Shown piece by piece: positions 1 through 64,000 of a stretch of DNA of 64,000 bases. The notes below the pieces were generated by a model that worked only from the letters and a program-made list of their open reading frames with translations, ran no database searches and was not told where the DNA came from. The stretch covers positions 186,001 through 250,000 of the forward strand of contig NZ_CP087724.1 of NCBI RefSeq assembly GCF_024972755.1, in the 5' to 3' direction. Both the position numbers and the translations under genes were made by a program. How positions within the stretch are numbered: the first letter of the stretch is position 1; each line of letters starts with the position of its first letter. This stretch comes from Halanaeroarchaeum sp. HSR-CO (GTDB lineage Archaea > Halobacteriota > Halobacteria > Halobacteriales > Halobacteriaceae).

Positions 1-10
1 GTCGAGTCGA

Positions 11-526
11 ATGGGGCTCTCGGACATCGCCGAAGGCATCGCGGTCACGGAGCGACAGCGAGAGCGCGGCGTGGCCACCGTCGACCGGACCGACCCCACG
101 GTGAACGCGGCGATCGCCCCCTTCGAGGACGACCTGCCGTGTGACGTGGCGGACGCTGCCATCCTCGTCGACGAGTTCGTCGGCGGTGCGAGCGTCGGCG
201 CGGCCGCCGCGAGCGCGGGACTCCCCGCCGTAACGGGCGCGAAGACACTCTTCCTGCTCGGATTCGAAGGGCTCTCGCCGCTCTCACCGCTCGGCCGCGA
301 GATCCTCGGCGACTGGCTCGCCGGCGACATCGGCCGAACCGACGCGAAGGCGTTGACGGACGCGAGCGATGCGGAGTTCGCCCTGGCCACGTTCCTCGAA
401 ACACACGACCCCCTCCCGGACGCGGACGAACGCATCTCCACGGCGCTCCAGTCCGACGCCAACCCATCGGTCGCGAAGCGCGACGCCCTCGCGGACACGA
501 TGAGCGGCGTCGGCGACCTCCGTTGA
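11..526 (+). CDS. conserved haloarchaeal hypothetical protein, 171 aa
   Basis: I do not recognise a function. The protein is acidic, soluble and without membrane segments. Its middle (about residues 55-80, GGASVGAAAASAGLPAVTGA) has the alternation of small residues and a glycine turn seen in simple helix-turn-helix regions, but this is only a resemblance. It reads like a short conserved haloarchaeal family, and codon use is typical of the rest of the window. The ATG at position 11 is the first possible start in the window; an upstream start outside the window cannot be excluded. It converges on the ParA-like gene with a gap of only 4 bases. Confidence 0.7.
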   Translation: MGLSDIAEGIAVTERQRERGVATVDRTDPTVNAAIAPFEDDLPCDVADAAILVDEFVGGASVGAAAASAGLPAVTGAKTLFLLGFEGLSPLSPLGREILGDWLAGDIGRTDAKALTDASDAEFALATFLETHDPLPDADERISTALQSDANPSVAKRDALADTMSGVGDLR

Positions 527-530
527 GGCG

Positions 531-1286
531 TCAGGATACCTTCTCGAGCGCCCGGTCGACGATCGAGGGACCGTCTCCATCGGCCCCGATCTCGAGATCG
601 ATATCGAAGAGTCGAGCGGCCGTCTCGGCGACCCTCGCGACGGCGTCGTCACCGCCACCGATCGTCGTCGGCCGGTCTGGTGCCGGTTTCGGTGGCAGTT
701 CGGGGATGATCGCGTCCGCGTCTGCCGGCGCGGCCGACTCGGCGGTCCGGGCGGCGATGGCCAGATCCAGGGGCGATCCGACGTCTTCGAGGCGCCCCTT
801 CGTCCGCTGGAGCGAGTCGATCCCCCGGTCCGTCGGTGGAAACACGGCAGCCACCCGGTCGGCAACGTCGACCCCGGCGATGGCCTGATTCGAGACGACC
901 GGGGGCACGTCGAGGAGGATATGGTCGTACGTGGCCGTCGCCTCCCGGAGGACGTCGCCTACCCCCTCCGCGACCTCCGGAGTCTTCGCGGTGGCGACGT
1001 CGACGAACGGTGCGAACGCCGGCAGCACGTGGAGTTGACCGTCGCCCGGCACCGTCCACGATATCGCTGCGTCGGTGACGGACGTCTCGTCCTCGGTGAG
1101 GACCGCGGTGACGTCGGGGTCGATGCGACCACCGACAGACTGCGAGAGCCCCTGCGTGGCGAAGTCCAGGTCGAAGACGAGGACCGAGCGGTCGGCGCGG
1201 GCGAGTGTACCCGCCAGCTCGACGGCAGTCCGCGTCGTCCCGGCGCCGCCGGCGGCGCCGACGAGCGCGGCAGTGCGTACGTGCAT
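531..1286 (-). CDS. MinD/ParA-like P-loop protein with degenerate Walker A
   Basis: This belongs by overall layout to the SIMIBI family (ParA/MinD/CobQ): N-terminal GAAGGAGTT loop at residues 10-18, then VFDLDFATQG as the switch region and a later ILLDVPP strand. Both lysines expected of a deviant Walker A (KGGxGKT) are absent: the loop reads AGGAGTT. ATP binding may therefore be altered or lost. The protein is 251 aa and cytosolic. I chose the ATG at 1286; a GTG three codons upstream is also possible. The neighbouring HIT gene lies upstream on the same strand. No ParB-like partner or centromere-like repeat is visible nearby, so a plasmid-partition role is not supported. Confidence 0.8.
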   Translation of the reverse strand: MHVRTAALVGAAGGAGTTRTAVELAGTLARADRSVLVFDLDFATQGLSQSVGGRIDPDVTAVLTEDETSVTDAAISWTVPGDGQLHVLPAFAPFVDVATAKTPEVAEGVGDVLREATATYDHILLDVPPVVSNQAIAGVDVADRVAAVFPPTDRGIDSLQRTKGRLEDVGSPLDLAIAARTAESAAPADADAIIPELPPKPAPDRPTTIGGGDDAVARVAETAARLFDIDLEIGADGDGPSIVDRALEKVS

Positions 1287-1332
1287 CGCTCTCACCGAGG
1301 GGGGTGGGGCTCAAAAATCACCCGACAGCGCG

Positions 1333-1863
1333 CTACTCGTCGACGCGACCAGCGATACGCGCTGCGATGTCGTCCATCGCCGACTCGTTCAGGTCGGGTC
1401 GCGACCCGACGACGCCGTGGATCGGTCCGCCACCGTCCCCCTCGAACCGTGGAACGATGTGGCCGTGGACGTGGTCGACCTCCTGGCCGGCGGCGCGACC
1501 GTTGTTGAACGCGACGGTCGACGCGTCCGCGTCGACGGCCTCCTCGATTACCGGGACCAGTTCGTGGAGGAGCGAGAAGACGGCCTCGCCCGCTTCTGGG
1601 GGGAGGTCGCCCAGCGTCTCGTGGTGGTCCTTCGGGATGACGAGCGTGTGCCCGGGCGCGAGTGGATTTGCGTCGAGGAACGCGATGGCGTCGTTCGTCT
1701 CCGCGACTTCGCCGTCTTCTCGCGGGCTTTGCCCGCTCGAATGGTTCGCGGAGCTTCGCTCCGCGCTACTCCGATTCGAGGCGCGTGGCGCCTCGCTGGT
1801 CTCTGCGACGATGCGTGCGTCCGCCTCACCGTCGGCGATGGCACAGAAGATGCACTTCGACAT
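1333..1863 (-). CDS. HIT-family nucleotide hydrolase/transferase with internal insertion
   Basis: Histidine-triad protein of 176 aa. The triad HVHGH is at residues 131-135 and an N-terminal CIFC (residues 4-7) is typical of zinc-binding HIT proteins. These enzymes usually hydrolyse or transfer AMP from small nucleotide conjugates. Start: the ATG at 1863 opens the usual MSKCIFC; longer in-frame starts lack family resemblance. Residues 23-56 (Ser/Arg/Ala-rich) interrupt the normal link between the first strand and the NDAIAFLDANPLAPGH block. That DNA consists of three perfect hairpins bounded by an 11-base near-exact direct repeat, and it keeps the frame. The fold core is intact, so the protein is probably still functional. 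Confidence 0.92.
   Translation of the reverse strand: MSKCIFCAIADGEADARIVAETSEAPRASNRSSAERSSANHSSGQSPREDGEVAETNDAIAFLDANPLAPGHTLVIPKDHHETLGDLPPEAGEAVFSLLHELVPVIEEAVDADASTVAFNNGRAAGQEVDHVHGHIVPRFEGDGGGPIHGVVGSRPDLNESAMDDIAARIAGRVDE
1697..1809. repeat. in-frame palindromic insertion with three triloop hairpins and flanking direct repeat
   Basis: Inside the HIT gene. The direct repeat GTCTCYGCGAC lies at 1697-1707 and 1799-1809 (102 bases = 34 codons apart). Between them are three perfect hairpins with 3-base loops: 1722-1736 (6-bp stem, TTT loop), 1747-1765 (8-bp stem, TTC loop) and 1777-1795 (8-bp stem, GTG loop). The layout suggests insertion of a short palindromic module with target duplication. 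Confidence 0.8.
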
Positions 1864-1920
1864 GGTCGTCGCTACCGGCGGCGGCGTGAAGAACATTGCC
1901 CGCTGTCGGGGAGCGAACCG

Positions 1921-2142
1921 TCACTCCACCAGCGGGAGGACGATACCGAATGTCAGCGGGAAGAAGAGCAGACCGAGCGTGCCGACGATCTCCGCATCCA
2001 GGAAGAGCGTCTGTTCCCAGGCGGGGGCACCGGTCCCGGCGACGGCCCAGGAGCCGACGAAGCCGCCGACGACGAGAGCGAAGCTGACGAGCATCCCTAC
2101 CTTCAGCACGGTCGAGCGATCCACGTGGCCGGTTCGCGTCAT
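1921..2142 (-). CDS. small two-helix membrane protein, 73 aa
   Basis: Two hydrophobic segments are visible, roughly residues 15-36 (GMLVSFALVVGGFVGSWAVA) and 52-72 (IVGTLGLLFFPLTFGIVLPL), joined by a short loop with a WEQ motif. The N-terminus MTRTGHVDRS is charged and probably cytoplasmic. The ATG at 2142 is the only start that gives this compact protein. It lies between the HIT gene (same strand) and ileS (divergent). Function unknown; it looks like a short conserved haloarchaeal membrane family. Confidence 0.7.
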   Translation of the reverse strand: MTRTGHVDRSTVLKVGMLVSFALVVGGFVGSWAVAGTGAPAWEQTLFLDAEIVGTLGLLFFPLTFGIVLPLVE

Positions 2143-2241
2143 GAGTCGAACTGACCGGCACCACAGGAAAGCACTTTCGAGTCGTTCGGGGCGAACCGTA
2201 GGACCGATTATCCTTTTAGCCGGGAGCGAGACCCTCCCCGT

Positions 2242-5200
2242 ATGACTCAATTCGACGGCGACGTCCCGGACCAGTACGACCCGCACGCGGTCGAGGATCG
2301 CGTGTTCGCGTACTGGGACGCGGTCGACGCCTACGAGAAGACGAAAGCCCACCGCGAGGACGGCGAGGACTACTTCTTCGTGGACGGCCCGCCGTACACC
2401 TCCGGTGCGGCACACATGGGGACGACCTGGAACAAGGCGCTCAAGGACGCCTACATCCGGTATCTGCGGATGTCCGGGTACGACGTGACCGACCGACCCG
2501 GCTACGACATGCACGGGCTCCCCATCGAGACGAAGGTCGAGGAGCAACTCGGCTTCGAGAACAAGAAGGACATCCAGGAGTTCGGCGAGGAGAACTTCAT
2601 CGAGGAGTGCAAGGCCTTCGCCGACGAGCAACTCGACGGACTGCAGGCGGACTTCAAATCCTTCGGGGTGTGGATGGACTGGGACGACCCGTACAAGACG
2701 GTCGATCCGGAGTACATGGAGGCCGCCTGGTGGGGCTTCAAACGGGCCCACGAACGAGGGCTCGTCGACCAGGGCAAACGCTCTATCAACCAGTGTCCGC
2801 GCTGTGAGACGGCTATCGCCAACAACGAGGTCGAGTACGAGGACGTCTCTGACCCCTCTATCTACGTCAAGTTCCCATTGGCGGAGCGGGATGGCTACCT
2901 GGTCATCTGGACCACCACGCCCTGGACCATCCCGGGCAATACCTTCGTGGCGGTCGACGGCGAGGCGACGTACGCCGCCGTGGAGGCGGAGAAAGACGGC
3001 GAGACGGAGGTCCTCTACGTCGAGGAGACGCTCGTCGAGGACGTTCTGAAGGAGGGTCGTTACGACGATTACGAGGTCCTGGAGACGGTCGCGGGCGAGG
3101 AGATGGTGGGCTGGACCTACGACCATCCGCTCGCGGCGGAGGTCCCCGACCACCCGGCCTTCGACGGTGCGAAACAGGTCTACACGGCCGACTACGTGGA
3201 GGCCGACCGGACGGGACTCGTCCACTCCGCGCCGGGCCACGGTGAGGTCGACTTCGAGCGTGGTCAGGAACTCGGGCTCGAGATCTTCAGCCCGGTGGCC
3301 GGCGACGGCGTCTACACCGAGGCGGCGGGCGAGTACGCCGGCGAGTACGTCCGGGACGCGAACGAGGCCATCATGGACGATCTCGAAGAGAAGGGCCTGC
3401 TACTTGCACGCGGGACAGTCCAGCACTCCTACGGACACTGCTGGCGCTGTGATACGCCCGTCATCCAGCTGGCCACCGATCAGTGGTTCATCACCATCAC
3501 GGACATCAAAGACGAACTGCTCGAGAACATCGAGGACAGCGAGTGGTACCCGCAGTGGGCCCGTGACAACCGCTTTCGCGACTTCGTCGAGGAGGCCCCG
3601 GACTGGAACGTCTCCCGCCAGCGGTACTGGGGCATCCCGATTCCGATCTGGACGCCGAGCGCGGACTCGTCCGCGAACGGAGGCGATGAAACCGCCGGAG
3701 GCTGGGATGGCGACATGGACGAGGTCATCGCGGTCGGGACCCGCGAGGAACTCGCCGACCTGGTCGACCAGGACGTCGACCCGGAGCAGGTCGACCTCCA
3801 CAAGCCGACCGTCGACGACCTCACCATCACCCGCGAGGGGACGACGTACACCCGCGTCGAGGACGTCTTCGACGTCTGGCTGGACTCCTCGGTCGCCAGC
3901 TGGGGCACCCTCGGCTACCCGAGTGACGACGAGGCATTCGAGGACCTCTGGCCGGCGGACCTCATCATGGAGGCCCACGACCAGACCCGCGGGTGGTTCT
4001 GGTCCCAGTTGGGCATGGGCAGCGCAGCGCTCGGGGAGGTCCCCTACGAACAGGTGCTCATGCACGGCCACGCCCTCGCGGAGGACGGCCGGAAGATGTC
4101 CAAGTCGGTCGGCAACATCGTCGAGCCGAGCGAGGCCATCGATCGGTACGGCAGAGACGTCATGCGCCTGTTCTTGCTCTCGGTCACCCCGCAGGGCGAC
4201 GACATGCGCTTCTCGTGGGACGAGATGGCCACGATGCAGCGTGACCTGAACATCCTCTGGAACGCGTTCCGCTTCCCGCTGCCGTACATGGAGATGGACG
4301 GCGTCGACCCGAACGCGCTCTCCATCGAGGACGGCATCGCCACCTGGACGCAGGCGGACGGCTCCGTCCGCGAGATGCCCCTCGAACGCGTCGATCGGTG
4401 GCTCCTCTCGCGCCTCCAGGCCGTCGTCCACGACGCGAACGAAGGATGGGACGATTTCGAACAGCACCGGGCCCTCGAAGCCCTCCTCGAATTCCTCGTC
4501 GAGGACGTCTCCAGGTACTACATTCAGGTCGTGCGCGAACGAATGTGGGACGAGGCGGCCACCGACTCGAAACTCGCCGCCTACGCCACCCTCGTCCACG
4601 CGCTCCGCGAGGCAGTCGTCCTGCTGGCGCCCTACGCACCGTTCGTCAGCGAGGAGATCTACCAGCGACTGACCCGCGACGAGGGCCATCCGACGGTCCA
4701 CATGTCCGACTGGCCGACGCCTGCGGAGACCCTCCGGGACCCCGCTCTCGAGGACGACATCGACACCCTGCGCGACATCGAGGAGGCGGGTTCACACGCC
4801 CGGCAACTGGCCGGCCGCAAACTCCGCTGGCCCGTCACCCGCGTCGTCGTCGACGCCGACGACGAGCAGGTCGTGACCGCCCTGGAGCGCCACGGCGACC
4901 TGCTCGCGGAGCGACTCAATGCCCGCAAGGTCGAACTGATCGACCCCGACGGGACCTGGGGGGAACTCCAGTACACCGCGACCGCCGACATGGGCGTCCT
5001 GGGCCCCGCGTTCGGCGCCGACGCCCAGGACGTCATGAACGCCATCAACGAGACCGTCGTCGACGAGCGTAACCTCGCCACCTTCCAGGAGGCCGTCGGC
5101 GCGGCACTCGGCGAGGCCGTCGAACTGTCGGGCGACATGATCGAGTTCGAGGCCGTCACGCCTGAGAACGTCGCTGGCTCGGAGTTCGAGGGTGGCACCA

Positions 5201-5490
5201 TCTACGTCGATGCCACCCTGACCGACGTCGTCGAGAGCGAGGGCTACGCACGGGAAGTCATCCGCCGCGTCCAGGAGCTGCGCAAGGACCTCGACCTGGA
5301 CCTCGACGCCGAGATCGACCTCGAGATCGTCGTCTACGACGAACGCGTCGGGAAACTCGTCGCCGAACACGAGGACCTCATCACGGAGGAGGTCCGGGCC
5401 GACGAACTTCGAGACCTCGACGACGGCCGCCGCGAACAGTACGAGATCGAGGGCGTCGACGTCGAACTCGCGATCGAACCGGTCGACTGA
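2242..5490 (+). CDS. ileS: isoleucine--tRNA ligase
   Basis: Class I aminoacyl-tRNA synthetase of 1082 aa, charging tRNA-Ile in the cytosol. The HIGH motif appears as HMGT in the PYTSGAAHMGT block near residue 60, and the KMSKS loop (GRKMSKSVGN) is near residue 618. The editing domain lies between them and the C-terminal anticodon-binding region carries an acidic tail. Length and order match archaeal IleS. The ATG at 2242 follows an AT-rich stretch (TTATCCTTTTAG, about 2209-2220) that could be the promoter of a nearly leaderless transcript. No truncation or frameshift is seen. The divergent neighbour is a small membrane protein. Confidence 0.98.
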   Translation: MTQFDGDVPDQYDPHAVEDRVFAYWDAVDAYEKTKAHREDGEDYFFVDGPPYTSGAAHMGTTWNKALKDAYIRYLRMSGYDVTDRPGYDMHGLPIETKVEEQLGFENKKDIQEFGEENFIEECKAFADEQLDGLQADFKSFGVWMDWDDPYKTVDPEYMEAAWWGFKRAHERGLVDQGKRSINQCPRCETAIANNEVEYEDVSDPSIYVKFPLAERDGYLVIWTTTPWTIPGNTFVAVDGEATYAAVEAEKDGETEVLYVEETLVEDVLKEGRYDDYEVLETVAGEEMVGWTYDHPLAAEVPDHPAFDGAKQVYTADYVEADRTGLVHSAPGHGEVDFERGQELGLEIFSPVAGDGVYTEAAGEYAGEYVRDANEAIMDDLEEKGLLLARGTVQHSYGHCWRCDTPVIQLATDQWFITITDIKDELLENIEDSEWYPQWARDNRFRDFVEEAPDWNVSRQRYWGIPIPIWTPSADSSANGGDETAGGWDGDMDEVIAVGTREELADLVDQDVDPEQVDLHKPTVDDLTITREGTTYTRVEDVFDVWLDSSVASWGTLGYPSDDEAFEDLWPADLIMEAHDQTRGWFWSQLGMGSAALGEVPYEQVLMHGHALAEDGRKMSKSVGNIVEPSEAIDRYGRDVMRLFLLSVTPQGDDMRFSWDEMATMQRDLNILWNAFRFPLPYMEMDGVDPNALSIEDGIATWTQADGSVREMPLERVDRWLLSRLQAVVHDANEGWDDFEQHRALEALLEFLVEDVSRYYIQVVRERMWDEAATDSKLAAYATLVHALREAVVLLAPYAPFVSEEIYQRLTRDEGHPTVHMSDWPTPAETLRDPALEDDIDTLRDIEEAGSHARQLAGRKLRWPVTRVVVDADDEQVVTALERHGDLLAERLNARKVELIDPDGTWGELQYTATADMGVLGPAFGADAQDVMNAINETVVDERNLATFQEAVGAALGEAVELSGDMIEFEAVTPENVAGSEFEGGTIYVDATLTDVVESEGYAREVIRRVQELRKDLDLDLDAEIDLEIVVYDERVGKLVAEHEDLITEEVRADELRDLDDGRREQYEIEGVDVELAIEPVD

Positions 5491-5519
5491 CGCGGTCTCC
5501 GCGCTCGACCGGGGCGGTC

Positions 5520-5678
5520 CTACCGGTTCAAGAAGACGACCACGATAGCGACGGCGGCCGAGATGGCGGCCGCGGCGTACGACGAGGAGAGCGGTCGACC
5601 GAAGGCGAACATGGAGACCAGGACCGCCAGCACCGAGGCCACGATGGCGGCGCCGACCGCTTTCGCGACCCACCCCAT
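5520..5678 (-). CDS. 52-aa two-helix membrane microprotein downstream of prs
   Basis: A short reading frame starts 2 bases after the prs stop codon and ends at 5520. The product begins MGWVAKAVGAAIVASVLAVL and ends VVVFLNR. It has two hydrophobic helices around a short FGRPLSSSY turn. Codon use is GC-rich at third positions like its neighbours, and the tight spacing implies co-transcription with prs. The function is not recognisable. The proof is positional and compositional only, so it could still be a chance frame. Confidence 0.6.
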   Translation of the reverse strand: MGWVAKAVGAAIVASVLAVLVSMFAFGRPLSSSYAAAAISAAVAIVVVFLNR

Positions 5679-5680
5679 CC

Positions 5681-6529
5681 TCAGAGTACCTCGGCGATGA
5701 CTGGCGCGACGGAGGTCCGCGAGACGGCGCGCTCGATGGTGTCGGTGCCCAGGACGGCTTCGACCCCGGCGTTCGCCAGTTTACTTCTGGCGTTGCCCAC
5801 GAACAGCGGGTGGACGGTGGCGACGAACACACGGTTCGGGCCGCGCTCCTGGAGGATGGCGATGGCCTCGCTCATCGTCGACCCGGTGGCGACGATGTCG
5901 TCGACGACGACCACGTCGCGGTCCGACACGTCGACCTCGCTCGGGGTGATGGTGACCGCGCCGGTGTCGTAATCCCGGTCCTTCTCGAAGTAGTCGACCG
6001 CACCCTCGCCGCGGGCGTCCCTGACAGTCTCGGCGAGGTCGATGGCTCCCTCGTCGGGCGAGAGGAACACGGGCGATTCGAGTGCCGACGGGAGCGGGTC
6101 GGCGAGCACCCCGGCGGCGTCGACCGCGTCGACGGGGACGTCGAAGAAGTCGGCGATGGCTGGTTCGTGGAGGTTCACCGCGACGACGCGGTCCGTGGTG
6201 GGAGAGATAGCGCGAGCGACCGCCCGGGCGGATACGGGTTGTCCCTCGCTGAAGGCCTCGTCCTGGCGAGCGTAGCCCATGTAAGGCAGGACGGTGACGA
6301 CCTCGTCGGCGCCCGCCTCGCGGACGGCGTCCTGCAGGAGCAGTAGTTCCAGGTGGGCGTCGCTGGAGATGGTCGACCCCACGACGACGGCCCGTCCGTC
6401 GACCGGGGGGACCTCGACCAGCAGTTCGCCGTCCGGGAATCGCTCGTAGGCGGTCTCGGCCAGCGAGTCGCCGGTCGCCTCGGCGAGCGCGGCGGCCACG
6501 GCCTGGGAGTCGCTCGTGCTGACGATCAT
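5681..6529 (-). CDS. prs: ribose-phosphate pyrophosphokinase
   Basis: Makes PRPP from ribose 5-phosphate and ATP for nucleotide, histidine and related synthesis. The PRPP-binding signature VVVVDDIVATGSTM is visible near residue 210, with the catalytic-loop region YMGYARQDEAF near residue 103. At 282 aa it matches short archaeal Prs enzymes. The ATG at 6529 is divergent from the glmM-like gene with about 76 bases between. A microprotein gene follows 2 bases after its stop. Confidence 0.96.
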   Translation of the reverse strand: MIVSTSDSQAVAAALAEATGDSLAETAYERFPDGELLVEVPPVDGRAVVVGSTISSDAHLELLLLQDAVREAGADEVVTVLPYMGYARQDEAFSEGQPVSARAVARAISPTTDRVVAVNLHEPAIADFFDVPVDAVDAAGVLADPLPSALESPVFLSPDEGAIDLAETVRDARGEGAVDYFEKDRDYDTGAVTITPSEVDVSDRDVVVVDDIVATGSTMSEAIAILQERGPNRVFVATVHPLFVGNARSKLANAGVEAVLGTDTIERAVSRTSVAPVIAEVL

Positions 6530-6605
6530 GCTTCGAGATTGCCTGCCGACGGCTTACGCGTTTCCTTCGGAACCCATTTGCCGGTCGCTCGCACAGGATA
6601 ACGCG

Positions 6606-7982
6606 ATGAAAGTATTCGGGTCGAGCGGCACCCGGGGCGTGGCGAACGAGGAGTTGACGCCCTCGTTCGTCCTGCGCGTGGCACTGGCTGCGGGGACCGT
6701 CTGGGACGCGGACCGCGTCGCCGTCGCTCGCGACACCCGGACGACGGGGCGGATGCTGTCGAACGCCGCCACCAGCGGCCTGCAGAGCGTGGGGATGGAC
6801 GTCGACCGCCTGGGCGTCGTCCCGACGCCGGGACTGCAGTCGTACTGCGAGGCCGAGGGCGTGCCCGGCGTCATGATCACCGCCTCGCACAACCCGCCCG
6901 AATACAACGGCGTGAAGCTGATCGGCGCCGACGGCGTCGAACTCTCGGTCGCGGCCATCGAACGCGTCGAGGAGCCGTTCCTCTCGGAGTCCGCCGAAGC
7001 CGTTTCGTGGGCGGCGACGGGGACGGACCTCGAGGTACAGGGAGCCAACCGACGCTACATCGCCGACCTCCTCGAATCGGTCGACCGAGAGCGCATCGCC
7101 GATGCCGAGTTGACCGTCGCCCTCGACCCCGGCCACGGCGCCGGCGCGCTGACGAGTCCCGAGTTCTTCCGCCGCCTGGGCTGCGACGTGGTCACCGTCA
7201 ACGCACAGGCCGACGGTCACTTCCCGGGTCGCGATCCCGAACCAGTCGCCGAGAACCTCGAGGATCTGGGCCGCTTGGTCCGGGCAGCCGACGCCGACGT
7301 CGGTATCGCCCACGACGGCGACGCCGACCGTGCCATCTTCTTCGACGAGACCGGCACCTACATCGAGGGCGACGCCACTCTGGCGGCCCTGGCGGAGGCG
7401 GGACTCTCCCCAGGCGACACCACCGTCTCCGCGGTCAACGTCTCCCAGCGGCTGGTCGACGTGGCCGACCGCGTCGGGGCCGACCTCGAGTTGACGCCGA
7501 TCGGGAGCACCCGGATCATGACTCGCATCCGGGAACTGCGCGAGGCTGGCGAGAGCGTTCCCGTGGCTGGCGAGGGCAACGGCGGGGTCATCTTCCCGTC
7601 GTATCGGGTGAACCGTGACGGTGCGTACACGGCCGCCAGGTTCCTGGAACTGCTCGCCGAAGACCCCGCGAGTGCGGTGGTCGCCCCCTACGGAGGGTAC
7701 GACAACGTTCGCGTGAACGTGGAGTACGATACCACTCGCGAACGCGATCGGCTGGTGGCGGCCGCGGCGGACTACGCCGAGTCGGCCACCGACGCCGAGG
7801 TCACGACCATCGACGGCTACCGTCTCGATTACGGCGACGCCTGGGTGCTGGCGCGGCCCAGCGGTACCGAACCGGTGGTCCGTATCTACGCCGAGGCGAC
7901 CGACCGTGCGCGGGCGGAGACACTCGTCGGCGAGTTCGAGGACCGTCTCCAGAACGCGCTCGCGAGTGCGGGAGAACTGTAG
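6606..7982 (+). CDS. glmM: phosphoglucosamine mutase / phosphohexomutase
   Basis: Alpha-D-phosphohexomutase of 458 aa. The phosphoserine loop TASHNPPEYNG is near residue 94, the metal loop DGDADR near residue 238, and the phosphate-binding RPSGTEPVVRIY near the C-terminus. Archaeal members of this group interconvert hexosamine or hexose 1- and 6-phosphates for cell-surface sugar synthesis. The exact sugar cannot be fixed from sequence, so glmM is the family name used. The ATG at 6606 opens the standard MKVFGSSGTRG; an in-frame upstream ATG adds only unrelated sequence. Confidence 0.9.
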   Translation: MKVFGSSGTRGVANEELTPSFVLRVALAAGTVWDADRVAVARDTRTTGRMLSNAATSGLQSVGMDVDRLGVVPTPGLQSYCEAEGVPGVMITASHNPPEYNGVKLIGADGVELSVAAIERVEEPFLSESAEAVSWAATGTDLEVQGANRRYIADLLESVDRERIADAELTVALDPGHGAGALTSPEFFRRLGCDVVTVNAQADGHFPGRDPEPVAENLEDLGRLVRAADADVGIAHDGDADRAIFFDETGTYIEGDATLAALAEAGLSPGDTTVSAVNVSQRLVDVADRVGADLELTPIGSTRIMTRIRELREAGESVPVAGEGNGGVIFPSYRVNRDGAYTAARFLELLAEDPASAVVAPYGGYDNVRVNVEYDTTRERDRLVAAAADYAESATDAEVTTIDGYRLDYGDAWVLARPSGTEPVVRIYAEATDRARAETLVGEFEDRLQNALASAGEL

Positions 7983-8015
7983 CCGAATCCGGCCGCCCAC
8001 CCGATTATCGGCCTC

Positions 8016-8732
8016 TCAGTGGCGGCGCTGGCGGCCCAGCAGCGCGGTGCCGGTCAGTGCAACGGCCCCCGCGAGGATACCGAAGCCCGGCGTCGCGGTT
8101 GCGGTCTCGCCATCCTCGGCCTCGAGCACGAGTTCGAACCCATCGAACGTCGTGTCCGCACCCCAGGTCAGCGTGTCGGTGCTCTGGCCCGTCGGGGCGG
8201 GGTCCCCGCTCCCGAGGGTGTACCCATTCGGTGGGTGGACGACGAGGGGCCGGTCCGCTGTGAACCCGCTGGCGAACGGTTCGGTCAGGGTGAGTTGCCC
8301 GTCGTCGACTCCCGCGAGATTCTCCATGGTGACCGAGAGGGTGGCGATGCCGGTGTCGCCCCCGTCGACGGTGTCGAGCGTGACGCTGGCGTCGCGGGCG
8401 ACGACGTCGCGGTCAACCCGGTCAGCGGTCGCGCTGGCGGTGGCGTCCATCCGGTCTGCAAAGCGCGTCTCGAGGTCGGCGAGTGCCGCCTCGTCCGTCC
8501 GGAGCGTCGCGAAGGCCTCGCGTTCGGCGTCCGCGGTGAGGTCGAATGTCATCACGACGGTCACGTCAGCGGTTCCGCTCTCGTCGAGGTCGACGACGAC
8601 GGCGGGGTCCGTCTGTCGGTCCTGCGCTGCGACCGGGCCGACTCCGGCGATCAGGACCGTGACGACGACGAGGGCGAGGGATGCATTCGCCAATCGATGC
8701 CACCCCGTCGGGTGGAATGAAGAAGAATTCAC
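8016..8732 (-). CDS. secreted PGF-CTERM surface protein, 238 aa
   Basis: N-terminal signal peptide: hydrophobic stretch near residues 16-35 ending GPVAAQ. The mature part is beta-rich and acidic, starting with PAVVVDLDESGTADV. The C-terminus carries a TPGFGILAG motif, a hydrophobic helix and RQRRH, the PGF-CTERM signal processed by archaeosortase A for lipid attachment. It is therefore predicted to be anchored outside the cell membrane. Function is unknown. It sits 6 bases downstream of another secreted protein gene on the same strand, so the two are probably an operon. Confidence 0.85.
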   Translation of the reverse strand: MNSSSFHPTGWHRLANASLALVVVTVLIAGVGPVAAQDRQTDPAVVVDLDESGTADVTVVMTFDLTADAEREAFATLRTDEAALADLETRFADRMDATASATADRVDRDVVARDASVTLDTVDGGDTGIATLSVTMENLAGVDDGQLTLTEPFASGFTADRPLVVHPPNGYTLGSGDPAPTGQSTDTLTWGADTTFDGFELVLEAEDGETATATPGFGILAGAVALTGTALLGRQRRH

Positions 8733-8738
8733 GCTGTC

Positions 8739-9578
8739 TCAGGTCGCTTCGGTGGTCGTGGTTTCGTTCGTCGGTTCGTCGGCCGTCTCGTCAGTCATCG
8801 GTCCGTTAGCAGATCCGCCGTTTGTGGGTGCGTCTCCCCTGGAGCCGTTCATCATTCCGTTCCCGGCGGTACCGGGTCTGTCGTCGGTGGGGCCAGTCGA
8901 ATTACCCATCCCCGCCTGCGGGCCTGATTGGGGGCCCGGAACGTGTTCTGGAGGCCCCATCGGCGCGCCGACGTCGTCACCGGCGATCTGCCGAGCGATC
9001 TCGGCGACCTCGGGACCGGTCATATCGTGGGCTCGGTCACGCATCTGGTGAAGCGCGGTGACATTGACACCGTTCGCCCGCAGGGTCTCGTTGGGGATAC
9101 CCTGTGCCGTGCGCTCGGTCGTGTTCGCCATGGCCTGGATCCTGGCCGACTCGGCGGCGACGACGCTCACCTGAGCGCGGTACTGCGACTCGGCGATGGT
9201 CCCGTTCTCACGGGCTTGTTCCAGGCGTGTCTTGCGCTCCTCGAGGTCGGTCAGTCGTTCCCCTGTCCGGTCCTGGGTCTGTTTGAGGACCTGGGCTTTG
9301 GACTCGTTCGATGCGGCGGCCGCGATCTGGTGGCCGAAGGCTCGCTGTTCGATCGCGCCCTTCATCTCGGATTCGTGGACGCCGATGCTCCCGGCGAGCA
9401 TCGCGCCCGGGGGCGTGTCACCGGTTGCGTTCTCGGCCGATTCATCTGGGACCGTCGTCGTGTCGGCGAGGGTGTCGCCGGTCGCATCCGCGGCGGTCGG
9501 CGCTGTCATCGCCACCGCGGGTGCGGCCGCGGCGACGAGCATCGCCACCGCCAGGAGGACCGTCAGGGTTCGTTTCAT
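8739..9578 (-). CDS. secreted coiled-coil-like protein, 279 aa
   Basis: The signal peptide MKRTLTVLLAVAMLVAAAAP is clear, so I chose the ATG at 9578 rather than one five codons upstream. Residues about 75-175 are helical and charged (KAQVLKQTQDRTGERLTDLEE, ERKTRLEQ, AESQYRAQVS), suggestive of a coiled coil. The tail after residue 220 is a low-complexity Gly/Asn/Thr/Pro-rich linker without a PGF signal. Probably exported; function unknown. It is the first gene of a pair with the PGF-CTERM protein downstream. Confidence 0.8.
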   Translation of the reverse strand: MKRTLTVLLAVAMLVAAAAPAVAMTAPTAADATGDTLADTTTVPDESAENATGDTPPGAMLAGSIGVHESEMKGAIEQRAFGHQIAAAASNESKAQVLKQTQDRTGERLTDLEERKTRLEQARENGTIAESQYRAQVSVVAAESARIQAMANTTERTAQGIPNETLRANGVNVTALHQMRDRAHDMTGPEVAEIARQIAGDDVGAPMGPPEHVPGPQSGPQAGMGNSTGPTDDRPGTAGNGMMNGSRGDAPTNGGSANGPMTDETADEPTNETTTTEAT

Positions 9579-9754
9579 CGTACTCGGTACCACGCGGTCC
9601 GGCCACTTAGCAGGGCGAGATGCTGGCGCCCGATACCGCCGAATTCAGACGAATTAAGCATGATAGGGGATCATTTATCCACCGATCATCCAGGGTTTCA
9701 TCCGCCGATAGTCGCGACGGTGCCTTCGCGGACGGGCGCGGTGGGCCACCCGAC

Positions 9755-11425
9755 TCACTGGTCGTCGGCCAGGGGCAGAATGATCGACACCTCGTTCCCC
9801 CGCGGGTCGTTCTCGCCGAACTCGAGTGTGCCGTCGGACTGTTCGACCAGCAACAGGACCTGCCAGAGGCCGAGCCCACTCCCGTGATAGAGCTGGGTTA
9901 TGTCCCGCTCGCCGGTCAGGACGTGTCGTTCCATCGCGGGGATCGGGGGCCCTTCGTCGGCGACGGCGACGCTGGCGACGTCCCCGTGGACATCGACGAC
10001 GACGTCGACGGCGGGGTTCGCGTCCGTTGCGTGCTCGATGGCGTTCTCGACGAGTTCCTGGAGCGCCTGATCGACGGTCTGCACGGCAGAGACGGTCGGT
10101 GTGGCTTGGGCCTCGAATTGTATCGATGCGTCTGGATACTGGTCCCGGGCCCGGTCGACCACGGCTTGGAGTCGCGGAACCAGGTCCACCTCGGTCGTCG
10201 TCGGTGGATCGGACAGGAGTCGGGTGATGGAGCGCTGGTCCTCGACGGCGTCGACGAGTCGGTCACAGCGGTCGCGGATGATCTCGGACGCCTCGGAGAC
10301 CGTTTCGACCGTCTCCGTGTCGATTGCGTCGCCGTCCGCGATCGCCTGCACCTCGCGGTCGACGAGGTCGGCGTAGCCCATCACGACGTTCATGTCGTTG
10401 TTGACGGTGTGTCGCAACATCGTGTCGAGGAGTTTCACCTGCCGAAGCTGGTGGCGCCGGTCGCTGACGTCCCGTATCATCCCGATGAAGCCCGTTATCT
10501 CGCCGGTCTCGTCTCGGTGGTAGAACACGGAGGTCTCCCCCGGGAAGGTTCGACCGGCCTTCGTCTCGTACTGTACCGTCTGAAAGACGCTCGGGTCATC
10601 TTCGTGGGCCTCGATGGCGGCACCCATCCCCTCGAACGCCGTGCTGTCGGCGTAGATCAGGTCGGTCGGCTCCCCCTCGATCTCCGCGCGGTCGTAGCCG
10701 AAGACGTCCGTAAACGCCTGGTTGCAGTCGACGATCCGGCGGTCGGTGTCCGCGACGAGGATAGCGTCACGGATACTGTCGAAGAGCGTTCGGTATCGCG
10801 TAGCGGTGGTGCGTAATTCGCGTTCGAGGTCTTGTTGTTCCGTGATGTCCCGCATCGTGGCTCCCACCCCTGCGACTTCGCCGTCGTCGTTCGTCAGCGG
10901 GAAAACCCTCGTCTCCAGCACGCGGGTCCCGCTCCTCGGATGCGTTCGTTCCGCTTCAATCGTGGCGACCCCGCCCTCCAGGGCGGTCTCGACGTGGGGT
11001 GAGACGCGTCTGTACGTCGTTTCGCCCAGTACCGACTCCAGGGTCCGACCGACCACGTCGCCCTCCGACAGACCGTGTAACTCGCGGTACGCCTCGTTGG
11101 CGAAGAGATATCGCTCCGCTCGGTCGATGGCGGCGATGGGGTCGACGGCGTTCTCGATGGTCCGTTCGCGGATCGAGAGCGTCTGTCTGTTCGCGCGGAT
11201 GCGGCGATCACGTCGCTGGAGGAGTGCGAAGAGGACCAGCCCCGTACCGCCGACGAAGAACAGTCCTTTGAGCATCTGTGCAGTCGCGGTCAGGTCGCTG
11301 CTTGCGAAGACCGCGGAGAGCAGGACGTCAGTGACGAGAATCCACGTCACGCCGAAGATCACGTAGAGTGCCGTGATGCCCTGGGGCGAGCGACGGTTCT
11401 GCCCCTCCGGGGACGGTGACTCCAT
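9755..11425 (-). CDS. membrane PAS-domain sensor histidine kinase
   Basis: 556 aa. Two transmembrane helices near the N-terminus (about residues 17-40 and 50-70) are followed by two PAS domains, a dimerisation/phosphoacceptor region with LRHTVNND (histidine near residue 339) and a HATPase_c domain with QELVENAIEHA and GSGLGLWQ. It should autophosphorylate and signal to a response regulator, but no regulator gene lies nearby, so it is an orphan kinase. I prefer the ATG at 11425; an ATG ten codons upstream (11455) is also possible. Ligand unknown. Confidence 0.92.
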   Translation of the reverse strand: MESPSPEGQNRRSPQGITALYVIFGVTWILVTDVLLSAVFASSDLTATAQMLKGLFFVGGTGLVLFALLQRRDRRIRANRQTLSIRERTIENAVDPIAAIDRAERYLFANEAYRELHGLSEGDVVGRTLESVLGETTYRRVSPHVETALEGGVATIEAERTHPRSGTRVLETRVFPLTNDDGEVAGVGATMRDITEQQDLERELRTTATRYRTLFDSIRDAILVADTDRRIVDCNQAFTDVFGYDRAEIEGEPTDLIYADSTAFEGMGAAIEAHEDDPSVFQTVQYETKAGRTFPGETSVFYHRDETGEITGFIGMIRDVSDRRHQLRQVKLLDTMLRHTVNNDMNVVMGYADLVDREVQAIADGDAIDTETVETVSEASEIIRDRCDRLVDAVEDQRSITRLLSDPPTTTEVDLVPRLQAVVDRARDQYPDASIQFEAQATPTVSAVQTVDQALQELVENAIEHATDANPAVDVVVDVHGDVASVAVADEGPPIPAMERHVLTGERDITQLYHGSGLGLWQVLLLVEQSDGTLEFGENDPRGNEVSIILPLADDQ

Positions 11426-11533
11426 GGCCTGTAAAACCTCACACGTACGATACATACCACTTTGGGAGAGTGACCGCGGGTCAGGATACGTCACAGCGTG
11501 AACGTCAAGTATGGTGACCTCTATCGTCAGTTC

Positions 11534-11758
11534 ATGTCGGGTGACTCCGAGGACCCATCGCCGAGCGTTACCATCGAATGCCCGGAGTGCGGGACGACGT
11601 CGAAGGTGCCGCTTTCGGATGCCGCGGAACGGCTCGATACTCACAACGAACGCGTTCACGACGGAGCGGACGTGGCGCGACTGGATCCGGTCGTGGCGGA
11701 TCGGTTGGCGGATATTCTGGCGGAGGAGATGGGGATCTGGGAGGACAGCGAGGTCTGA
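11534..11758 (+). CDS. small zinc-finger-like protein, 74 aa
   Basis: The sequence has CPECG near residue 15 and a following HNERVH, a Cys2-His2-like arrangement that could bind one zinc ion. The C-terminus RLADILAEEMGIWED is amphipathic. Start: the ATG at 11534 gives the compact acidic N-terminus MSGDSEDPSPSVTIECPEC; a GTG at 11498 would add 12 residues (MNVKYGDLYRQF) and remains possible. Its 3' end, including the stop codon, forms the first copy of a tandem repeat that follows. Function unknown. Confidence 0.7.
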   Translation: MSGDSEDPSPSVTIECPECGTTSKVPLSDAAERLDTHNERVHDGADVARLDPVVADRLADILAEEMGIWEDSEV

Positions 11759-11836
11759 CCGTAAGGAAGACCTCGAAAACGCGAGCGGGGAGGAACGACC
11801 CGCGAACAGCGAGGTCTGACCGTAGGGAAGACCTCG
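11749..11836. repeat. tandem duplication of a gene 3' end carrying hairpins
   Basis: Two near-identical copies 61 bases apart contain CGAGGTCT, an 11-base spacer and AGACCTCG: 11749-11775 and 11810-11836. The first arm of copy one overlaps the zinc-finger gene's stop codon. Each copy can fold into an 8-bp hairpin, and a third partial copy (AACAGCGAGGCTCG) follows near 11867. The hairpins could act as terminators for the gene to the left. Confidence 0.7.
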
Positions 11837-11914
11837 GAACGGAGAGCGGTGACCGAAGGGAACCGCGAACAGCGAGGCTCGCCCCTGCCAGCGAACCGCT
11901 ATAGCCCCGCTCGC

Positions 11915-12598
11915 CTACTCTCCACCGTTCCGGTCGGGCAACAGGTCGGCGATGGCCTCGACGAACGCCTCGCGCCCGCGCGTCTGATACCATACTGACC
12001 CCGGGCCCGAGAACTCCATCACGAGCCCTTCGCCGCTGAGGGCCGCCGCGGTGATGCCGCCGGCCAGGGTTGCGTCGAAATCGACCGTCTCCTCCCAGGC
12101 GACCACGTGGTCGTTGTCGACGATGTAGCGCTCCCCGTCGGCCAGGTCGACCTGTTCGATGCCGCCGAAGGCGTCGAGGAACACCGGGCCGGTGCCGGAG
12201 AGGGCGAGTGGCGTGACACTCGCGCCGGCCAGGACGGACTTGAGACCGCCGAACTCGGCGTCGATGTCGATATCGGGGCCGGAGGCCAGGAACGCGCCGT
12301 CGACCGCGTAGAGTTTCCCGCCGGCGAGGTCGTGGTGCTGGACGTCGCCGGGGACGCCAGGTGCGAGGGTCACACGCCCCGGTTCGTCTTCGGCGGTGAA
12401 CTCGGCGGCGAAGACGGACTCGCCACCGAAGAGGGATTTCGCGGATTTGAGGATGCCGTCGCGACTCGTCGACGCCGAGACGTCGATTGCGGCGGAGTGA
12501 CTGACCATCGCGCCGGGTTCGGCCCGGACGGTCTCGCCCGGGTCGAGGTCGACGACGAGGTGGGTGTACGAGGGCTGGTGGGTGAATGCGTAGTCCAT
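11915..12598 (-). CDS. AIM24-family (TIGR00266) protein
   Basis: 227-aa beta-rich protein of the AIM24/TIGR00266 family, recognised from the MVSHSAAIDVSASTSRDGIL region, the repeated glycine-rich strands and the C-terminal GLVMEFSGPGSVWYQTR block. Family members occur widely in bacteria and archaea; their biochemical role is not established. No signal peptide or membrane segment is seen. The ATG at 12598 has GC-rich sequence upstream and no clear ribosome site. Confidence 0.9.
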   Translation of the reverse strand: MDYAFTHQPSYTHLVVDLDPGETVRAEPGAMVSHSAAIDVSASTSRDGILKSAKSLFGGESVFAAEFTAEDEPGRVTLAPGVPGDVQHHDLAGGKLYAVDGAFLASGPDIDIDAEFGGLKSVLAGASVTPLALSGTGPVFLDAFGGIEQVDLADGERYIVDNDHVVAWEETVDFDATLAGGITAAALSGEGLVMEFSGPGSVWYQTRGREAFVEAIADLLPDRNGGE

Positions 12599-12916
12599 GG
12601 GGATCAGGGCTCTCTTGGACTATCTACTGGATCGCACGTAATCCTTTGGCGCCCCGGGGATCTGTGCGGTACCGTAGCGACGGACGGATCGCGTGGGGTT
12701 GCGTTGCCCGTCGCGACGGGTCGTCGCGCGGCCGAGAGCGAGGCGACCGCCGAGTGTTGCACGAGGCTGATTGTCGCACTCGGCAAATGCTGTGTCTTCG
12801 GCCCCCGATTTCGACGGACGAACTATCCGGGACGTGCCGGCGATTGGATCCGACCTTCCCGTACCGATCCGGGTATTCGAGGTAGTTTTTTGCCCTCGGC
12901 GGCTCAACTGCCACCG
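12599..12916. other. 318-base gap without recognised gene
   Basis: Lies between the divergent AIM24-family gene and a small membrane-protein gene. No RNA gene, repeat or convincing reading frame was found. An AT-rich run (AGTTTTTTGCC, about 12881-12891) is the best candidate promoter for the right-hand gene, about 30 bases before its ATG. Confidence 0.5.
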
Positions 12917-13120
12917 ATGGACACCACTCGTATCCTCGAACTGCTGGCACACTACTTCGTGATGTTGCTGTTGGTCTTCGGGGCACTGGCCGTGATGCGT
13001 GCGGCCCTCGGCGATATGGGATTCTGGTTCGAACTCGTCGTGGTCATCATCATCGCGTTCGCCTACCGCCCGATCGTCATCCGGCTGGGCGTCGCGCCGA
13101 CCGCGTGGGAAGAGCGGTAG
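12917..13120 (+). CDS. small membrane protein, 67 aa
   Basis: Begins MDTTRILELLAHYFVMLLLV and contains two hydrophobic helices (about residues 9-29 and 37-57) separated by a short GDMGFWFE loop, ending in a charged tail APTAWEER. The start at 12917 follows an AT-rich run at a distance expected for a leaderless transcript. It converges on a sensor kinase gene with 13 bases between stops. Function unknown; proposed from hydropathy and codon use. Confidence 0.7.
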   Translation: MDTTRILELLAHYFVMLLLVFGALAVMRAALGDMGFWFELVVVIIIAFAYRPIVIRLGVAPTAWEER

Positions 13121-13133
13121 CCCAGCGTCCCGT

Positions 13134-15011
13134 TCAGTCGACCTCGACGCCGGAGAACTCGAATCTGGCCCCTCCTGACTCGCTATCGGTCACGTCGACG
13201 TCCCATCCGTGTGCCTCGGCGATCCGTCGAACGATGGCGAGGCCGAACCCGGTCCCGTCGGTCGACCCGCTCACGCCGGCCTCGAACACCGATTCACGAT
13301 CCTCTGCTGGAATCCCTGGTCCATCGTCTTCGACGTAGAACCCGTGATCACCGAGGCGGCCGATGCGCACGGTCACCGACTCTCCGGCGTGTTCGACCGC
13401 GTTGCGGAACAGGTTCTCGAATAGCTGGCGCACCCGGTCCGGATCCGCTTCCAGTGTGAACGCGTCGTCGACTGCGAGCGTCGCGGCACCGGTGTCGACC
13501 ATCGTCCAGCACTCCTCGACCAACGCATCGGCCGCGACGGGTTCGGTCTCGCCGACGGTTTTCCCCTGCCGAGCCAGGGTCAGCGTGTTCTCGGTGATTT
13601 CCTCCATCCGGGAGAGTGCCGCCGCCACGTGGTCGAGGTGGTCGCTGTCGCAGTCTTCGCGCACCAACTCGAGTCTCCCGCTCGCCACGTTCAGCGGGCT
13701 GCGAAGGTCGTGGCTGACGATGCTGGCGAACTCCTCCAGGCGCTCGTTCTGATAGTGCAGATCACGTTCTCGATCCATCCGACGGAGCGCGGCTTCGGCG
13801 TTCATCGCCAGGATCGACGCCAACTGGACGTCGGAGCGATCGAAGGCGTCGACCGCCGCGTCACCGATACCGAGGACGCCGTACTCGCCGATCGGGAGGT
13901 ACATCGCCGAGCGGACGCGGTTGCGGTCGTAGCCGTCGTCCCACTCCTCGAGGTCGTCGATGACGAGGGACTCGCCACGCTCGTAGGCAGTGCCTGCGGT
14001 CCCCTCGCCGACGGGGTAGGCGGGGCGCTCGCCGAGCATCGATCGGGCTTCGTCGGTGACGGCGACCGGTTCGAGGATTGCGCGTTCCTTCGAGCGGAGT
14101 CGGACGACACTGATCGGATAGCCGAGCGTCTCTTTGGCGGCGGCGACGGTTCGCTCGGCGAGATCCGTCCGGTCGTCGGCGTCCAGCAGGTCCCGGGTCG
14201 AGTGGTGGAGAGACTCGAGCGCCCGTTCGCGCTCGACCCGGTCGCTGACGTCGCGGTAGATCCAGAAGTTCGCGTCCCCCTCGGGGAGGGTATAGGGGAC
14301 GTAACTGCGCTCGACCACGTCGCCATTCGCCAGTTCGAGGGTCTCGTTCAGGACCGGTTCCCGCCGTTCGAGCAGGGTCTCCGTCCGGTCGATGAACGCG
14401 TCGGGTCGCTCGAAACGGTCCTTGACCTCCTCGGCGGCCTGCGCACAGTCCTCGCCGAGTAGATCCTCGGCAGCGACCGGTCCTCCCAGGATCTCGACGA
14501 GCGCGTCGTTCACGCCGATGATCTCCCGATCCGAATCCTCGATGAGCACCCCGAACGGGAGGTTCTCCAGCAGGGTGGTGAGGACCGTGTTCGTCCGCTC
14601 GAGTGCCGCCCGTCGGTCTCTTCGGTCCGTGATCTCCGTGAACTGACAGTGGGTTCGCCGGAATGCCCCCTCCTCGTCGTACTCGATCACGCCGTCGAAG
14701 GCGACCGCGATGGTCTCTCCGTCGGCGCGACGAAGCTCGAATTCCACGTCGGAGATCTGCCCCTCTCGCTTGAACGCCTCGAAGTGCGCTTCGGCCGCCG
14801 CTTTCGATTCCGGGGCGAGAACATCGGCAAAGGGCTCGCCGACGACCGCCTCGCGTTCGTATCCGAGCCGATCGAGCCACGCGTCGTTGACGACGCGAAT
14901 CCTCCCCGCCGCGTCGAGCGACTGGTAGGGGTGTGGCGCGAATCGACGAAGGACGTCGTCACCAGACGCAGACGACGTCGTTTCGGCCCCATCGTCGGGC
15001 GGTCGTTTCAT
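13134..15011 (-). CDS. cytosolic PAS-PAS-GAF sensor histidine kinase
   Basis: 625 aa, no transmembrane helix. Domain order: PAS (residues about 25-130), second PAS (about 145-260), GAF (about 265-415), phosphoacceptor helix with SIVSHDLRSP (histidine near residue 433), and HATPase_c with NLFRNAVEHAGE, EDDGPGIP and GTGFGLAIV. It should sense an internal signal. No response regulator is adjacent. The ATG at 15011 sits about 25-30 bases downstream of a TATA-like CCTTTTTATG (plus-strand 15037-15046), which decides it over an in-frame start nine codons upstream. Confidence 0.93.
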   Translation of the reverse strand: MKRPPDDGAETTSSASGDDVLRRFAPHPYQSLDAAGRIRVVNDAWLDRLGYEREAVVGEPFADVLAPESKAAAEAHFEAFKREGQISDVEFELRRADGETIAVAFDGVIEYDEEGAFRRTHCQFTEITDRRDRRAALERTNTVLTTLLENLPFGVLIEDSDREIIGVNDALVEILGGPVAAEDLLGEDCAQAAEEVKDRFERPDAFIDRTETLLERREPVLNETLELANGDVVERSYVPYTLPEGDANFWIYRDVSDRVERERALESLHHSTRDLLDADDRTDLAERTVAAAKETLGYPISVVRLRSKERAILEPVAVTDEARSMLGERPAYPVGEGTAGTAYERGESLVIDDLEEWDDGYDRNRVRSAMYLPIGEYGVLGIGDAAVDAFDRSDVQLASILAMNAEAALRRMDRERDLHYQNERLEEFASIVSHDLRSPLNVASGRLELVREDCDSDHLDHVAAALSRMEEITENTLTLARQGKTVGETEPVAADALVEECWTMVDTGAATLAVDDAFTLEADPDRVRQLFENLFRNAVEHAGESVTVRIGRLGDHGFYVEDDGPGIPAEDRESVFEAGVSGSTDGTGFGLAIVRRIAEAHGWDVDVTDSESGGARFEFSGVEVD

Positions 15012-15034
15012 ACGTGTCAGTTTGGTACGCCATT

Positions 15035-15046
15035 GCATAAAAAGGG
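15035..15046 (-). promoter_or_regulatory. TATA-like box for the PAS-PAS-GAF kinase
   Basis: The plus-strand run GCATAAAAAGGG reads CCCTTTTTATGC on the minus strand, about 25-30 bases before the kinase ATG. This is the spacing expected for a haloarchaeal leaderless transcript. Confidence 0.55.
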
Positions 15047-15254
15047 ACTAGTGCCTGTGGGCACGGATTCTCGGCCCGATTCGCCCTCGCTCGCCCACCC
15101 AGCGTTCGGTCGTCGCTTGCGTTCGCTCGGCGGTTCGACGCGACGATCCGAGACGGTACCGCCGCCTGGCGCAAGGTAGGCACGAGAAATCGGATTGGGT
15201 TACCGATTCCTGGAGCGCAGTGGGCGTCAGCGGAGACTGTGGGGGCCGTACGCT

Positions 15255-15515
15255 CTAGCTGGACGCGTTCTGCGCACCAGCGCCGGCACCTGCGCCGTTA
15301 CTGGCACCCGCCGCGGTCTCATCTCCGCCCGGCGTTAGTTCGCTGATCTGCTCACCGAGGCCGCCGTCGCCGGCGGCGTTCCGGACCGTGTCCAGGAGGT
15401 CGCCGACGAAGTCGGGCACCTGTGCGGGCAGGTCGCTGGGCGGGCCGGCCTGGGCGATCGTCTGTGCTGTGTCGGTCGCGATCGTCGCGATCGTGAGTGG
15501 GTCTGCTTCGATCAT
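15255..15515 (-). CDS. possible small Ala/Gly-rich protein, 86 aa
   Basis: Starts MIEADPLTIATIATDTAQTI and continues with a proline-containing segment (DLPAQVPDFVGDLLDTV) and an Ala/Gly/Asn tail. Third-position GC and acidic composition fit a real haloarchaeal gene, and the ATG at 15515 gives a natural N-terminus. No family is recognised. It sits alone in the long gap between a sensor kinase and the S-layer gene, so a chance frame remains possible. Confidence 0.45.
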   Translation of the reverse strand: MIEADPLTIATIATDTAQTIAQAGPPSDLPAQVPDFVGDLLDTVRNAAGDGGLGEQISELTPGGDETAAGASNGAGAGAGAQNASS

Positions 15516-15775
15516 CGCATCTGGGCGTCTCCGACGGGGACCGATACGGAGGGGACACCCTGAGCCAGATTTCGGGCGGATTCGACGCGATTTTCGTAGG
15601 GTTTGGGGCCGATTAACCGGGATGTGTGTGGATGTATCGGCGGTGGTCTGGATATCGGCCATCTCTCGGAGGAACGGCCCGGCGCGCGACTCTCGTGCGC
15701 TCGAGATCGGGGGTGGGTGGGGAGGGGGCGGTCGTTTCCCGTTCGTCTCGGGCTGTGACTCGTCTGCTTCGATAT

Positions 15776-16093
15776 TATACGGAGTACTCGAGGAGCGCGC
15801 GATCGGGCTCCGTCGAGGCGGTCGACGCGCTCCGGGGGAGCGACGCCGGCCCTCGAAGCGGCGGACTTCGAGGGCTTTGTCTGCGGGCGGTTTCCACCTT
15901 CCGACCAGCTTTTCCTTTGGTCTCTCGTGAGGCCCAGGAACTGGGCCGCTCTGTACGGGCTCGCCGCCGGATTCTCTGCAGGAAATTCGACGGCGCCACG
16001 ATACTCTTCGATGAGTTCCCACGGGTCACCGTAGCCGCTGGGTGAATACGTTCGAACGAAGGCGGCTGGAGAGATGCTGGGTTGCGAGTCCAT
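15776..16093 (-). pseudogene. decayed helix-turn-helix gene fragment interrupted by palindromes
   Basis: On the minus strand from an ATG at 16093, a frame starts MDSQPSISPAAFVRTYSPSG and includes GDPWELIEEYRGAVEFP and a following YRAAQFLGL. This resembles the N-terminal winged or helix-turn-helix part of haloarchaeal regulators or homing-type proteins; the resemblance is from memory, not a search. After that the sequence becomes low-complexity, and the DNA there carries hairpins at 15828-15842 and 15850-15874. The rest of any gene is unrecognisable. Most likely a truncated relic. Confidence 0.35.
15828..15874. repeat. palindromic modules in the gap before the S-layer gene
   Basis: Two adjacent perfect hairpins: CGCTCC-GGG-GGAGCG at 15828-15842 (3-base loop) and CCCTCGAAG with CTTCGAGGG at 15850-15874 (9-bp stem, 7-base loop). 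They resemble the modules in the HIT gene and at 33.1-33.3 kb. Confidence 0.65.
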
Positions 16094-16262
16094 TGGGGGA
16101 TGGCTAACTCTCGCTGAGAAAACGATGAAGTCTGCCGGCCGTGGCTCTTGGTTGCGTCGAAAATCGGGGGCGAAAATCCCGCCTCCGAAGGGAGACAGGG
16201 TCCCTACTGCCCGGTCCGAGATGTGTAATCCCGCGACCAGAACATACTCGGGGCCGACGCTG
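16094..16262. other. gap upstream of the S-layer promoter
   Basis: No gene, RNA or strong repeat was recognised here. It separates the decayed helix-turn-helix gene, read leftwards, from the S-layer promoter, read rightwards, and may hold regulatory sites that I cannot identify. Confidence 0.4.
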
Positions 16263-16270
16263 TTTAAATA
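16263..16270 (+). promoter_or_regulatory. strong TATA-like box upstream of the S-layer gene
   Basis: TTTAAATA is the closest match in the region to a haloarchaeal TATA box. Transcription starting about 27 bases downstream would leave a leader of roughly 165 bases before the ATG at 16459. Highly expressed S-layer genes are known to have long leaders in some haloarchaea. A weaker AT-rich run (CATTTACC) near 16355 could be a second promoter. Confidence 0.6.
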
Positions 16271-16401
16271 CGTCGTCGATTCCCGGGTGGCACGATAATC
16301 GGCGGAATTTGGGGGTATGTGGTGGTGTAGCAAACGGTTTCAGGTTGCACAAAGCATTTACCATAGGCGTCTGTTGATACCGATGTACCCCTACTGCCCG
16401 C

Positions 16402-16444
16402 TGCTGGTCGGGTCACAGGCCCGGTAGACCTGAAAAAGCCAGCA
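16402..16444 (+). promoter_or_regulatory. inverted repeat in the S-layer mRNA leader
   Basis: TGCTGG at 16402-16407 pairs with CCAGCA at 16439-16444, with shorter GC pairings between, just upstream of the S-layer start codon. No Shine-Dalgarno motif is visible. The stem might stabilise the abundant transcript or control its translation. Confidence 0.4.
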
Positions 16445-16458
16445 AGCTAACGATAAAC

Positions 16459-19035
16459 ATGACAGACACAAACGAAAAATTCCGCGCCCTCTTCCTCGCG
16501 GCGCTGATGGTCGTCTCCGTCTTCGGAGCGACTGCAGCGTTCGCAGGAAGTGCGGCTGCGGCGCCTGCTGATGACTTCACGGTCGTCAATGAAGGCGATA
16601 ATACGCTTAATGTAACGGATATTACAGAAAACGACGCCAATGATGTCGCAGTTGTCATCTCAGCTGATGACTCCTGGGACTCTGGTGAAGACAAATTCCA
16701 AAATACCACGACTGCATACACGCCCGGAGCAATATCGTTCGATATGTCCGGGGAAGATGTCGGGGAATATACAGCCTATCTATTCAGTAACGAAACTGAC
16801 TCGGCTGACCTCCCCGACTTGGAAGATGCAGACGCCACTCAGACAGTCCACGTCGCTGACTACCACGACAATGGTCAGGCGACTGGTGAAACTGAGTACG
16901 ATGCTCTAGACGGCGAGCGCTTCTGGCAGGGTCAGGAGTTCATCGTCGGTGATCTGGACCCGGCAGCCACTATCGACGTAATGCGCGTCGATGAAACCAA
17001 TGATTCTGGCGCGGTTACTTCCCAGAGCCTCGAACGGGAGGAGCCAGTCAGGGACGATGGTACGATCACCGTCGATACCGAAAATCTGGAGACCGGCGAC
17101 TACTACCTGAGCGGGGACGGCTACGATGATTCGAATTCGCTTTTCTCCGTCGCGGCTCAGGACTTCGCCGCAGAACTCGATGACGGTGAAGTTCTCCTAG
17201 ACGACTCCGAAGAGATCGAATACTCCTCGAAGCGCGGCACATGGGACATGTATGTTACGTCCAGTGGCCTTGATGTCGAGCAGCTTGAGGATCTTTACTC
17301 GGACGTTGGCAGTGACGTTGTAGAGGAAAGCGATGATGACTACGACGTGAAAGTCACGAATGTCCAGGCGGATACTTACGACCTGACGCCTACCACGGAT
17401 GTCGTGGACACTGGTGACTACACGCTCGAGCACGAAGTCGTTGACACTGGTGTGACTGAGTCGGTCGACCTCTCGGTCACTGAATCCGAAGGAGCGGCTG
17501 ACTTTGCCCAGTCCTCCGTTGACGTCGCACAGGGCGATGTCGCTGAGCTGACGATCGAACTTGAAGATTCAGACTTCGCCACCGTGCGTATCGGTGACGA
17601 ATCTGATGATGGTTACCAGCTCAACTTCACCGTCGAAGATGATGGCGACGATGAAGTGACGGTGTACTGGAATTCCTACCAGGCAGCTGATGATAATCTT
17701 GATGATGCCCTGTGGGTGAACACCGAGGATGAGGACGACGAGATCACCCATATTGATGAGGACGGTCACGTTACTCCTGGATCGATCCTCGACACCGGTA
17801 GCTACGAAATTGCTACCGTTAACGGTGAGGAGCAATATGAAAATGTGGTCGACTCCCCTGACAACATCGGCACGCTATACCTCGAAGAGCGATCCACTGA
17901 TGCAGTGACTACGTGGGTTGCCTCGTCGGAGAACGCCGATGTCGATGATGTCGAAGAATTGACTGCGGCAGTCGAAGACGGCGCTGTAACTGAAACGAAT
18001 ACTGTCGCGATGGGTGAGCTCCTTGGGGGTTCAGCCGGTGACACGCTCATTACCCAGGTCAGTGCGACTGGCCTCGATGGTATGATGCGGACTGCAGAAG
18101 GTGACCACGATGGCGTTATCGGCACCGCCTTCGAGTCCCAGCTCACGACGTATGACGACAACAGCTCGAGTGACGCCTTCGGCAATGTGAATAGCACAAC
18201 TGGATACAGTCTCTGGATGGAAGAGGCCAACCCTGGGGCGAACCAAGACGCGATAACGGCTGACCTCAACGAAACCGCGATTGAAGAGGTCTTCTACGAC
18301 GGTGAAGGCAACTATTACGTGGTTGTTAACACCCAGAGTCTCTACGAAACCCAGGACGAAATCGAAGATGACGACGAGTTCGAAGTCTCCTTCGACGTGA
18401 AGGATGAATTCCTGCTCGATTACGATCAGGATGACTGGGACGATGACGACGTGGACAATTACGAATCTGCCACGACGGACGTTACCTTCCAGGAGCCTGA
18501 AATCGAATACGATGTTGAGGACGTCGACGGTGACGACTACGTGACCGTTGAGGCCGCGGATGGCGCAGCCATCTCCGGCACGACTAACATCGCGCCTGGT
18601 AGCGAGATCGATGTTCGCGCCACCGGTGAAGACGACGCGCGCTTCGTGAAACAGCAGAACGACATCGTCGTGCAGGAAGACGGCACGTTTAGTGCCGAGT
18701 TCGACTTCAGCGACCGGGCGGTCGACGAGGAATTCACTGCTCGCGCGACTGGCGCAACGCTGAACGCACTCGAACAGAGTGACCAGGAAGCGGACGGCAT
18801 AATCGTGGAGGCGGTCGAGGAGACCACCACGACGGCAGAGCCGACCGAGGAGCCGACTGAAGAGCCGACTGAGGAACCCACGGAGGAGCCTACTGAGGAA
18901 CCGACCGAGGAACCCACAGAGGAGCCAACCGAGGAACCGACTGAGGAGCCCACGCAGACGCCCGGCTTCGGCATCGCAGCCGCGATGCTCGCGCTGATCG
19001 GTGCTGCCCTCGTCGCGCTCCGCCGTCGCTCCTAA
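16459..19035 (+). CDS. S-layer / major cell-surface glycoprotein
   Basis: 858 aa. The N-terminus has the haloarchaeal surface-glycoprotein signal (KFRALFLAALMVVSVFGA) cleaved after an AGSAAAA stretch. The long beta-rich ectodomain is very acidic and has many Asn-X-Ser/Thr sites. Residues about 793-833 form a threonine/glutamate/proline linker of nine to ten TEEP units, a likely O-glycosylated spacer. It ends with a TPGFG motif, a hydrophobic helix and RRRS, the PGF-CTERM signal for archaeosortase and lipid anchoring. This should build the cell wall lattice. Codons are visibly richer in A/T at third positions than in neighbouring genes. The start at 16459 is decided by the signal peptide. Confidence 0.93.
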   Translation: MTDTNEKFRALFLAALMVVSVFGATAAFAGSAAAAPADDFTVVNEGDNTLNVTDITENDANDVAVVISADDSWDSGEDKFQNTTTAYTPGAISFDMSGEDVGEYTAYLFSNETDSADLPDLEDADATQTVHVADYHDNGQATGETEYDALDGERFWQGQEFIVGDLDPAATIDVMRVDETNDSGAVTSQSLEREEPVRDDGTITVDTENLETGDYYLSGDGYDDSNSLFSVAAQDFAAELDDGEVLLDDSEEIEYSSKRGTWDMYVTSSGLDVEQLEDLYSDVGSDVVEESDDDYDVKVTNVQADTYDLTPTTDVVDTGDYTLEHEVVDTGVTESVDLSVTESEGAADFAQSSVDVAQGDVAELTIELEDSDFATVRIGDESDDGYQLNFTVEDDGDDEVTVYWNSYQAADDNLDDALWVNTEDEDDEITHIDEDGHVTPGSILDTGSYEIATVNGEEQYENVVDSPDNIGTLYLEERSTDAVTTWVASSENADVDDVEELTAAVEDGAVTETNTVAMGELLGGSAGDTLITQVSATGLDGMMRTAEGDHDGVIGTAFESQLTTYDDNSSSDAFGNVNSTTGYSLWMEEANPGANQDAITADLNETAIEEVFYDGEGNYYVVVNTQSLYETQDEIEDDDEFEVSFDVKDEFLLDYDQDDWDDDDVDNYESATTDVTFQEPEIEYDVEDVDGDDYVTVEAADGAAISGTTNIAPGSEIDVRATGEDDARFVKQQNDIVVQEDGTFSAEFDFSDRAVDEEFTARATGATLNALEQSDQEADGIIVEAVEETTTTAEPTEEPTEEPTEEPTEEPTEEPTEEPTEEPTEEPTEEPTQTPGFGIAAAMLALIGAALVALRRRS

Positions 19036-19052
19036 ATAGCTAACCACGCCTC

Positions 19053-19067
19053 GCGGGCGTAACCCGC
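19053..19067 (+). terminator. hairpin after the S-layer gene
   Basis: GCGGG-CGTAA-CCCGC lies 18 bases after the S-layer stop codon. A short stem with no following T-run; a possible transcript end or 3' stability element. Confidence 0.4.
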
Positions 19068-19360
19068 CATCCGACCCATCACCGGGTCGATACCCCTACC
19101 CAACCCTTCTTTCGGACGCGAACCGGACAGCGACAGCCACGTTCGTATTCTACCCGATACCCGATTTAGCGCGACGATCCCGACGTATTCGTCGACGGTG
19201 CCGTCGACCAGGCCCCGAACGTTCTTGGAATCCGTGTTCGGCGAGTTCCTCACTTGCGCGTTCAGATCCCGCATCGACGGCCGTTTGTCCCCGTTTCGTC
19301 TGCATCGGGTGGTGCCGCGGCGATGCGGCGAGTTTTGCGACAGTGGCCTTGGCCACACCC
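19068..19360. other. gap with probable decayed element DNA
   Basis: Between the S-layer gene and the small genes beside tRNA-Pro(TGG). A minus-strand frame contains GLVDGTVDEYVGIVALN, which looks somewhat protein-like, but it has no good start and no recognisable family. A perfect palindrome GTGGCC-TT-GGCCAC lies near 19343-19356. Probably the eroded remainder of an inserted element. Confidence 0.35.
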
Positions 19361-19465
19361 CTAACGTGGAAGTGAACCCCTGCTGTTCGGATTCACGATA
19401 GGTGGATCGCCGACGTCGACGAGCTCGAGCGCCCCGTCTTCCTGGACGGCTGCCGGGGTGCTCAT
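19361..19465 (-). CDS. 34-aa small or truncated reading frame coupled to a zinc-finger gene
   Basis: Starts at an ATG that overlaps the stop codon of the upstream zinc-finger gene (ATGA) and encodes MSTPAAVQEDGALELVDVGD followed by 14 more residues ending LPR. The overlapping start and acidic composition suggest a genuinely translated gene, but the length suggests the remnant of a longer one cut short by deletion. No family recognised. Downstream, 19070-19360 shows only low-quality frames. Confidence 0.4.
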   Translation of the reverse strand: MSTPAAVQEDGALELVDVGDPPIVNPNSRGSLPR

Positions 19466-19707
19466 CGCTGACCACCTGCCTCGATGGCGGGATCGTCGAA
19501 CAGCGGTTCTCCGGAGTCACCGCGGACGCCTTTCGGGGAGAGTCCGGCGTCTTCGGGGCCGTGTTCGTCGAGAAAGTGCACCCACCGCTGTTCGAAGGCG
19601 TCGAACTCGTGGCCACAGAACGGGCAGGCGATAAGTCGGAAGTGTTTCTCGGATCGCTCGTAGGTCGCGATCTCGATGGAGCCCCGACGGGTTTTGTCGG
19701 CGCTCAT
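19462..19707 (-). CDS. small zinc-finger protein beside tRNA-Pro(TGG), 81 aa
   Basis: Contains CPFCGHEFDAF near residue 28, followed by a histidine pair (VHFLDEH), a Cys2-His2-like arrangement. Basic N-terminus MSADKTRRGS. It starts 83 bases beyond the 3' end of tRNA-Pro(TGG) and reads away from it. A tiny upstream frame (MGGAAA) ends in an ATGA overlapping its start, which hints at coupled translation. This compact layout is typical of haloarchaeal viruses and plasmid-like elements, so I infer a remnant of an integrated element. The DNA-binding role is inferred only. Confidence 0.65.
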   Translation of the reverse strand: MSADKTRRGSIEIATYERSEKHFRLIACPFCGHEFDAFEQRWVHFLDEHGPEDAGLSPKGVRGDSGEPLFDDPAIEAGGQR

Positions 19708-19756
19708 GCCGCCGCACCCCCCATGAGAATGGCGGATTTACATCTGCTCTTATCGG

Positions 19757-19764
19757 CTATAAAG
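19757..19764 (-). promoter_or_regulatory. TATA-like box for the element-remnant genes
   Basis: The minus-strand run CTTTATAG lies about 30 bases before the tiny leader frame and 50 bases before the zinc-finger ATG, between that gene and the tRNA-Pro 3' end. Confidence 0.5.
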
Positions 19765-19789
19765 CCCACAGAAAGGCTTAGGGTGGGTA

Positions 19790-19862
19790 TGGGACCGCCC
19801 GGATTTGAACCGGGGTCACGAGCACCCAAAGCTCGAAGGATACCAAGCTACCCTACGGTCCC
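19790..19862 (-). tRNA. tRNA-Pro (anticodon TGG)
   Basis: A full cloverleaf folds on the minus strand: acceptor GGGACCG pairs with CGGTCCC, discriminator A, anticodon stem CGAGC/GCTCG around loop TTTGGGT with anticodon TGG, and T-loop GGTTCAAATCC. No intron and no encoded CCA. Small genes of a likely integrated element begin just downstream of its 3' end. Confidence 0.95.
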
Positions 19863-19988
19863 GTACGCACACCTATCACTCCCGAACGTAAAGCGTTTCG
19901 CTAGCCCGTTCGGGGGCGAGCACCGCCTTCCCCATCGAAGCACCACCGTTCTCCCTATCTTTAAGCAACCCTCCCGAGAGTTGCCTCC

Positions 19989-20933
19989 ATGGAAGTCGCC
20001 ATCATCGGCAGCGGCACCATCGGATCGACCGCTGCCTACACCCTCGCGTTGGAACGGCCAGCCCTCGATATCACGCTCGTCGACGTCGACGAGGACCTGG
20101 CCGAGGGACACGCCATCGACACCCGGCACGGACGCTTGCTCGCGTCCCTCCCACAGTTCGGCAACGCTGGCAGCACGGGCTCGATCACCCACGCCGGCCC
20201 CGAGCCGAGCGCCATCGAGAGCGCGGACGTGGCCGTCGTCGCCGCCAGCGTCGAACGCCCCCCGGAGTCGGTCCAGCAGAACGGCCGCTCGGCGTTCCTG
20301 GAGGGAAACCTCGAAATCGCCCGGGAAGTCGGCGAACTGCTCGCCGAACGCGACCCGTTACCGGTCGTGGTCGTCAGCAATCCGATGGATCGGATCACCC
20401 ACCGGGTCTGGGAGGCCACGGGCTGGGACCGCCATCGGATCCTGGGGTATTCGCTGTGCGAAACCGCCCGCGCGGCGGATAAACTCTCGGAGCGCCTCGA
20501 CGTTCCCGCTGCGGCTATCTACTGTCCGGTCGGCGGCGAGCACGGCGAACACGTCGTCCCGATGTTCTCACAGTGTACCGTCGACGGCGACCCGGTCGAT
20601 CTCTCCGAGGCGGACGAGGCGGCGGTCCTGCAGTACGTTCGCGAGATCGCGTACGACGTCATCGAACTCCGGGGCCCCGAGGATTCCACCCGCTGGCTAA
20701 CCGGCCAGGGGATCACGCGGCTCGTCGGCGCGATCCTCGACGGCGGCGTCGACGGGCGGCCGATCACGGTCTCCGTCCCGCTCGACGGTGAATACGGCAT
20801 CGAGGGCGCCACGTTGAGCGTACCGGTCGAGATCGACCGATCCGGCGTCAGCCGCATACTCGAGTGGGACCTGTCCGCCGACGAACTCGAAGGGCTCCAC
20901 GCCGCGGCCGACGCCATTCGGGCGGACATCTAA
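19989..20933 (+). CDS. malate/lactate dehydrogenase-like protein with altered active site
   Basis: 314 aa, NAD-binding IGSGTIGSTAAYTL at the N-terminus and the catalytic histidine in GEHGEH (H185). The substrate-loop arginine that marks malate specificity aligns with R90 (ASVERPPE), and the second loop arginine with R100. The mobile loop looks about four residues longer than usual. At the position of the usual Asp-x-x-Arg relay the protein has E158-T-A-R161. It may act on a different 2-hydroxy/2-oxo acid. The ATG at 19989 follows TATA-like TCTTTAAGC at a leaderless distance. A single gene without an operon. Confidence 0.88.
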   Translation: MEVAIIGSGTIGSTAAYTLALERPALDITLVDVDEDLAEGHAIDTRHGRLLASLPQFGNAGSTGSITHAGPEPSAIESADVAVVAASVERPPESVQQNGRSAFLEGNLEIAREVGELLAERDPLPVVVVSNPMDRITHRVWEATGWDRHRILGYSLCETARAADKLSERLDVPAAAIYCPVGGEHGEHVVPMFSQCTVDGDPVDLSEADEAAVLQYVREIAYDVIELRGPEDSTRWLTGQGITRLVGAILDGGVDGRPITVSVPLDGEYGIEGATLSVPVEIDRSGVSRILEWDLSADELEGLHAAADAIRADI

Positions 20934-21135
20934 CGGAATCGCCGCCTCCCGTTCCGACTGTCTAAAGAACGACGACGCAACCGGCGTCGTCTCCGCGGCC
21001 GAGTTCAGGGCGAGGATCCGACGATGAACGAACGGCCGAGGGGGATTTCGGGGGCGGATGTGTTGCACCAATCGAATCCTGTCCACCAGAGCCCCCGAGG
21101 ACAAGACACTTGCATGATTGACACCAAGTACGCAT

Positions 21136-21411
21136 ATGGTCACCCCACCAGAACTGGCCGTCCTGGGTGTCATCCTCGTCGCCCTTCTCGTCGCCTACAC
21201 CCTGGTCAAAGCCGTCAAACCGTTCATCGTCAACGCGGTCCTCGGCCTGGTCGTCATCCTCCTCGCCGGATTCTTCGGGTTCGGCGTCAACATCACCTGG
21301 GTCGTCGTGCTGGTCGTCGCCATCGGCGGCATCCCGGGCGCGCTGCTCGTAATCATCCTCGCACAGGTGGGACTGGTCTTCGACCCGGCGCTCCTCGCCC
21401 CGCTGCTCTAA
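21136..21411 (+). CDS. BofA-family small membrane protein
   Basis: 91 aa with three hydrophobic helices and the glycine-rich FFGFGVNITW and GGIPGALLVIILA motifs of the pro-sigmaK-processing-inhibitor BofA family (PF07441). In archaea, which do not sporulate, the role is unknown; a chaperone or protease-regulating membrane function is an inference. The ATG at 21136 gives the compact MVTPPELAVLG start. Its stop codon overlaps that of the convergent helicase gene (CTAA). Confidence 0.85.
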   Translation: MVTPPELAVLGVILVALLVAYTLVKAVKPFIVNAVLGLVVILLAGFFGFGVNITWVVVLVVAIGGIPGALLVIILAQVGLVFDPALLAPLL

Positions 21412-23462
21412 TCCCGCTCGTCGAGAAGTTCGACGTCGGCGACGACGTCGAAGGGGTCGTCGCCGCGGTGCACCGCTTCGATGATGGTGAACGCCGACTC
21501 CGGATCGAGGAAGTGCCGCGTCACCGCACGCCCTCTTGGCGTCGGTGACAGCCCGTCGATGAACTCGTATTCGATCAACCGACCGAGCGCTTGCTTCGTC
21601 GGGATGTCGCCGAGCATCCGGTCGTTGAGCGTCTTGACGGCGGATCCGCCGACCGTGACGTTGGCCAGGGTTTCCTCGACCGCCTGCGCTTCGTCGTAGT
21701 GGGCGACGACGTTCTCCATCTCGCCTTTGAGCAGCATGAACGCGACCTCGTCCTCTGTCGCGTCCATGCTCCCGTGGTAACTCGCGTCGGGTTCGATCAG
21801 CAGGTAGACCTTCCCGCGGTCGTGATAATCGGGGCGGCCGGCCCGACCGAGCATCTGCTCGAACTCCTGGACGGAGAGCCACTCGATCCCCATCGCGAGC
21901 GTGTCGAAGACGACCTGGGAGGCGGGGAAGTCGACGCCAGCGGCGAGGGCAGCGGTCGTCACGACCGCCGCGAGGTCCTGGTCTGCGAACTGCCGTTCGA
22001 CCTGCTTTCGGTTGCCGTAGTCGAGGCCGGCGTGGTAGGCGGCGGAGGGATAGTCGAGTTTGCGACTGATCTCGTGACAGCGCCGACGCGAGTTGGTGAA
22101 GATGATGGTCTGACCGCGGTACCCTTTCGACGATGTCCGGTCGAACTCCCTGCGGACGAGTTTGTTCTCGATGCGCGCCTTCTCGGCCTCGTCGGCGAAG
22201 GTCACGTGTCGCTCGATGGGGACCGGTCGCTCCTCGAACTCGACGAGGTTCGCCTGGAGGTGCTCGGCCAGGTGTCGGGGGTTACCGACCGTCGCGGAGA
22301 GGTAGATCCACTGGGCGCCCCCGTATTCCTGCTGGCGGTCGGCGCGCTGTTCGGTGTAGTACTGAAGCCGGGAGATGAGGCCGTCGAGACGGTGGCCGCG
22401 GTCCTCGTCCTGGAGGGTGTGGACTTCGTCGATGACGACCGTGCCGATGTCGCCGAGGTCACGGCCGGTCCGGAGGGCGTGATCGATGCCCTCGTAGGTA
22501 CCGACGATGACGTCGGCGTCGGGGTCGAAGCGACCGCCATCGTCGCGGAGACGACTCGCTCCGACCCGGATGGTGACGTCGGCGAGGTGGCCGTATTCGG
22601 CCTCGAAGTCCTCGTGTTTCTGGTTGGCGAGCGCGACCAGCGGGACGAGAAAGAGCATCTTGCCCTTCCCCGAGAGGTGGCGGTGGAGGCCCGCTATCTC
22701 GCCGATGAGCGTCTTGCCGGTCGCCGTCGCGCTCACGACCAGCTGGTCGTCGCCGTCGACGAGGCCGTTCTCGACCGCGAGACTCTGGACGGGGAGGAGG
22801 GTATCGAAGCGGTCCTCGAGCAGCGACTGGACGCCAGGGTGGAGGTCGAGGTCGCTCACCGGGACCGGGTCGACCTCGTCGGTCGTGGCCGATATTTCGT
22901 CGAACTTCGTGAGGTCGGCGTCGAGGTTTCCCTCGAGGAGGTTCGTGATGCGGTCGAGGTCCTGGACCTCGAGGAGGAGTTCCTCGAGGCGTTCCTGGGC
23001 CGCGCCGGTGAGCTGTCCCGTAAAGGAGAGTTCGCGCTCGAGTTCGCGGATCGCACAGTCCTGGCAGATGTGCTCGTGATCGCTTTTGATCGCCGTCTCC
23101 CCGGTGATGGGTGAGTACCGACCCCGGTTCGCACAGAGCCGGCAGGTCCGAACGACCTTCGCGTCGAGTTGATAGCCCTCGAGCATCGCCTGGAACTCCC
23201 CACGGGCCCGTTTGGGCGTCTGCTGGGAGATGCGGATCCTGCCCGCTCGCCGGGCGATCTCGACGAATTCGTCTGGCTGGCGGGGGTCTTCGCTACTGCC
23301 GTCCTGGATGCGGAATTTCGCCGGTCGTGGACCGGCACTCGTTTCGGACAGTTCCACGCGGGCACGGAAGAGCCGGTCGCCATCGCGCATCGGGACGACG
23401 AGAAATTCGTCTCCGAGACCGTGGACGAAGAGCGTATCCACCCGCTGGAGCTGCTGTGACAC
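21408..23462 (-). CDS. Ski2/Hel308-like DEAD/DEAH-box helicase with zinc finger
   Basis: 684 aa. An N-terminal accessory region carries a CRLC...CQDC four-cysteine cluster near residues 106-137. The helicase core follows: Walker A-like SATATGKTLIG near residue 245, motif II DEVH, motif III LSATVG, and motif VI QMLGRAGRPDY. The C-terminal region resembles the winged-helix part of Ski2-like enzymes. It should unwind DNA or RNA with ATP; the substrate cannot be told. Start is a GTG at 23462. Its stop is shared with the BofA-family gene. Confidence 0.93.
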   Translation of the reverse strand: MSQQLQRVDTLFVHGLGDEFLVVPMRDGDRLFRARVELSETSAGPRPAKFRIQDGSSEDPRQPDEFVEIARRAGRIRISQQTPKRARGEFQAMLEGYQLDAKVVRTCRLCANRGRYSPITGETAIKSDHEHICQDCAIRELERELSFTGQLTGAAQERLEELLLEVQDLDRITNLLEGNLDADLTKFDEISATTDEVDPVPVSDLDLHPGVQSLLEDRFDTLLPVQSLAVENGLVDGDDQLVVSATATGKTLIGEIAGLHRHLSGKGKMLFLVPLVALANQKHEDFEAEYGHLADVTIRVGASRLRDDGGRFDPDADVIVGTYEGIDHALRTGRDLGDIGTVVIDEVHTLQDEDRGHRLDGLISRLQYYTEQRADRQQEYGGAQWIYLSATVGNPRHLAEHLQANLVEFEERPVPIERHVTFADEAEKARIENKLVRREFDRTSSKGYRGQTIIFTNSRRRCHEISRKLDYPSAAYHAGLDYGNRKQVERQFADQDLAAVVTTAALAAGVDFPASQVVFDTLAMGIEWLSVQEFEQMLGRAGRPDYHDRGKVYLLIEPDASYHGSMDATEDEVAFMLLKGEMENVVAHYDEAQAVEETLANVTVGGSAVKTLNDRMLGDIPTKQALGRLIEYEFIDGLSPTPRGRAVTRHFLDPESAFTIIEAVHRGDDPFDVVADVELLDERD

Positions 23463-23504
23463 GATGCCCGCTACGGAATCACGGTATTTCAGCGGTTCGC
23501 TGTG

Positions 23505-23873
23505 CTACTCGACCATCTCGATTTCGTCGTCCTCGTTCGGGACCACACAGATGAACGAGACCGGTTCGTCGCCCTCGTTGCGATACCAATGGACGGTCCC
23601 CCCGGGGACGAACAGCGAATCGCCAGTCTCGACGACGTGCTCTTCGTCCTCGATACCCACGACGTAGGGCCCGGAGATGACGTACTGCTCGTGTTCGACC
23701 CGGTTCGTGTGTCTGGGGACTTCGGTACCGGGATCGAGCCGGAAGCGGCGCATCGCGTAGTTCGGTGCGTCATCCGGGCCGATCAGGACACCCTTGTACA
23801 TCCCATCGGCAGCGTCCTGTTCTTCGTACGCCACGTCCTCGCCTCGTCGGAGCAGCGGTTCGGGGGCTGACAT
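23505..23873 (-). CDS. single-domain cupin protein
   Basis: 122 aa. The cupin core is visible: PGTEVPRHTNRVEHEQYVIS (first motif with metal-binding His and Glu) and GDSLFVPGGTVHWYRN (second motif). Such proteins bind a metal and act as small enzymes or sensors; the substrate is unknown. The ATG at 23873 gives a natural start. The site-2 protease gene is divergent, with 76 bases between starts. Confidence 0.9.
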   Translation of the reverse strand: MSAPEPLLRRGEDVAYEEQDAADGMYKGVLIGPDDAPNYAMRRFRLDPGTEVPRHTNRVEHEQYVISGPYVVGIEDEEHVVETGDSLFVPGGTVHWYRNEGDEPVSFICVVPNEDDEIEMVE

Positions 23874-23949
23874 ACCTGCATGCACTCGGGGCGGCCACCT
23901 AACGCTATCGCCACCGCCCTTTATGCTCGCGCGTCCGGTACTATTGGCT

Positions 23950-25128
23950 ATGCGAAGTTTCCGGATCGGGAGCGCGTTCGGCATCCCCATCAAACTCGAT
24001 ATTACATTTCTGCTGATCCTCCCCGTCTTCGCCTGGATCATCGGTTCGCAGGTCGGGCAGTGGGCGGACATTCTCAACGGCATCTGGAGCCTTGGCCTGG
24101 ACGGGGCCGCGCTGACCGTCGGGACGCTCCCCTGGATTCTGGGTGCCATCGCCGCCATCGGCCTCTTCGTCGGGGTGGTCCTCCACGAACTCGGCCACTC
24201 GCTGGTGGCCATCCGGTACGGCTATCCCATCGATTCGATCACCCTCTGGATCCTGGGCGGCATCGCCCAGCTCTCCGAGCAGCCGGAGGACTGGCGCCAC
24301 GAGTTGCTCATCGCTATCGCCGGCCCGGCGGTGAGCGTTCTGCTGGGCATTCTATCCTTCGCCTTCGTCTTCGTGGTCCCGGCCGGGATCGACACCGTTC
24401 GGTTCCTGCTCGGCTACCTCGCTCTCGTCAACCTGACCCTCGCAGTGTTCAACCTGTTACCGGGGTTCCCGATGGACGGCGGTCGGGTGCTCCGGGCCCT
24501 CCTCGCCCGGAATCGCCCCTTCGCCCGCGCGACGCAACTCGCCGCCGAGGTGGGCAAGGCGGTCGCCATCCTCATGGGGCTCGTGGGGCTGTTCGGCGGC
24601 AACCTCATCCTCATCGCCATCGCCTTTTTCATCTACATTGGGGCCTCCGGCGAGAGCCGGCGAACGGTGATGAACGCCGCGTTCCAGGGCGTCACCGTCT
24701 CGGAGGTCATGACGGCCGCCGCGGACCTCGATACGGTCTTCGCGGACCAGTCGGTAGCCGAACTGGTCGAGGAGATGTTCCGCCACCGCCACACCGGCTT
24801 CCCGGTCGAACGCGACGACAGGATCGTCGGCATGGTGACCCTCGACGACGCCCGCCAGATCACGCCGGTCGAGCGCGACGCCTATCGCGTCGAGGACGTG
24901 ATGTCGACCGAACTCTACACCATCCCCCGCTACAGCAACGCCATGGACGCCCTGGACACGATGCAGAGCAACGGCGTCGGACGGCTGCTCGTCGTCGACG
25001 AGAACGGCGCCGTGGTCGGCCTCATCTCGCGGACCGACGTCATGACCGCCTTCAACGTCATCACCTCGAGCGGGAACTCACTCGCCAGGCCCAGCGTCGA
25101 CGAAGACGCCGGTGGACAGTCACTCTGA
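23950..25128 (+). CDS. site-2-type membrane metalloprotease with two CBS domains
   Basis: 392 aa. Multi-span M50 protease: the HELGHS zinc motif lies in a membrane helix near residue 78 and the NLLPGFPMDGGR motif near residue 175 supplies the third ligand. Two CBS domains follow (about residues 255-310 and 315-375), which usually bind adenine nucleotides and gate activity. It would cleave membrane-embedded anti-factors or peptides. The ATG at 23950 is preferred because the longer frame has no family resemblance. The 3' end overlaps the convergent aldolase gene by 9 bases. Confidence 0.94.
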   Translation: MRSFRIGSAFGIPIKLDITFLLILPVFAWIIGSQVGQWADILNGIWSLGLDGAALTVGTLPWILGAIAAIGLFVGVVLHELGHSLVAIRYGYPIDSITLWILGGIAQLSEQPEDWRHELLIAIAGPAVSVLLGILSFAFVFVVPAGIDTVRFLLGYLALVNLTLAVFNLLPGFPMDGGRVLRALLARNRPFARATQLAAEVGKAVAILMGLVGLFGGNLILIAIAFFIYIGASGESRRTVMNAAFQGVTVSEVMTAAADLDTVFADQSVAELVEEMFRHRHTGFPVERDDRIVGMVTLDDARQITPVERDAYRVEDVMSTELYTIPRYSNAMDALDTMQSNGVGRLLVVDENGAVVGLISRTDVMTAFNVITSSGNSLARPSVDEDAGGQSL

Positions 25129-25920
25129 TCGAGGGCGTTCGTCGAACGCCTCGAGCCACCCCGTGACGGTCTGCTTTAGTGCCCCGGTCGTACTGCCCAC
25201 GTTCAGGAGCGAATATCCGTTCGCCGCCTTCTCGTTCACGTCGTCCATCCCGAACCCGAGGCCGCCGACCGGGACGCCAGCGTCGATCGCGGCCTCTCGG
25301 ACCGTCTCTACCGCCGCAGCGACGTCGGGATGGTCGAGTTCGTTCGGCTGTCCGAGGGCGACCGAGAGGTCGAGCGGCCCGATGAAGACGAACCCGAGTT
25401 CGGGGACGGCGAGGATGTCATCGATGTTCTCGACGGCCGCCACAGTCTCGATAGTCGTCCCCACCACCGTCTCGGCGTCTTCGGTTTCGACGTACCCCTC
25501 GACCTGCCCCCACCGCCGGGCCCGCGGTGCGGCCAGTCCTCGGTCCCCCGGGCCCTTCTCGTACCGAAACCGGGCCGACCGAACCGCGGCCTCGACCTCG
25601 CTCGCGGTCTCGACCCGCGGGAGGAAGACGTTCCTGACCCCCAGGTCCAGGGCCTTTCGCACCAGCGTCGGGTCCGTATCGGGTAATCGAAGGAGCACCT
25701 CGATGCCACTCCGTTCCGCGGCCCGGAGCAGGTTCGCTATCGTGGGGCCGTCCCAGGGATCCGGCCCACCGTGTTCGAGGTCGATCCAGACGAAGTCGAG
25801 GCCGAGTTCGCCGTAGAACTCGACGAGCGTCGGGTTGTACGTGTTGTCGAGAAGCCCGAGTGCGACCGTCTCGCCGTCGAAAGCAGTCGCGAGGCCGTTT
25901 CCGTCGACGGTTGCGTCCAT
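25120..25920 (-). CDS. HpcH/HpaI-family aldolase
   Basis: 266 aa TIM-barrel class II aldolase. FVWIDLEHGGPD near residue 43 contributes the catalytic histidine region, FLPRVETASEVE the metal-binding glutamate, and FIGPLDLSVALG the metal-binding aspartate. Family members split 2-oxo-3-deoxy sugar acids or related compounds into pyruvate and an aldehyde. The substrate here is unknown, as no sugar-acid pathway genes are adjacent. The gene is transcribed alone. Confidence 0.92.
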   Translation of the reverse strand: MDATVDGNGLATAFDGETVALGLLDNTYNPTLVEFYGELGLDFVWIDLEHGGPDPWDGPTIANLLRAAERSGIEVLLRLPDTDPTLVRKALDLGVRNVFLPRVETASEVEAAVRSARFRYEKGPGDRGLAAPRARRWGQVEGYVETEDAETVVGTTIETVAAVENIDDILAVPELGFVFIGPLDLSVALGQPNELDHPDVAAAVETVREAAIDAGVPVGGLGFGMDDVNEKAANGYSLLNVGSTTGALKQTVTGWLEAFDERPRSE

Positions 25921-26003
25921 ACATCAAATTCAGACATATTGACAATAAGTTCCGCGGTTCGTCGGTTGGTCCGTGTGAATCGGGGGTGGGTTCGACCCCA
26001 CTG

Positions 26004-26255
26004 TTATCGTTCAGTGTCTTCGATAGGCCGATCGATGACCCAGTTCACGAGGCGCTTCCCGACAGTTACGGGGACGTCGCCTGGGGTCCACAGTAGCCGT
26101 TCGACGAGGACCAGTCCAACGGCGACGCTGATGCCGGTGAGGCCGAGGGCAGTTCGCCCGTCCAGTAGGAGTTGCAGGCCGTAGATCCCGATGGGCAGGG
26201 CGAAGACGAGGGTCGTGCCAAGCGTGATGAGGTCGACGATCCCCAACCGTTCCAT
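26004..26255 (-). CDS. small membrane protein, 83 aa
   Basis: Two hydrophobic helices: about residues 7-28 (VDLITLGTTLVFALPIGIYG) and 35-53 (ALGLTGISVAVGLVLVERLL), with a following PGDVPVTVGKRLVNWVIDRP amphipathic segment. This layout is found in short conserved haloarchaeal membrane proteins. No enzymatic motif. The ATG at 26255 is the only sensible start. It lies downstream, on the same strand, of tRNA-His and its duplicated 3' fragment. Confidence 0.75.
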   Translation of the reverse strand: MERLGIVDLITLGTTLVFALPIGIYGLQLLLDGRTALGLTGISVAVGLVLVERLLWTPGDVPVTVGKRLVNWVIDRPIEDTER

Positions 26256-26294
26256 GGTTCCTCCAGGTCGTCCGGTCGTCTATGTCTTTCCGTC

Positions 26295-26527
26295 GCGGGT
26301 GCGCAGGGTAGCGCACCCGCTCTCAGGAGTTGTTCGCAGTGAAGGTCCAGGTGCGAGAATTGAACCTCAGTCGGGCGTGCTCGCTTACTCCGCTCGCTGC
26401 GCCCGCCCTCCCTGATTCAATTCTCGCAGTCCCTTCTCTCCTCACGAGACGTCTCGCGGTCGCGCAGGTCAGCGCGACCGCTCCCCTGGGATGTTCGGAG
26501 AGAAGGTCCAGGTGCGAGAATTGAACC
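26295..26527. repeat. diverged tandem duplication of the tRNA-His 3' end and flanking hairpin
   Basis: Two units 161 bases apart: 26295-26366 and 26456-26527. Each has a perfect 10-bp hairpin with a 6-base loop (26295-26320 and 26456-26481), a less conserved stretch, and then 26 identical bases (26341-26366 and 26502-26527). The second identical run includes the real 3' end of tRNA-His. A 13-base inverted copy of the T-arm (26416-26428) pairs with 26352-26364. This could be an attachment-site scar or a replication-slippage product. Confidence 0.8.
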
Positions 26528-26579
26528 CGCGTCTCAGCCTCCACAAGGCTGAAGGATAGTCCACTACCCCAACCCGGAC
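26506..26579 (-). tRNA. tRNA-His (anticodon GTG)
   Basis: Minus strand. Acceptor GTCCGGG pairs with CCTGGAC, anticodon stem CAGCC/GGCTG surrounds TTGTGGA with anticodon GTG, and the T-arm is GCGGG-TTCAATT-CTCGC. The base after the acceptor (26505) reads C on the tRNA strand, the C73 typical of tRNA-His; the extra G at position -1 is not encoded (26580 reads T) and must be added later. No intron seen. Confidence 0.92.
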
Positions 26580-26701
26580 ACGCAATAGGGTCTACAGTCG
26601 CTCGAAGTAAAATACGTTACGACATCGGGGCTCTCCGAGTGCCACTCGCGCACTCCCCCTCGATACGCTTTTCCGCCCGAGACGGCTATCGCTCTCCACG
26701 C

Positions 26702-27154
26702 GTGGCCATCACCGACAAGATCTACGTCAAGAACCACCGGCAGTTGGCCTCCCAACTCGAGGTGTCCTTCCCCAAGAGCGCCTTCAACGGCGCCACTCTC
26801 GACATCCTCTTCCAAGGCGACCTCGAGAAACTCGACGAGGCGTCCCGCGAACGCGTCCTCGATTTCAACCAGGACTTCCTGGATTGCACCTGCGATTCGA
26901 ACCCCTACTGTGGGCACCCGGAGCGCAAGTTCATCGCCTATCTCCTCGACCTGCGCGCCCAGGGCCTCGATCCCGAGTCCATCGTGGACGTGATGTCAGA
27001 GGACTACATGCTGTACGCGTATCCGGGGGACCTCTACTCGTTCCTCGACGACGCGGTCCGCACGCTCGAGGCGGTCGAAGAACTGGCGGACGTCGAAGGA
27101 GAAGCCGGTGCCGCCAGACGGGCAGGGGAACGCAAACGGGAGTTGCTTCGCTGA
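26702..27154 (+). CDS. conserved protein with cysteine cluster (DUF5814-like)
   Basis: 150 aa from a GTG start at 26702 that opens the typical VAITDKIYVKNHRQLASQL. A CTCDSNPYCGHPERK cluster near residue 62 could bind metal, and MLYAYPGDLYSFLDDAVRTL follows. I recognise this as a DUF5814-like haloarchaeal protein; the same type of domain can be attached to helicases, but here it stands alone. Soluble and acidic. It converges on a ribbon-helix-helix gene with 1 base between stops. Confidence 0.75.
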   Translation: MAITDKIYVKNHRQLASQLEVSFPKSAFNGATLDILFQGDLEKLDEASRERVLDFNQDFLDCTCDSNPYCGHPERKFIAYLLDLRAQGLDPESIVDVMSEDYMLYAYPGDLYSFLDDAVRTLEAVEELADVEGEAGAARRAGERKRELLR

Positions 27155-27155
27155 G

Positions 27156-27572
27156 TCAGCCGATCGTGAACTGTTCGTCGAGCGGGTCGTTCGTCTCGAG
27201 TTCGTCGTCGAGTTCGTCGAGGTGGATGACCTCCTCGACGTCGTCGTCCGAATCGAGGCGTTCCCGGAGGGCGTTGATGTACGCCTTGTGCTCGTCGAGC
27301 TGTGCGCGCAGGTGTTTGGCCTCCAGTTCCAGTCGCTCGTGCTCCCGGACGAAGCTCTTCGGGACCATGACCTTCGGCGGGAACTCCGAGTCGACCGCCT
27401 CGGCCTGATCCTGTGGCACGACCCGAATCTTCCCGTCGTGGGTGATCAGCGAATCCACGTAGTCGCGGAAGACCGCAGAGAGCGAGAGGTCGCGCTCCTC
27501 GGCGATGTCACGGAGCGCCTCGAAGGCGTCCTCGTTCACCCGGAAGGAGATGGTCTTGTTCTTGTTCCCCAT
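27156..27572 (-). CDS. ribbon-helix-helix protein with coiled coil
   Basis: 138 aa. The N-terminus NKTISFRVNEDAFEALRDIA is a ribbon-helix-helix DNA-binding domain. A heptad-like helix follows (residues about 75-110, REHERLELEAKHLRAQL) and then an acidic tail. Probably a dimeric regulator, possibly of its own transcription; targets unknown. The ATG at 27572 opens MGNKNK. The upstream neighbour on the same strand is the RPA-associated gene. Confidence 0.82.
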   Translation of the reverse strand: MGNKNKTISFRVNEDAFEALRDIAEERDLSLSAVFRDYVDSLITHDGKIRVVPQDQAEAVDSEFPPKVMVPKSFVREHERLELEAKHLRAQLDEHKAYINALRERLDSDDDVEEVIHLDELDDELETNDPLDEQFTIG

Positions 27573-27620
27573 TATGTCTTGCTAGTCGGCCCCTGACGAA
27601 CTTAAGCGTTCGTCAGACGC

Positions 27621-28229
27621 TCAGGACACGGTCTCTGCGGCGGCGTCCTCGCCGGGTTCCGCCTCGAGGCTCTCGAGTGCCTCGACGACGGCGTCGCGGT
27701 ACCCGTTCACGTCGGTCTCGTACTCGCGACGGGCCATCTCGGCGTACTCGTTGCCCTCCTCGTCGAAGCGGCCGAGCCGGTCGAGTGTCCGCTCGGCGGT
27801 CTCGACGACCCAGCGGTTGCGGGTCGCCTCCCCGACCGCCGTGATGGACTCCGGCCGCACGGAGACGTTGACGGACCCGTCGTCGGTCTCGTAGGTCCGG
27901 GGTTTTCCTACGACGGCGACGTAGGTCGGCGTCTCGAGTTCGCGCAGTGCGGTCGCGGCTTCCGGCTGGTACTGGCCCGCGTACACGAAGAACGTGCCCG
28001 TCGGGTCGACGACCCGACCGCGCCAGTACTCGTTCTCGTTGCCGATGTCCTCGGTCTCGGTGAGGGTCCCGACGAGGAACACGCGGTTGACGCGCTCGCC
28101 AGTGGGTAACAGCGCGTACAGCGGTGCACGCTCGTCGTCGGATTCCTTGAAGGTGTGCGTGGCGTCGTTGAATTCGGCGGCGAAGACGCGGCGGGCGACC
28201 TCGCGCGTCGGGGTCTGGCTCTCGCTCAT
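27621..28229 (-). CDS. rpap3: RPA3-associated protein
   Basis: 202 aa protein of the COG3390 type that partners with single-strand binding RPA in haloarchaea. OB-fold-like strands RVFLVGTLTETEDIGNENEY and FFVYAGQYQPEA are visible, with an acidic C-terminal helix region. The ATG directly abuts the RPA3 stop codon (no intervening base), so the two form one operon and probably one complex in DNA replication and repair. The identification rests on sequence character plus the strictly paired gene order. Confidence 0.88.
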   Translation of the reverse strand: MSESQTPTREVARRVFAAEFNDATHTFKESDDERAPLYALLPTGERVNRVFLVGTLTETEDIGNENEYWRGRVVDPTGTFFVYAGQYQPEAATALRELETPTYVAVVGKPRTYETDDGSVNVSVRPESITAVGEATRNRWVVETAERTLDRLGRFDEEGNEYAEMARREYETDVNGYRDAVVEALESLEAEPGEDAAAETVS

Positions 28230-29159
28230 CTACATCGACCTCGCTTTGATGAGGACGGCTTCCGGGTCGGCCTCGACCCCGATCTCCTCGACTTCGTTGG
28301 CGAGGACGTACCGCCCCATGGTCGGCCCCTGAATGCGATAGTACCGACCCAGGATGGCCTCGGCCATCTCGTCGACGACGACCGTCGTGTCGAGTGCGTC
28401 CTTGGCCATGTCCTTGGCCGATTCGAGTTCGATGTCGGTCAAATCCTCGGTGGCCTCGCGGTCGAAGATGACCTCCTGAACGGACTGGCCGTCGTCGACG
28501 ACGGCCTTGATGCGGAGGTCGAATTCGCCGTCGACCTCGCCGTGTTCGGAACACCGGCCGTTCTGGAGGACGCGGGTGCAGCCCTCCTCCGGACAGCGCT
28601 TGATGAGGCCGCTCCCCGACTGGATGTCGACGAGGGCGCCCTCGATCTCCGATTCGTTGTCGCCGACCTCGATGTCCTCCTCGAGTTCGGTGATCGTCGT
28701 CGTCCGGTTGAGTTTGATGGAGTACCGGCCCTGGTACTCGTCGGTGACGACGTTCTCGAGCCGGTAGACGGCACCGTCCTCGAGGCTCGGAAGGTCGGAT
28801 TTGGCCCACGCGGTGAACTTGATGGTCCCGGTCTCGTCGCCGACGAGGCCGACCTGTCCGACCGCGTCGCTGCGCGCGTCCCAGAGGTCGACGACCTTCA
28901 CGGTCACGTTGACCCACTGTTCTTCTTGGTCGATCTCCTCGACGGTCACGTCAGTGTCGCTCCCTCGTCCGAGGTCGTCGCGGTCGAGGCCGGCCTCATC
29001 GAGGTAGTGGTTCTCGACGCTTCGGCGCGCTTCGGAGAGCGGTACCTTGTAGTCGGTCACCAGTCGTTCGAGACGGCCTTCGACGTCCTCGACGGAGACC
29101 TCGAGGTGGTCTGAAAATTGCTCGTAGATGGATTCGGCGGTGTCGTGTACGTCGCTCAT
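28230..29159 (-). CDS. rpa3: replication protein A, RPA3 type
   Basis: 309 aa. One clear OB-fold (about residues 70-165, with WVNVTVKVVDLWD and GTIKFTAWAKSDLP) and a zinc finger CPEEGCTRVLQNGRCSEH near residues 190-207. This is the single-OB plus zinc-finger layout of haloarchaeal RPA3. It binds single-stranded DNA in replication and repair. It is co-transcribed with the associated protein immediately downstream. The ATG at 29159 starts MSDVHDTAESIYEQF. Confidence 0.93.
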   Translation of the reverse strand: MSDVHDTAESIYEQFSDHLEVSVEDVEGRLERLVTDYKVPLSEARRSVENHYLDEAGLDRDDLGRGSDTDVTVEEIDQEEQWVNVTVKVVDLWDARSDAVGQVGLVGDETGTIKFTAWAKSDLPSLEDGAVYRLENVVTDEYQGRYSIKLNRTTTITELEEDIEVGDNESEIEGALVDIQSGSGLIKRCPEEGCTRVLQNGRCSEHGEVDGEFDLRIKAVVDDGQSVQEVIFDREATEDLTDIELESAKDMAKDALDTTVVVDEMAEAILGRYYRIQGPTMGRYVLANEVEEIGVEADPEAVLIKARSM

Positions 29160-29288
29160 GGGTGTTCGTCTCCGCTTGTTTTCGATGGGAGACAGCCCGA
29201 GATTGGGTGGCTTCGGTTATAAACTCTGCCTGGCCGAACTGGCTGGTGCTGTACAAGGCCTATGTCGCTGGCCCCCGAATGGACAGGT

Positions 29289-29561
29289 ATGCCAGAGTCG
29301 GACGTCCTCGAACGGCTCCGCCGGGCCGCCAGGCGCGCTGGCCGGCAGGTCGCCAACGTCAGGCGGGAGTACCAGCAGGGACGTATCGAGGGCTCGTTGC
29401 CGACCGATTCGGCGGGGAACGTGCGGATCGTCTGTCGTCGGTACGCCGAGGAGCGCGCCGTCGAACTCGAGGACGGCCATCCGGAGTGTTACGACGACGA
29501 ACACCCCGCCTGCGAGAGTTGCGTGGAGGACATCGCCGAGGGCGTGATCGAAACGTGGTGA
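29289..29561 (+). CDS. small protein with cysteine motif, 90 aa
   Basis: Starts MPESDVLERLRRAARRAGRQ, a basic helical N-terminus, then NVRIVCRRYAEERAV, CYDDEHPACESC and a C-terminal EDIAEGVIETW. The cysteines could bind a metal. I recognise it as a conserved haloarchaeal type but not its function. I prefer the ATG at 29289 over one nine codons upstream. Its stop TGA overlaps the GTG start of the next gene, so the two are translationally coupled. Confidence 0.8.
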   Translation: MPESDVLERLRRAARRAGRQVANVRREYQQGRIEGSLPTDSAGNVRIVCRRYAEERAVELEDGHPECYDDEHPACESCVEDIAEGVIETW

Positions 29562-30541
29562 CGACCGTCGCCGTCATCCTCGCGGGGGGAACGGGGACCC
29601 GTCTCTACCCGGCCAGTCGATCGGATCGCCCGAAGCAGTTCCTGTCGTTCGGTGGCGAGCGGTCACTGCTCCAGCAGGCCGCCGACCGCGCCGGGTTCGC
29701 CGACGAGACGTTCGTCGTAACCCGTGACGCGTACGCGGGGCGCGTGGCGGAGCACGTCCCTGACGCGACCGTCCTCGTCGAACCCGAACCGAAGAACACG
29801 GGCCCTGCTCTCGTGTTCGCCGCCCATCGTGTACGGGAGGTCGTCGAGGACCCCGTCGTGTTCGCCCTGCCCAGCGATCACGTCGTCGGGTCGGGATTTG
29901 TGCCGACCGCCACCCACGCGCTCTCGGTCGCCGAGACGACCGGCGGTCTCGTGACACTCGGGGTCGAACCTACTCGCCCCGCGACCGAGTACGGGTACAT
30001 TCAGCCAGGAGCCGTCGTCGATGAGTATGCGCCAGTGATCGAGTTTCGCGAGAAACCGGACGCCGAGACGGCCCAGCAGTTCGTCGAACGGGGCTATCGG
30101 TGGAATGCCGGGATGTTCGCCTTTCGACCGGACGCCCTCATCGACGAGGCGAACGATTCGTCACTCGCGCCGCTGGTCGATGCCCTCCGCGATGGTCGCC
30201 CCGATAGCGGGTTCGACGCGGTCGAATCGACGAGCATCGATTACGCGGTCCTCGAGAGCGCCGAGGACGTGTTCGTCGTGTCGGCCGACTTCGTCTGGGA
30301 CGACCTCGGCTCGTGGGATGCACTCGAGCGCGTCCTCGACGACGGGGCGGTACTCGGGGACGCACTGTCGATCGACGCGGCGGGGAACGTCGTCGCCAGC
30401 GACGGCAAGCACGTCAGCGTCGTCGGCGTCGACGACCTCGTCGTGGCGGCGTACGACGATCGGGTCCTCGTCGTCCCCAAGGCCGAGGCCCAGCGGGTCC
30501 GCGAAGTCGTCTCGGTACTTCGGGAACGGGACGCGTTCTGA
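29558..30541 (+). CDS. manC: mannose-1-phosphate guanylyltransferase
   Basis: 327 aa. The nucleotidyltransferase signature AGGTGTRLYPASRSDRPKQF is at the N-terminus; REKPDAETAQQF, RWNAGMFAFRP and FVWDDLGSWDAL match the GDP-mannose pyrophosphorylase subgroup. It would make GDP-mannose from GTP and mannose 1-phosphate for surface glycans. GTG start (29558 or the preceding GTG codon) overlaps the stop of the small cysteine protein upstream. There is no isomerase domain. Confidence 0.9.
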   Translation: MTTVAVILAGGTGTRLYPASRSDRPKQFLSFGGERSLLQQAADRAGFADETFVVTRDAYAGRVAEHVPDATVLVEPEPKNTGPALVFAAHRVREVVEDPVVFALPSDHVVGSGFVPTATHALSVAETTGGLVTLGVEPTRPATEYGYIQPGAVVDEYAPVIEFREKPDAETAQQFVERGYRWNAGMFAFRPDALIDEANDSSLAPLVDALRDGRPDSGFDAVESTSIDYAVLESAEDVFVVSADFVWDDLGSWDALERVLDDGAVLGDALSIDAAGNVVASDGKHVSVVGVDDLVVAAYDDRVLVVPKAEAQRVREVVSVLRERDAF

Positions 30542-30588
30542 CCGGCGCCGGAACCGTTTTGCCAGCCCCGGGCGAACCTGGCGCATCG

Positions 30589-31731
30589 ATGGATTCGTAC
30601 GACGTCGTCATCGTCGGTGCCGGTATCGTCGGTTGCTCGGTCGCTCGCCACCTCGCGTCCGACCACGACGTGCTGGTCATCGACGAGGACCAGGTCGCCG
30701 CGGGAACGACGGCCAGGGCATCCGGTCTCGTCTCTCCGGAATACGACCTGAACGGCCATCTCGATGCCGCAAAATACGCTTCCGAACGCATCTGGAATCT
30801 CGATGGGACGGGGCACTTCACGGTCTCCGAGGGGCCAGGCCTCTCGCTCGTGAGGGCAGACGAGGTCGAAACCGACCGCGACAGGGTCGAGCGTGCCCAG
30901 GCCGCCGGATTCGATGCCTCCTTTCACGAGGTCGACGAGGTGGCAGATCGGCTTCCGGACGCGTTCGACCTCGGGTCGTTCGCGGCAGTGGGAATCTACG
31001 AAGACGTCGGCTTCGTCGACCCCTATACGTATGCGAGGACACTCCAGGGCGAGGCCGAGGCGGACGGTGCCGAGTTTCGGACCGGCGTTCGCGTCGAGGG
31101 TGTCACGGCCGACGGGGCGGTGACTGGCGTCGATACCGTCGACGGGCACGTCGCTGCGGACCACGTCGTCGTCGCGGCCGGGTGGCGCACGCGTGATCTG
31201 ATCGCCGAGCACGTGGCGATTCCGGTCCGGCCGTTTCGGTACCAGACGGCGACGCTCGAGGTAGACGTCGACGTCTCTGACTTCCCGGTCGCGTGGGAGC
31301 ACGAGACGTTGCTCTACTGGCGCCGCGATCTGAACGGCGACCTCCACGTCGGTGGGCAGCCCTACTTCGTCGACGACCCTGGCTCGCTCCGAACGCAGGT
31401 CCGCCCCTCGTTCATGGAGGCACTCGCCCAGGACCTACCGCGGTACCTCCCCGCGGTTGACACCGCTCGTGTCGTCGCCGAGGACACCTGCCCGATCGGC
31501 GACGCCGCGACACCGGACGGCAGGCCCATCGTCGACGCACCCGCGGACGGGCCGGATGGCCTCGTCGTCGCGACCGGGATGCACGGTTTCGGCATCATGC
31601 TCGCCCCGCTGGCCGGCGGAGCGGTACGCTCGCTCGTCACTGGTGAGTCGGTGCCGTTCGACATCGACCCCTATCGAGTCTCGCGATTCGACGATCGGTC
31701 GACGACCTTCGGGTCGTCGTATATCGATTAG
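30589..31731 (+). CDS. FAD-dependent oxidoreductase (DAO family)
   Basis: 380 aa. FAD-binding GAGIVGCSVARHLA near residue 9 and an ATGMHGFGIMLAP block near the C-terminus are typical of glycine/D-amino-acid oxidases and sarcosine dehydrogenases. It oxidises an amine or amino acid; the substrate is unknown. The ATG at 30589 is 47 bases after the guanylyltransferase stop and may be in the same transcript. Its stop codon overlaps that of the convergent Tfx-family gene (TTAG). Confidence 0.9.
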   Translation: MDSYDVVIVGAGIVGCSVARHLASDHDVLVIDEDQVAAGTTARASGLVSPEYDLNGHLDAAKYASERIWNLDGTGHFTVSEGPGLSLVRADEVETDRDRVERAQAAGFDASFHEVDEVADRLPDAFDLGSFAAVGIYEDVGFVDPYTYARTLQGEAEADGAEFRTGVRVEGVTADGAVTGVDTVDGHVAADHVVVAAGWRTRDLIAEHVAIPVRPFRYQTATLEVDVDVSDFPVAWEHETLLYWRRDLNGDLHVGGQPYFVDDPGSLRTQVRPSFMEALAQDLPRYLPAVDTARVVAEDTCPIGDAATPDGRPIVDAPADGPDGLVVATGMHGFGIMLAPLAGGAVRSLVTGESVPFDIDPYRVSRFDDRSTTFGSSYID

Positions 31732-32201
31732 GCTTCCGGTCGTGACCGCACCCGCATCGTGCCGTCGCTCGTGACGCCGACGAGGAGGTGAGATCGGATC
31801 TCGCGACCGGCGATGGCGTCCCCGGCGTTGTCGCTCACGAGTTTCATCACCTCGGGTGCGGAGTACGGTACCTTCACGCCGTTCTCGTCGCACGCGTCGT
31901 AGACGCGGTCCGGCACCTCGTAGAGGTCCGTCCCCGGTTCGATGTCGATCTGGACCGGGGCCTTGAGCGTCTCCGCGAATGCGACCGTCTCTTTCGCCCG
32001 GGCGATGTTGTCGCGGGCGCTCGATTCGACCTTCGAGACGTTCGCCCGGGAGGTTCCGAGCACCTCGGCGATGTCCGCCTGGGAGATGTCCCGTTCCCTA
32101 AGAGCCAGTACCTCGGCCTGGCGACGGGTCAACACGCTCGTATCGGGGTCGAATCCCGCCGTGGCGAGGATCACATCGACGTCGGGAACGTCCGCAGTCA
32201 T
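31728..32201 (-). CDS. Tfx-family transcriptional regulator
   Basis: 157 aa. Helix-turn-helix LTRRQAEVLALRERDISQAD followed by IAEVLGTSRANVSKVE near residues 24-60, then a C-terminal effector-like domain. Tfx proteins were described in Methanothermobacter as binding downstream of the formylmethanofuran dehydrogenase promoter; the haloarchaeal targets are not known. Cytosolic. It is convergent with the oxidoreductase and shares its stop tetranucleotide. The ATG at 32201 gives MTADVPDVDVILA. Confidence 0.9.
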   Translation of the reverse strand: MTADVPDVDVILATAGFDPDTSVLTRRQAEVLALRERDISQADIAEVLGTSRANVSKVESSARDNIARAKETVAFAETLKAPVQIDIEPGTDLYEVPDRVYDACDENGVKVPYSAPEVMKLVSDNAGDAIAGREIRSHLLVGVTSDGTMRVRSRPEA

Positions 32202-32259
32202 GCCCAGTCCTTCGAACCCGACCAGAAAAAAGGTGCTGACCCCGGCCCGGATCGACGCG

Positions 32260-32730
32260 CTAGCTGCCCCAGAAGTTCTCGCGACTGCCCAGGCGGGGGT
32301 TGTCCTTCTTCTTCGGTCGGCGCTGTTCGTCTCCCTCCTCGTCCGTCGATTCGGATTCTGCGCCGTCTTCGCCCTCCTCGTCCGCCTCGGGTTCGTCGGG
32401 AAGCTTCTCGATGAGGTCCGCTCGCGCGTAGTTCGACTTGACCGTCGTCACCTCGGCCTTGACCCGGGCGACCGGCAGGACGCCGTCGACCATGATGACG
32501 AAGCCACTCTCGGCCTGGTGGCCGACGCCGGCACCGCTCTCGTGCATGTCGGTGACCTCGATCTCGACCTCCTGGCCGGGCACCACCGGTGCCGTCTTGA
32601 GGTCCTCGATGGGCTGGCCGTAGTGGTTACACCAGTCCATGCCACTACGGTCTCCGAAGTGCTGGCACCCCATCCCAGCGATCTGCTCGGAGAAGTTGGG
32701 GCAGTCGTCGGCGAGCGGACAGTCGGGCAT
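32260..32730 (-). CDS. TRAM-domain protein with N-terminal cysteine cluster
   Basis: 156 aa from ATG 32730 (MPDCPLADDCPNFSEQIAG). Cysteines at C4, C10, C24 and C36 (CPLADDC, CQHF, CNHY) suggest a metal site. Residues about 52-110 form a TRAM domain: VVPGQEVEIEVTDMHESGAG and GFVIMVDGVLPVA, an RNA-binding beta-barrel. The tail is acidic and then basic (RRPKKK). Probably binds RNA or the ribosome; partner unknown. It lies immediately before the long palindrome-rich gap. Confidence 0.88.
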   Translation of the reverse strand: MPDCPLADDCPNFSEQIAGMGCQHFGDRSGMDWCNHYGQPIEDLKTAPVVPGQEVEIEVTDMHESGAGVGHQAESGFVIMVDGVLPVARVKAEVTTVKSNYARADLIEKLPDEPEADEEGEDGAESESTDEEGDEQRRPKKKDNPRLGSRENFWGS

Positions 32731-33329
32731 ACCATCGGGTAGCGGCCCACGACTCAAATCCCTTACGAGAATAGAGCTGCCGCCATCGATAGGACGTTTG
32801 AGGCCGTCTCCACTCGTTTCTCGCCGGTATCGTATGGAAGATCGTGCGAACAGGTGGTCAGGGTGGCGACCGAAGGGAGCCACCTATATGCGAACGGCGA
32901 ACGCAGTGAGCCGTGAGCAGGGAGGTGGCCACCGGTCACCTCCTTGTGTGCGAGTGGCGAAGCCGCGAGCAGGGTGGCGCCGGCAGGCGCCCCGAACACG
33001 TTCAGTCCCGGAGCGGGCGACCACGCTCCCGCCGAGTTCGCTCCGGGCCGTGTGTTACAGCATAGCCGCAGTTGGTTCGATTTCGGTATTTGAACCTTCG
33101 CAAATGCGATACATTTTCAATTTTCTCCACAAGCATTCGCGCACCGAGGGGCTCGAAGAGCCCGGGAGGTGCGCGATTCACCGCGCCGCAGGCGCGGGCC
33201 GACGAACCCCCGAAGGGGGTGAGGACGGCTTTTGGCGGAGCTTTTGCCAGGGCCGCGCTTCGCGCGGCCCGCTGCAAAAGGTCCTACTGCGTAAGCGTTT
33301 TTGTTCCACACCGGCTACGGTATATCACT
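32731..33329. repeat. 599-base gap packed with palindromic modules
   Basis: No convincing gene. On the left are GGAGGTG...CACCTCC (32921-32943) and CCCGGAGCG...CGCTCCGGG (33007-33047). On the right are four hairpins with 3-base loops: 33149-33163 (GAA loop, inside a 7-bp outer stem 33139-33145/33168-33174), 33182-33196 (GCA loop), 33206-33220 (GAA loop) and 33250-33270 (TTC loop, 9-bp stem). CTTTTG and CAAAAG pair around the last one. An AT-rich stretch near 33105-33125 could be a promoter. Confidence 0.7.
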
Positions 33330-33680
33330 ATGAGCCAGGGGCCCGACGACGACCGCCTCGAACAGCTTCGCGAGGAAAAGCTGCAGGAGCTACAGCAACA
33401 GCAGGGGGGTGAGGGCCAGGAGGAGGCCGTCCAGGCCCAACGCGAACAGGCCGAGGCCCAGAAGAACGCCCTGCTCAAACAGCACCTCACCGACGGCGCC
33501 CGAAAACGCCTCAACACGGTGAAGATGAGTCGCCCGGACTTCGGCGAACAGGTCGAACAGCAGGTGGTCGCGCTCGCCCAGTCGGGGCGACTCCGCGATA
33601 AGATCGACGAGGCGAAGATGAAGGAGTTGCTCAACGAGCTCAAACCCGACTCGACGAGCTTCAACATCGAGCGGCGGTAA
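33330..33680 (+). CDS. PDCD5-related DNA-binding protein
   Basis: 116 aa. The family core is intact: a charged N-terminal helix ([19 protein letters not shown]), a mid helix [20 protein letters not shown], the signature [20 protein letters not shown] and C-terminal [11 protein letters not shown]. The archaeal homologue binds DNA and is a triple-helix bundle (PF01984). The ATG at 33330 follows CGTTTTTGTTCC and a TATATCACTATG context at leaderless distance. It is followed 5 bases later by the PP-loop gene. Confidence 0.94.
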
Positions 33681-33685
33681 CGCGG

Positions 33686-34288
33686 ATGCAACTCGGCCTC
33701 CTCTACTCCGGCGGCAAGGATTCGTCGCTCGCGGCGCTCGTCCTCGACCGCTTTTACGACGTCACGCTCGTCACCGCCCACTTCGACGTCACCGAGGACT
33801 GGCGATTCGCTCGCGAGGCCGCGGACGCCGTTGGATTCGACTTCGAGACGGTCGTGATGGAATCGGACGTCGCCCAGGACGCCATCGAGCGGATGCTCGA
33901 GGATGGCTATCCGCGCAACGGCATCCAGACGGTCCACCAGCACGCCCTGGAGACCATCGCCCAGGTCCCGGCCTTCGACGCTATCGCGGACGGGACCCGT
34001 CGTGACGACCGCGTCCCCACCGTCTCGAGGGCGCAGGCACAGAGCCTGGAGGACCGCTACGACGTCGATTACATCGCGCCGCTCTCGGGGTTCGGTCGCC
34101 ACGCCGTCGACCGACTCGTCGACGCGGAACTCGACGTCACGGTGGGGCCGAGCGAGGAGATCAGCAAGGCGGATTACGAGAGCGAACTCCGTGCCCTCAT
34201 CGCCGAGGAGTACGGCGAGTCGGCCGTCGCCGACGTCTTCCCCGATCACACCCAGACCGTGGTGAAGGGGCTCAGCAACTCGGGCTGA
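33686..34288 (+). CDS. PP-loop ATPase family protein
   Basis: 200 aa. The N-terminal LGLLYSGGKDSSLAAL is an ATP-pyrophosphatase (PP-loop) motif, followed by LVTAHFDVTEDW and a GTRRDDRVPTVSRAQ region. Such enzymes adenylate a carboxyl or a tRNA base before amidation or thiolation; the target here is not clear. Cytosolic. It directly follows the PDCD5-like gene (5 bases) and precedes hisS, so it probably belongs to one transcript with translation-related genes. Confidence 0.87.
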   Translation: MQLGLLYSGGKDSSLAALVLDRFYDVTLVTAHFDVTEDWRFAREAADAVGFDFETVVMESDVAQDAIERMLEDGYPRNGIQTVHQHALETIAQVPAFDAIADGTRRDDRVPTVSRAQAQSLEDRYDVDYIAPLSGFGRHAVDRLVDAELDVTVGPSEEISKADYESELRALIAEEYGESAVADVFPDHTQTVVKGLSNSG

Positions 34289-34332
34289 GGTCAACGGACA
34301 GATTCAAGCGCGGCGTGGTCGAAACCGGGTAC

Positions 34333-35631
34333 ATGTACGACCGGCTCAAGGGATTTCGCGACTTCTATCCCGGTGAGATGAGTGCCCGGCGAGCGGTCAT
34401 CGACTCGCTCGAGGCGACCGCCCGGGGCTACGGCTTCCGCGAGGTGGGGACGCCGGCCCTGGAACGGACACGGATGTACGTGGACAAGAGCGGCGAGGAG
34501 ATCGTCGACGAACTCTATACGTTCACCGACCAGGGAGGGCGAGACGTCGCGCTCACGCCGGAACTCACCCCGACGGTCGCACGGATGGTCGTGGCGAAAG
34601 GGCAGGAACTCTCGAAACCCATCAAGTGGTTCTCGACGCGCCCGTTCTGGCGCTACGAGGAGCCTCAGCAGGGACGCTTTCGCGAGTTCTACCAGACGAA
34701 CGTCGACATCTTCGGGTCCGCCGAACCGGCGGCGGATGCGGAGATACTGGCGTACGCCGCCGACGCCATGACGGACCTGGGTCTCGACGCAGCGGACTTC
34801 GAGTTCCGCGTCTCCCACCGCGACATCCTCGGGGGTCTCCTGGAGGCCGTCGACTCGGACGTCGACCTGCGGGCGGCCATCCGGGCAGTCGACAAGAGCG
34901 CCAAGGTCGAGACCGCGGAGTACTACGACCTGCTCCACGAAGCGGGGCTCACCTACGACGAAGCCGAGACGGTCGACGAGCTCCTCGGGACCGACGACCT
35001 CGACGACCTCACCGACTTCGCTGGTACCGACCGCGTTCGCACTGCGGTCGAGAACCTGCAGGCGGTCCTCGAGGCGGCCGAGGACCTCGGCGTCCGCGAG
35101 TACGCCACCCTCTCGCTGGAGACGGCCCGCGGGCTCGATTACTACACCGGTGTGGTCTTCGAGTGTTTCGACTCCACCGGCGAGGTCTCCCGGGCGGTCT
35201 TCGGCGGTGGACGATACGACGACCTCATCGAGAGCTTCGGCGGCCAGTCGACCCCCGCGGTCGGCGTCGCCCCGGGCCTCGCCCCGCTCTCGTTGCTCCT
35301 CCAGCGCGCCGGGGTCTGGCCCGAGGAGACGCCGACGACGGACTACTACGTCCTCCAGGTCGGCGACACGCGAGCGGTGGCGGCAGCGATCGCCCGCGAC
35401 CTCCGCTCTCGGGGCCACGTGGTCGAGACGGACGTCTCCGCTCGCTCGTTCGGGTCGCAACTCCAGTACGCAGACGCCATCAACGCCGAGACGACCGTCA
35501 TCGTCGGGGAACGCGACCTCGAGAACGGCGAGATCACGGTTAAGGACATGGTCTCGGGCGACCAGGTCGCCGTCCCGGTCGAGGAGTTCCCGGGCGAAAA
35601 GACCGCGCCACGATACGGGGACTTCGTGTAG
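34333..35631 (+). CDS. hisS: histidine--tRNA ligase
   Basis: 432 aa class II synthetase. Motif 1 lies near residues 50-70, motif 2 in RPFWRYEEPQQGRFREF, and the histidine A/B motifs in LETARGLDYYTG and FGGGRYDDL. The C-terminal anticodon-binding domain has YYVLQVGDTRAVAA. It charges tRNA-His, whose gene is about 8 kb away in this window. The ATG at 34333 opens MYDRLKGFRDFYP; six extra upstream codons are possible but not family-like. Co-directional with truA and pepF. Confidence 0.97.
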   Translation: MYDRLKGFRDFYPGEMSARRAVIDSLEATARGYGFREVGTPALERTRMYVDKSGEEIVDELYTFTDQGGRDVALTPELTPTVARMVVAKGQELSKPIKWFSTRPFWRYEEPQQGRFREFYQTNVDIFGSAEPAADAEILAYAADAMTDLGLDAADFEFRVSHRDILGGLLEAVDSDVDLRAAIRAVDKSAKVETAEYYDLLHEAGLTYDEAETVDELLGTDDLDDLTDFAGTDRVRTAVENLQAVLEAAEDLGVREYATLSLETARGLDYYTGVVFECFDSTGEVSRAVFGGGRYDDLIESFGGQSTPAVGVAPGLAPLSLLLQRAGVWPEETPTTDYYVLQVGDTRAVAAAIARDLRSRGHVVETDVSARSFGSQLQYADAINAETTVIVGERDLENGEITVKDMVSGDQVAVPVEEFPGEKTAPRYGDFV

Positions 35632-35647
35632 GCCGGGCTATCCTCCC

Positions 35648-36463
35648 ATGCGAGCGTTCAGAATCGCCTACGACGGTCGCCCGTTCCACGGGTTCCAGCG
35701 TCAGCCCTCGGTCCCCACCGTCGAGGACGCCATCTTCGACGCGCTCCGCGCACTGGAAATCTTCGAGGACGACAAACCGCCAGGCTACAGCGCGGCCGGG
35801 CGGACGGACGCCGGCGTCTCCGCACGCGCACAGACGGTCGCCATTCGCTCGCCCGACTGGCTCTCGCCCCGTGCCCTGAACGGCGAACTCCCCGATTCCG
35901 TGTGGGCGTGGGCGTCGGCGGACGCACCAGACGATTTTCACGCGACCTACGACGCGCAGTGGCGGGAGTACCGCTACTTCCTCTATGCCCCCGATATCGA
36001 CGACGAGCGCGCTCGGGATGCGCTCGCTGCACTCCGTGGCGAACACGATTTCCACAACTTGACTCCGGACGACGAGAACACGGTCAGACGGCTGCGGGGT
36101 GAGATCGTCCGCGATGGCTCGTATCTCGTCGTGACGCTTCGCTCGAGCGGTTTCGCCCGCGAACTCGTCAGGCGCGTCGTCTCGCTCGTTCGGGCCGTCG
36201 GGTCCGGCGCCGCCCCGGTCTCGAAGGTGGCGACGGTGCTCGGGACGGAACCGATCGACGGTCCCGAGGGCGTCCCACCCGCGCCGGCCTCTCCACTCGT
36301 CCTTCGGCGCGTCGCGTACGATGTCTCCTTCCACGTCGACGAGGAGGCGGCCCGGGCGGCCAGGTCACGGTTCCACGGGGCGGCGGTCGAGAGTCGCACT
36401 CGCTCGAAAGTCGCCGACGCCATCGCCGCGGGGATCGATACCGCGACCGAGTCGCCACGATAG
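35648..36463 (+). CDS. truA: tRNA pseudouridine synthase A
   Basis: 271 aa. The N-terminal MRAFRIAYDGRPFHGFQRQP and the catalytic GRTDAGVSA (Asp near residue 60) are diagnostic, and a later RVVSLVRAVGSG matches the C-terminal domain. It converts uridines 38-40 in the anticodon arm. The ATG at 35648 is 16 bases after hisS, so the two are probably co-transcribed. Confidence 0.96.
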   Translation: MRAFRIAYDGRPFHGFQRQPSVPTVEDAIFDALRALEIFEDDKPPGYSAAGRTDAGVSARAQTVAIRSPDWLSPRALNGELPDSVWAWASADAPDDFHATYDAQWREYRYFLYAPDIDDERARDALAALRGEHDFHNLTPDDENTVRRLRGEIVRDGSYLVVTLRSSGFARELVRRVVSLVRAVGSGAAPVSKVATVLGTEPIDGPEGVPPAPASPLVLRRVAYDVSFHVDEEAARAARSRFHGAAVESRTRSKVADAIAAGIDTATESPR

Positions 36464-36500
36464 CCAATTACATACCGGGGGCCGCCCCTACGGACGTGGT

Positions 36501-38315
36501 ATGTCACGTGTCCCCGAGCGCGACGAGATCGACGACCGATACACGTGGGACCTCGAGGCCATCTACGAAACCGAAGAAGAGTGGGAGGATGACTTCGAGT
36601 CGGTCCAGGAACGCCTCGCCGACCTGTCGGACTACGAGGGGCGACTCACCCGAGACGGTGAGACGCTACTCTCGGCTCTCGAACTCCGCGACTCGGTGAT
36701 GCGGACCCTGCAGACCGTTGCCGCGTACGCCCGGATGCGGTCCGACGAGGACACCCGCGATCAGCAGTACCAGGCACTCTCCGCCCGTGCGCAGACCCTC
36801 GGCTCGGAGGCGTCGAGTGCGGTCTCCTTCTTCGGCCCGGAGATCCAGTCCGCGGACCCCGACGAGATCGCGTCGATGATCGACGCGACACCCGGCCTCG
36901 AGACCTACGAGCATTATCTCGACGACGTGCTCCGACGCAAACCGCACACCAGATCGGCGGCGGTCGAGGAAGTTCTCTCGGAGATCGGTGAGGTGCTCGG
37001 CGCCCCCAGCGACATCTACGGCATGCTGACGAACGCCGACCTCACCTTCCCGACCGTCGAGAGGCCCGATGGCACCGAGGTCGAACTCTCCCAGTCGAAT
37101 TTCACCGTCCTGCTCAAAGAACCCGACCGCGAGTTCCGCCAGACCGTCCACGAGACGTTCTTCGAGGAGTTCTCGGGCGTTCGTAACACCATCGGATCGG
37201 CGCTCAAGTACCAGGTCAAGACCGACGTGAAGACCGCCAGGATCCGGGACTACGAGACGGCCCGCGAGGCGGCACTCGACGATCCGAACATCCCAGTCGA
37301 GGTGTACGACGCACTCGTGGAGACCGTCGAGGCGAACCTCGGCCGTCTCCACCGCCACGCCGACCTCAAACGCCGGTCGCTCGGGGTCGACGACCTCCGA
37401 TCGTGGGACCTCTACATGCCCGTCGCACCGGGCGAATCGCCCGAATTCGAGTACGAGGAGGCACGCGAACACGTCGTCGAGGCCGTCGCACCGCTCGGCG
37501 AGGACTACCAGGCGCGCGTCGCGGACGGACTCGATTCTCGCTGGGTGGACGCCTTCGAGAACCGGGGCAAGCGCGCCGGGGCGTACTCCGGCGGGACCTA
37601 CGACACCCAGCCGTACATCCTCCTCAACTACCAGGACGACATCTCCTCGATGTACACGCTGGCCCACGAACTGGGCCACTCGCTGCACTCCGAGCTCGCG
37701 AGCGAGCACCAGCCCTACGTCTACGCCGACTACGAGATATTCGTCGCCGAGGTCGCCTCGACGGTGAACGAGGCGCTGCTCACGGCCCACCTCCTGGAGA
37801 CCGTCGAGGACCCGGCAGTCAGGGCCCACGTGCTCAACGAGTACCTGGAGCGGTTCCGCTCGACCCTGTTCCGCCAGACCATGTTCGCCGACTTCGAACA
37901 CCGGATCCACACGCTCGCCGAGTCGGGCGAGGCACTCACGCCCGACCGACTCGACGAGGTCTACGGCGAGCGCAAGGCAGCGTACTACGAACCCGCCGTA
38001 CTCGACGACCACATCGACCGGGAGTGGATGCGGGTCCCCCACTTCTTCTACGATTACTACGTCTTCCAGTACAGCACGGGCATGTCCGCGGCGGTCGCCA
38101 TCGCGGACCGCATCCGCTCGGAAGGGGAGTCGGCGGCCGAGGACTACCTGGACGCGCTCAGACTCGGCGGGAGCGAGTATCCCATCTCGGTGCTGGAGAC
38201 CGCCGGGGTCGACATGACCTCTCCGGAGCCGATTCAGACGGCACTCGACGTCTACGACGAGCAACTCGACGAGATGGCGGCGCTCCTCGAGGAGGAAGGC
38301 GAACTCGAGACGTAG
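36501..38315 (+). CDS. pepF: oligoendopeptidase F (M3 family)
   Basis: 604 aa. The zinc site LAHELGHSLHSE is near residue 390, with the downstream glutamate ligand in a VAEVASTVNEALL stretch and the substrate-side FFYDYYVFQYSTG near residue 515. It hydrolyses short peptides in the cytosol. Length and layout match bacterial and archaeal PepF. ATG at 36501 (MSRVPERDEIDDRY); a long frame on the opposite strand is only a composition shadow. Confidence 0.96.
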   Translation: MSRVPERDEIDDRYTWDLEAIYETEEEWEDDFESVQERLADLSDYEGRLTRDGETLLSALELRDSVMRTLQTVAAYARMRSDEDTRDQQYQALSARAQTLGSEASSAVSFFGPEIQSADPDEIASMIDATPGLETYEHYLDDVLRRKPHTRSAAVEEVLSEIGEVLGAPSDIYGMLTNADLTFPTVERPDGTEVELSQSNFTVLLKEPDREFRQTVHETFFEEFSGVRNTIGSALKYQVKTDVKTARIRDYETAREAALDDPNIPVEVYDALVETVEANLGRLHRHADLKRRSLGVDDLRSWDLYMPVAPGESPEFEYEEAREHVVEAVAPLGEDYQARVADGLDSRWVDAFENRGKRAGAYSGGTYDTQPYILLNYQDDISSMYTLAHELGHSLHSELASEHQPYVYADYEIFVAEVASTVNEALLTAHLLETVEDPAVRAHVLNEYLERFRSTLFRQTMFADFEHRIHTLAESGEALTPDRLDEVYGERKAAYYEPAVLDDHIDREWMRVPHFFYDYYVFQYSTGMSAAVAIADRIRSEGESAAEDYLDALRLGGSEYPISVLETAGVDMTSPEPIQTALDVYDEQLDEMAALLEEEGELET

Positions 38316-38338
38316 CAGGGTCGCCCGCCCCCTTCGAC

Positions 38339-39430
38339 CTACGCGTCGACGCCGAGGTCATCGACCCAGGGACAGAGCGGATCGCTGGCGAAGGGGCTCC
38401 CGGTCACGGCGTGTGCCCGCGAGCGCGACCCGCCACAGAGGTCGCGGAACTCGCAGGTGCGACAGGAGCCGAGGAGTTCGTCGACGTCGCGGATCTGCTC
38501 GAAGAGCGCACTGTTCCGGTAGATGTCGACGAGGTCGCGATCGGTCACGTTGCCGCCGGATTGGGGGAGAAAGCCCGACGGATAGACCTCGCCCTCGTAA
38601 CTGACGAAGACGAAGCCCTCACCGGCCCGCGTCGAACCGACCCGAACCCCTCGCCCCGAGTCCGTTCGTTCGACCCGGTCGGCCACGCGACGGTAGTGTG
38701 GGGCTTCGACCGTGATGACGCGATAGGGGGCGTCTCGCTGGCGCCGATAGAGCCACTCCATCACCTCTAGCGACCGCTCGGGACTGATCTGCGCGAGGTC
38801 CTCGCCCCGGCCGATGGGGACGAGGAAGAAGACCTCCCACATCGCTGCTCCGAGGTCCTCCATGCGGTCGGCTATCGCTGGCAGGTCGTCGACCGTGTTC
38901 GCCGTCACGGTGGTGTTGATCTGGATACCGAGACCCGCGTCGGTCGCCTGCCTGGCCGCGCGCGTGATGGTGTCGAACGAGCCCTCCTCGCCCCGGAACT
39001 CGTCGTGGGCTTCGGGGGTGGCACCGTCGAGCGAGAGGGCGATGCGTTTGACGCCACTGTCCGCGAAGCGCTCGATGGTCTCCCTGGTCAAGTTCTCGGT
39101 CGGGGCCGGCGTCGCGGCGGTGGGAACGCCCCTGTCGGTGGCGTACTCGATCAACTCGAAGAGGTCGGGGCGCTTGAGCGGGTCGCCGCCGGAGATGACG
39201 AAGATGGGCGAGGGATGGCCGAACTGCGCGACCGAGTCGACGAGTGCCTTTCCCTGCTCGGTCGAGAGCTCCGCTGGATCGCGGTCCGGCTGGGCCGACG
39301 CACGGCAGTGGTCGCACTCGAGGTCGCAGGCTTGCGTTACCTCCCAGGTGACGATGAGCGGTGTGTCGCTGTAATCGCGGCCGCCCGGGTGTCCGCCGGG
39401 ATGGCCGCCAGGGTGGTCCCCGTCGGGCAT
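38339..39430 (-). CDS. radical SAM/SPASM protein with His-Gly-Pro N-terminal repeats
   Basis: 363 aa. The cluster motif CDLECDHC lies near residue 34 (CxxxCxxC) and the GGDPL motif follows. The C-terminus has further cysteines (CRTCEFRDLCGG...C) for an auxiliary cluster. The N-terminus is MPDGDHPGGHPGGHPGG, a histidine-glycine repeat that may bind metal. It resembles the TIGR04053/haem-d1-type branch of radical SAM proteins; the substrate is unknown. The ATG at 39430 follows a TATA-like box at leaderless distance and is divergent from pan. Confidence 0.9.
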   Translation of the reverse strand: MPDGDHPGGHPGGHPGGRDYSDTPLIVTWEVTQACDLECDHCRASAQPDRDPAELSTEQGKALVDSVAQFGHPSPIFVISGGDPLKRPDLFELIEYATDRGVPTAATPAPTENLTRETIERFADSGVKRIALSLDGATPEAHDEFRGEEGSFDTITRAARQATDAGLGIQINTTVTANTVDDLPAIADRMEDLGAAMWEVFFLVPIGRGEDLAQISPERSLEVMEWLYRRQRDAPYRVITVEAPHYRRVADRVERTDSGRGVRVGSTRAGEGFVFVSYEGEVYPSGFLPQSGGNVTDRDLVDIYRNSALFEQIRDVDELLGSCRTCEFRDLCGGSRSRAHAVTGSPFASDPLCPWVDDLGVDA

Positions 39431-39452
39431 GTTTACTGCGTACTCGCCGGTG

Positions 39453-39461
39453 CGTATAAAT
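39453..39461 (-). promoter_or_regulatory. TATA-like box for the radical SAM gene
   Basis: Minus-strand ATTTATACG lies about 23-31 bases before the ATG at 39430, consistent with a leaderless transcript and supporting that start over longer frames. Confidence 0.6.
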
Positions 39462-39613
39462 GAACATAGCCGATGGTCGCTCACTGGGAATGCGTTCGTC
39501 CCAGTGTTCTTCGATCGCGTCGGACGGATGGCTGCCGTCCGGCGGCGACCGAGGGCGAATCGGCGTTCGCACACCCAAAGGAACTTCTTTCTCGCGGCCA
39601 TAGGTCCGAGCGG

Positions 39614-40843
39614 ATGTCCCGCAGTCCCATTCTGCCGGACCGGCCGACGCTCGACCTCGACCCAGAGCTAACGCCGGAGGAGCGCCTGGCCGCACTGACG
39701 TCGCATTACCGGGACATTGTGAATGTCCAGCAGCAACTCGAGACGCAACTCGACCGTATCGAGGAGCAGCGCGATCATCTCAGAGAGGAGGTGGACCGCC
39801 TCCAGCGCGAGAACGAGACGCTGAAGACGGCGTCGCTGTACCTCGCGACCGTCGAAGACGTCTTCGACGAGGGTGAGGCCGTCATCAAACAACACGGGAA
39901 CAATCAGGAGGTCCTCACCGAGGTCTCCCAGGAGATACACGAGACAGTCGATATGGGCGACCGGGTCGCCATCAACGACTCCTTCGCCATCCAGGAGGTG
40001 CTCGACGACGAGACCGACGCGAGAGCCCAGGCCATGGAGGTCGAGGCCTCTCCAGACGTCACGTACGAGGACATCGGTGGCCTGGCCGAGGAGATGCGCG
40101 AGGTCCAGGAGGCCGTCGAGGACCCGCTCAACAACCCCGAGAAGTTCTCGGCCGTCGGCGTCGAACCGCCGAGCGGCGTCCTCCTGCACGGCCCGCCGGG
40201 CACGGGCAAGACCATGCTCGCGAAGGCCGTCGCGAACCAGACCGACGCGACCTTCATCAAGATGGCCGGGTCCGAACTCGTCCGCAAGTTCATCGGCGAG
40301 GGCTCTCGACTCGTCAGGGACCTCTTCGAACTCGCCGAACAGCGAGAACCCGCCATCATCTTCATCGACGAGATCGACGCGGTGGCCTCGAAGCGGACCG
40401 ATTCGAAGACCTCGGGGGACGCGGAGGTCCAGCGGACGATGATGCAACTGCTCTCGGAGATGGACGGCTTCGACGAGCGCGGCGAGGTGCGCATCATGGC
40501 GGCTACCAACCGCTTCGACATGCTCGACCGCGCCATCCTCCGCCCGGGTCGGTTCGACCGCCTCATCGAGGTGCCAGAACCGGACCAGGAGGCCCGCGCC
40601 GAGATACTCAGAATCCACACCGAACGGATGGCGCTCGCCGACGAGATAGACTACGAGGCGTTGGCCCGCCAGACGGAAGGCTTCAACGGGGCACAACTCC
40701 AGAGTCTGACAACCGAAGCCGGGATGTTCGCCATCCGCGACGACCGCGCGACGGTCACCATGGACGACTTCCGTGCGGCCCGGGAGAAACTCGTCGACGA
40801 CGCGAACTCGGACTCGCCGGCCTACACGACCTACATTCACTGA
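39614..40843 (+). CDS. pan: proteasome-activating nucleotidase (Pan)
   Basis: 409 aa AAA+ ATPase that unfolds substrates for the 20S proteasome. An N-terminal coiled coil (residues about 28-72) is followed by an OB-domain and the AAA module: Walker A GPPGTGKTML near residue 196, Walker B IIFIDEIDAVA, and an arginine finger in RPGRFDRLIE. The last residues are AYTTYIH; the canonical HbYX proteasome-docking tail is not obvious. The ATG at 39614 gives MSRSPILPDRPTL. The pdaD gene follows. Confidence 0.96.
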   Translation: MSRSPILPDRPTLDLDPELTPEERLAALTSHYRDIVNVQQQLETQLDRIEEQRDHLREEVDRLQRENETLKTASLYLATVEDVFDEGEAVIKQHGNNQEVLTEVSQEIHETVDMGDRVAINDSFAIQEVLDDETDARAQAMEVEASPDVTYEDIGGLAEEMREVQEAVEDPLNNPEKFSAVGVEPPSGVLLHGPPGTGKTMLAKAVANQTDATFIKMAGSELVRKFIGEGSRLVRDLFELAEQREPAIIFIDEIDAVASKRTDSKTSGDAEVQRTMMQLLSEMDGFDERGEVRIMAATNRFDMLDRAILRPGRFDRLIEVPEPDQEARAEILRIHTERMALADEIDYEALARQTEGFNGAQLQSLTTEAGMFAIRDDRATVTMDDFRAAREKLVDDANSDSPAYTTYIH

Positions 40844-40916
40844 ACTGGGACTGCAGAAGGACGCCGGGACCACCGAACCGACACCGCTTTTCGACGCCTG
40901 GCGCAATCACACAGTC

Positions 40917-41390
40917 ATGACCACGATCCGGGTCGTCTGGGGGACCGGTACCGGTCCGACCGAGATGGCCGCCTACGACGCCGCGCTCGCCGATGCGAAC
41001 GTCCACAACTACAACCTTATCGGCGTCTCCTCCGTCGTCCCGGCCGAGGCGACGGTCGAGGCCGTCGGGACCGCATCCGACCTCGGCCCGGCGGGGAATC
41101 GTCTCACCGTCGTGCAGGCCCACGCCACCGCGGCGGGACCGCAGACCGTCTCGGCCGCGCTCGGGTGGGCGACCGGGCCGGGCCCTGGTCTCTTTTACGA
41201 GGCCGCCGGCGAGACCGACGCCTCGGACGTCGAGACTCGGGTTCGCGAGGGATTGTCTGCGGGGGAGGCGCTCCGTGACTGGTCGGTGACCGATCGATCG
41301 GTCCGATCCGTGAGCAGAACCGCCGACTCGGGGGAGTACGCCGCGGCGGCCGTTCTGGGCGTCTACGGGGAAAGTCGCAGCATTGTCTGA
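40917..41390 (+). CDS. pdaD: pyruvoyl-dependent arginine decarboxylase
   Basis: 157 aa proenzyme. The self-cleavage site is the Ser-Ser in IGVSSVVPAEA near residue 42, which generates the pyruvoyl group. It makes agmatine from arginine, the first step of archaeal polyamine synthesis and a precursor of agmatidine in tRNA-Ile. Glycine-rich ATGPGPGLFYEA fits the trimeric core. The ATG at 40917 gives the standard short N-terminus MTTIRVVWGTG. Confidence 0.95.
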   Translation: MTTIRVVWGTGTGPTEMAAYDAALADANVHNYNLIGVSSVVPAEATVEAVGTASDLGPAGNRLTVVQAHATAAGPQTVSAALGWATGPGPGLFYEAAGETDASDVETRVREGLSAGEALRDWSVTDRSVRSVSRTADSGEYAAAAVLGVYGESRSIV

Positions 41391-41432
41391 GACCGGAAAA
41401 CGTTTTCAGTGGTGGGCCAGTAGTGAAGCGAG

Positions 41433-41801
41433 ATGAATGCGAACACCCCCTACGTGGGGCAACCGGGCGATGACACGACGGAGTCCGTCGACCTGACGAC
41501 CGCCCAGCGTCGGAGTCTCGAGGCCCGCGTCTCGAGCGTTGCCGCCCGGACCCGGACCTTCCTCCCCGACGAGTACGTCGTCGGGTCCAACGTGGGCACC
41601 GGCTCCGGCGGCGTACGGGTTACGGTCTCGGTCCACCCGCCAGTCGGGAACCCCGTCAGCGCGGGTTTCGACCCGGACCTCGATGCAGAGGAACTCATCA
41701 CCGACGAGGACGTCGACGAGGTGGCCCGTGGCCTCGCGGCGAGTGCTGCCCTCCAGGTGAAACGAGCGATGGGCGACGACGTCTCACAGACGGCGCGATG
41801 A
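41433..41801 (+). CDS. DUF5811-like conserved haloarchaeal protein
   Basis: 122 aa, starting MNANTPYVGQPGDD. A beta-rich middle (DEYVVGSNVGTGSGGVRVTV) and a helical end (VDEVARGLAASAALQVKRAM) match the haloarchaeal DUF5811 type. No catalytic motif; soluble and acidic. It follows pdaD after 42 bases. Function unknown. Confidence 0.82.
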   Translation: MNANTPYVGQPGDDTTESVDLTTAQRRSLEARVSSVAARTRTFLPDEYVVGSNVGTGSGGVRVTVSVHPPVGNPVSAGFDPDLDAEELITDEDVDEVARGLAASAALQVKRAMGDDVSQTAR

Positions 41802-41901
41802 GACGATCGTTTTCACGGACTGCGCTATGGGACGGCCGCGCTCACAGCACGCTCGATAGGACCACCGGTTTCTGAGCGAGAACGAGTCCGTAGAGCCGTG
41901 G

Positions 41902-42147
41902 TTACTGGGCGCTCCCTGACTGCGTTCTCCCGCCGGTCGGCGGTGCACCGAAGAGCGCGTAGACGGTCGGAACGACCGCGAGGAGGCCACCTGCCTTGAA
42001 TCCGGTGGCGAGGGGATAGCCCAGCAGTCCTGCACCCACCGCGCCGACGAAGAAGGCGAACGGGATGGCGAGCAGGAGCAGGTCGTACAGGGAGAGGATC
42101 GGTCGTCCGCCAAACGGTGCGATCCGTGGTGCGTCTCGCGCGACCAT
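41902..42147 (-). CDS. small membrane protein, 81 aa, with Shine-Dalgarno
   Basis: Starts at the ATG at 42147 (MVARDAPRIAPFGGRPILSL). It is preferred over a GTG three codons upstream because that GTG lies inside a Shine-Dalgarno-like GAGGTGAG about 5 bases before the ATG. Two hydrophobic helices follow (LLLLAIPFAFFVGAVGAGLL and LLAVVPTVYALFGA), then a polar tail. TATA-like TTTTAAGTAT lies about 40 bases upstream. Unknown function. Confidence 0.75.
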   Translation of the reverse strand: MVARDAPRIAPFGGRPILSLYDLLLLAIPFAFFVGAVGAGLLGYPLATGFKAGGLLAVVPTVYALFGAPPTGGRTQSGSAQ

Positions 42148-42238
42148 GAAACTCACCTCAGTTGTCTCTAGAACAATTCGGAATACTTAAAACTATTTTC
42201 AAAACCCTGATGTAGGGTGGCGATAGGTTATGTCGTTC

Positions 42239-43537
42239 TCATCTGGTCGCGGCGTCGATGGCCTGCGAGAGGTCCGCGACGATGTCCTCCGCATCCTCGA
42301 TACCGACCGAGAGGCGGACCAGGTCGTCGGTGACGCCACCCGCGCGTTTCTCCGCGTCGGTGAGTTGCTGGTGGGTCGTCGAGGCGGGGTGGATGATCAA
42401 CGTCTTCGCGTCCCCGACGTTGGCGAGCAAACTCGCGAGTTCGACTTCCTCGGTGACCCGTTTGCCCGCCTCGTAGCCGTCCGCCAGGCCGAAGGTGATC
42501 ATGCCACCGTAGCCACCGTCGAGGTACCGCGACGCGGCCTCGTGGGTCTCGTGGCTCTCGAGGCCGGGGTAGTTCACCCAGGAGACAGCCTCGTGGTCCT
42601 CGAGGTACTCCGCGACCGTCTGGGCGTTCTCGACGTGCTGGCGGATTCGAATCGGGAGCGTCTCCAGTTTCTGGAGCGTGACCCAGGCGTCGAACGGCGA
42701 CTGCTGGTTGCCCAGGTCGCGCAGTGCCCGGGCGCGGGCCGCCGTCGCGAAGGCGACCTCGCCGAACCGCTCTTGGAAGTCGACGCCGTGATAGGCGGGG
42801 TTCTCGCCCGATATCTCGGGATAGTCGGCCGCCTCCCAGGGGAAGGTGCCGCCGTCGACGATGACCCCGCCGATGGTCGACCCGCTGCCGGTGATCCACT
42901 TCGTCGTGGAGTGCCAGACGATGTCCGCGCCGTGCTCGATTGGATTGGCCAGCACGGGCGTCGCGAAGGTGTTGTCCACGACCAGGGGTGCTTCGTGCTC
43001 GTGGGCCACGTCGGCGACGGCCTCGATATCCGGTGTCACGAGCGCCGGATTGCCGATAGTCTCCAGGTGGACGAACGCGGTGTCCTCGTCGATGGCCTCC
43101 GCGTAGGCCTGTGGGTCGAGTGTGTCGACGAACCGGGCTTCGATACCCCGTCTGGAAGCAGTGTGCGAGAGGTAGGTGTGGGTCCCGCCGTAGATGGCCG
43201 AGGCGGTGACGATGTTGTCACCGGCCTCCGCGAGGAGGAGGGTAATGGTGTCGAAGGCGGCCATTCCGCTGTTCGTGGCGACCGCAGCCGCCCCACCCTC
43301 CAGCGTGGCGATACGCTCCTCGAGCATCGCGCTGGTCGGGTTGCCGAGTCGGCTGTAGATGTTGCCGGCCTCTTCGAGCGCGAACAGGCTGGCGGCGTGT
43401 TCGGCGTCGTCGAAGACGTATGAACTCGTCTGATAGATGGGCGGTGCGCGTGATTTGGTCGTGGGGTCGACCGTCTGCCCGGCGTGGACGCTCTCGGTGG
43501 CGAGGCCGCGCCGTTCGGGGTCGTGGTCGTCGGCCAT
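42239..43537 (-). CDS. metY: O-acetylhomoserine aminocarboxypropyltransferase/cysteine synthase family
   Basis: 432 aa PLP enzyme of the Cys/Met metabolism family. The lysine is in HSTTKWITGSG (near residue 212) and substrate-binding motifs IYSRLGNPT and NSGMAAFDTI are intact. It joins sulfide or methanethiol to O-acetylhomoserine to make homocysteine or methionine. Single gene with its own TATA-like box (43559-43568) at leaderless distance, preceded by direct repeats that could be an operator. Confidence 0.93.
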   Translation of the reverse strand: MADDHDPERRGLATESVHAGQTVDPTTKSRAPPIYQTSSYVFDDAEHAASLFALEEAGNIYSRLGNPTSAMLEERIATLEGGAAAVATNSGMAAFDTITLLLAEAGDNIVTASAIYGGTHTYLSHTASRRGIEARFVDTLDPQAYAEAIDEDTAFVHLETIGNPALVTPDIEAVADVAHEHEAPLVVDNTFATPVLANPIEHGADIVWHSTTKWITGSGSTIGGVIVDGGTFPWEAADYPEISGENPAYHGVDFQERFGEVAFATAARARALRDLGNQQSPFDAWVTLQKLETLPIRIRQHVENAQTVAEYLEDHEAVSWVNYPGLESHETHEAASRYLDGGYGGMITFGLADGYEAGKRVTEEVELASLLANVGDAKTLIIHPASTTHQQLTDAEKRAGGVTDDLVRLSVGIEDAEDIVADLSQAIDAATR

Positions 43538-43593
43538 ATCGCGACAGAACGGCCCGGAGTAAATAACTGTGGCGGATTTACTTCACAAAATAA

Positions 43594-43614
43594 ATGTCCA
43601 ATGGTAATATCCAA
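43594..43614 (-). promoter_or_regulatory. direct repeat upstream of metY
   Basis: On the minus strand TTGGATAT and TTGGACAT are 13 bases apart (plus-strand 43607-43614 and 43594-43601), about 25-55 bases beyond the TATA-like box. Candidate operator for sulfur-amino-acid control. Confidence 0.45.
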
Positions 43615-43756
43615 TAGGGTGGGACGGCGGTCTCTCCAGACGTCGATGGCGGGCACTCACGGGCTCAGATCGACGGGTAGAATTCGTTCGAAGAACCCCC
43701 TCGGACTACGGGTGTCCGTCTCTTCCGGAAGTCAGCACGACCGCCGGCCTGAATCG

Positions 43757-45559
43757 TTATTTCCCCCAGAACGGGTCCCGCTTCCGCCGCGTTTCCAGGT
43801 ACTGACTCAACGCCTCGCGCTCGTCGGCCGGCAGGTCTTCCCGCAACTCCTGTTCCAGCACCTTCGCGTGCTTCTCCGGGAGGTCCACCCACAGGACGTC
43901 GCCCTCGTCGATGTCTCGTCCCACGGTCGGACCGTCGATGGAGGCGGCGAGTTGCTCGCCGGCGCGGGCTTCGTCGACGTCTTCGCCCTGGTCCTGAAGG
44001 CCCTTCAGCACGCCCACGCGCGTGAAGTCGTTATCGTCGGTGAAGTAGCCGACCGGGACGTTGCGTTTGAGCGTGCCGGAGGATATCTCGACGCCGACGA
44101 CGGCGGGGTCGTTCTGCCGGAACACGTGGTCTTTGAGGATCCTGAAGCGGGCCGGGCGGATGACGTTCTCGAAGACCGCCTCGCGCTGGGCCGTCTCGAT
44201 GGCCTCGACGTGGCCCTCGTACTCCTCGATGAGCTGATAGATGACGTCGTTGCGGAAGACCTCGACGTCCTGCTGGTCGGCGCGGTCGGCCGAATCGCCC
44301 AGCATCTCCACGTTGAACCCGAGGATGGCGCGATAGGTGTCGTCCTCGACGGTCGTCGCCACGCTCACGTCCCGCGGGGCGATGTCCCCGACCTCGGCAC
44401 GCATGACCGGTATCTCGGCCTCCTCCAGGGAGTTGACCAACGCCTCGAGGCTGCCCAGGGTGTCGGCCTTGACGACGATGCCGTCTTCGGCGGTCTCCAC
44501 GGCGACCTCGGCGAGTTCGGCGGTCACCTCTTCGATGACCGCTTCGAGGTCGCGGTCGCCGACGACGCGGACCGGCGCCCCCGCCATGGCGTCGTCGAGA
44601 GTGGGGGCGGCAATTTTCACGCCAGAGGCGGCGGCGATGGACTCGACTTGCTCGAAGCGTTTCTCCGTCCGGATCTCGGCCAGTTCGCGCGGTTTGAGGA
44701 GAGCCCGGACGGTGGTGACGATGGGGTCGTTTTTCGCGCCGACGACGATGGTGTCGTCCTCGGCGATGGTGCCGTCGTAGAGGATAACGTCGAGGGTGGT
44801 CCCGAAGCCCTGTTCTTCTTTGACCTCGAGGACGGTGCCGGCGCCCGGGCCGGTCACGTCGACTTCCATCTCCTCTTTCATGTACCGCTGGGAGAGGCCC
44901 ATGAGTACGGTGAGCAGGTCCGGGACGCCCTCGCCCGTCTCGGCGGAGACCGGGATGACGCCGATGTTCTTGCGGAAGTTCTGCACCCGCCAGTAGAGAT
45001 CTGAGGAGAAGCCGGCATCGGAGAGTTCCCCGATGATGTCGTACAGGCGCTCGTCGAGGTGGCTTCTGACTCGGTCGGACTGACTGTCGTAGCTCGGTTT
45101 GATGGGCGAATCGGGCTGGGGATTCCAGCCGGGGACGGTGTCGACCTTGTTCGCCGCGACGACGAAGGGCGTCTGGCTGTCCTGGAGGATCGCGACCGCC
45201 TCCTCGGTCTGTGGCTGGAAGCCGTCGTTGACGTCGACCACGAGGATGGCGATGTCGGCCAGAGCCCCGCCGCGGGCGCGCAAGGTGGTGAACGCGTGGT
45301 GGCCCGGCGTGTCGATGAACAGGAGCCCGGGGAGATCGAACTCGGTGGGGTCGACGAGACTGCCGGCGACGCTGGAGACGACGTCGAGGGGAACGGCAGT
45401 CGCGCCGATGTGCTGGGTGATGGCGCCCGCCTCGCCCTCGATGACGGTCGAGCCGCGGATCTTGTCGAGCAGACTCGTCTTTCCGTGATCGACGTGGCCG
45501 AGGACGGCGACGATCGGTGTTCGAAGGTCCGATGGGGTGGGAGATGGAGCGTCAGACAT
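43757..45559 (-). CDS. infB: translation initiation factor IF-2 / aIF5B
   Basis: 600 aa GTPase. The G domain has GHVDHGKTSLLD (P-loop, near residue 20), DTPGHHAFTTLRARG and NKVD; domains II-IV follow with EVKEEQGFGTTLDVILYDG and the acidic C-terminal helix. It delivers or stabilises initiator tRNA at subunit joining. Length matches archaeal aIF5B, which lacks the long bacterial N-terminus. The ATG at 45559 (MSDAPSPTPSDLR) is preferred over one 20 codons upstream. Confidence 0.96.
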   Translation of the reverse strand: MSDAPSPTPSDLRTPIVAVLGHVDHGKTSLLDKIRGSTVIEGEAGAITQHIGATAVPLDVVSSVAGSLVDPTEFDLPGLLFIDTPGHHAFTTLRARGGALADIAILVVDVNDGFQPQTEEAVAILQDSQTPFVVAANKVDTVPGWNPQPDSPIKPSYDSQSDRVRSHLDERLYDIIGELSDAGFSSDLYWRVQNFRKNIGVIPVSAETGEGVPDLLTVLMGLSQRYMKEEMEVDVTGPGAGTVLEVKEEQGFGTTLDVILYDGTIAEDDTIVVGAKNDPIVTTVRALLKPRELAEIRTEKRFEQVESIAAASGVKIAAPTLDDAMAGAPVRVVGDRDLEAVIEEVTAELAEVAVETAEDGIVVKADTLGSLEALVNSLEEAEIPVMRAEVGDIAPRDVSVATTVEDDTYRAILGFNVEMLGDSADRADQQDVEVFRNDVIYQLIEEYEGHVEAIETAQREAVFENVIRPARFRILKDHVFRQNDPAVVGVEISSGTLKRNVPVGYFTDDNDFTRVGVLKGLQDQGEDVDEARAGEQLAASIDGPTVGRDIDEGDVLWVDLPEKHAKVLEQELREDLPADEREALSQYLETRRKRDPFWGK

Positions 45560-45866
45560 GGGTATGGCGAGGAGAACCGTCGATACTCGAACACGCGGCG
45601 TCGGGGAATTTAGTTCCATCGCCCTGGGACGGCGAGTTGTCGTGTGGTGTGCGGTCCATTCACGGATATCTCTCCGTTGATAAAGCTATATCCGCCACAC
45701 ACGCGAATCCATCACTCGAGACACGTCGCCCCAGGGGATCGCCGACGGAAGCTGTCGAGGGCGATTCGTCGGGGAGGCTGCAACCGGAGACGATTCGTAG
45801 AGGAATGGTGCCCAACGCCGCTATCTTTCGAAGCACGACGCCTGCCATCGACAGGAGGGTCGAGTC
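45560..45866. other. 307-base divergent gap with an inverted repeat
   Basis: Between infB (leftward) and a membrane-protein gene (rightward). It holds CGGATAT at 45663-45669 and its inverse ATATCCG at 45688-45694. AT-rich GATAAAGCTATATCC overlaps the right arm and could be the promoter of a right-hand transcript. No gene recognised. Confidence 0.5.
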
Positions 45867-46784
45867 ATGACTCGATCGCGAAAAGGCCGCTCTGCCCCCT
45901 CGAAGGTTGCCCAGTGGGTCCTGATCGCTGGACTGTTCATGATCGTCGTTTCGGCGCCACTGGCCGTCCTGCTGAGCCGTGCTATCTCCCCCACCGCCCC
46001 GACGTGGGTGGGCATGGTTCCCCTCCCCCCGATCGAGCAGCCCTTCGACCTGTTTCCACGCCTGAGCGAAGCGGGGTTCGACGTCACTCGCTGGCTCTGG
46101 GGATTGCTCGCTGACTTCCTGGGCGTGGTCTTCGCCGTCGTCTACTACCTCGTCCTGTTCACAGCCGTGCTCGGTACCGGTTTCGCTGTGGCCGGGGCAC
46201 TCGGAATTTCGGATCGACGCGAGATAGCGAGGACCGTCAGACGCGCTCTCGGCCTTCGTATCATCCAGATTCTGGCCGGGGCCTATACGGTGATCGGTCT
46301 CACCATCGTGTATCCGGCGACGGTCCGGCTCGGGCTGGAGGTCTTGCTGACGGTCTCGCTCTGGCTGGTGGTGCTGGTGGCCCTGGTGACCGTCTGGGGA
46401 TACATCGAGTCGGCGGACCACGTCCTGGCCCGGATCGCCCTCTGGTACCCGCTGACGGTCGCGCTCGTCGTCCTCCCGAGTGTGGTCGTGGGAATCGTCT
46501 CGCCGTCGGCCAGGCCCCTCTTCGTGCGGGTGAGCGGCGTTTTGGCGAGGCCACTTCTCGAGAGCGGGCTGGTTGCGGGATTCCACGTCGGGTTCTTCGT
46601 CGACCATCTCATCCCGACCACGGTCGCATATGGTGGGTTCTGGGTCGGGGTGGTGCTCGTGATGGGGTGGTTCGTCGGTGTGGTCACCGAGGTATGGGCG
46701 TGGCTGCCCGGTCGACTCGTCTCACTGGGGGCATCGATCTGGAGACGGGTGCGTCGGCTCGGCCGAGGCCTGTTGGACCGATGA
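45867..46784 (+). CDS. multi-span membrane protein, 305 aa
   Basis: About six to seven hydrophobic helices, the first at residues 15-40 (VAQWVLIAGLFMIVVSAPLA) and others near 92-115, 130-155, 160-178, 190-212 and 250-275. The C-terminus is basic (WRRVRRLGRGLLDR), so cytoplasmic by the positive-inside rule. No transporter signature was recognised. Its start at 45867 begins MTRSRKGRSAPSK. No close co-directional upstream gene, so probably a single transcript. Confidence 0.78.
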   Translation: MTRSRKGRSAPSKVAQWVLIAGLFMIVVSAPLAVLLSRAISPTAPTWVGMVPLPPIEQPFDLFPRLSEAGFDVTRWLWGLLADFLGVVFAVVYYLVLFTAVLGTGFAVAGALGISDRREIARTVRRALGLRIIQILAGAYTVIGLTIVYPATVRLGLEVLLTVSLWLVVLVALVTVWGYIESADHVLARIALWYPLTVALVVLPSVVVGIVSPSARPLFVRVSGVLARPLLESGLVAGFHVGFFVDHLIPTTVAYGGFWVGVVLVMGWFVGVVTEVWAWLPGRLVSLGASIWRRVRRLGRGLLDR

Positions 46785-46902
46785 GTTGACGCTATCGAGT
46801 CCGTGCGACCGATCGACGAAACGGGTGGCTCCCGTCGAAGCGTCAGCCGTCCGTGTCACGCGGTGCGAAAGTTTACTAATCTCTCCGGATAATGGTCGGG
46901 AC

Positions 46903-47145
46903 ATGGCCGACATACTCGCCGAGAACCTCTCTGGAAAGGCCGTGATGGGCTCCGACGGCACGGAGCTCGGCCGGCTGTACAACATCTCGATGGACCTCAA
47001 GAGCGGCAAACTCCACGACCTGCTCGTCGAACCGCTCGAGGACTCCGACGTCCAGCTCGATTTTCCGATGGACGACGAGGGGCACTTTCGCATCCCCGTG
47101 GGTCGCGTCCAGGCAGTGAAAGATTACATCGTCATCGAACGCTAG
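46903..47145 (+). CDS. PRC-barrel domain protein, 80 aa
   Basis: A single small beta-barrel: MADILAENLSGKAVMGSDGT, then ELGRLYNISMDLKSGKL and GHFRIPVGRVQAVKDYIVIE. PRC-barrels occur in RNA-processing (RimM) and other contexts. The stop codon is directly followed by the NOB1 start with no gap, so the two are co-transcribed and may act together in ribosome maturation. TATA-like GTTTACTAATC lies about 30 bases before the ATG. Confidence 0.92.
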   Translation: MADILAENLSGKAVMGSDGTELGRLYNISMDLKSGKLHDLLVEPLEDSDVQLDFPMDDEGHFRIPVGRVQAVKDYIVIER

Positions 47146-47604
47146 ATGTACGTCCTCGATACGTCCGCGTTCATCCACGAGTTCGACACCGACGAGTCCG
47201 TCGCGACCATCCCGGCGGTCAGAGACGAACTCGACGATGCACAGGCGTACCGATACGACGCCATGGAGGGGGCGGGGATGCACATCCAGATCCCCGACGA
47301 GAACACCCTCCAGACGGTCCGACAGGCCGCGAAACGAACCGGTGACGCGACCGTCCTCTCCGAGACCGACGTCCGACTCCTCGCCGCTGCACTCGAACTC
47401 GATGCGACCCTCGTGACCGACGACTACGCCATGCAGAACGTGGCGGACGACCTCGACCTGGCCGTCGAGGTCATCGCCCAGGAGGGCATCGCCGAGCGCC
47501 GCGACTGGCGGTTCCAGTGCCAGGGCTGTGGCCGGGAGTTCGACGAACACCGCGAGCGCTGTCCCATCTGTGGCAGTCAACTCGCGAGAAAGAACCCCAA
47601 TTAG
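47146..47604 (+). CDS. nob1: NOB1-type rRNA endonuclease
   Basis: 152 aa. A PIN domain with LDTSAFIHEF (catalytic Asp near residue 5), ETDVRLLAAALEL and LVTDDYAMQNVA, followed by a zinc ribbon CQGCGREF...CPICG. NOB1 trims the 3' end of 16S rRNA. It starts immediately after the PRC-barrel stop. Its own stop overlaps that of a convergent 44-aa gene (TTAG). Confidence 0.93.
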   Translation: MYVLDTSAFIHEFDTDESVATIPAVRDELDDAQAYRYDAMEGAGMHIQIPDENTLQTVRQAAKRTGDATVLSETDVRLLAAALELDATLVTDDYAMQNVADDLDLAVEVIAQEGIAERRDWRFQCQGCGREFDEHRERCPICGSQLARKNPN

Positions 47605-47735
47605 TCGAGGCACTCGATACCGTACTCGATCAACTGCCGGGCGACCTCCTCCTCCGTCGTGTCGTACTTCCTCGCGAGAGCCGCGACCCGCCTCCCCAGC
47701 CGGTCGTCACAGACGACCGTGAACTGTCGCTGCAT
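47601..47735 (-). CDS. 44-aa ribbon-helix-helix-like microprotein
   Basis: Starts MQRQFTVVCDDRLGRRVAAL, then a charged stretch TTEEEVARQLIEYGIECLD. The beta strand followed by two helices fits the ribbon-helix-helix fold, and the size is that of the smallest such regulators. TATA-like GCTTTACGG lies about 27-35 bases upstream. Its stop codon shares TTAG with nob1. Targets unknown. Confidence 0.65.
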   Translation of the reverse strand: MQRQFTVVCDDRLGRRVAALARKYDTTEEEVARQLIEYGIECLD

Positions 47736-47782
47736 GTGCTGTGGTACCGCTTCAGACCCCGTAAAGCTACGTCAGACGTCCG

Positions 47783-48856
47783 TCACATCACGCCGGTCGT
47801 GAGCGCCAGGTACGCCAGTCCGAACTGGATTGCGTTGTACGTGCCGTGGACCAGTGCGGCGACGACTACGTTGTCGGTCCGCTCGTAGACGACCCCCAGG
47901 ACGAGTGAGATGGCGAACAGCCGGAGTAGCGTGGCGAAGATGGCCGCCGCGCTCCCGGTGGCGTAGGTTGGCAGGTGGATGGCGGTGAATACGAGCGTCC
48001 CGACCAGTACCGCCGACCGGCGAGAGAACCCCTCGTAGAGGTACTTCTGGACGATGTTCCGCGAGAGCAACTCCTCGCCGGGGCCGATGGCGAGCCACGA
48101 GAGGGGGATGAACCAGAGCAGGATGGCGGGATTTCCACGGGCCGCCTCGATGAGGCTGTGTTCGGTCGAGGGAACCCCGAGGAGGGCGCTCAGATAGCTC
48201 ACGGCGGCGAGCACGGCGAACATGCCGATCACGCCACCGATCACGTACAGCCAGCCCCGTCGGTCCGGCCATCGAACGTCGATGTAGTCCAGGCCGAGGT
48301 CACGCATCCGGAGGAACCCGAACGCGACCAGGCCCAATCCCAGGCTGAACAGGACGGTACTCACGCCCTGCTGGAGCACCAGTCCCTCTATCGGCAGGAG
48401 CGTGAGGCCGGCGATTGCCACGACGAATCCCACGAGGAGTCCCGTCACCCCGATGGCGAGTGCGGTGAAAGAACTGACCCCCTTCCGCACGAACGTCTGC
48501 CGATCCAGCCCCAGCCAGTCCGCGTACGCGACCCCCACCCCGACGATGCCGAGGACGAACGCGACCGGCAGTCCGGCCCCGACCGAGAGCGAATCGGCGG
48601 CCTCGACCGGATACAGCAGCGTCACCGCCGCGGCGATGGCGAGACCGCCGGTACCGACACCGGCCAGGATAGCGAGTCGCCGATCCTCGACCCCGTATCG
48701 ACGGGCGCCGAACGCGACGATCGCGACGAGTGCGGCCACCAGCCCCGGGACGCTCCCCACACCGTCGGCCGCGAAGACGCCGTTCCACTCGACGAGACTG
48801 GCCGCCACGCCGAGACCGGCGAGCACGAACCCGACGGACGGGACGAATCGACCCAT
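47783..48856 (-). CDS. CPBP-family intramembrane metalloprotease
   Basis: 357 aa with about nine hydrophobic helices. The CPBP signature GPGEELLSRNIVQKYL (EExxxR) is near residue 265, and conserved histidines sit in FTAIHLPTY and ALVHGTYNA. The family includes CAAX-processing proteases and bacteriocin self-immunity proteins. The substrate here is unknown. The N-terminal half is an extra membrane region less conserved than the protease part. Confidence 0.9.
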   Translation of the reverse strand: MGRFVPSVGFVLAGLGVAASLVEWNGVFAADGVGSVPGLVAALVAIVAFGARRYGVEDRRLAILAGVGTGGLAIAAAVTLLYPVEAADSLSVGAGLPVAFVLGIVGVGVAYADWLGLDRQTFVRKGVSSFTALAIGVTGLLVGFVVAIAGLTLLPIEGLVLQQGVSTVLFSLGLGLVAFGFLRMRDLGLDYIDVRWPDRRGWLYVIGGVIGMFAVLAAVSYLSALLGVPSTEHSLIEAARGNPAILLWFIPLSWLAIGPGEELLSRNIVQKYLYEGFSRRSAVLVGTLVFTAIHLPTYATGSAAAIFATLLRLFAISLVLGVVYERTDNVVVAALVHGTYNAIQFGLAYLALTTGVM

Positions 48857-48904
48857 GGCCCGACGAACGGGCGCCGCGCTAAAAGCGTCTGGTTTTCCGG
48901 AACG

Positions 48905-50179
48905 TCACTCCACGAGCAGGCGATCTGTCTCCGGGAGCGTCTCGCCACGGAGCAGCTCACGAGCCCGCTCTTTGCCCCACTCCACGGCGGGCTGGGTGAA
49001 CGTCTCCACCTCGTAGAGTTCGCCGGCGAGGATGCAGGCGGCCTCCATCTCGTAGAGCAACGATCCGAGCGATTCGGCGTCGACCCGGTCGATCGATACC
49101 CTGACGTTCGGTTGGCCGGATCTGGCCAGGCTGGCTTCCGTGGCTGCGAACTCGGCGTCGAGGAGGTCTCGAAGCGAGTGGCCGCCGAGGTAATCCAGGC
49201 CGGTGAGATCGGCCGGCGGGATGGTCGCGTCGGGGCCCTCGCCGACCTGGAGGAGGGTGACGACCTTGTCGAGCGGACCCGCGCGGTAGAGCTGTAACTG
49301 GGAGTGCTGGTCGGTCGCGCCGAGGGCCCGGATCGGCGTCTGGCCCAGACCGTCCTTGCCCAGGCTCTCGGCCCACAGCTGGGCGAACCACTCCGCGAAC
49401 GGGTCGAGGGCCTCTGCGTAGGGCATCATCGCCACCATCGACGCCCCCCGCCGGTCGAGGGCGTACAGCGTCGCGCCGTAGGCGTACGCGGGCGTCTCGA
49501 ACAGTGACCCGGTCAGGTCGGCGGCCACCGATCTGGCCCCAGCGAGTACTCCCTCGATGTCGACACCCGCGATCGCCGGGACGGCCAGCCCGACCGTCGA
49601 GAGCACCGAGAACCGGCCGGGAACCCCGTCCGGCACCTCGAGTGCCGGCAGATCGTGTTCCGCTGCGAGGTCGCGCAGATTTCCATCGGGCCCCGTCGTG
49701 ACGAGTGTCCGCTCCCGCCAATCGACGCCCGCATCGACCATCGCCTCCCGGACGACCAGGAAGTTGGCCAGCGTCTCGGCGGTGGTACCCGACTTCGAGA
49801 CCACGTTGACGACGGTCTCGGACAGCGGGAGGTCGTCGAGCAGGGATTCCACGTGGGCCGGATCCACGTTGTCGAGGAAGTACGCTCGCGTCCCGTCGCC
49901 GAGTGCCGCCGTGAGCGTCTTCGCGCCCAGGGCACTCCCGCCGATACCCACGGTGAGCACGGCACTGACGTCCTCGAATGGCGCGACGGCATCGTGGATG
50001 GCCTCCGGGTCCGTGGTCTCCGGGAGGTTCAGCGAAGCGTACCCGAACGAATCGGCGTCGCGACCGTGCTGGATGGTCTCGTGGGCGCTGGCGACACGGT
50101 CGTCGAGCCGGTCGAGGGCCTCGCGCGGGACGCCGATGGGCGACGTCTCGGCGAGAGCGTTGGCGATATCGACGCGCAT
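48905..50179 (-). CDS. pgi: glucose-6-phosphate isomerase
   Basis: 424 aa. TVGIGGSALGAKTL near residue 82 and VVSKSGTTAETLANF near residue 128 are the SIS phosphosugar-binding motifs, and LGATDQHSQLQLYRAGP carries the catalytic region. It interconverts glucose 6-phosphate and fructose 6-phosphate. The start at 50179 (MRVDIANALAETSP) is chosen over a longer frame with unrelated sequence. Confidence 0.95.
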   Translation of the reverse strand: MRVDIANALAETSPIGVPREALDRLDDRVASAHETIQHGRDADSFGYASLNLPETTDPEAIHDAVAPFEDVSAVLTVGIGGSALGAKTLTAALGDGTRAYFLDNVDPAHVESLLDDLPLSETVVNVVSKSGTTAETLANFLVVREAMVDAGVDWRERTLVTTGPDGNLRDLAAEHDLPALEVPDGVPGRFSVLSTVGLAVPAIAGVDIEGVLAGARSVAADLTGSLFETPAYAYGATLYALDRRGASMVAMMPYAEALDPFAEWFAQLWAESLGKDGLGQTPIRALGATDQHSQLQLYRAGPLDKVVTLLQVGEGPDATIPPADLTGLDYLGGHSLRDLLDAEFAATEASLARSGQPNVRVSIDRVDAESLGSLLYEMEAACILAGELYEVETFTQPAVEWGKERARELLRGETLPETDRLLVE

Positions 50180-50263
50180 AGAGGTACCGCGGGCCGCGCG
50201 GGTATAGGGTGTTGCGCTTCGGTTCCGTAACGCGCAAATGCCAGAGCGGTCTATCCAGATTCG

Positions 50264-50728
50264 ATGCCCAGCAAGTCGGGGACGTTCCTGGTGACCGCCG
50301 CGGACGCGGACAGCGTCGTCCTTGCCGACGTGACTGACAGCCAGGTTCATACCCTCGGGGAGAATCCGGGACTATCGGTCGACGAGGTCGTGGATGCCAC
50401 GATCGCCCCGGTCCCGCCGATGGAGGCGGTCTGGACCGTCGAGGACCTCCGGGAGACCCGCAGTATCGCCGTCGAGGTGAGCGACGAACGGCCGACGAAG
50501 ACCAGTCGCGACCTGGCCGCGACCATGGACGAGGGGGACCTCGAGACCCGCGAACGGGCTGGAACGGGCGCCATCCACGTCATCACGGTGCCGACGGACC
50601 TCACCGACGCGGCAGTCGACGACGTTCGCGAGGACGAGTCGACGCTCCGGATGGCCGCCAGGCTCGGGGTCGACCGGGTCGAGATCCGCGCCTCGCCGGG
50701 CGTCGTGACGGTGCGATATCTTCCCTAA
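50264..50728 (+). CDS. DUF5812-like conserved haloarchaeal protein
   Basis: 154 aa, starting MPSKSGTFLVTAADADSVVL. Beta-rich N-terminal part, then a helical region (SRDLAATMDEGDLETRERAG) and C-terminal RVEIRASPGVVTVRYLP. It matches the DUF5812 type as I recall it. No catalytic motif. Divergent from pgi; its stop overlaps that of the convergent membrane-protein gene (CTAA). Confidence 0.82.
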   Translation: MPSKSGTFLVTAADADSVVLADVTDSQVHTLGENPGLSVDEVVDATIAPVPPMEAVWTVEDLRETRSIAVEVSDERPTKTSRDLAATMDEGDLETRERAGTGAIHVITVPTDLTDAAVDDVREDESTLRMAARLGVDRVEIRASPGVVTVRYLP

Positions 50729-51351
50729 CCGCCGTTATCGACGTCGAGAGCCCGTTCGATCGAGTCGACCAGGTCCTGTGCGCGGGGGATACCGAACACC
50801 GCCGCGATGGCCGCCCCGACCCCGTCGAAGATGAGGTCCCTGATGGTATCCTCGACACCGTACTGGACGAGCACCGCCTGCTGACCGGTGGCGAGCGCCA
50901 GTTCTCGGGCGAGGAACTCGAGGACTTCCCAGAGAACGCCGGTGGCGAGGGTGAACAGCACGATGAACACGTACATGAAATCCGGGGGGAGGTAGATGTC
51001 GTCGACGTGTTCGTCGACGGCTCTGGTGGTGGCGTAGCCGACCACGGCGACGATGCTCGCCGAGAAGGTATGCGTGAGGTGGTCCCACCACCAGACGGCC
51101 TCGTACGGACCGGTCATGCCGACGGTGTGTAACAGGATGGCGAGTGTGAGAAGCGACGCGAGCCACGGGCCGATGGTTATCTGGAAGTCGCGTTCGAGGA
51201 GGCCCGGGAGCGCCGTGACGGTCAGTCCCAGGAAGCCGTTGATGGCGACGCTGACGTTCGCCGTCCACAGCCCCCAGCCGAGGATGACGGCGATGGTAGC
51301 CTGCATGGCACGGACGGCCCACAGACCCAGTCTGGCGGCACGAGGCGTCAC
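50725..51351 (-). CDS. membrane protein with WWWDHLTH motif, 208 aa
   Basis: About five to six hydrophobic helices. A conserved-looking WWWDHLTHTFSAS segment lies near residues 87-99 at the start of a helix and could bind a metal or lipid headgroup. It resembles the DUF2238 type of membrane proteins, but I am not certain. The C-terminal third is soluble and acidic (DLVDSIERALDVD). Shares its stop tetranucleotide with the DUF5812-like gene. Confidence 0.78.
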   Translation of the reverse strand: MTPRAARLGLWAVRAMQATIAVILGWGLWTANVSVAINGFLGLTVTALPGLLERDFQITIGPWLASLLTLAILLHTVGMTGPYEAVWWWDHLTHTFSASIVAVVGYATTRAVDEHVDDIYLPPDFMYVFIVLFTLATGVLWEVLEFLARELALATGQQAVLVQYGVEDTIRDLIFDGVGAAIAAVFGIPRAQDLVDSIERALDVDNGG

Positions 51352-51436
51352 GAACGGGGGTACACGCCCGGGGTGGATAATGCCCCGGGTCCGCTACTGA
51401 TCGGTGATCGCAGCTTTCTGACCGTCGATGGCCGAC

Positions 51437-51448
51437 ATATTTTTATTG
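51437..51448 (+). promoter_or_regulatory. TATA-like box for the YdjM-family gene
   Basis: ATATTTTTATTG lies about 25-36 bases before the ATG at 51473. This spacing supports the ATG at 51473 as a leaderless start and argues against an upstream in-frame ATG that overlaps the box. Confidence 0.6.
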
Positions 51449-51472
51449 AACATCGACCTATGGTCGCCAACG

Positions 51473-52084
51473 ATGATGGCCACAACGCACGTGCTGACCG
51501 GGGTCGCGATCGCCGCGGCCGCCGCAGCCGTGTCTCCCGAGGTATCGGTCGTTGCAGTGGCAGCGGCGGCCGTCGGGGGTCTGTTCCCCGACCTCGACCT
51601 CTACGCTGGCCACCGGAAGACACTCCACTACCCGGTCTATTTCAGCGTCGCTGCTGCGATCGCGGTCGGTATCGCAGCCCTGGGTCCGACGACCCTCACC
51701 GTCGCGGGGGCGCTGTTCCTCGTTGCCGCGGCGGTTCACTCGGTGATGGACGCCTTCGGTGGTGGCCTCGAACTTCGCCCGTGGCGCGGGACCTCCGACC
51801 GGGCCGTCTACAGCCACTTCCACCGGCAGTGGATCGTCCCTCGACGCTGGATCCGGTACGACGGGTCCCCGGAGGATCTGGGCCTGGCCACCATGATGGC
51901 CCTGCCGGCGCTGGCCGTCTTCGAGGGTCCCCTGACGCTCGGGGTGGTCGCGCTTCTCGCCATCTCTGCGACGTACGTCCTGATCCGCAAACCGATGGTC
52001 CGGCTCTCCGAATGGCTCGTCGGTCGGTTGCCGGAGGCGGCTCTGACCCACGTCCCCGCCAGGTTCGTCGAAGACCTGCACTGA
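51473..52084 (+). CDS. YdjM-family membrane-bound metal-dependent hydrolase
   Basis: 203 aa. ATTHVLTGVAI opens the protein, and GGLFPDLDLYAGHRKTLHYP and AVHSVMDAFGGG supply the His/Asp residues of the LexA-binding/YdjM (PF04307) family. Several hydrophobic helices. Members are thought to be phospholipase-like membrane hydrolases; the substrate is unknown. Two ATG codons in tandem (51473 and 51476); the first is taken. Confidence 0.88.
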   Translation: MMATTHVLTGVAIAAAAAAVSPEVSVVAVAAAAVGGLFPDLDLYAGHRKTLHYPVYFSVAAAIAVGIAALGPTTLTVAGALFLVAAAVHSVMDAFGGGLELRPWRGTSDRAVYSHFHRQWIVPRRWIRYDGSPEDLGLATMMALPALAVFEGPLTLGVVALLAISATYVLIRKPMVRLSEWLVGRLPEAALTHVPARFVEDLH

Positions 52085-52222
52085 GTCCGACACGGCGCGA
52101 CTGGTCTTCCTCGCAGTGTGCCCGAGCCGTAGCGCACGCTGGCCCATCGGCTGTTGGCGGGTAGCCGGCGGTGATGCATGGACATAAGAAACCTTATCCT
52201 CCGGCATCCCACACCCGGAACT

Positions 52223-53086
52223 ATGCCCCAGCTCGAGGTCCCGGAGATCGACTTCAGCCGGTACTCGAACCGTCAGTTGGTGGGCCCTCCCGTCGCCGTC
52301 ATGCTGCTCGCGCTCGTCGTCATCGGGGCGACGTTCGCGATGACGGGGACGCCGGTCGCCCTCGACACCGAGTTCACCGGCGGGACGGAACTTCGGGTCG
52401 TCGCGCCAGACGGACAGACGGACGTCACCCAACCGTTCAGCGCGGAGGTCCAGAGCGTCCAACCGGTCCAGACGGAGGAGAACACCTTCATCGTCTCGTT
52501 CGATCCGTCAGCGGACCCGGAACAACAACAGCAACTCGCCGAGGACGCCGGCTTCGAGGTGCCGATGTCCTCGAGTACCTCCCCAACGTTCGGTGAGAGC
52601 ACCCAGCGGATGGCGCTCATTGGGGTGGGCGTGGCCTTCCTCGGGATGAGTCTCGTCGTCTTCGCCCTCTTTCGGACCTTCGTGCCGAGCATCGCCGTGG
52701 TCGTCTCGGCGTTCGGCGACATCGTCGTGCCGATAGCGCTCATGAACATCTTCGGGATAAAGCTCTCGCTCGGTACCGTGGCGGCACTCCTGATGTTGAT
52801 CGGGTATAGCGTCGACTCCGACATCCTCCTCAACAACCACGTCCTCCGGCGCTCGGGTGATTTCTACGAGAGCGTCAGGCGTGCCATGCGCACCGGTGTC
52901 ACGATGACGGTGACCTCCATCGCCGCGATGATCGTGATGGCCGTCGTCGCCTACCTCTTCGGCATCCAACTGCTGACCTCCATCGGTCTCATCCTCGTGT
53001 TCGGCCTCGTGACCGACCTGGTGAACACCTACATGATGAACGTGACGCTCCTTCGCTGGTACAAGTTCGAGGGGGTGACCCGATGA
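52223..53086 (+). CDS. secF: protein-export membrane protein SecF
   Basis: 287 aa. Six predicted membrane helices with a large outer loop (residues about 45-115, LDTEFTGGTELRVVAPDGQT). SDILLNNHVLRRSGD and MTVTSIAAMIVMAV match the SecF family. It works with SecD to use the ion gradient in late protein translocation. The ATG at 52223 (MPQLEVPEIDFSRYS) overlaps none upstream; the stop overlaps the secD start by 4 bases. Confidence 0.95.
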   Translation: MPQLEVPEIDFSRYSNRQLVGPPVAVMLLALVVIGATFAMTGTPVALDTEFTGGTELRVVAPDGQTDVTQPFSAEVQSVQPVQTEENTFIVSFDPSADPEQQQQLAEDAGFEVPMSSSTSPTFGESTQRMALIGVGVAFLGMSLVVFALFRTFVPSIAVVVSAFGDIVVPIALMNIFGIKLSLGTVAALLMLIGYSVDSDILLNNHVLRRSGDFYESVRRAMRTGVTMTVTSIAAMIVMAVVAYLFGIQLLTSIGLILVFGLVTDLVNTYMMNVTLLRWYKFEGVTR

Positions 53087-54636
53087 GCGCGATCCGGGAG
53101 TACTGGCGGGTGACCGCCCTCGTGGTCCTCCTCCTGTTGAGTTCGGTGGCGCTGTTCGCCCCGGGGCTCGCGGAGCCGGCAGCAGAGGACGGCACGGTGG
53201 CACAACAATCCAGCGCGACGAACCTCCAGTACGGGCTCGACCTCTCCGGTGGCGCCCGCGTCCGGGCGACCGTCGACGGCGTCACCGCGACCGGTGTGAA
53301 CGTCACCCAGGACAACCAGAACGAAATTACGCAGACGGTCGCGGACGAGTTAGACCTTCGGCTGGCCGACGTTCGGGCCCGCCCAGGACAAAACGGCGGG
53401 ACGGTGGAGGCGTTCGGCGAGGTGAGCGAATCGGAGCTTCAGACCGCCCTCGACAACAGCGGGTACGAGTACGATTCGGTCGACCCCGGTGTGACCGAGG
53501 CGACAAGAACGGACATCGTCGAGACGCTCCAGGCAAAGATCGACGCGAGCGGCTTCGCGGCCGCCAACGTCCAGGACGTCCAGGCACAGACCGGCCAGGG
53601 AACGCACTACATAGTCGTGGAGGCCGCGAACCGCAACGTCTCGGAGGTCACCGACCTCATGACCAGTCGCGGGGTCGTCACCATCTACGCCAACTTCCCG
53701 CGTGACGGCGAACAGGTCAACGAGACCGTCCTCTCCCAGGAGCAACTCCAGGAAGGCCAGATAGGCGTCCCCACGACCGTCAGGGGTGGGCAACCCGCCG
53801 TCCCCGTGACGCTCTCCGACGACGTCGCGTCGCAGTATGCGGCGGACATGACCGAGTACGGATTCGCCGACGAGGGCGCCGGGGGAACCTGTGAGTTCGA
53901 GAACGGCTCCGCAAACGAGGGGGACTACTGCCTCCTGACGGTCCGTGACGGCGAGGTCGTCTACAGTGCAAGTGTGGTCGAGGAACTCGGTAGATCCTTC
54001 GCCAATGGGGAGTTCGTCAAGGACCCGTCCTTCGTCATCACCGCGACGAGCATGGAGGAGGCGCGACAGCTGAACGTCGACCTTCGTGCCGGGTCGCTGC
54101 CCGCCCCGCTGTCGGTCGAGGACACGTTCTTCATGGCGCCCAGCATGGGATCGCAGTTCAAGACCTACTCATTGATCACGGGCATCCTGGCGGTCTTCGC
54201 GGTCAGCGGGGCCGTGTTCTTCCGGTACCGTGAGCCGCGGATCGCGCTGCCGATGATCGTCACTGCCCTCTCCGAGGTGTACATCCTCCTCGGCTTCGCG
54301 GCGACGGTCAATCTGGCGCTGGACCTCTCGCATATCGCCGGGCTGATCGCCGTGGTCGGGACGGGGGTGGACGACCTGGTCATCATCGCCGACGAGGTGA
54401 TGGCCGAGCAGGTGTCCTCGCGGCGGGTCTTCCAGAGCCGATTCCGCAAGGCGCTCTGGGTCATCGGCGCAGCAGCCGCGACGACCATCATCGCGATGAG
54501 CCCGCTCGCCGTGCTCAGCCTCGGCGACCTCCGTGGGTTCGCCATCATCACCATCCTCGGCGTCATCGTGGGTGTGGTGGTCACCCGGCCCGCGTACGGT
54601 GACATCCTCCGGCGGTTGCTCACGATGGATCGCTGA
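53083..54636 (+). CDS. secD: protein-export membrane protein SecD
   Basis: 517 aa. One N-terminal helix, a long external region with LQYGLDLSGGARVRATV near residue 50, and five C-terminal helices including GVDDLVIIADEVMAEQ and the following membrane block. The start overlaps the secF stop (ATGA), so the pair is translated together. Gene order F-then-D is the reverse of the usual bacterial order. Confidence 0.95.
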   Translation: MSAIREYWRVTALVVLLLLSSVALFAPGLAEPAAEDGTVAQQSSATNLQYGLDLSGGARVRATVDGVTATGVNVTQDNQNEITQTVADELDLRLADVRARPGQNGGTVEAFGEVSESELQTALDNSGYEYDSVDPGVTEATRTDIVETLQAKIDASGFAAANVQDVQAQTGQGTHYIVVEAANRNVSEVTDLMTSRGVVTIYANFPRDGEQVNETVLSQEQLQEGQIGVPTTVRGGQPAVPVTLSDDVASQYAADMTEYGFADEGAGGTCEFENGSANEGDYCLLTVRDGEVVYSASVVEELGRSFANGEFVKDPSFVITATSMEEARQLNVDLRAGSLPAPLSVEDTFFMAPSMGSQFKTYSLITGILAVFAVSGAVFFRYREPRIALPMIVTALSEVYILLGFAATVNLALDLSHIAGLIAVVGTGVDDLVIIADEVMAEQVSSRRVFQSRFRKALWVIGAAAATTIIAMSPLAVLSLGDLRGFAIITILGVIVGVVVTRPAYGDILRRLLTMDR

Positions 54637-54845
54637 CCGGCCACCGAACCTTCTTGTACCGGGACCGGGCCACCGGTCGCCATGCGCTGATCGTCACCAC
54701 CGGGTCGGCCACGCGGGAGTGCGACACACCGCCCGGTGTTCGTGGATTCGCGCTCGGTAGATGACCGAGCCTTCCGATTGCCCCACGTGTCGCCTGTTCG
54801 CCACGATAGCCGAACCGTTTTGCCCGTGTAAGCACTCCTCGCCGC

Positions 54846-55235
54846 ATGGAGTACACCCTGCTCGGCGGTGGCGTGACCATCGACGCGGACCTGGTCGCCG
54901 CCGACCGGACCGCCATGGTCCGCCAGCTCGACGAGTACGCCGCTGGCGACCGGCAGGCGTTCGACCTCTCGGTCACCTATCCCGACTCGTTTGTCGGGCG
55001 AGTCATGCGGGCGATGGCCGAGATTCCGTACGGCGAGACCAGGACCTACGGCGATCTGGCAGAAACGCTGGACACGGCACCAGTCGCCGTGGGGCAGGGT
55101 GCCGGCCGGAATCCCGTGCCGCTCATCGTCCCCTGTCACCGCGTCGTCGCGGCGGATTCACTCGGGGGGTACTCGGCACCCGGCGGCGTCTCGCTCAAGG
55201 AGCGACTGCTCGCCCACGAGGGCGTGCTCGACTAG
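54846..55235 (+). CDS. ogt: methylated-DNA--protein cysteine methyltransferase
   Basis: 129 aa. The acceptor site IVPCHRVVAADSLGGY is intact (cysteine near residue 98) and IPYGETRTYGDLAE precedes it. It repairs O6-methylguanine by a suicide transfer to the cysteine. The N-terminal part is short, as in other archaeal forms. Its stop codon shares CTAG with rnhB. Confidence 0.94.
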   Translation: MEYTLLGGGVTIDADLVAADRTAMVRQLDEYAAGDRQAFDLSVTYPDSFVGRVMRAMAEIPYGETRTYGDLAETLDTAPVAVGQGAGRNPVPLIVPCHRVVAADSLGGYSAPGGVSLKERLLAHEGVLD

Positions 55236-55873
55236 AACTGGTCGAGGTCGGCCTGCTCGGCGTCCGAGACGAGACGCTGGCAGGTCGACCACGAGGTTCT
55301 CGCACAGTCGGGGAGCTGTCCCGCCGTCGCCAGATAGTCGGTGAGAAAGGAGATCGTCGTCTCGTCGCTCGGGTACCCGCTGCCCAGGTCGGCCTCGTAC
55401 CCCGCCGCCAGCGATTCGACGTGGGCGTCGCGTTCGACCTTCGCGATGATGCTCGCGGCGGCGACGAGGTCGTCGCTGTCGTCGGCACCGTGTTCTGCAG
55501 TGATGTCGAGGTCCGCCCCGACCCGCTCGCGGACCCGGTGGGCGAACCGCACTTCGTCGGTATCGCCAGCGTCGAGGAGGCCGTGGACGCCGTCCCTGGC
55601 GACCTGGGAGAGCGCCTCGGCCTGGGCGCGAACGGTCAACGTGTTCATGTCGGTCTGTGGGTCGTCGATGACGGAGGTGGTGATCTCCGCGACGCCGACG
55701 TGGACGTCCGGGTCCTCGCGGAGCGTCGCGGCCAGGGCCTCGCGGCGAGCGGGACTGAGCCGTTTCGAGTCGGCGACCCCGTCGGGGATGGTGTCGGGGT
55801 CGGCGAGCACCGCGGCTGCGAACATCGATCCCAGAACGGGCCCCTTCCCGGCTTCGTCGACCCCAAATCGCAT
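55232..55873 (-). CDS. rnhB: ribonuclease HII
   Basis: 213 aa. GVDEAGKGPVLGSMFAA carries the first catalytic Asp-Glu pair at residues 6-7; DPQTDMNTLTVRAQAEAL and VAAASIIAKVERDA hold the others. It removes RNA from RNA-DNA hybrids in replication and repair. The ATG at 55873 (MRFGVDEAG) is preferred over one 26 codons upstream. Convergent with ogt. Confidence 0.95.
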   Translation of the reverse strand: MRFGVDEAGKGPVLGSMFAAAVLADPDTIPDGVADSKRLSPARREALAATLREDPDVHVGVAEITTSVIDDPQTDMNTLTVRAQAEALSQVARDGVHGLLDAGDTDEVRFAHRVRERVGADLDITAEHGADDSDDLVAAASIIAKVERDAHVESLAAGYEADLGSGYPSDETTISFLTDYLATAGQLPDCARTSWSTCQRLVSDAEQADLDQF

Positions 55874-55953
55874 GCTTCGGCACTCGACCGCCGGCAGGTT
55901 AGTCGTTTCGTCCCGACGCCCGGTAGAGCCGAGTCGCCCCGCCCGCGGCACGC

Positions 55954-57234
55954 TCAGTCCCTGAAGAAGTCGTCGTCCTCGAACGGTTCCGACTCGCCCT
56001 CGACGGCCAGTACGTCGAGGTGGGTGACCATCGCGTCGACGTCGAGGAGGCCGGCCAGGCTCGGCTCCGTCCGACCGTTGTCGCTGCTGATCAACTCCTT
56101 GATGTAGAGACCGCCCTCGCCGTGGATCTCGACGGTCGCGTGGGTGTCGTCCGACATCGTACCAGCGGCCTCGTAGACCTGGCGCTTCCGGACCTTGCTC
56201 GCCCGCCGATGGTCCACACGCTCGGGCGTCGACTGTTCGATCGTCTCCCCCTCGAGTGTCGCCATCGCCTCGTCGAGGGCGTCGGGATCCACTGACGCCC
56301 CGAACTCGACCTCGGCACGGTAGGTCTTCGACGCGTCGAGTTCCTTCACGCGTTCGACCATCTCGTAGGTCGCGAGATGGATGTCCTCGACTTCGACGGC
56401 TCCCTCGGCGAAGTCGTTGATGGCTTCTTCGAGGACGGTCACGTCGGGGGACCGCTTGCGGGGCGTCTCGACTTCGATGACGAAGGGACGGCCCGTTCCG
56501 AGCATCCGGGCGTCGATGTCCTCTCTGCCGGCGCCGTGGAACGTCGCGGAATCGCCGTCCATCGCCTCGACGACGGGAGGGGTGGTCAACTGCTCGACGC
56601 TTTCGGGGTACTGGTAGCCCGTCCCCTCGCAGTACAGACAGGGCTCACCGGCCCGCTCTCCACTGCCGCCACACTCTCGGCAGGGCCACTCGGTCTGGGG
56701 GATGCCGCGTTCGAGCTTTCGATAGCGGCCGTAGACGAACGCCGAGTTGACGTGCACCTCGACCGCGTCGCCCTCGACGTCGATGGTGGCCTGGACGTCA
56801 GGCCGGTTGAAATCCACCTCGGCGCCCGTCTCCTGCCCGACGCGCTTTCCCACCTCGCGGTTGAACTCGGATTTGAACGGTTCGCCGGCGTCGTCCGACA
56901 GTCCTGCCAGATCCCGGAGCATCGCCTCGTTCTCCTCGACGAGCGGTGGCGGACGCGTGCCGACCTGGTAGGTCTCGAACTCGACGTCGCCGATGGCGTC
57001 GACCACGCGGTCGGCCCAGTCGTCGAACGTCTCGCACAATCCCTCACAGACCCAGCATTGCTCGTCGGGAGTCTCGTAGGGCTCGTCGACGGCCATCGCG
57101 ACCGCGACGCGGAGTGCCCGGCCCCGTTCGGCATTCGTCAGGCCGAAACTCCGGTCCGCGAAGGGCCGTCCCAGGCAGGCGTCGCAGACCGGTCCCTCGG
57201 CGAGGACCGCACGCGCGTCGTCCAGCAGGCTCAT
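55954..57234 (-). CDS. pus10: tRNA pseudouridine synthase Pus10
   Basis: 426 aa. The N-terminal zinc-binding THUMP-type region has CDACLGRPF, CWVCEGLC, CRECGGSGERAGEPC and CLYCEGTG. The catalytic domain contains GAGREDIDARMLGTGRPF, in which the Asp is the nucleophile. It makes pseudouridine 54, and often 55, of archaeal tRNA. The start at 57234 follows the THUMP reading frame. TrmY, which methylates the same base, is encoded about 1.1 kb away. Confidence 0.93.
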   Translation of the reverse strand: MSLLDDARAVLAEGPVCDACLGRPFADRSFGLTNAERGRALRVAVAMAVDEPYETPDEQCWVCEGLCETFDDWADRVVDAIGDVEFETYQVGTRPPPLVEENEAMLRDLAGLSDDAGEPFKSEFNREVGKRVGQETGAEVDFNRPDVQATIDVEGDAVEVHVNSAFVYGRYRKLERGIPQTEWPCRECGGSGERAGEPCLYCEGTGYQYPESVEQLTTPPVVEAMDGDSATFHGAGREDIDARMLGTGRPFVIEVETPRKRSPDVTVLEEAINDFAEGAVEVEDIHLATYEMVERVKELDASKTYRAEVEFGASVDPDALDEAMATLEGETIEQSTPERVDHRRASKVRKRQVYEAAGTMSDDTHATVEIHGEGGLYIKELISSDNGRTEPSLAGLLDVDAMVTHLDVLAVEGESEPFEDDDFFRD

Positions 57235-57325
57235 GGCGCCCTCTATCCGGCCGACGGCCACGTATCCTTCGATTGCGCCCGGTTGGCACAGTACCACTAT
57301 GTGGGATGAGCGACACGTATGCGAT

Positions 57326-58336
57326 ATGGCCCTCCACGCAGTCGACGATCTCACGGACGCATTCGAAGCCACCCGGTCGTTCCTCTGGCCGTTCGAGTTC
57401 GGTCGCTGGGCCCGTCTCGCCCTCCTCTCGCTGTTCGTCGCGGGAACCGGCGGTGGCGGCGGTGGTGGCGGTGCGCCGGGCAACACCGTCCAGTACACCC
57501 CCGACGGCGGGACCGTCCCCGTCGACCGGTGGATGGGTGGCACGGGAGCCGACCTGGCACGGTTTTTCGAGACCAATCTCCTGGCCATCGTCGCCGTCGT
57601 CCTCGTGTTCGTCCTCCTGGGCGCACTCCTGGCGTGGATCGCCTCGATATTCGAGTTCACGTTCCTCGAGTCGATACGCAACGACGAGGTCCGCATTCGC
57701 GAGTACTCCTCGCGGTACACCGGTGCCGGCACCCGACTCTTCGCGTTCCGGCTGATCTTCGGATTCCTCGGCGTCCTCGTGGTCGGGTCGGTGGCGCTGT
57801 TGGCCGTCGGTCCCGCCCTGCTCGGTTTCGACCCGAGCTATCTCGTCCTCTTCGCCCTGCTGATACCGGTCTTCATCCTCGGTTCGGTCCTCGGGAGCAT
57901 CGTCTACGTGTTCACTACCGCGTTCGTGGCACCGATCATGCTCCTCGAAGACCGCGGCGTCGTCTCCGGCTGGCGGCGCCTCTGGGGCGTCATGCGCGGC
58001 AACTGGCTGCAGTTCGGCGTCTTCGTCCTCGTCGGCCTGTTCGTGATGATCGCCGTCGGCATCGTGGTCGGCATCGCGATGGCCGTCCTCGCCATCGTCG
58101 TCGCCATCCCCTTCGCGCTCCTCTTCTTCGGCGCGGTGGCCGTCGGCATCCCCGCATTGAACGTGGTGGTGTTCGCGGTCCTCGGCATCCCCTTCGCTCT
58201 CCTCATGCTCGCGGTGGTCGCCTTCGTCCAGGTCCCCGTCCAGACCTACCTCCGCTACTGGGCCCTGCTGGTCCTCGGTGACGTCGACCCCGACCTCGAC
58301 CTCGTCCCCGACCAGCGCGCGGCCATCCGCGAGTGA
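57326..58336 (+). CDS. multi-span membrane protein (DUF7544-like), 336 aa
   Basis: Begins [20 protein letters not shown], an amphipathic helix, then [14 protein letters not shown] (a glycine-rich loop) and about six hydrophobic helices (near residues 92-115, 150-175, 180-205, 230-255, 260-280, 290-315). The whole layout looks like a conserved haloarchaeal membrane family (DUF7544, from memory). It lies between the divergent pus10 and the co-directional trmY. No enzymatic motif. Confidence 0.8.
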
Positions 58337-58374
58337 ATCGGTCGACCTTTTCCGCTGGCCCGCCTCGCTCCCGT

Positions 58375-58971
58375 ATGCGTCAGTTCATCGTCCTCGGGCA
58401 CGACGCCCCGACGGACCCCGATTTCGCCCTCGACGACCTCGCCGGGGGTGCCGGTCGACTCGACGTCCTCTGCAGAGTCGTCTCCTCGGCCGTCTTCCTA
58501 TCCCACGATATCCGCGAGGACGTCCGGGTGTATCTCGTCCTCGACGACAGCCTCACCGTCCGCATCGAGGGCAGCGAACTCCGCTACATGAACCCCGACG
58601 AGCGCAATGTCGCTTCCCTCCTGCGGTCCGCGCTGGAGGTGAAAGGCGATGCCATCGGCCACCAGGAGGCCGAGAGCACGCCCGGTATCCACATCTCGAA
58701 GCGCGGGTTCGAGCCGGTGCTGGAAACGGTGGCCCGCGACGCGACCATCCTCCAGTTGCACGAGGACGGCGACGCCATCGCGACGGTCGAACCGCCCGCA
58801 GACCCCGCGTTCGTCCTCTCGGATCATCGCGATTTCACCGAGGAGGAGACCGCGCTGCTCGAGGAGTACGCCGAGCATCGCGTGCGTCTCGGCCCGGAGA
58901 TCCTGCACGCGGACCACGCCGTGACGGTGGTCCACAACTGGCTCGACACCGACGGCTTCGCCCGGTATTAG
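58375..58971 (+). CDS. trmY: tRNA (pseudouridine54-N1)-methyltransferase TrmY
   Basis: 198 aa SPOUT methyltransferase. [20 protein letters not shown] is the characteristic start, with [30 protein letters not shown] and the C-terminal knot sequence with [13 protein letters not shown]. It methylates N1 of pseudouridine 54, which Pus10 makes. The start at 58375 is 38 bases after the membrane-protein gene; the tRNA-Pro(CGG) gene follows. Confidence 0.95.
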
Positions 58972-59020
58972 CCGCGCTTTCGGAAGCGTTAAAGGCACTC
59001 ACGGACCTATTTCCCCGTGC

Positions 59021-59093
59021 GGGCCGGTGGGGTAGCTTGGTATCCTTCGGCCTTCGGGTGGCCGTAACCGCGATTCAAATTCGCGCCGGCCCA
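59021..59093 (+). tRNA. tRNA-Pro (anticodon CGG)
   Basis: Acceptor GGGCCGG pairs with CCGGCCC, discriminator A, anticodon stem CGGCC/GGCCG with loop TTCGGGT and anticodon CGG, and T-arm CGCGATTCAAATTCGCG. No intron, no CCA encoded. The integrated element begins directly after it, so its 3' end is the probable left attachment site. Confidence 0.96.
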
Positions 59094-59157
59094 CTACCTA
59101 TATACCCCTTTTCCAGCCTTCACTGACAGGTTTAGCGGGTTTTCGGGGGTGTCGTCA

Positions 59158-59307
59158 ATGAGGGGTGGTGCCCCTCGTCTCGACGACTCTTACACGGCCG
59201 AGGATGATCCAGGCCGAGAACTTCCGATCTGCAACTATTGCGGTGAGTACATCGAGCAGGTCGGCCAGAATTGTCCGGCGCTCGACAAGGGGGCGTGCCG
59301 GCCATGA
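59158..59307 (+). CDS. 49-aa zinc-finger microprotein of the element
   Basis: Starts MRGGAPRLDDSYTAEDDPGR, then ICNYCGEYIEQVGQNCPALD and a final CRP: four cysteines (CNYC, C, C) able to bind one zinc. It begins 65 bases after the tRNA-Pro 3' end, the same placement as the zinc-finger gene after tRNA-Pro(TGG). TATA-like CCTATATACCCC lies just after the tRNA. Probably a small regulator of element genes. Confidence 0.65.
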   Translation: MRGGAPRLDDSYTAEDDPGRELPICNYCGEYIEQVGQNCPALDKGACRP

Positions 59308-59328
59308 TCCGGGCGTCACCCCCAGGGG

Positions 59329-59410
59329 TGTATACAATCGGCCCACCCCTGTATACACCTATTCGCCGGGGCTACGAGGGCACTACCGCCAGAATATTCG
59401 GGTGTATACA
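59329..59410. promoter_or_regulatory. three TGTATACA palindromes near whole-turn spacing
   Basis: TGTATACA occurs at 59329-59336, 59350-59357 and 59403-59410. Spacings are 21 and 53 bases, close to 2 and 5 helical turns, so the sites would face the same side of the helix. The third is inside a longer palindrome GGGTGTATACACCC. Likely operator sites for a dimeric element regulator, or replication-origin iterons. They lie in an otherwise gene-poor 238-base gap (59308-59545). Confidence 0.65.
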
Positions 59411-59545
59411 CCCCTCCCCCTCCCCGGAACGCGAGACTCGCTCAAGCGCCCCCGGGGGCGTACATGGCCGCGCGGCATATTGCCGGCGAAGCCGGCAGCG
59501 GGCGGGTGCGCACACACGCGAGGCCGGCGGTCGGAGGTGGTCGGC

Positions 59546-59980
59546 GTGAGCACCACGCCAATCACGGCACGGGTCGACGAGGACCTGGCCGCCACTCTCG
59601 ACGACGTCATTCCGGAGCACATGACGCGGTCGGAAGCCGTCGCCGCCGCGGTCGAGCGCTTCATCGAGGCGACCGAACCGGCCGATCTCGACGGCGACCT
59701 CGACGAACTCCCGGACACGGCACGTCGTGGCTACCGAGAGCTTCTCGACCTTACCAACGGCGGAGGTCGCATCGACAAGTTGGCCGCCGACCCGGCGCTC
59801 GCCGAGGCGACGAGCAAGTCGAAGGCGAAGGCCGAGACGAACCAGGGGCCGGGTCGGTCGGCCCTGGAGGTCGCCGTTCTCAACCCGCTCGTGAATGCCG
59901 GTCTCGTCGACGTCATCCAGGGGATCGACCACGTCGCCTACCACGTCCGCCCACTCTCGCCGGAGGTCGGTTCGGCATGA
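59546..59980 (+). CDS. ribbon-helix-helix protein of the element, 144 aa
   Basis: GTG start at 59546, with GGAGGTGG 6-12 bases upstream. STTPITARVDEDLAATLDDV opens the protein, followed by HMTRSEAVAAAVERFIEA: strand-helix-helix DNA-binding domain. The C-terminal part (ALEVAVLNPLVNAGLVDVIQ) may bind a partner. The nearby TGTATACA sites make it a natural candidate for their repressor; this is inference. The stop overlaps the SWIM gene start. Confidence 0.8.
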   Translation: MSTTPITARVDEDLAATLDDVIPEHMTRSEAVAAAVERFIEATEPADLDGDLDELPDTARRGYRELLDLTNGGGRIDKLAADPALAEATSKSKAKAETNQGPGRSALEVAVLNPLVNAGLVDVIQGIDHVAYHVRPLSPEVGSA

Positions 59981-60828
59981 CCGACCCGCTTCGCTTTTCT
60001 CGCGCCGAAGCCCGATTCGAGCACGCCGACCGGTACGACCGCGGCAGCCGCTACAACGACCGCCACCTGGCAGACGTCGAGATCGTCCAGGATGGCGTCA
60101 ACCGCTTCGCCGTCCGATTCCCGGACAGCGACGAGGGCCACGTCGTCGACCTGGAGGCTACTCCTGAGGGCTACCAGGGCACCTGCACCTGTCCGGACTT
60201 CGAGTTCCGCTCGACCGTCTGCAAGCACATGTGGGCGGTCTTCGCCGACCCCGACTCACCGGTCGTCGACGAGTCGGACGGCCGCACACCGCCCGCTCGT
60301 CGTGCCATGACCGACGGTGGCACCGCCGTCGCGACGACGTCGACGACGTCGAACGGTCGGGCACCCAGCTACGGCGACCTCGTCGAGCAGGCCGTCGCCG
60401 AGTACGTCGCCCTCGAGTTGATCGATGCGCCCTTCTACGACGCGAGAGCCACGAAGAAGACGCCGGGCCCCATCGAGCCGGGCACGCCTATCCAAATCAA
60501 GGGTGCTCAGGAACGAATCAAGAACGGGACCGACCGCAACGGGAACCAGAAGTACACCGCTGGCCGGCTCACGATCTGGCGCGAGGAACTCCTGCACCTA
60601 CTCATGGACGGCGGTCGGTACGTCGTCGCGGTCTACGCCGACGACCGCGACCCCTCTGATCCCGGATTTATCGACAAGTTCCGAGTGCTAACTCCCGACC
60701 AGATCGAGACGGCGGTCCAATCGAACGACGCCGACGCCGACCCGTGGCACGACGCCCACCGGCCGAGCAAGGGCGAGCGTGCAAAATTGGCCTGGAAAAA
60801 GGTGCTGGGGGCCGATCCCGATGTCTAA
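59977..60828 (+). CDS. SWIM zinc-finger protein
   Basis: 283 aa. The SWIM motif CTCPDFEFRSTVCKH (CxCxnCxH) is near residues 68-82, after a preceding beta region (HVVDLEATPEGYQG). A linker rich in Thr/Ser follows, then a domain with PIQIKGAQERIKNGTDRNGN and YTAGRLTIWREELLHLL. SWIM domains bind nucleic acids or proteins and are common in archaeal mobile elements. The start overlaps the stop of the RHH gene by 4 bases. Confidence 0.88.
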   Translation: MTDPLRFSRAEARFEHADRYDRGSRYNDRHLADVEIVQDGVNRFAVRFPDSDEGHVVDLEATPEGYQGTCTCPDFEFRSTVCKHMWAVFADPDSPVVDESDGRTPPARRAMTDGGTAVATTSTTSNGRAPSYGDLVEQAVAEYVALELIDAPFYDARATKKTPGPIEPGTPIQIKGAQERIKNGTDRNGNQKYTAGRLTIWREELLHLLMDGGRYVVAVYADDRDPSDPGFIDKFRVLTPDQIETAVQSNDADADPWHDAHRPSKGERAKLAWKKVLGADPDV

Positions 60829-61078
60829 GGCCGGTCGACGGCTGGACGTCGAGGACGACGAGCGCCCCCGCTACCCGGCCATCGCAAAGCGGATCGGCGA
60901 GGATCCCGCCCGATATCTCGCCGAGCCGGACAAGACTACCTACGCGGTCATCCGGGGCATCACCGACGGGACACGCCTGGACTGTTGGTTTGCCGTCGAG
61001 GAGGACCTCGGGCCCCGTGAGGACGTGCTCGCCGCGCTGAACGAGCGCAGAGCGGCCATCCGGGAGGGGTCGGCGTGA
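60821..61078 (+). CDS. element protein of unknown function, 85 aa
   Basis: Starts MSKAGRRLDVEDDERPRYPA and includes LAEPDKTTYAVIRGITDGTR and RLDCWFAVEEDLGPREDV. Mixed alpha/beta, soluble, charged. The start overlaps the SWIM stop by 8 bases; the stop overlaps the next start. No family recognised. Tight coupling suggests it belongs to the same transcript and probably the same process. Confidence 0.7.
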   Translation: MSKAGRRLDVEDDERPRYPAIAKRIGEDPARYLAEPDKTTYAVIRGITDGTRLDCWFAVEEDLGPREDVLAALNERRAAIREGSA

Positions 61079-61404
61079 GCGGACAGACAAAGTCGCCAGA
61101 CTCGTCGGTTCCGCTGTCGTCACTAACGACCCGGACGAAGGCCAAGAAGGTCCTCAACGCCGACCTGGCAGAAACGCTCCAAGCAACCTTCGAAACCAAT
61201 CGTGAGGTCTATGTCCGAGGCACTGACGCAGGCCTCTACGTGGTCGGATACGGGTCAGGTGGAGGACTCTACATGGCTCGAATATTGGCCCCCGACGTCG
61301 TCGAAAACATGCTTTCTGGAGCGACTTGCCGAGTAATCCACGACGAGACCGCGCTTCCGCACGCAGTCCGGTATCCCGCATTCGAGGAGAATGACGATGA
61401 GTGA
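61075..61404 (+). CDS. element protein of unknown function, 109 aa
   Basis: GTG start at 61075 with GGGAGGGG just upstream; product starts with SGQTKSPDSSVPLSSLTTRT. A beta-rich middle (NREVYVRGTDAGLYVVGYGS, YMARILAPDVVENML) and a Cys (TCRVIHDE). No known domain. The 3' end overlaps the DpdA-like gene. Confidence 0.65.
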   Translation: MSGQTKSPDSSVPLSSLTTRTKAKKVLNADLAETLQATFETNREVYVRGTDAGLYVVGYGSGGGLYMARILAPDVVENMLSGATCRVIHDETALPHAVRYPAFEENDDE

Positions 61405-62311
61405 CAAATTAGATGCGGGAGTTGATCATCACGGGAGGGTCGCAAACCACCCCGATGAGTTCCGTGCCACCGCCGACGAATTGGACACGTTTGACCCGGG
61501 TCTCGCACTGGGGTACTTCCGCCGGCTGGAGGTCCTTCTCGAAGCGAGTCCGGTCCGCATCTACGCCGCCTCGTCGCTCAAGCACCCTTGGCCGTACCGA
61601 CTCCAGAACGCCGCAGAGTCCTATCCTGCTTCGTTCTGGCGGTCACAAGACCGGATCATGGACTCGGCGATATCGAAGGATCTGACGAATGCGGAGGTCC
61701 TCGAACACGCCGTCGATCGCCACGCAACGGCGGTCGTGGCGAAGGATCACCTGCACGATCGCGACGCCACCACCGAGAGTATCCGCGAGTTCGTCGATGT
61801 CCACCACCCGGAGAAACACCCGAGGGCGTACATTCCGCTTCAACCACCATACGACGAACATGTCGCAGACGTCTACCCGATAATCGAGGAGTCTCACCTC
61901 GATCACCGATACATGCTTGGCGGTCTCAAAGACGCGCCGACGAGCCAACGCGTCGATTCCCTACTCGAATTTCGCGAAGCGGTCGGGGCTGAACCGGAGG
62001 TTCACGGTCTCGGCTGGGGACTCGACGACGAGCTTGTGAGTGCCGTCAGGGAGGAACCGACACTTCTCGATTCGGTGGACAACAGCACCCTATCCCAGGC
62101 ACTTCGAAACGGGAGAATCGTCGATAAACGCTGGCAGGCGAGACCGTTCGGCGTCGTCGACGAGGGGCAATATCAGAACACCACGATGGGAGCGTTCGAG
62201 TTCGCCTGTTTGGTTCAGGCGACCCATCGCATGACGCGGTTCAACGAGGAATTCGGAGTGAAAAGTCAATCGACGGTCGCTGATTTCGGGGGTGTTCAGG
62301 CCGATGACTGA
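61397..62311 (+). CDS. tRNA-guanine transglycosylase-like (DpdA-like) protein
   Basis: 304 aa. Motifs in the order of TGT-type TIM barrels: RIYAASSLKHPW, then RIMDSAISKDL (MDS where TGT has a LDSG-like site), YIPLQPPYDEHV, YMLGGLKDAPTSQRVDSLLE, EVHGLGWGLDDEL and LLDSVDNSTLSQAL (DSVD where TGT has its catalytic Asp). This is the layout of phage and element-encoded DpdA-type proteins that insert 7-deazaguanine bases into DNA. The start is the ATG at 61397, 6 bases after GAGGAGA, which decides it over the ATG at 61391. Assignment by motif reading, not search. Confidence 0.62.
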   Translation: MSDKLDAGVDHHGRVANHPDEFRATADELDTFDPGLALGYFRRLEVLLEASPVRIYAASSLKHPWPYRLQNAAESYPASFWRSQDRIMDSAISKDLTNAEVLEHAVDRHATAVVAKDHLHDRDATTESIREFVDVHHPEKHPRAYIPLQPPYDEHVADVYPIIEESHLDHRYMLGGLKDAPTSQRVDSLLEFREAVGAEPEVHGLGWGLDDELVSAVREEPTLLDSVDNSTLSQALRNGRIVDKRWQARPFGVVDEGQYQNTTMGAFEFACLVQATHRMTRFNEEFGVKSQSTVADFGGVQADD

Positions 62312-62756
62312 GGTGGTTCTCGTGTCCTGCTCGAAGTCGAAGCGTGAGGGCGTCCACAGAGCGGCCGACCTCTACGGGCCGAGTGACATCTTCCAAAAAC
62401 GGAGGACGTTCTCACGTCGGGAAGGCGATTACTGGGGCGTTCTTTCCGGGAAATACGGCTATCTCCGCCCCTGGGAAGCTGTCCCTGATTACGAGATGCA
62501 CCGGAGCGAACGGTCTGACGTGTGGGCGGCTTTCGTCCTCCGAGATCTCCTCCCCGACCTGGATTACTGGGGCGCCGACAGGGTAACGATTCTCGCCGGA
62601 AAGGCGTACGTCGACCCGCTTCTCGCGGAGTTGGAAGCGGAGGGTTACGACGTTCTGGATTACAACCGAGGTCTCCGACCCGGTGAGAGAAAAGCCGCGT
62701 TGAAGGAAGCGAATCAGCCCGGAAAACAGGGCACTCTCACGGAGGTTGAGGCATGA
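62304..62756 (+). CDS. DUF6884-like protein
   Basis: 150 aa. TEVVLVSCSKSKREGVHRAA is the typical start; DLYGPSDIFQKRRTF, WGVLSGKYGYLRPWEAVPDY and TILAGKAYVDPLLAELEAEG follow the DUF6884 pattern. The fold is thought to relate to YaaA-type proteins; the biochemical role is unknown. It overlaps the DpdA-like gene by 8 bases, suggesting a joint function, perhaps in base modification or DNA handling. Confidence 0.72.
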   Translation: MTEVVLVSCSKSKREGVHRAADLYGPSDIFQKRRTFSRREGDYWGVLSGKYGYLRPWEAVPDYEMHRSERSDVWAAFVLRDLLPDLDYWGADRVTILAGKAYVDPLLAELEAEGYDVLDYNRGLRPGERKAALKEANQPGKQGTLTEVEA

Positions 62757-62986
62757 CTAAAAACGAACAACTTGCCCGCGGAGTTGAACGCGACGACATC
62801 CGATACTCTCGCGAGTGTCCCGAGTGCGAAGCGACGACCTTCCAGTTCGAGCGGTGTCACGAGTGCGGGGACATCCCCTGGAAGAACGAAAACACACCTT
62901 CCGATTCTATATACGGAAACGGAAGTTCGGAGGCCAAAACCGACCGGAAGTATATAAACGGTGTCGGGGGTGAGGTGCCCAAATGA
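62753..62986 (+). CDS. small zinc-finger protein before the integrase, 77 aa
   Basis: SRECPECEATTFQFERCHEC at residues about 19-38 carries four cysteines in a zinc-ribbon arrangement. The tail IYGNGSSEAKTDRKYINGVG is polar. It starts 6 bases after GGAGGT and overlaps the DUF6884-like stop. Its last codons contain the TATA box of the integrase gene. Confidence 0.72.
   Translation: MTKNEQLARGVERDDIRYSRECPECEATTFQFERCHECGDIPWKNENTPSDSIYGNGSSEAKTDRKYINGVGGEVPK
62951..62958 (+). promoter_or_regulatory. TATA box of the integrase inside the preceding gene
   Basis: TATATAAA lies 25-32 bases before the integrase ATG at 62983, inside the zinc-finger coding sequence. The spacing fits a leaderless integrase transcript separate from the upstream row of genes. 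Confidence 0.65.
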
Positions 62987-63579
62987 CGAATTCGGAAGTT
63001 GCGTGGCTCAAGCCTGACCAGGTCGAGGCGATGCGCGACGTCGCACACCAGGGACGAAATGGTCACCGCGACGAGGCGCTCGTCACTCTGCTCTACGACA
63101 CGGGCCTTCGTCGAGCCGAGGCCGCAGCCATCGACAGGGACATGCTCGACCTCGACGACGGGACCCTCTTCGTCCCGGGTCCGATCCAGAAGGACTACCC
63201 CAACGACAACTCACCACCGCCGGTGACGATGGAACTCGACCAGTCCGGCGATCTCCGGACGGTTCGCTCACTACGGGCGTTCATCTCGTCGAGAACCGAC
63301 ACCAGTATCGCGCTGTGGCCGGGGCGCTCGACTGACCGTCTATCGCCGAAGGCCATCAACAACGTGGTGAAGCGACTGGCAGAGCGGGCCGACGTTCGGC
63401 CGCACCTCCAGGTCGGCCAGGGCGAGCCCGACGACGTCTCGGCACACACGCTACGCCACTCGGTCGCCTACCGGATGCTCCGGATCGAGGGCAAGGACAT
63501 CTACGCCGTCAAGGGCCGGCTTCGACACGCTTCTCTCTCGACGACCGACCGGAAGTACGCTCATTTAGATACCGTCTGA
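62983..63579 (+). CDS. tyrosine recombinase/integrase, short form
   Basis: 198 aa. Catalytic-domain landmarks: YDTGLRRAEAAAI (Arg), VSAHTLRHSVAYRML (His-x-x-Arg), GRLRHASLSTTDRKYAHL (second His and the nucleophilic Tyr near the C-terminus). The N-terminal core-binding domain is very short, so it is close to a minimal catalytic integrase. It should insert the element into the tRNA-Pro 3' end. Start ATG 62983 overlaps the previous stop and has its own promoter. Confidence 0.9.
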   Translation: MTNSEVAWLKPDQVEAMRDVAHQGRNGHRDEALVTLLYDTGLRRAEAAAIDRDMLDLDDGTLFVPGPIQKDYPNDNSPPPVTMELDQSGDLRTVRSLRAFISSRTDTSIALWPGRSTDRLSPKAINNVVKRLAERADVRPHLQVGQGEPDDVSAHTLRHSVAYRMLRIEGKDIYAVKGRLRHASLSTTDRKYAHLDTV

Positions 63580-63610
63580 TCGAACTTCCGATTCCATTCT
63601 CGAATTCGCT

Positions 63611-63626
63611 TCAGACCGCCGTCTGA
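63611..63626 (+). terminator. hairpin after the integrase gene
   Basis: TCAGAC-CGCC-GTCTGA, a perfect 6-bp stem with a 4-base loop, 32 bases after the integrase stop, followed by a T-containing stretch. Possible transcript end. Confidence 0.45.
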
Positions 63627-63847
63627 GCGATTTCGCTTTACCCATGTCCAATCGGTCGCACCGTCGCGCTCTCTCCACGCTCCGCTGGTGTCCCTCTACG
63701 AGAACGTCGGCAAATGAAAAGGCTACAACCGCAGACGTTCGCGAACCGGGCCGAGCAACTGAACGAGCCGGCGCTCTGAATAAGCCATGAAGACGACAAG
63801 CATCCACAACGGTACCTCGACCGTCTGTGAAAGGGCTTCAGCGGGCA
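63627..63847. other. 221-base gap right of the integrase
   Basis: No gene of good quality. A 21-codon frame from about 63715 (MKRLQPQTFANRAEQLNEPA) may be chance. Composition is less GC-rich than the chromosome. No copy of the tRNA-Pro 3' end is present. Confidence 0.4.
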
Positions 63848-64000
63848 TCATTCGAACCGCCGAGGGTCCGGCGCTCCCTCCGCCTGCCGTATCGCCTTCC
63901 GGTTTGCTCGGGCGATGCGACGATTATCCTCCACGATCTCGATTACGCCGTCGCCGTCGATCTCGTCGGACCCCTTGAGCAATCGAAGGCTTTCGTTGGC
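63848..64000 (-). CDS. partial gene running off the right edge
   Basis: The last 50 codons of a minus-strand gene, ending in IRQAEGAPDPRRFE and a TGA at 63848. The upstream residues are ANESLRLLKGSDEIDGDGVI and EIVEDNRRIARANRKA: acidic then basic helical. Only the C-terminus is in the window. No family recognised. It could be element or chromosomal DNA. Confidence 0.55.
   Translation of the reverse strand, partial: ANESLRLLKGSDEIDGDGVIEIVEDNRRIARANRKAIRQAEGAPDPRRFE

Follow-up and report, generated by a model that had tools for sequence, protein, structure and literature searches.

Insertion in the HIT-domain gene

What is the segment of perfect hairpins that lies in frame within a HIT-domain gene near the start of the window, and how did it come to be there? 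The window is the whole stretch of DNA that was analysed, 64 kb from Halanaeroarchaeum sp. HSR-CO. An earlier note on this DNA had described the segment as 102 bases between 11-base near-exact direct repeats, adding 34 codons without breaking the frame. The features concerned are as follows:

1333..1863, minus strand: HIT-domain gene with the insertion (176 aa from the ATG at 1863; Pfam PF01230, E 1.6e-23)
1697..1809, minus strand: whole insertion with both copies of the 11-base repeat (from alignment with 24 empty family homologues and the DNA of genome G101)
1799..1809, minus strand: 5' copy of the 11-base direct repeat, GTCGCAGAGAC (host sequence, VAET codons)

The alternative upstream ATG at 1896 would give a HIT protein of 187 aa, and HIT homologues begin at the position equivalent to 1863. 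The gene is present in 26/26 family genomes, and residues 23-56 were found in none of the aligned homologues. The 34 extra codons are missing from the HIT protein of 24 other family genomes, including G101 of the same genus (a 25th relative, G155, was aligned in the wrong frame and is left out of this count), and six more haloarchaeal homologues likewise do without them. The alignment with relatives that the earlier note proposed thus came out in favour of an insertion, and the segment is not a common part of all HIT homologues.

The empty site of G101 reads GTCGTCGCCGAGACCGAGAGC, with the repeat present once, which makes the net insertion in the window gene exactly 102 nt. GTCGCAGAGAC is likewise single at the empty sites of other genomes. 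At the protein level, R-VVAETES-ALAFLDA in G101 corresponds to R-IVAETSEAP...GEVAETND-AIAFLDA in the window, a gain of 34 codons. The two flanking repeats, GTCGCAGAGAC (1799-1809) and GTCGCGGAGAC (1697-1707), are identical at 10/11 bases. The length, the near-exact repeats and the in-frame addition given in the earlier note were therefore all reproduced.

An AlphaFold model of the HIT protein (24 sequences) had a mean pLDDT of 79.6, with the HIT fold outside a disordered segment. The insert lies between strands 18-21 and 59-63, and pLDDT was below 50 at residues 25-41, 44-47 and 51-55. The model suggests that the insert forms a disordered turn connecting two beta strands. When the inserted segment was folded as RNA, it scored better than 200/200 shuffles (z -3.4). 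We found three perfect hairpins with 3-base loops and stems of 6, 8 and 8 bp, as described before, at 1722-1736, 1747-1765 and 1777-1795. Elsewhere in the 64 kb, three such hairpins come together within 113 nt at one place only (33149-33270, intergenic), compared with a chance level of three clusters in total over 40 dinucleotide shuffles of the whole window.

A 54-nt core within an outer repeat

Comparison with other copies divided the insertion into the following parts:

1715..1768, minus strand: core, the putative mobile unit, 54 nt (18 codons); gapless in 86 copies, absent to the exact nucleotide from locus L267, present in 107/392 genomes
1722..1736, minus strand: hairpin H3, GCGGGC-AAA-GCCCGC, 6 bp; stem invariant in 86 copies, which is uninformative, its positions being fixed by the search pattern
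1747..1765, minus strand: hairpin H2, CGCGGAGC-GAA-GCTCCGCG, 8 bp; three stem pairs covary across copies
1777..1795, minus strand: hairpin H1 of the outer repeat, CGAGGCGC-CAC-GCGCCTCG, 8 bp; core-less outer modules in 25/26 family genomes
1697..1714, minus strand: tail of the outer repeat, CGGCGAAGTCGCGGAGAC (consensus CGGYGAARCCGCGAGC), from comparison with other copies; contains the 3' copy of the 11-base repeat

The core is laid out as TAGC-H2-linker-H3-GAGAAGA and translates to (D)SAERSSANHSSGQSPRE(D). It has one hairpin near each end, and no inverted repeat is formed by its termini, TAGC and GAAGA. The 86 copies align without gaps from -33 to +27, and the length of the core is constant. 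The bases preceding it vary (GAG in 48, CGA in 10 and GGA in 7 of 99), and the foot of H2 is GTAG in 38/86, ATAG in 18/86 and GTGG in 6/86 copies.

The outer module GCGAGCGGYGAARCCGCGAGC was found without the core in 25/26 family genomes and stands in frame in several genes, including the isoleucyl-tRNA synthetase (IleRS) gene of G129, at the IleRS site described below. Since the outer module occurs on its own, the window copy reads as a nest in which the outer repeat (H1 and tail) surrounds the 54-nt core. The earlier note had taken the segment for a single three-hairpin module; it is a two-hairpin unit inside another palindromic repeat.

Other hairpin repeats were seen in the course of the analysis. 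The outer module also forms tandem 54-nt (18-aa) repeats within an ORF (L330:633-761, ERASGEAASHAAAQSDGA). In the window, hairpin modules related to the outer repeat form an array at 32850-33010, apparently between genes (GCGAGTGGCGAAGCCGCGAGCAGGGTGGCGCC), and four perfect hairpins lie between genes at 33140-33290, upstream of a dsDNA-binding gene (PDCD5-like, PF01984) at 33330. Related two-hairpin repeats with the linker design of the core and different stems lie, apparently between genes, elsewhere in the same genome (L002 and L071-L073, at C1:2579363 and C1:2661218-2661352). A second two-hairpin repeat, GATGACGA-stem-TCGAACCA (L256-L263, L241), sits in the terminal palindrome of IS605-type elements (GCCTCGGGGTC...TTGACCCCGAGGC) and is also nested in hairpin H2 of the core at L068 and L128.

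Distribution in the order

When the HIT protein was used as a search query, it retrieved loci that matched the insert alone, inside unrelated proteins: DP2, PurL, GlyRS, acyl-CoA synthetase, LOR/SDH, a helicase, LeuD and a glutaredoxin/thioredoxin-reductase-like protein (the host of L056 and LeuD are named provisionally, from their own sequence). We then searched the order with the right hairpin of the core (27-nt pattern, at most 2 mismatches), and found it in 107/392 genomes and 38/95 genera, with divergent copies missed by a pattern that fixed the H3 sequence. The reversed pattern, used as a control, gave 0 occurrences among the 392 genomes. The segment first noted in one gene belongs to a family spread across the order.

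We examined 99 loci, which fall into 68 groups by flank similarity and represent about 65 distinct hosts, for example IleRS, GatE, PolC, iPGM, SufB, MutL, MutS, DNA ligase and lipoamide dehydrogenase. A few copies are apparently intergenic (L074, L090, L158). Many hosts hold more than the 54 nt of the core, in inserts of varying length.

Empty sites and target duplication

Empty-site DNA was found in congeners for the hosts Trm5, endonuclease, PurU, GatE and IleRS. When the flanks of minimal copies were joined, iPGM, LOR/SDH, lipoamide dehydrogenase, SufB and acyl-CoA synthetase all gave a plausible host sequence (examples are VVVED-GESPKAYTKV, NAFG-DEGVTIDYDAVP and LERQ-ETGDDVEGNRYYSG). For lipoamide dehydrogenase, no empty site was found in the genus of G181. 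The window itself provides an element-free gene:

2242..5490, plus strand: IleRS gene without the element (LAERDG-YLVIWT); orthologues at L088, L091 and L114 carry the element here

Within one genus (g49), the IleRS gene has outer arms and core in three genomes and is fully empty in two. A further genome, G261, has the same outer arms and lacks exactly 54 nt (L267). As far as the sequences tell, this state may be compatible with either the precise entry or the precise loss of the core.

The IleRS loop holds an outer-only insert (L309) and outer-plus-core inserts (L088, L091, L114) in two families. The sequences suggest that this loop is an insertion hot spot or the place of a very old insertion.

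The earlier note had likened the direct repeat to a target duplication. The repeat is real, and its reading as a duplication is doubtful. The sole clear case is L130 (Trm5), with a perfect 10-bp duplication relative to empty sites, and no clear duplication was seen against the empty sites of the endonuclease, abhydrolase, TruA, PurU, GatE and IleRS hosts. Direct repeats at 78 loci were no longer than those obtained with swapped flanks. Target duplication as a trait of the family was ruled out by this control together with the empty-site alignments. Since the 3' copy GTCGCGGAGAC overlaps the tail consensus of the element, GCCGCGAG(A)C (conserved tail GAARCCGCGAG), the 11-base repeat in the window may stem from likeness to the tail, or from microhomology, instead of duplication.

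We also considered whether the element generally inserts into palindromes already present in the host and rejected this, as the flanks showed no excess of complementarity and this test found no target palindrome common to the insertion sites. At L089, and in the copies of type B (with GGCGGYGA/ARCCGCC arms), the element looks as if it had inserted into a loop.

Probable mobility of the element

The element is probably a non-autonomous mobile palindromic repeat of haloarchaea that persists in genes only in a harmless frame. According to this explanation, the core would have come to lie within another palindromic repeat that is dispersed just as widely, and the pair would have inserted into the HIT gene where a turn joins two beta strands. 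The DNA would be moved by an enzyme, of the host or of a transposon, that acts on the hairpins. Our first guess is a single-strand mechanism similar to HUH/IS200-IS605 transposition, which we would put somewhat short of an even chance.

A more specific version of this explanation, rather than an alternative to it, is that the core is a minimal IS200/IS605-type relict, similar to the PATEs, moved by TnpA on single-stranded DNA. It has two subterminal hairpins, no inverted ends and no family-wide duplication, and 52-bp PATEs derived from IS605 ends have been reported in Haloquadratum (PMC3119063). The right end of a TnpB transposon contains one copy (L089) and a TnpB-less remnant another (L092); both end with GGGTAGTTCAC. 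However, the core looks inserted in the transposon end at L089, and a limited sample of TnpB right ends from the same genome and its relatives does not resemble it. Moreover, Y1_Tnp is absent from the carrier genomes G072, G107 and G155, and the preceding bases vary rather than forming one tetranucleotide. We consider this version possible and lean against it.

Two related candidates were rejected. There is no association with a Y1 transposase in the family. L089 had pointed to TnpB right ends or omega RNA as a source, which the limited sample of other TnpB ends did not support.

Reading frame and conservation

At 63/63 loci with an assignable Pfam host (62 loci and HIT), the core is read in one frame of six, and at about 40 of them Pfam domain matches flank the element on both sides. 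If all frames were equally allowed, the chance of this result would be about 10^-49, with the caveat that the loci are not fully independent; the single-frame conclusion does not depend on their independence. In Pfam tests of the hosts, no credible gene read the element in another frame at any locus. Other-frame or antisense genes at ambiguous loci had no Pfam support, and L086, L093 and L099, taken up as other-frame cases, were explained by neighbouring genes or an unrelated match. The core never shifts the frame because its length is 54 nt.

The peptide of the used frame is DSAERSSADHSSGQSPRED, in which alanine is the sole hydrophobic or aromatic side chain. This frame alone among the six is free of I, L, V, F, M, W, Y and C (GRAVY -1.9). 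Four of the five unused frames are mostly open, and one is stopped in 64/99 copies. The simplest reading of the single frame is selection after insertion, possibly with partial target choice. Genic copies would persist only in the sense frame that yields a hydrophilic, disordered peptide, such that the host enzyme tolerates the insert, and selection would act through this tolerance rather than through a benefit.

If instead the peptide were a functional module (a linker, tag or interaction motif), it would have spread by recombination and been kept for the function of the protein. The near-identical peptide, in one frame, in dozens of proteins agrees with this, as does its retention, across different genera, at a constant site in each of lipoamide dehydrogenase, SufB and acyl-CoA synthetase. 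However, the hosts share nothing and close relatives do without the insert. Across 86 copies, the entropy is 0.51 at codon position 3 and 0.53 at position 2, so the third position is no freer than the second. Three pairs of H2 are complementary in 82-84/86 copies, compared with 33-43 expected from column composition, and each occurs as two or three pair types. Stem changes that preserve pairing alter the peptide (AERSSA, EGRSPS, EARSAS). Because the stem pairs covary while position 3 is no freer than position 2, the hairpins, not the peptide, look conserved. The covarying stems are a few subtypes, not 40 independent changes, so the covariation may reflect few events, and the H3 columns carry no covariation information. 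We regard a functional peptide as improbable.

Slightly less probable still is that the insert is lost at a step after transcription or passed over during translation, as in an intron or bypassing, leaving normal host proteins. Strong hairpins, the 11-base flanking repeats in the window and the fixed unit length would fit such a process, but it needs neither a constantly open frame nor a unit that is a multiple of three. Consistent flanking repeats are lacking, inserts vary in length between hosts, and Rfam gave no match in five loci, intron families included. GC-rich low-complexity coding drift is virtually out of the question: in a GC-rich genome many hairpins do form by chance, but the dispersal of the pattern, with its empty reversed control, and the clean empty sites already refute it.

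Implications

A stronger form of the favoured explanation, a mobile repeat tolerated in a harmless frame, is that the 54-nt unit of 18 codons is actively moving and has a form suited to translation, always read as a disordered hydrophilic linker, jumping within essential genes across the order and nesting in other palindromic repeats. We hold this only tentatively. If true, no earlier protein-coding palindrome system would have been described from Archaea, and few known transposable units would be as small. Selfish palindromes read in frame within proteins have been presented as peculiar to Rickettsia, apart from scattered REP cases among other bacteria. Here, an archaeal, order-wide counterpart comes with an exact unit length, empty sites in congeners, core-less intermediates and dozens of unrelated hosts. 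The movement of such elements and their tolerance by proteins become testable in genetically tractable halophiles. The family also serves as a warning that, in haloarchaeal enzymes, a short repeated peptide is often a piece of inserted DNA and not a protein domain.

Comparison with known systems

In the openly available literature, we came across no account of in-frame palindromic elements from haloarchaea, and any priority is provisional. Several known systems share part of the design. Classical MITEs are also short and non-autonomous, but the core has neither terminal inverted repeats nor a target duplication of constant length.

Within the haloarchaea, the PATEs of Haloquadratum are free of a transposase gene, with palindromes near their ends, no inverted ends and no target duplication, all of which the 54-nt core shares; forms of 52 bp, from IS605 ends, are suspected to be mobile (PMC3119063). 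In contrast, no similarity to IS605 ends was found for the core in the limited sample of TnpB right ends, and the consulted passages of that report do not describe PATEs as in-frame coding inserts in housekeeping genes. The small mobile repeats (SMRs) of Haloquadratum target other palindromic elements; SMR-A is about 110 bp long, has terminal inverted repeats and lies in IS605 ends or PATEs (PMC3119063). The second repeat (L256-L263) fits this targeting better than the core does.

In bacteria, GTAG REPs are hairpin units of 20-40 bp whose dimers encode 20-30 residues within genes, including repair, tRNA synthetase and ligase genes; archaea appear in that report in the reference list only (PMC3733652). 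The present element shares the GTAG (38/86) or GTGG (6/86) at the foot of H2 in half of its copies and lacks it in the other half. Unlike in GTAG REPs, the second hairpin has no inverted tag and there is no linked RAYT/Y1 transposase, Y1_Tnp being absent from three carriers.

A close parallel is with the Rickettsia palindromic elements (RPEs), of about 150 bp, with ten families in R. conorii (Ogata 2000, 2002, as cited in PMC10969869). Both are short palindromic repeats in frame in unrelated protein genes, where one frame yields a conserved peptide (PMC10969869), and the likeness to RPEs drawn in the earlier note stands. It is a likeness of anatomy and behaviour, and sequence homology is not expected. 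The present element differs in being archaeal, in its core of 54 nt and in its nesting in other palindromic repeats. RPEs and intragenic bacterial REPs are the same kind of thing as this element (PMC10969869, PMC3733652), which acts like the palindromic elements of Rickettsia but is a separate archaeal family.

Follow-up and report, generated by a model that had tools for sequence, protein, structure and literature searches.

The tRNA-His (GTG) gene of Halanaeroarchaeum sp. HSR-CO heads an array of structured repeats that lie downstream of it on the same strand (Table 1). The analysis covers a window of 64,000 nucleotides (contig NZ_CP087724.1, positions 186,001 to 250,000), and coordinates refer to this whole stretch unless another contig or genome is named. 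The opposite side of tRNA-His is occupied by a gene for a DUF5814 protein, identified with Pfam. Each tRNA that bears an array of this kind is followed by one or more units, which in this genome measure 94-274 nt and contain no gene.

Table 1. Features of the tRNA-His array and of a related insertion in another genome.
Feature	Position	Strand	Basis
tRNA-His (GTG), heads the array	26505-26578	-	ARAGORN; Rfam RF00005 at 26506-26578, 46 bits
3' tail of tRNA-His	26505-26527	-	
Complete 161-nt unit (trailer and H1, inverted tail, core, tail copy)	26344-26504	-	tail-copy scan; spacing 161
Hairpin H1, beginning in the last tRNA bases and including the trailer; contains a perfect 10-bp hairpin at 26456-26481	26432-26506	-	RNA fold
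Inverted (reverse-complement) tail; exact 13-nt T-arm part at 26416-26428, acceptor part imperfect	26416-26442	-	
Core, type A; here TCAGGGAG ... CGACTGAGG	26367-26415	-	alignment; model R1 match 26356-26424, E 2.9e-5
Hairpin H2 (inverted tail, core and tail copy)	26352-26428	-	RNA and DNA fold
tRNA-His tail copy, 23/23 identical (26/26 with the first trailer bases)	26344-26366	-	
Truncated second unit, represented by its trailer and hairpin; includes the perfect 10-bp hairpin at 26295-26320	26295-26343	-	
Insertion between tRNA-Arg(TCG) and its array	G006:C2, L481:12544-12620 and L482:2285-2447		

Segments 26293-26366 and 26454-26527, spaced by 161 nt, are 82% identical over 74 nt and share 26 identical bases (26341-26366 and 26502-26527). 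The spacing, the two perfect 10-bp hairpins, and the inverted 13-base copy between the repeats had been described in the original prediction, made from the letters of the DNA, and all three stand. Two other parts of that description require amendment. The unit was described as present twice; one full 161-nt unit exists, but the second is incomplete and retains the trailer hairpin alone. The outer copy was described as a tRNA fragment made of the T-arm and acceptor half; it is a fragment, but it comprises the T-loop, the 3' strands of the T-stem and acceptor stem, and the discriminator, rather than whole stems. Viewed on the tRNA strand, the inverted 13-base copy supplies the 5' arm of hairpin H2 and the outer tail copy its 3' arm, and the spacer from tRNA-His to the inverted copy is a second hairpin, H1. 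The predicted RNA fold of the H1 region (26431-26508) reaches -47.3 kcal/mol (z -5.1), and H2 reaches -42.8 kcal/mol as RNA (z -4.6) and -25.4 as DNA (z -5.0). Relative to shuffles, 300 nt of the array region fold with a z of -8.1.

The same arrangement is found at many other tRNA genes of this genome. Copies of a tRNA's own tail matching at least 17 of 23 positions occur within 650 nt downstream of 24 of the 43 tRNA genes and upstream of one; at 20 of 23 or better, they lie downstream of 19 and upstream of none. When foreign tRNA tails are tried in these downstream regions, matches of at least 20/23 arise in 14 of 1800 trials. Chance or shared T-arm sequence is ruled out as the source of the copies by upstream, swapped-tRNA, and reversed-pattern controls. 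A second array, with the same anatomy, a similar core, and arms that copy its own tail, follows an intron-bearing tRNA at C1:2688000-2688104 (the sequence reads Arg-TCT; the ARAGORN label is Glu). Own-tail copies are also present at 13 of 45 tRNAs of Halostella pelagica (upstream matches, 1) and 19 of 47 of Natronorubrum bangense (upstream matches, 3), and some of the upstream matches in these two genomes are full tRNA duplicates.

Some tRNAs of the studied genome are without arrays, as judged from tRNA-Pro(TGG) (window 19790-19862), which has no downstream tail copies and a best match of 12/23. The tRNA-Pro(CGG) gene (window 59021-59094), called by ARAGORN and absent from the Rfam matches at the gathering threshold, shows by eye no tail array behind it; palindromic TGTATACA motifs are located at about 59330-59420.

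Units follow a fixed order on the tRNA strand: trailer hairpin, inverted own tail, conserved core, and direct tail copy. The borders of the direct copies were profiled in three genomes, from which 75 copies remained after removal of full tRNA copies; 64 were kept once those below 19/23 or with too little flank were dropped. Identity to the tRNA is 0.26 before the tail, 0.93 within it, 0.57 at +1 to +3, and 0.43 at +4 to +20. The tail interval was itself picked by similarity, and the low identity on either side was not part of that selection. Copies end sharply at the mature tRNA 3' end. Given these sharp borders, the copied part is the end of the tRNA, beginning at the final T-stem base and closing with the discriminator. 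Judged on the 12-nt acceptor part, 70 of the 75 copies have their own tRNA as the best or equal-best match.

The arms of H2 change together from tRNA to tRNA: of its ten outer pairs, 9.06 are formed, and swapping the arms among loci lowers this to 6.66 (n=69). Within the inverted tail, the acceptor portion is weak, with a longest shared run of at least 5 in 21% of cases versus 7% in swapped controls. Cores of a few types lie between the arms. Type A keeps TCAGGGA...GACCG around highly divergent loops and a T-G (wobble) pair at its foot, type B keeps CGCAG...GA(C/A/T)CGTC, and type C keeps GAGGTTCTGCG. A given type recurs at different tRNAs and across genera; the type-A core of the window aligns with a module present at further tRNAs of the same genome. 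At the Leu-TAG, Met, and Val-CAC loci, units have a common H1 and inverted tail but differing cores. Because cores are common to different tRNAs and differ within loci, they behave like exchangeable modules. In two relatives (G003 and G009; L005 and L006), the second units at tRNA-His have the same core and a different H1, and H1 is thus exchangeable in the same way.

A covariance model built on 16 type-B hairpins from three genomes was used to map the distribution of these units. At E <=0.01 it finds 34 places in the genome of the window, some of the training-set hairpins included, and 33 of these lie within 1 kb downstream, on the same strand, of 20 tRNA genes; the single match remote from any tRNA is at C1:453049 (E 0.0055). 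In a sample of 80 genomes from across the phylum, the covariance model matches all 14 sampled members of the order and none of the 66 others. For each of the 30 matches fetched from other genomes, two Haloferax records among them, a tRNA lies upstream at less than 1 kb. The type-A core pattern gives 25 matches in 40 related genomes, and the reversed pattern gives none; 20 of the 25 follow a tRNA at a distance of 41-376 nt. Among the remaining pattern matches, L321 (1037 nt from a tRNA) looks like chance, as do L320 and L333, and L332 is a displaced array. The fifth (L334, G006:C4:207290-207317) is a perfect type-A core hairpin; the stretch fetched shows no tRNA, and this is possibly an off-tRNA copy of the hairpin.

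The tRNA-His locus was also compared across haloarchaea. The sample comprised at least 119 named loci, all 119 of which entered the copy count and 80 of which entered the unit comparison; seven with less than 300 nt downstream were dropped. Among the 112 usable loci listed, a downstream copy of at least 18/22 is present in 52 and of at least 21/22 in 42, two or more copies occur in 13, and an upstream copy occurs in one. The arrays are not general among archaea: two genomes of the phylum from outside the haloarchaea, surveyed at their first 15 and 16 ARAGORN tRNAs (against 50 and 45 Rfam matches), gave 2 and 1 matches, which on inspection are neighboring full or degenerate tRNAs. In one genome outside the order (G043, L299), a degenerate tRNA-like copy (30.6 bits) with an exact tail at its end stands behind tRNA-Ala(CGC); this genome is non-haloarchaeal, and the anatomy is unlike that of haloarchaeal arrays.

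This distribution changes how the tRNA-His repeat is to be read. The original prediction took it as a possible trace of integration, either a scar left after excision or a miniature element. The hint at a miniature element comes near to the present finding, but the scar of a single excised island is not supported, given the same arrangement at 24 of 43 tRNAs, with common cores and in many genera. An inserted element was to be sought at tRNA-His in relatives, where the tRNA-His/DUF5814 neighborhood proves, by eye, to be the same in several. A local scar or island at tRNA-His is ruled out by this constant neighborhood together with the genome-wide pattern. Recurrence of the duplication in many genera, named beforehand as the outcome that speaks against the reading, is what was found, and the local-scar interpretation falls. 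The initial observation was correct but far too local, because the arrays are genome-wide and extend across haloarchaea. Their recurrence in many genera raises the interest of the feature while it removes the local scar.

Mobile DNA of archaea and bacteria lands most often at the 3' ends of tRNA genes, and one relative shows such an element at an array. In genome G006, an insertion exactly between tRNA-Arg(TCG) and its hairpin array sets the two 9.7 kb apart. The far end of the insertion carries a diverged tail copy with a tyrosine recombinase gene beside it, which matches the phage integrase family PHROG 1 (E 2e-25) and, below the cut-off, a XerC model (E 2e-14), and has no Pfam match. It follows that integrases use the same tails, and that an integrated element can push an array away from its tRNA.

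Tail copies track the tRNA beside them. The tail of tRNA-His varies at three positions among haloarchaea, and when these are masked for the comparison, copies agree with their own tRNA at 177 of 189 positions; shuffles average 125.5 and reach at most 144 (63 copies at 50 of the 112 tRNA-His loci listed, species kinship not removed). In the genus represented by the window, two tail positions distinguish the two genomes, and each copy matches its own tRNA; H1 and the cores differ between these same genomes. Array content also turns over rapidly. Between two species of another genus, 42 orthologous tRNAs comprise 21 with no copies in either, six with equal numbers, and 15 with different numbers, and all 15 differences are of presence versus absence. 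In nine of these 15 pairs, the empty flank is most like what follows the last tail in the other species, among them tRNA-Asn (score 110 versus 14.5) and Ser-CGA (138 versus 30); in five it is closer to the unit start, and one is unclear. A whole unit plus tail is clearly present or absent at tRNA-Asn, Ser-CGA, Arg-TCT, Arg-GCG, and His. As the empty flank at several loci corresponds to the sequence beyond the last tail, whole units are there cleanly present or absent at the tRNA 3' end.

Such repeats could also have a neutral origin, by tandem duplication or slippage in GC-rich DNA or as the scar of one excised island. Short repeats do permit deletion. The clearest example of tandem unit amplification is the array at tRNA-Gly(TCC) (C1:1877974 onward, L048), a long run of near-identical 111-nt units; its first 650 nt contain four tail copies, and seven model matches, at 111-nt or similar steps, extend to about 830 nt. 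Unequal exchange therefore does act. Neutral duplication, slippage, or a single scar cannot, however, produce cores common to different tRNAs, copies bounded at the T-loop and discriminator, or the tracking of the own tRNA beyond the shuffle maximum. Slippage or a single scar as the whole story is refuted by the borders, the common cores, the order-wide occurrence, and the tRNA tracking, and the neutral account is very unlikely.

The arrays are best described as a haloarchaeal tail-hairpin class whose units are gained and lost by recombination at the tRNA tail, a reading that we hold at about even odds (probability near 0.5), with the recombination itself inferred. Each tail would serve as a recombination site. 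A unit, whether free or an array neighbor, would recombine with the tRNA through its tail, as integrative elements do, and units would thereby be gained, lost, and reshuffled while the tRNA is kept intact. Each exchange could give the tRNA the 3' end of the copy, such that untrue copies would be lost or overwritten. This filtering by tRNA function would keep the identity from T-loop to discriminator and let trailers drift. The hairpin, with its conserved internal mismatches, may be the recognition target of the recombination machinery, which perhaps derives from haloviruses or plasmids. The turnover data are compatible with both gain and loss by tail-tail deletion. Against this reading stand the five of 15 pairs whose empty flank is closer to the unit start, and the weak acceptor portion of the inverted tail. 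Pure recombination alone leaves the complementarity of the inverted arms and the conservation of core motifs unexplained, and an RNA function would explain both.

Such an RNA role is the main rival, possible though rather less than probable. Here, the array would be read through from the tRNA promoter, and the units would be structured RNAs with a tRNA-like 3' end, excised by tRNA-processing enzymes or acting in termination, by analogy with the rtT RNA from E. coli tyrT. This account fits the constant position of the arrays, always downstream and on the same strand, and copies that stop at the mature tRNA end. It also fits the strong folding of H2, its conserved internal motifs, and the wobble pair retained at the foot of type A. 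Nevertheless, the inverted tail would compete with folding of the tRNA, and in the loci scanned the units match no Rfam family. The arrays are also patchy, being found at 52 of the 112 tRNA-His loci listed and differing at 15 of 42 orthologous tRNAs within one genus. This patchiness weighs against an essential RNA role and is compatible with a non-essential one.

Arrays could instead grow by polarized insertion, as in CRISPR arrays or casposons, with an integrase adding modules at the tRNA 3' end, duplicating the 22-nt tail, and leaving the newest unit nearest the tRNA. Of the copies in an array, those nearest the tRNA resemble it more closely than the distal ones in 12 loci, less closely in one, and equally in three. 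The borders fit a fixed target duplication, and what empty sites at several loci lack is exactly a unit plus tail. Casposons in some archaea target tRNA 3' ends, according to the relevant part of PMC4046053. However, the same gradient could also come from homogenization by the tRNA, and the units already contain an inverted copy of the target. Moreover, the first unit is common to G003 and G009, which diverge in the H1 of the second unit instead of at the leader end. Polarized insertion is consequently judged improbable. A broader version, in which the hairpin modules would be gene-free mobile cassettes inserted by a haloarchaeal machinery at exact tRNA 3' ends, each insertion duplicating the 22-nt tail, is also unlikely, though somewhat less so. 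Under it, arrays would grow outwards from the tRNA, which would be both leader and template for the arms.

The arrays belong to a loosely known kind, tRNA-tail repeats, and are not RtT, interspersed repeats, or integrated islands. At the gathering threshold, Rfam matches in the window and eight array loci are to tRNA (RF00005) alone, with RtT (RF00391) not matched, which rules out a known RNA family at these loci; a search of window 26000-27000 at E up to 5 gave nothing relevant. The nearest known form, by analogy, is the repeat at E. coli tyrT, which has 178-bp tandem units containing 19 bp of the tRNA tail. RtT small RNAs are reported to be freed from tRNA operon transcripts, that of tyrT included (PMC4986893). 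Both systems have a tRNA gene followed by tandem units that contain the tRNA 3' end. In contrast to tyrT, the arrays described here are archaeal, occur at about half of all tRNAs, and have an inverted tail and conserved hairpin cores.

Haloarchaeal examples of integrated elements have partial tRNA copies of 22 and 43 bp as direct repeats (PMC3119063). As with tRNA-integrated elements that use tyrosine integrases, a direct repeat of the 3' part of the tRNA bounds the insert. The arrays differ in consisting of gene-free tandem units of ~90-270 nt, with an inverted tail and a conserved core, at about half of the tRNAs. They are no sporadic, lineage-specific event, being present at 24 of 43 tRNAs of this genome and in all 14 sampled genomes of the order. 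Haloquadratum PATEs, MITEs, and small mobile repeats are likewise gene-free, hairpin-forming, and repeated (PMC3119063), but the portion of that source cited here describes no tie of any of them to tRNAs, whereas the arrays adjoin tRNAs and their arms copy them. Nor are the units scattered independently of tRNAs, as 33 of 34 model matches in this genome, 30 of 30 elsewhere, and 20 of 25 core-pattern matches lie downstream of tRNAs. Two further likenesses are by analogy only: to integron attC sites in form, as a hairpin recombination site, and to CRISPR arrays and casposons in the leader-anchored duplication of repeats. No description of such arrays was found in the open-licence PMC literature, and older subscription papers may hold one; nothing comparable in extent, inverted arms, and conserved cores was found in open-licence PMC papers.

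The recurring arrays of haloarchaea thus look like an undescribed, fast-changing class of tRNA-linked repeat. They confound automatic calls of island borders and of 'partial tRNAs' in haloarchaea. Model matches beside tRNAs in Haloferax species make them directly testable. The class would represent either a mobile cassette of a new kind or a concealed layer of RNA linked to tRNA genes.
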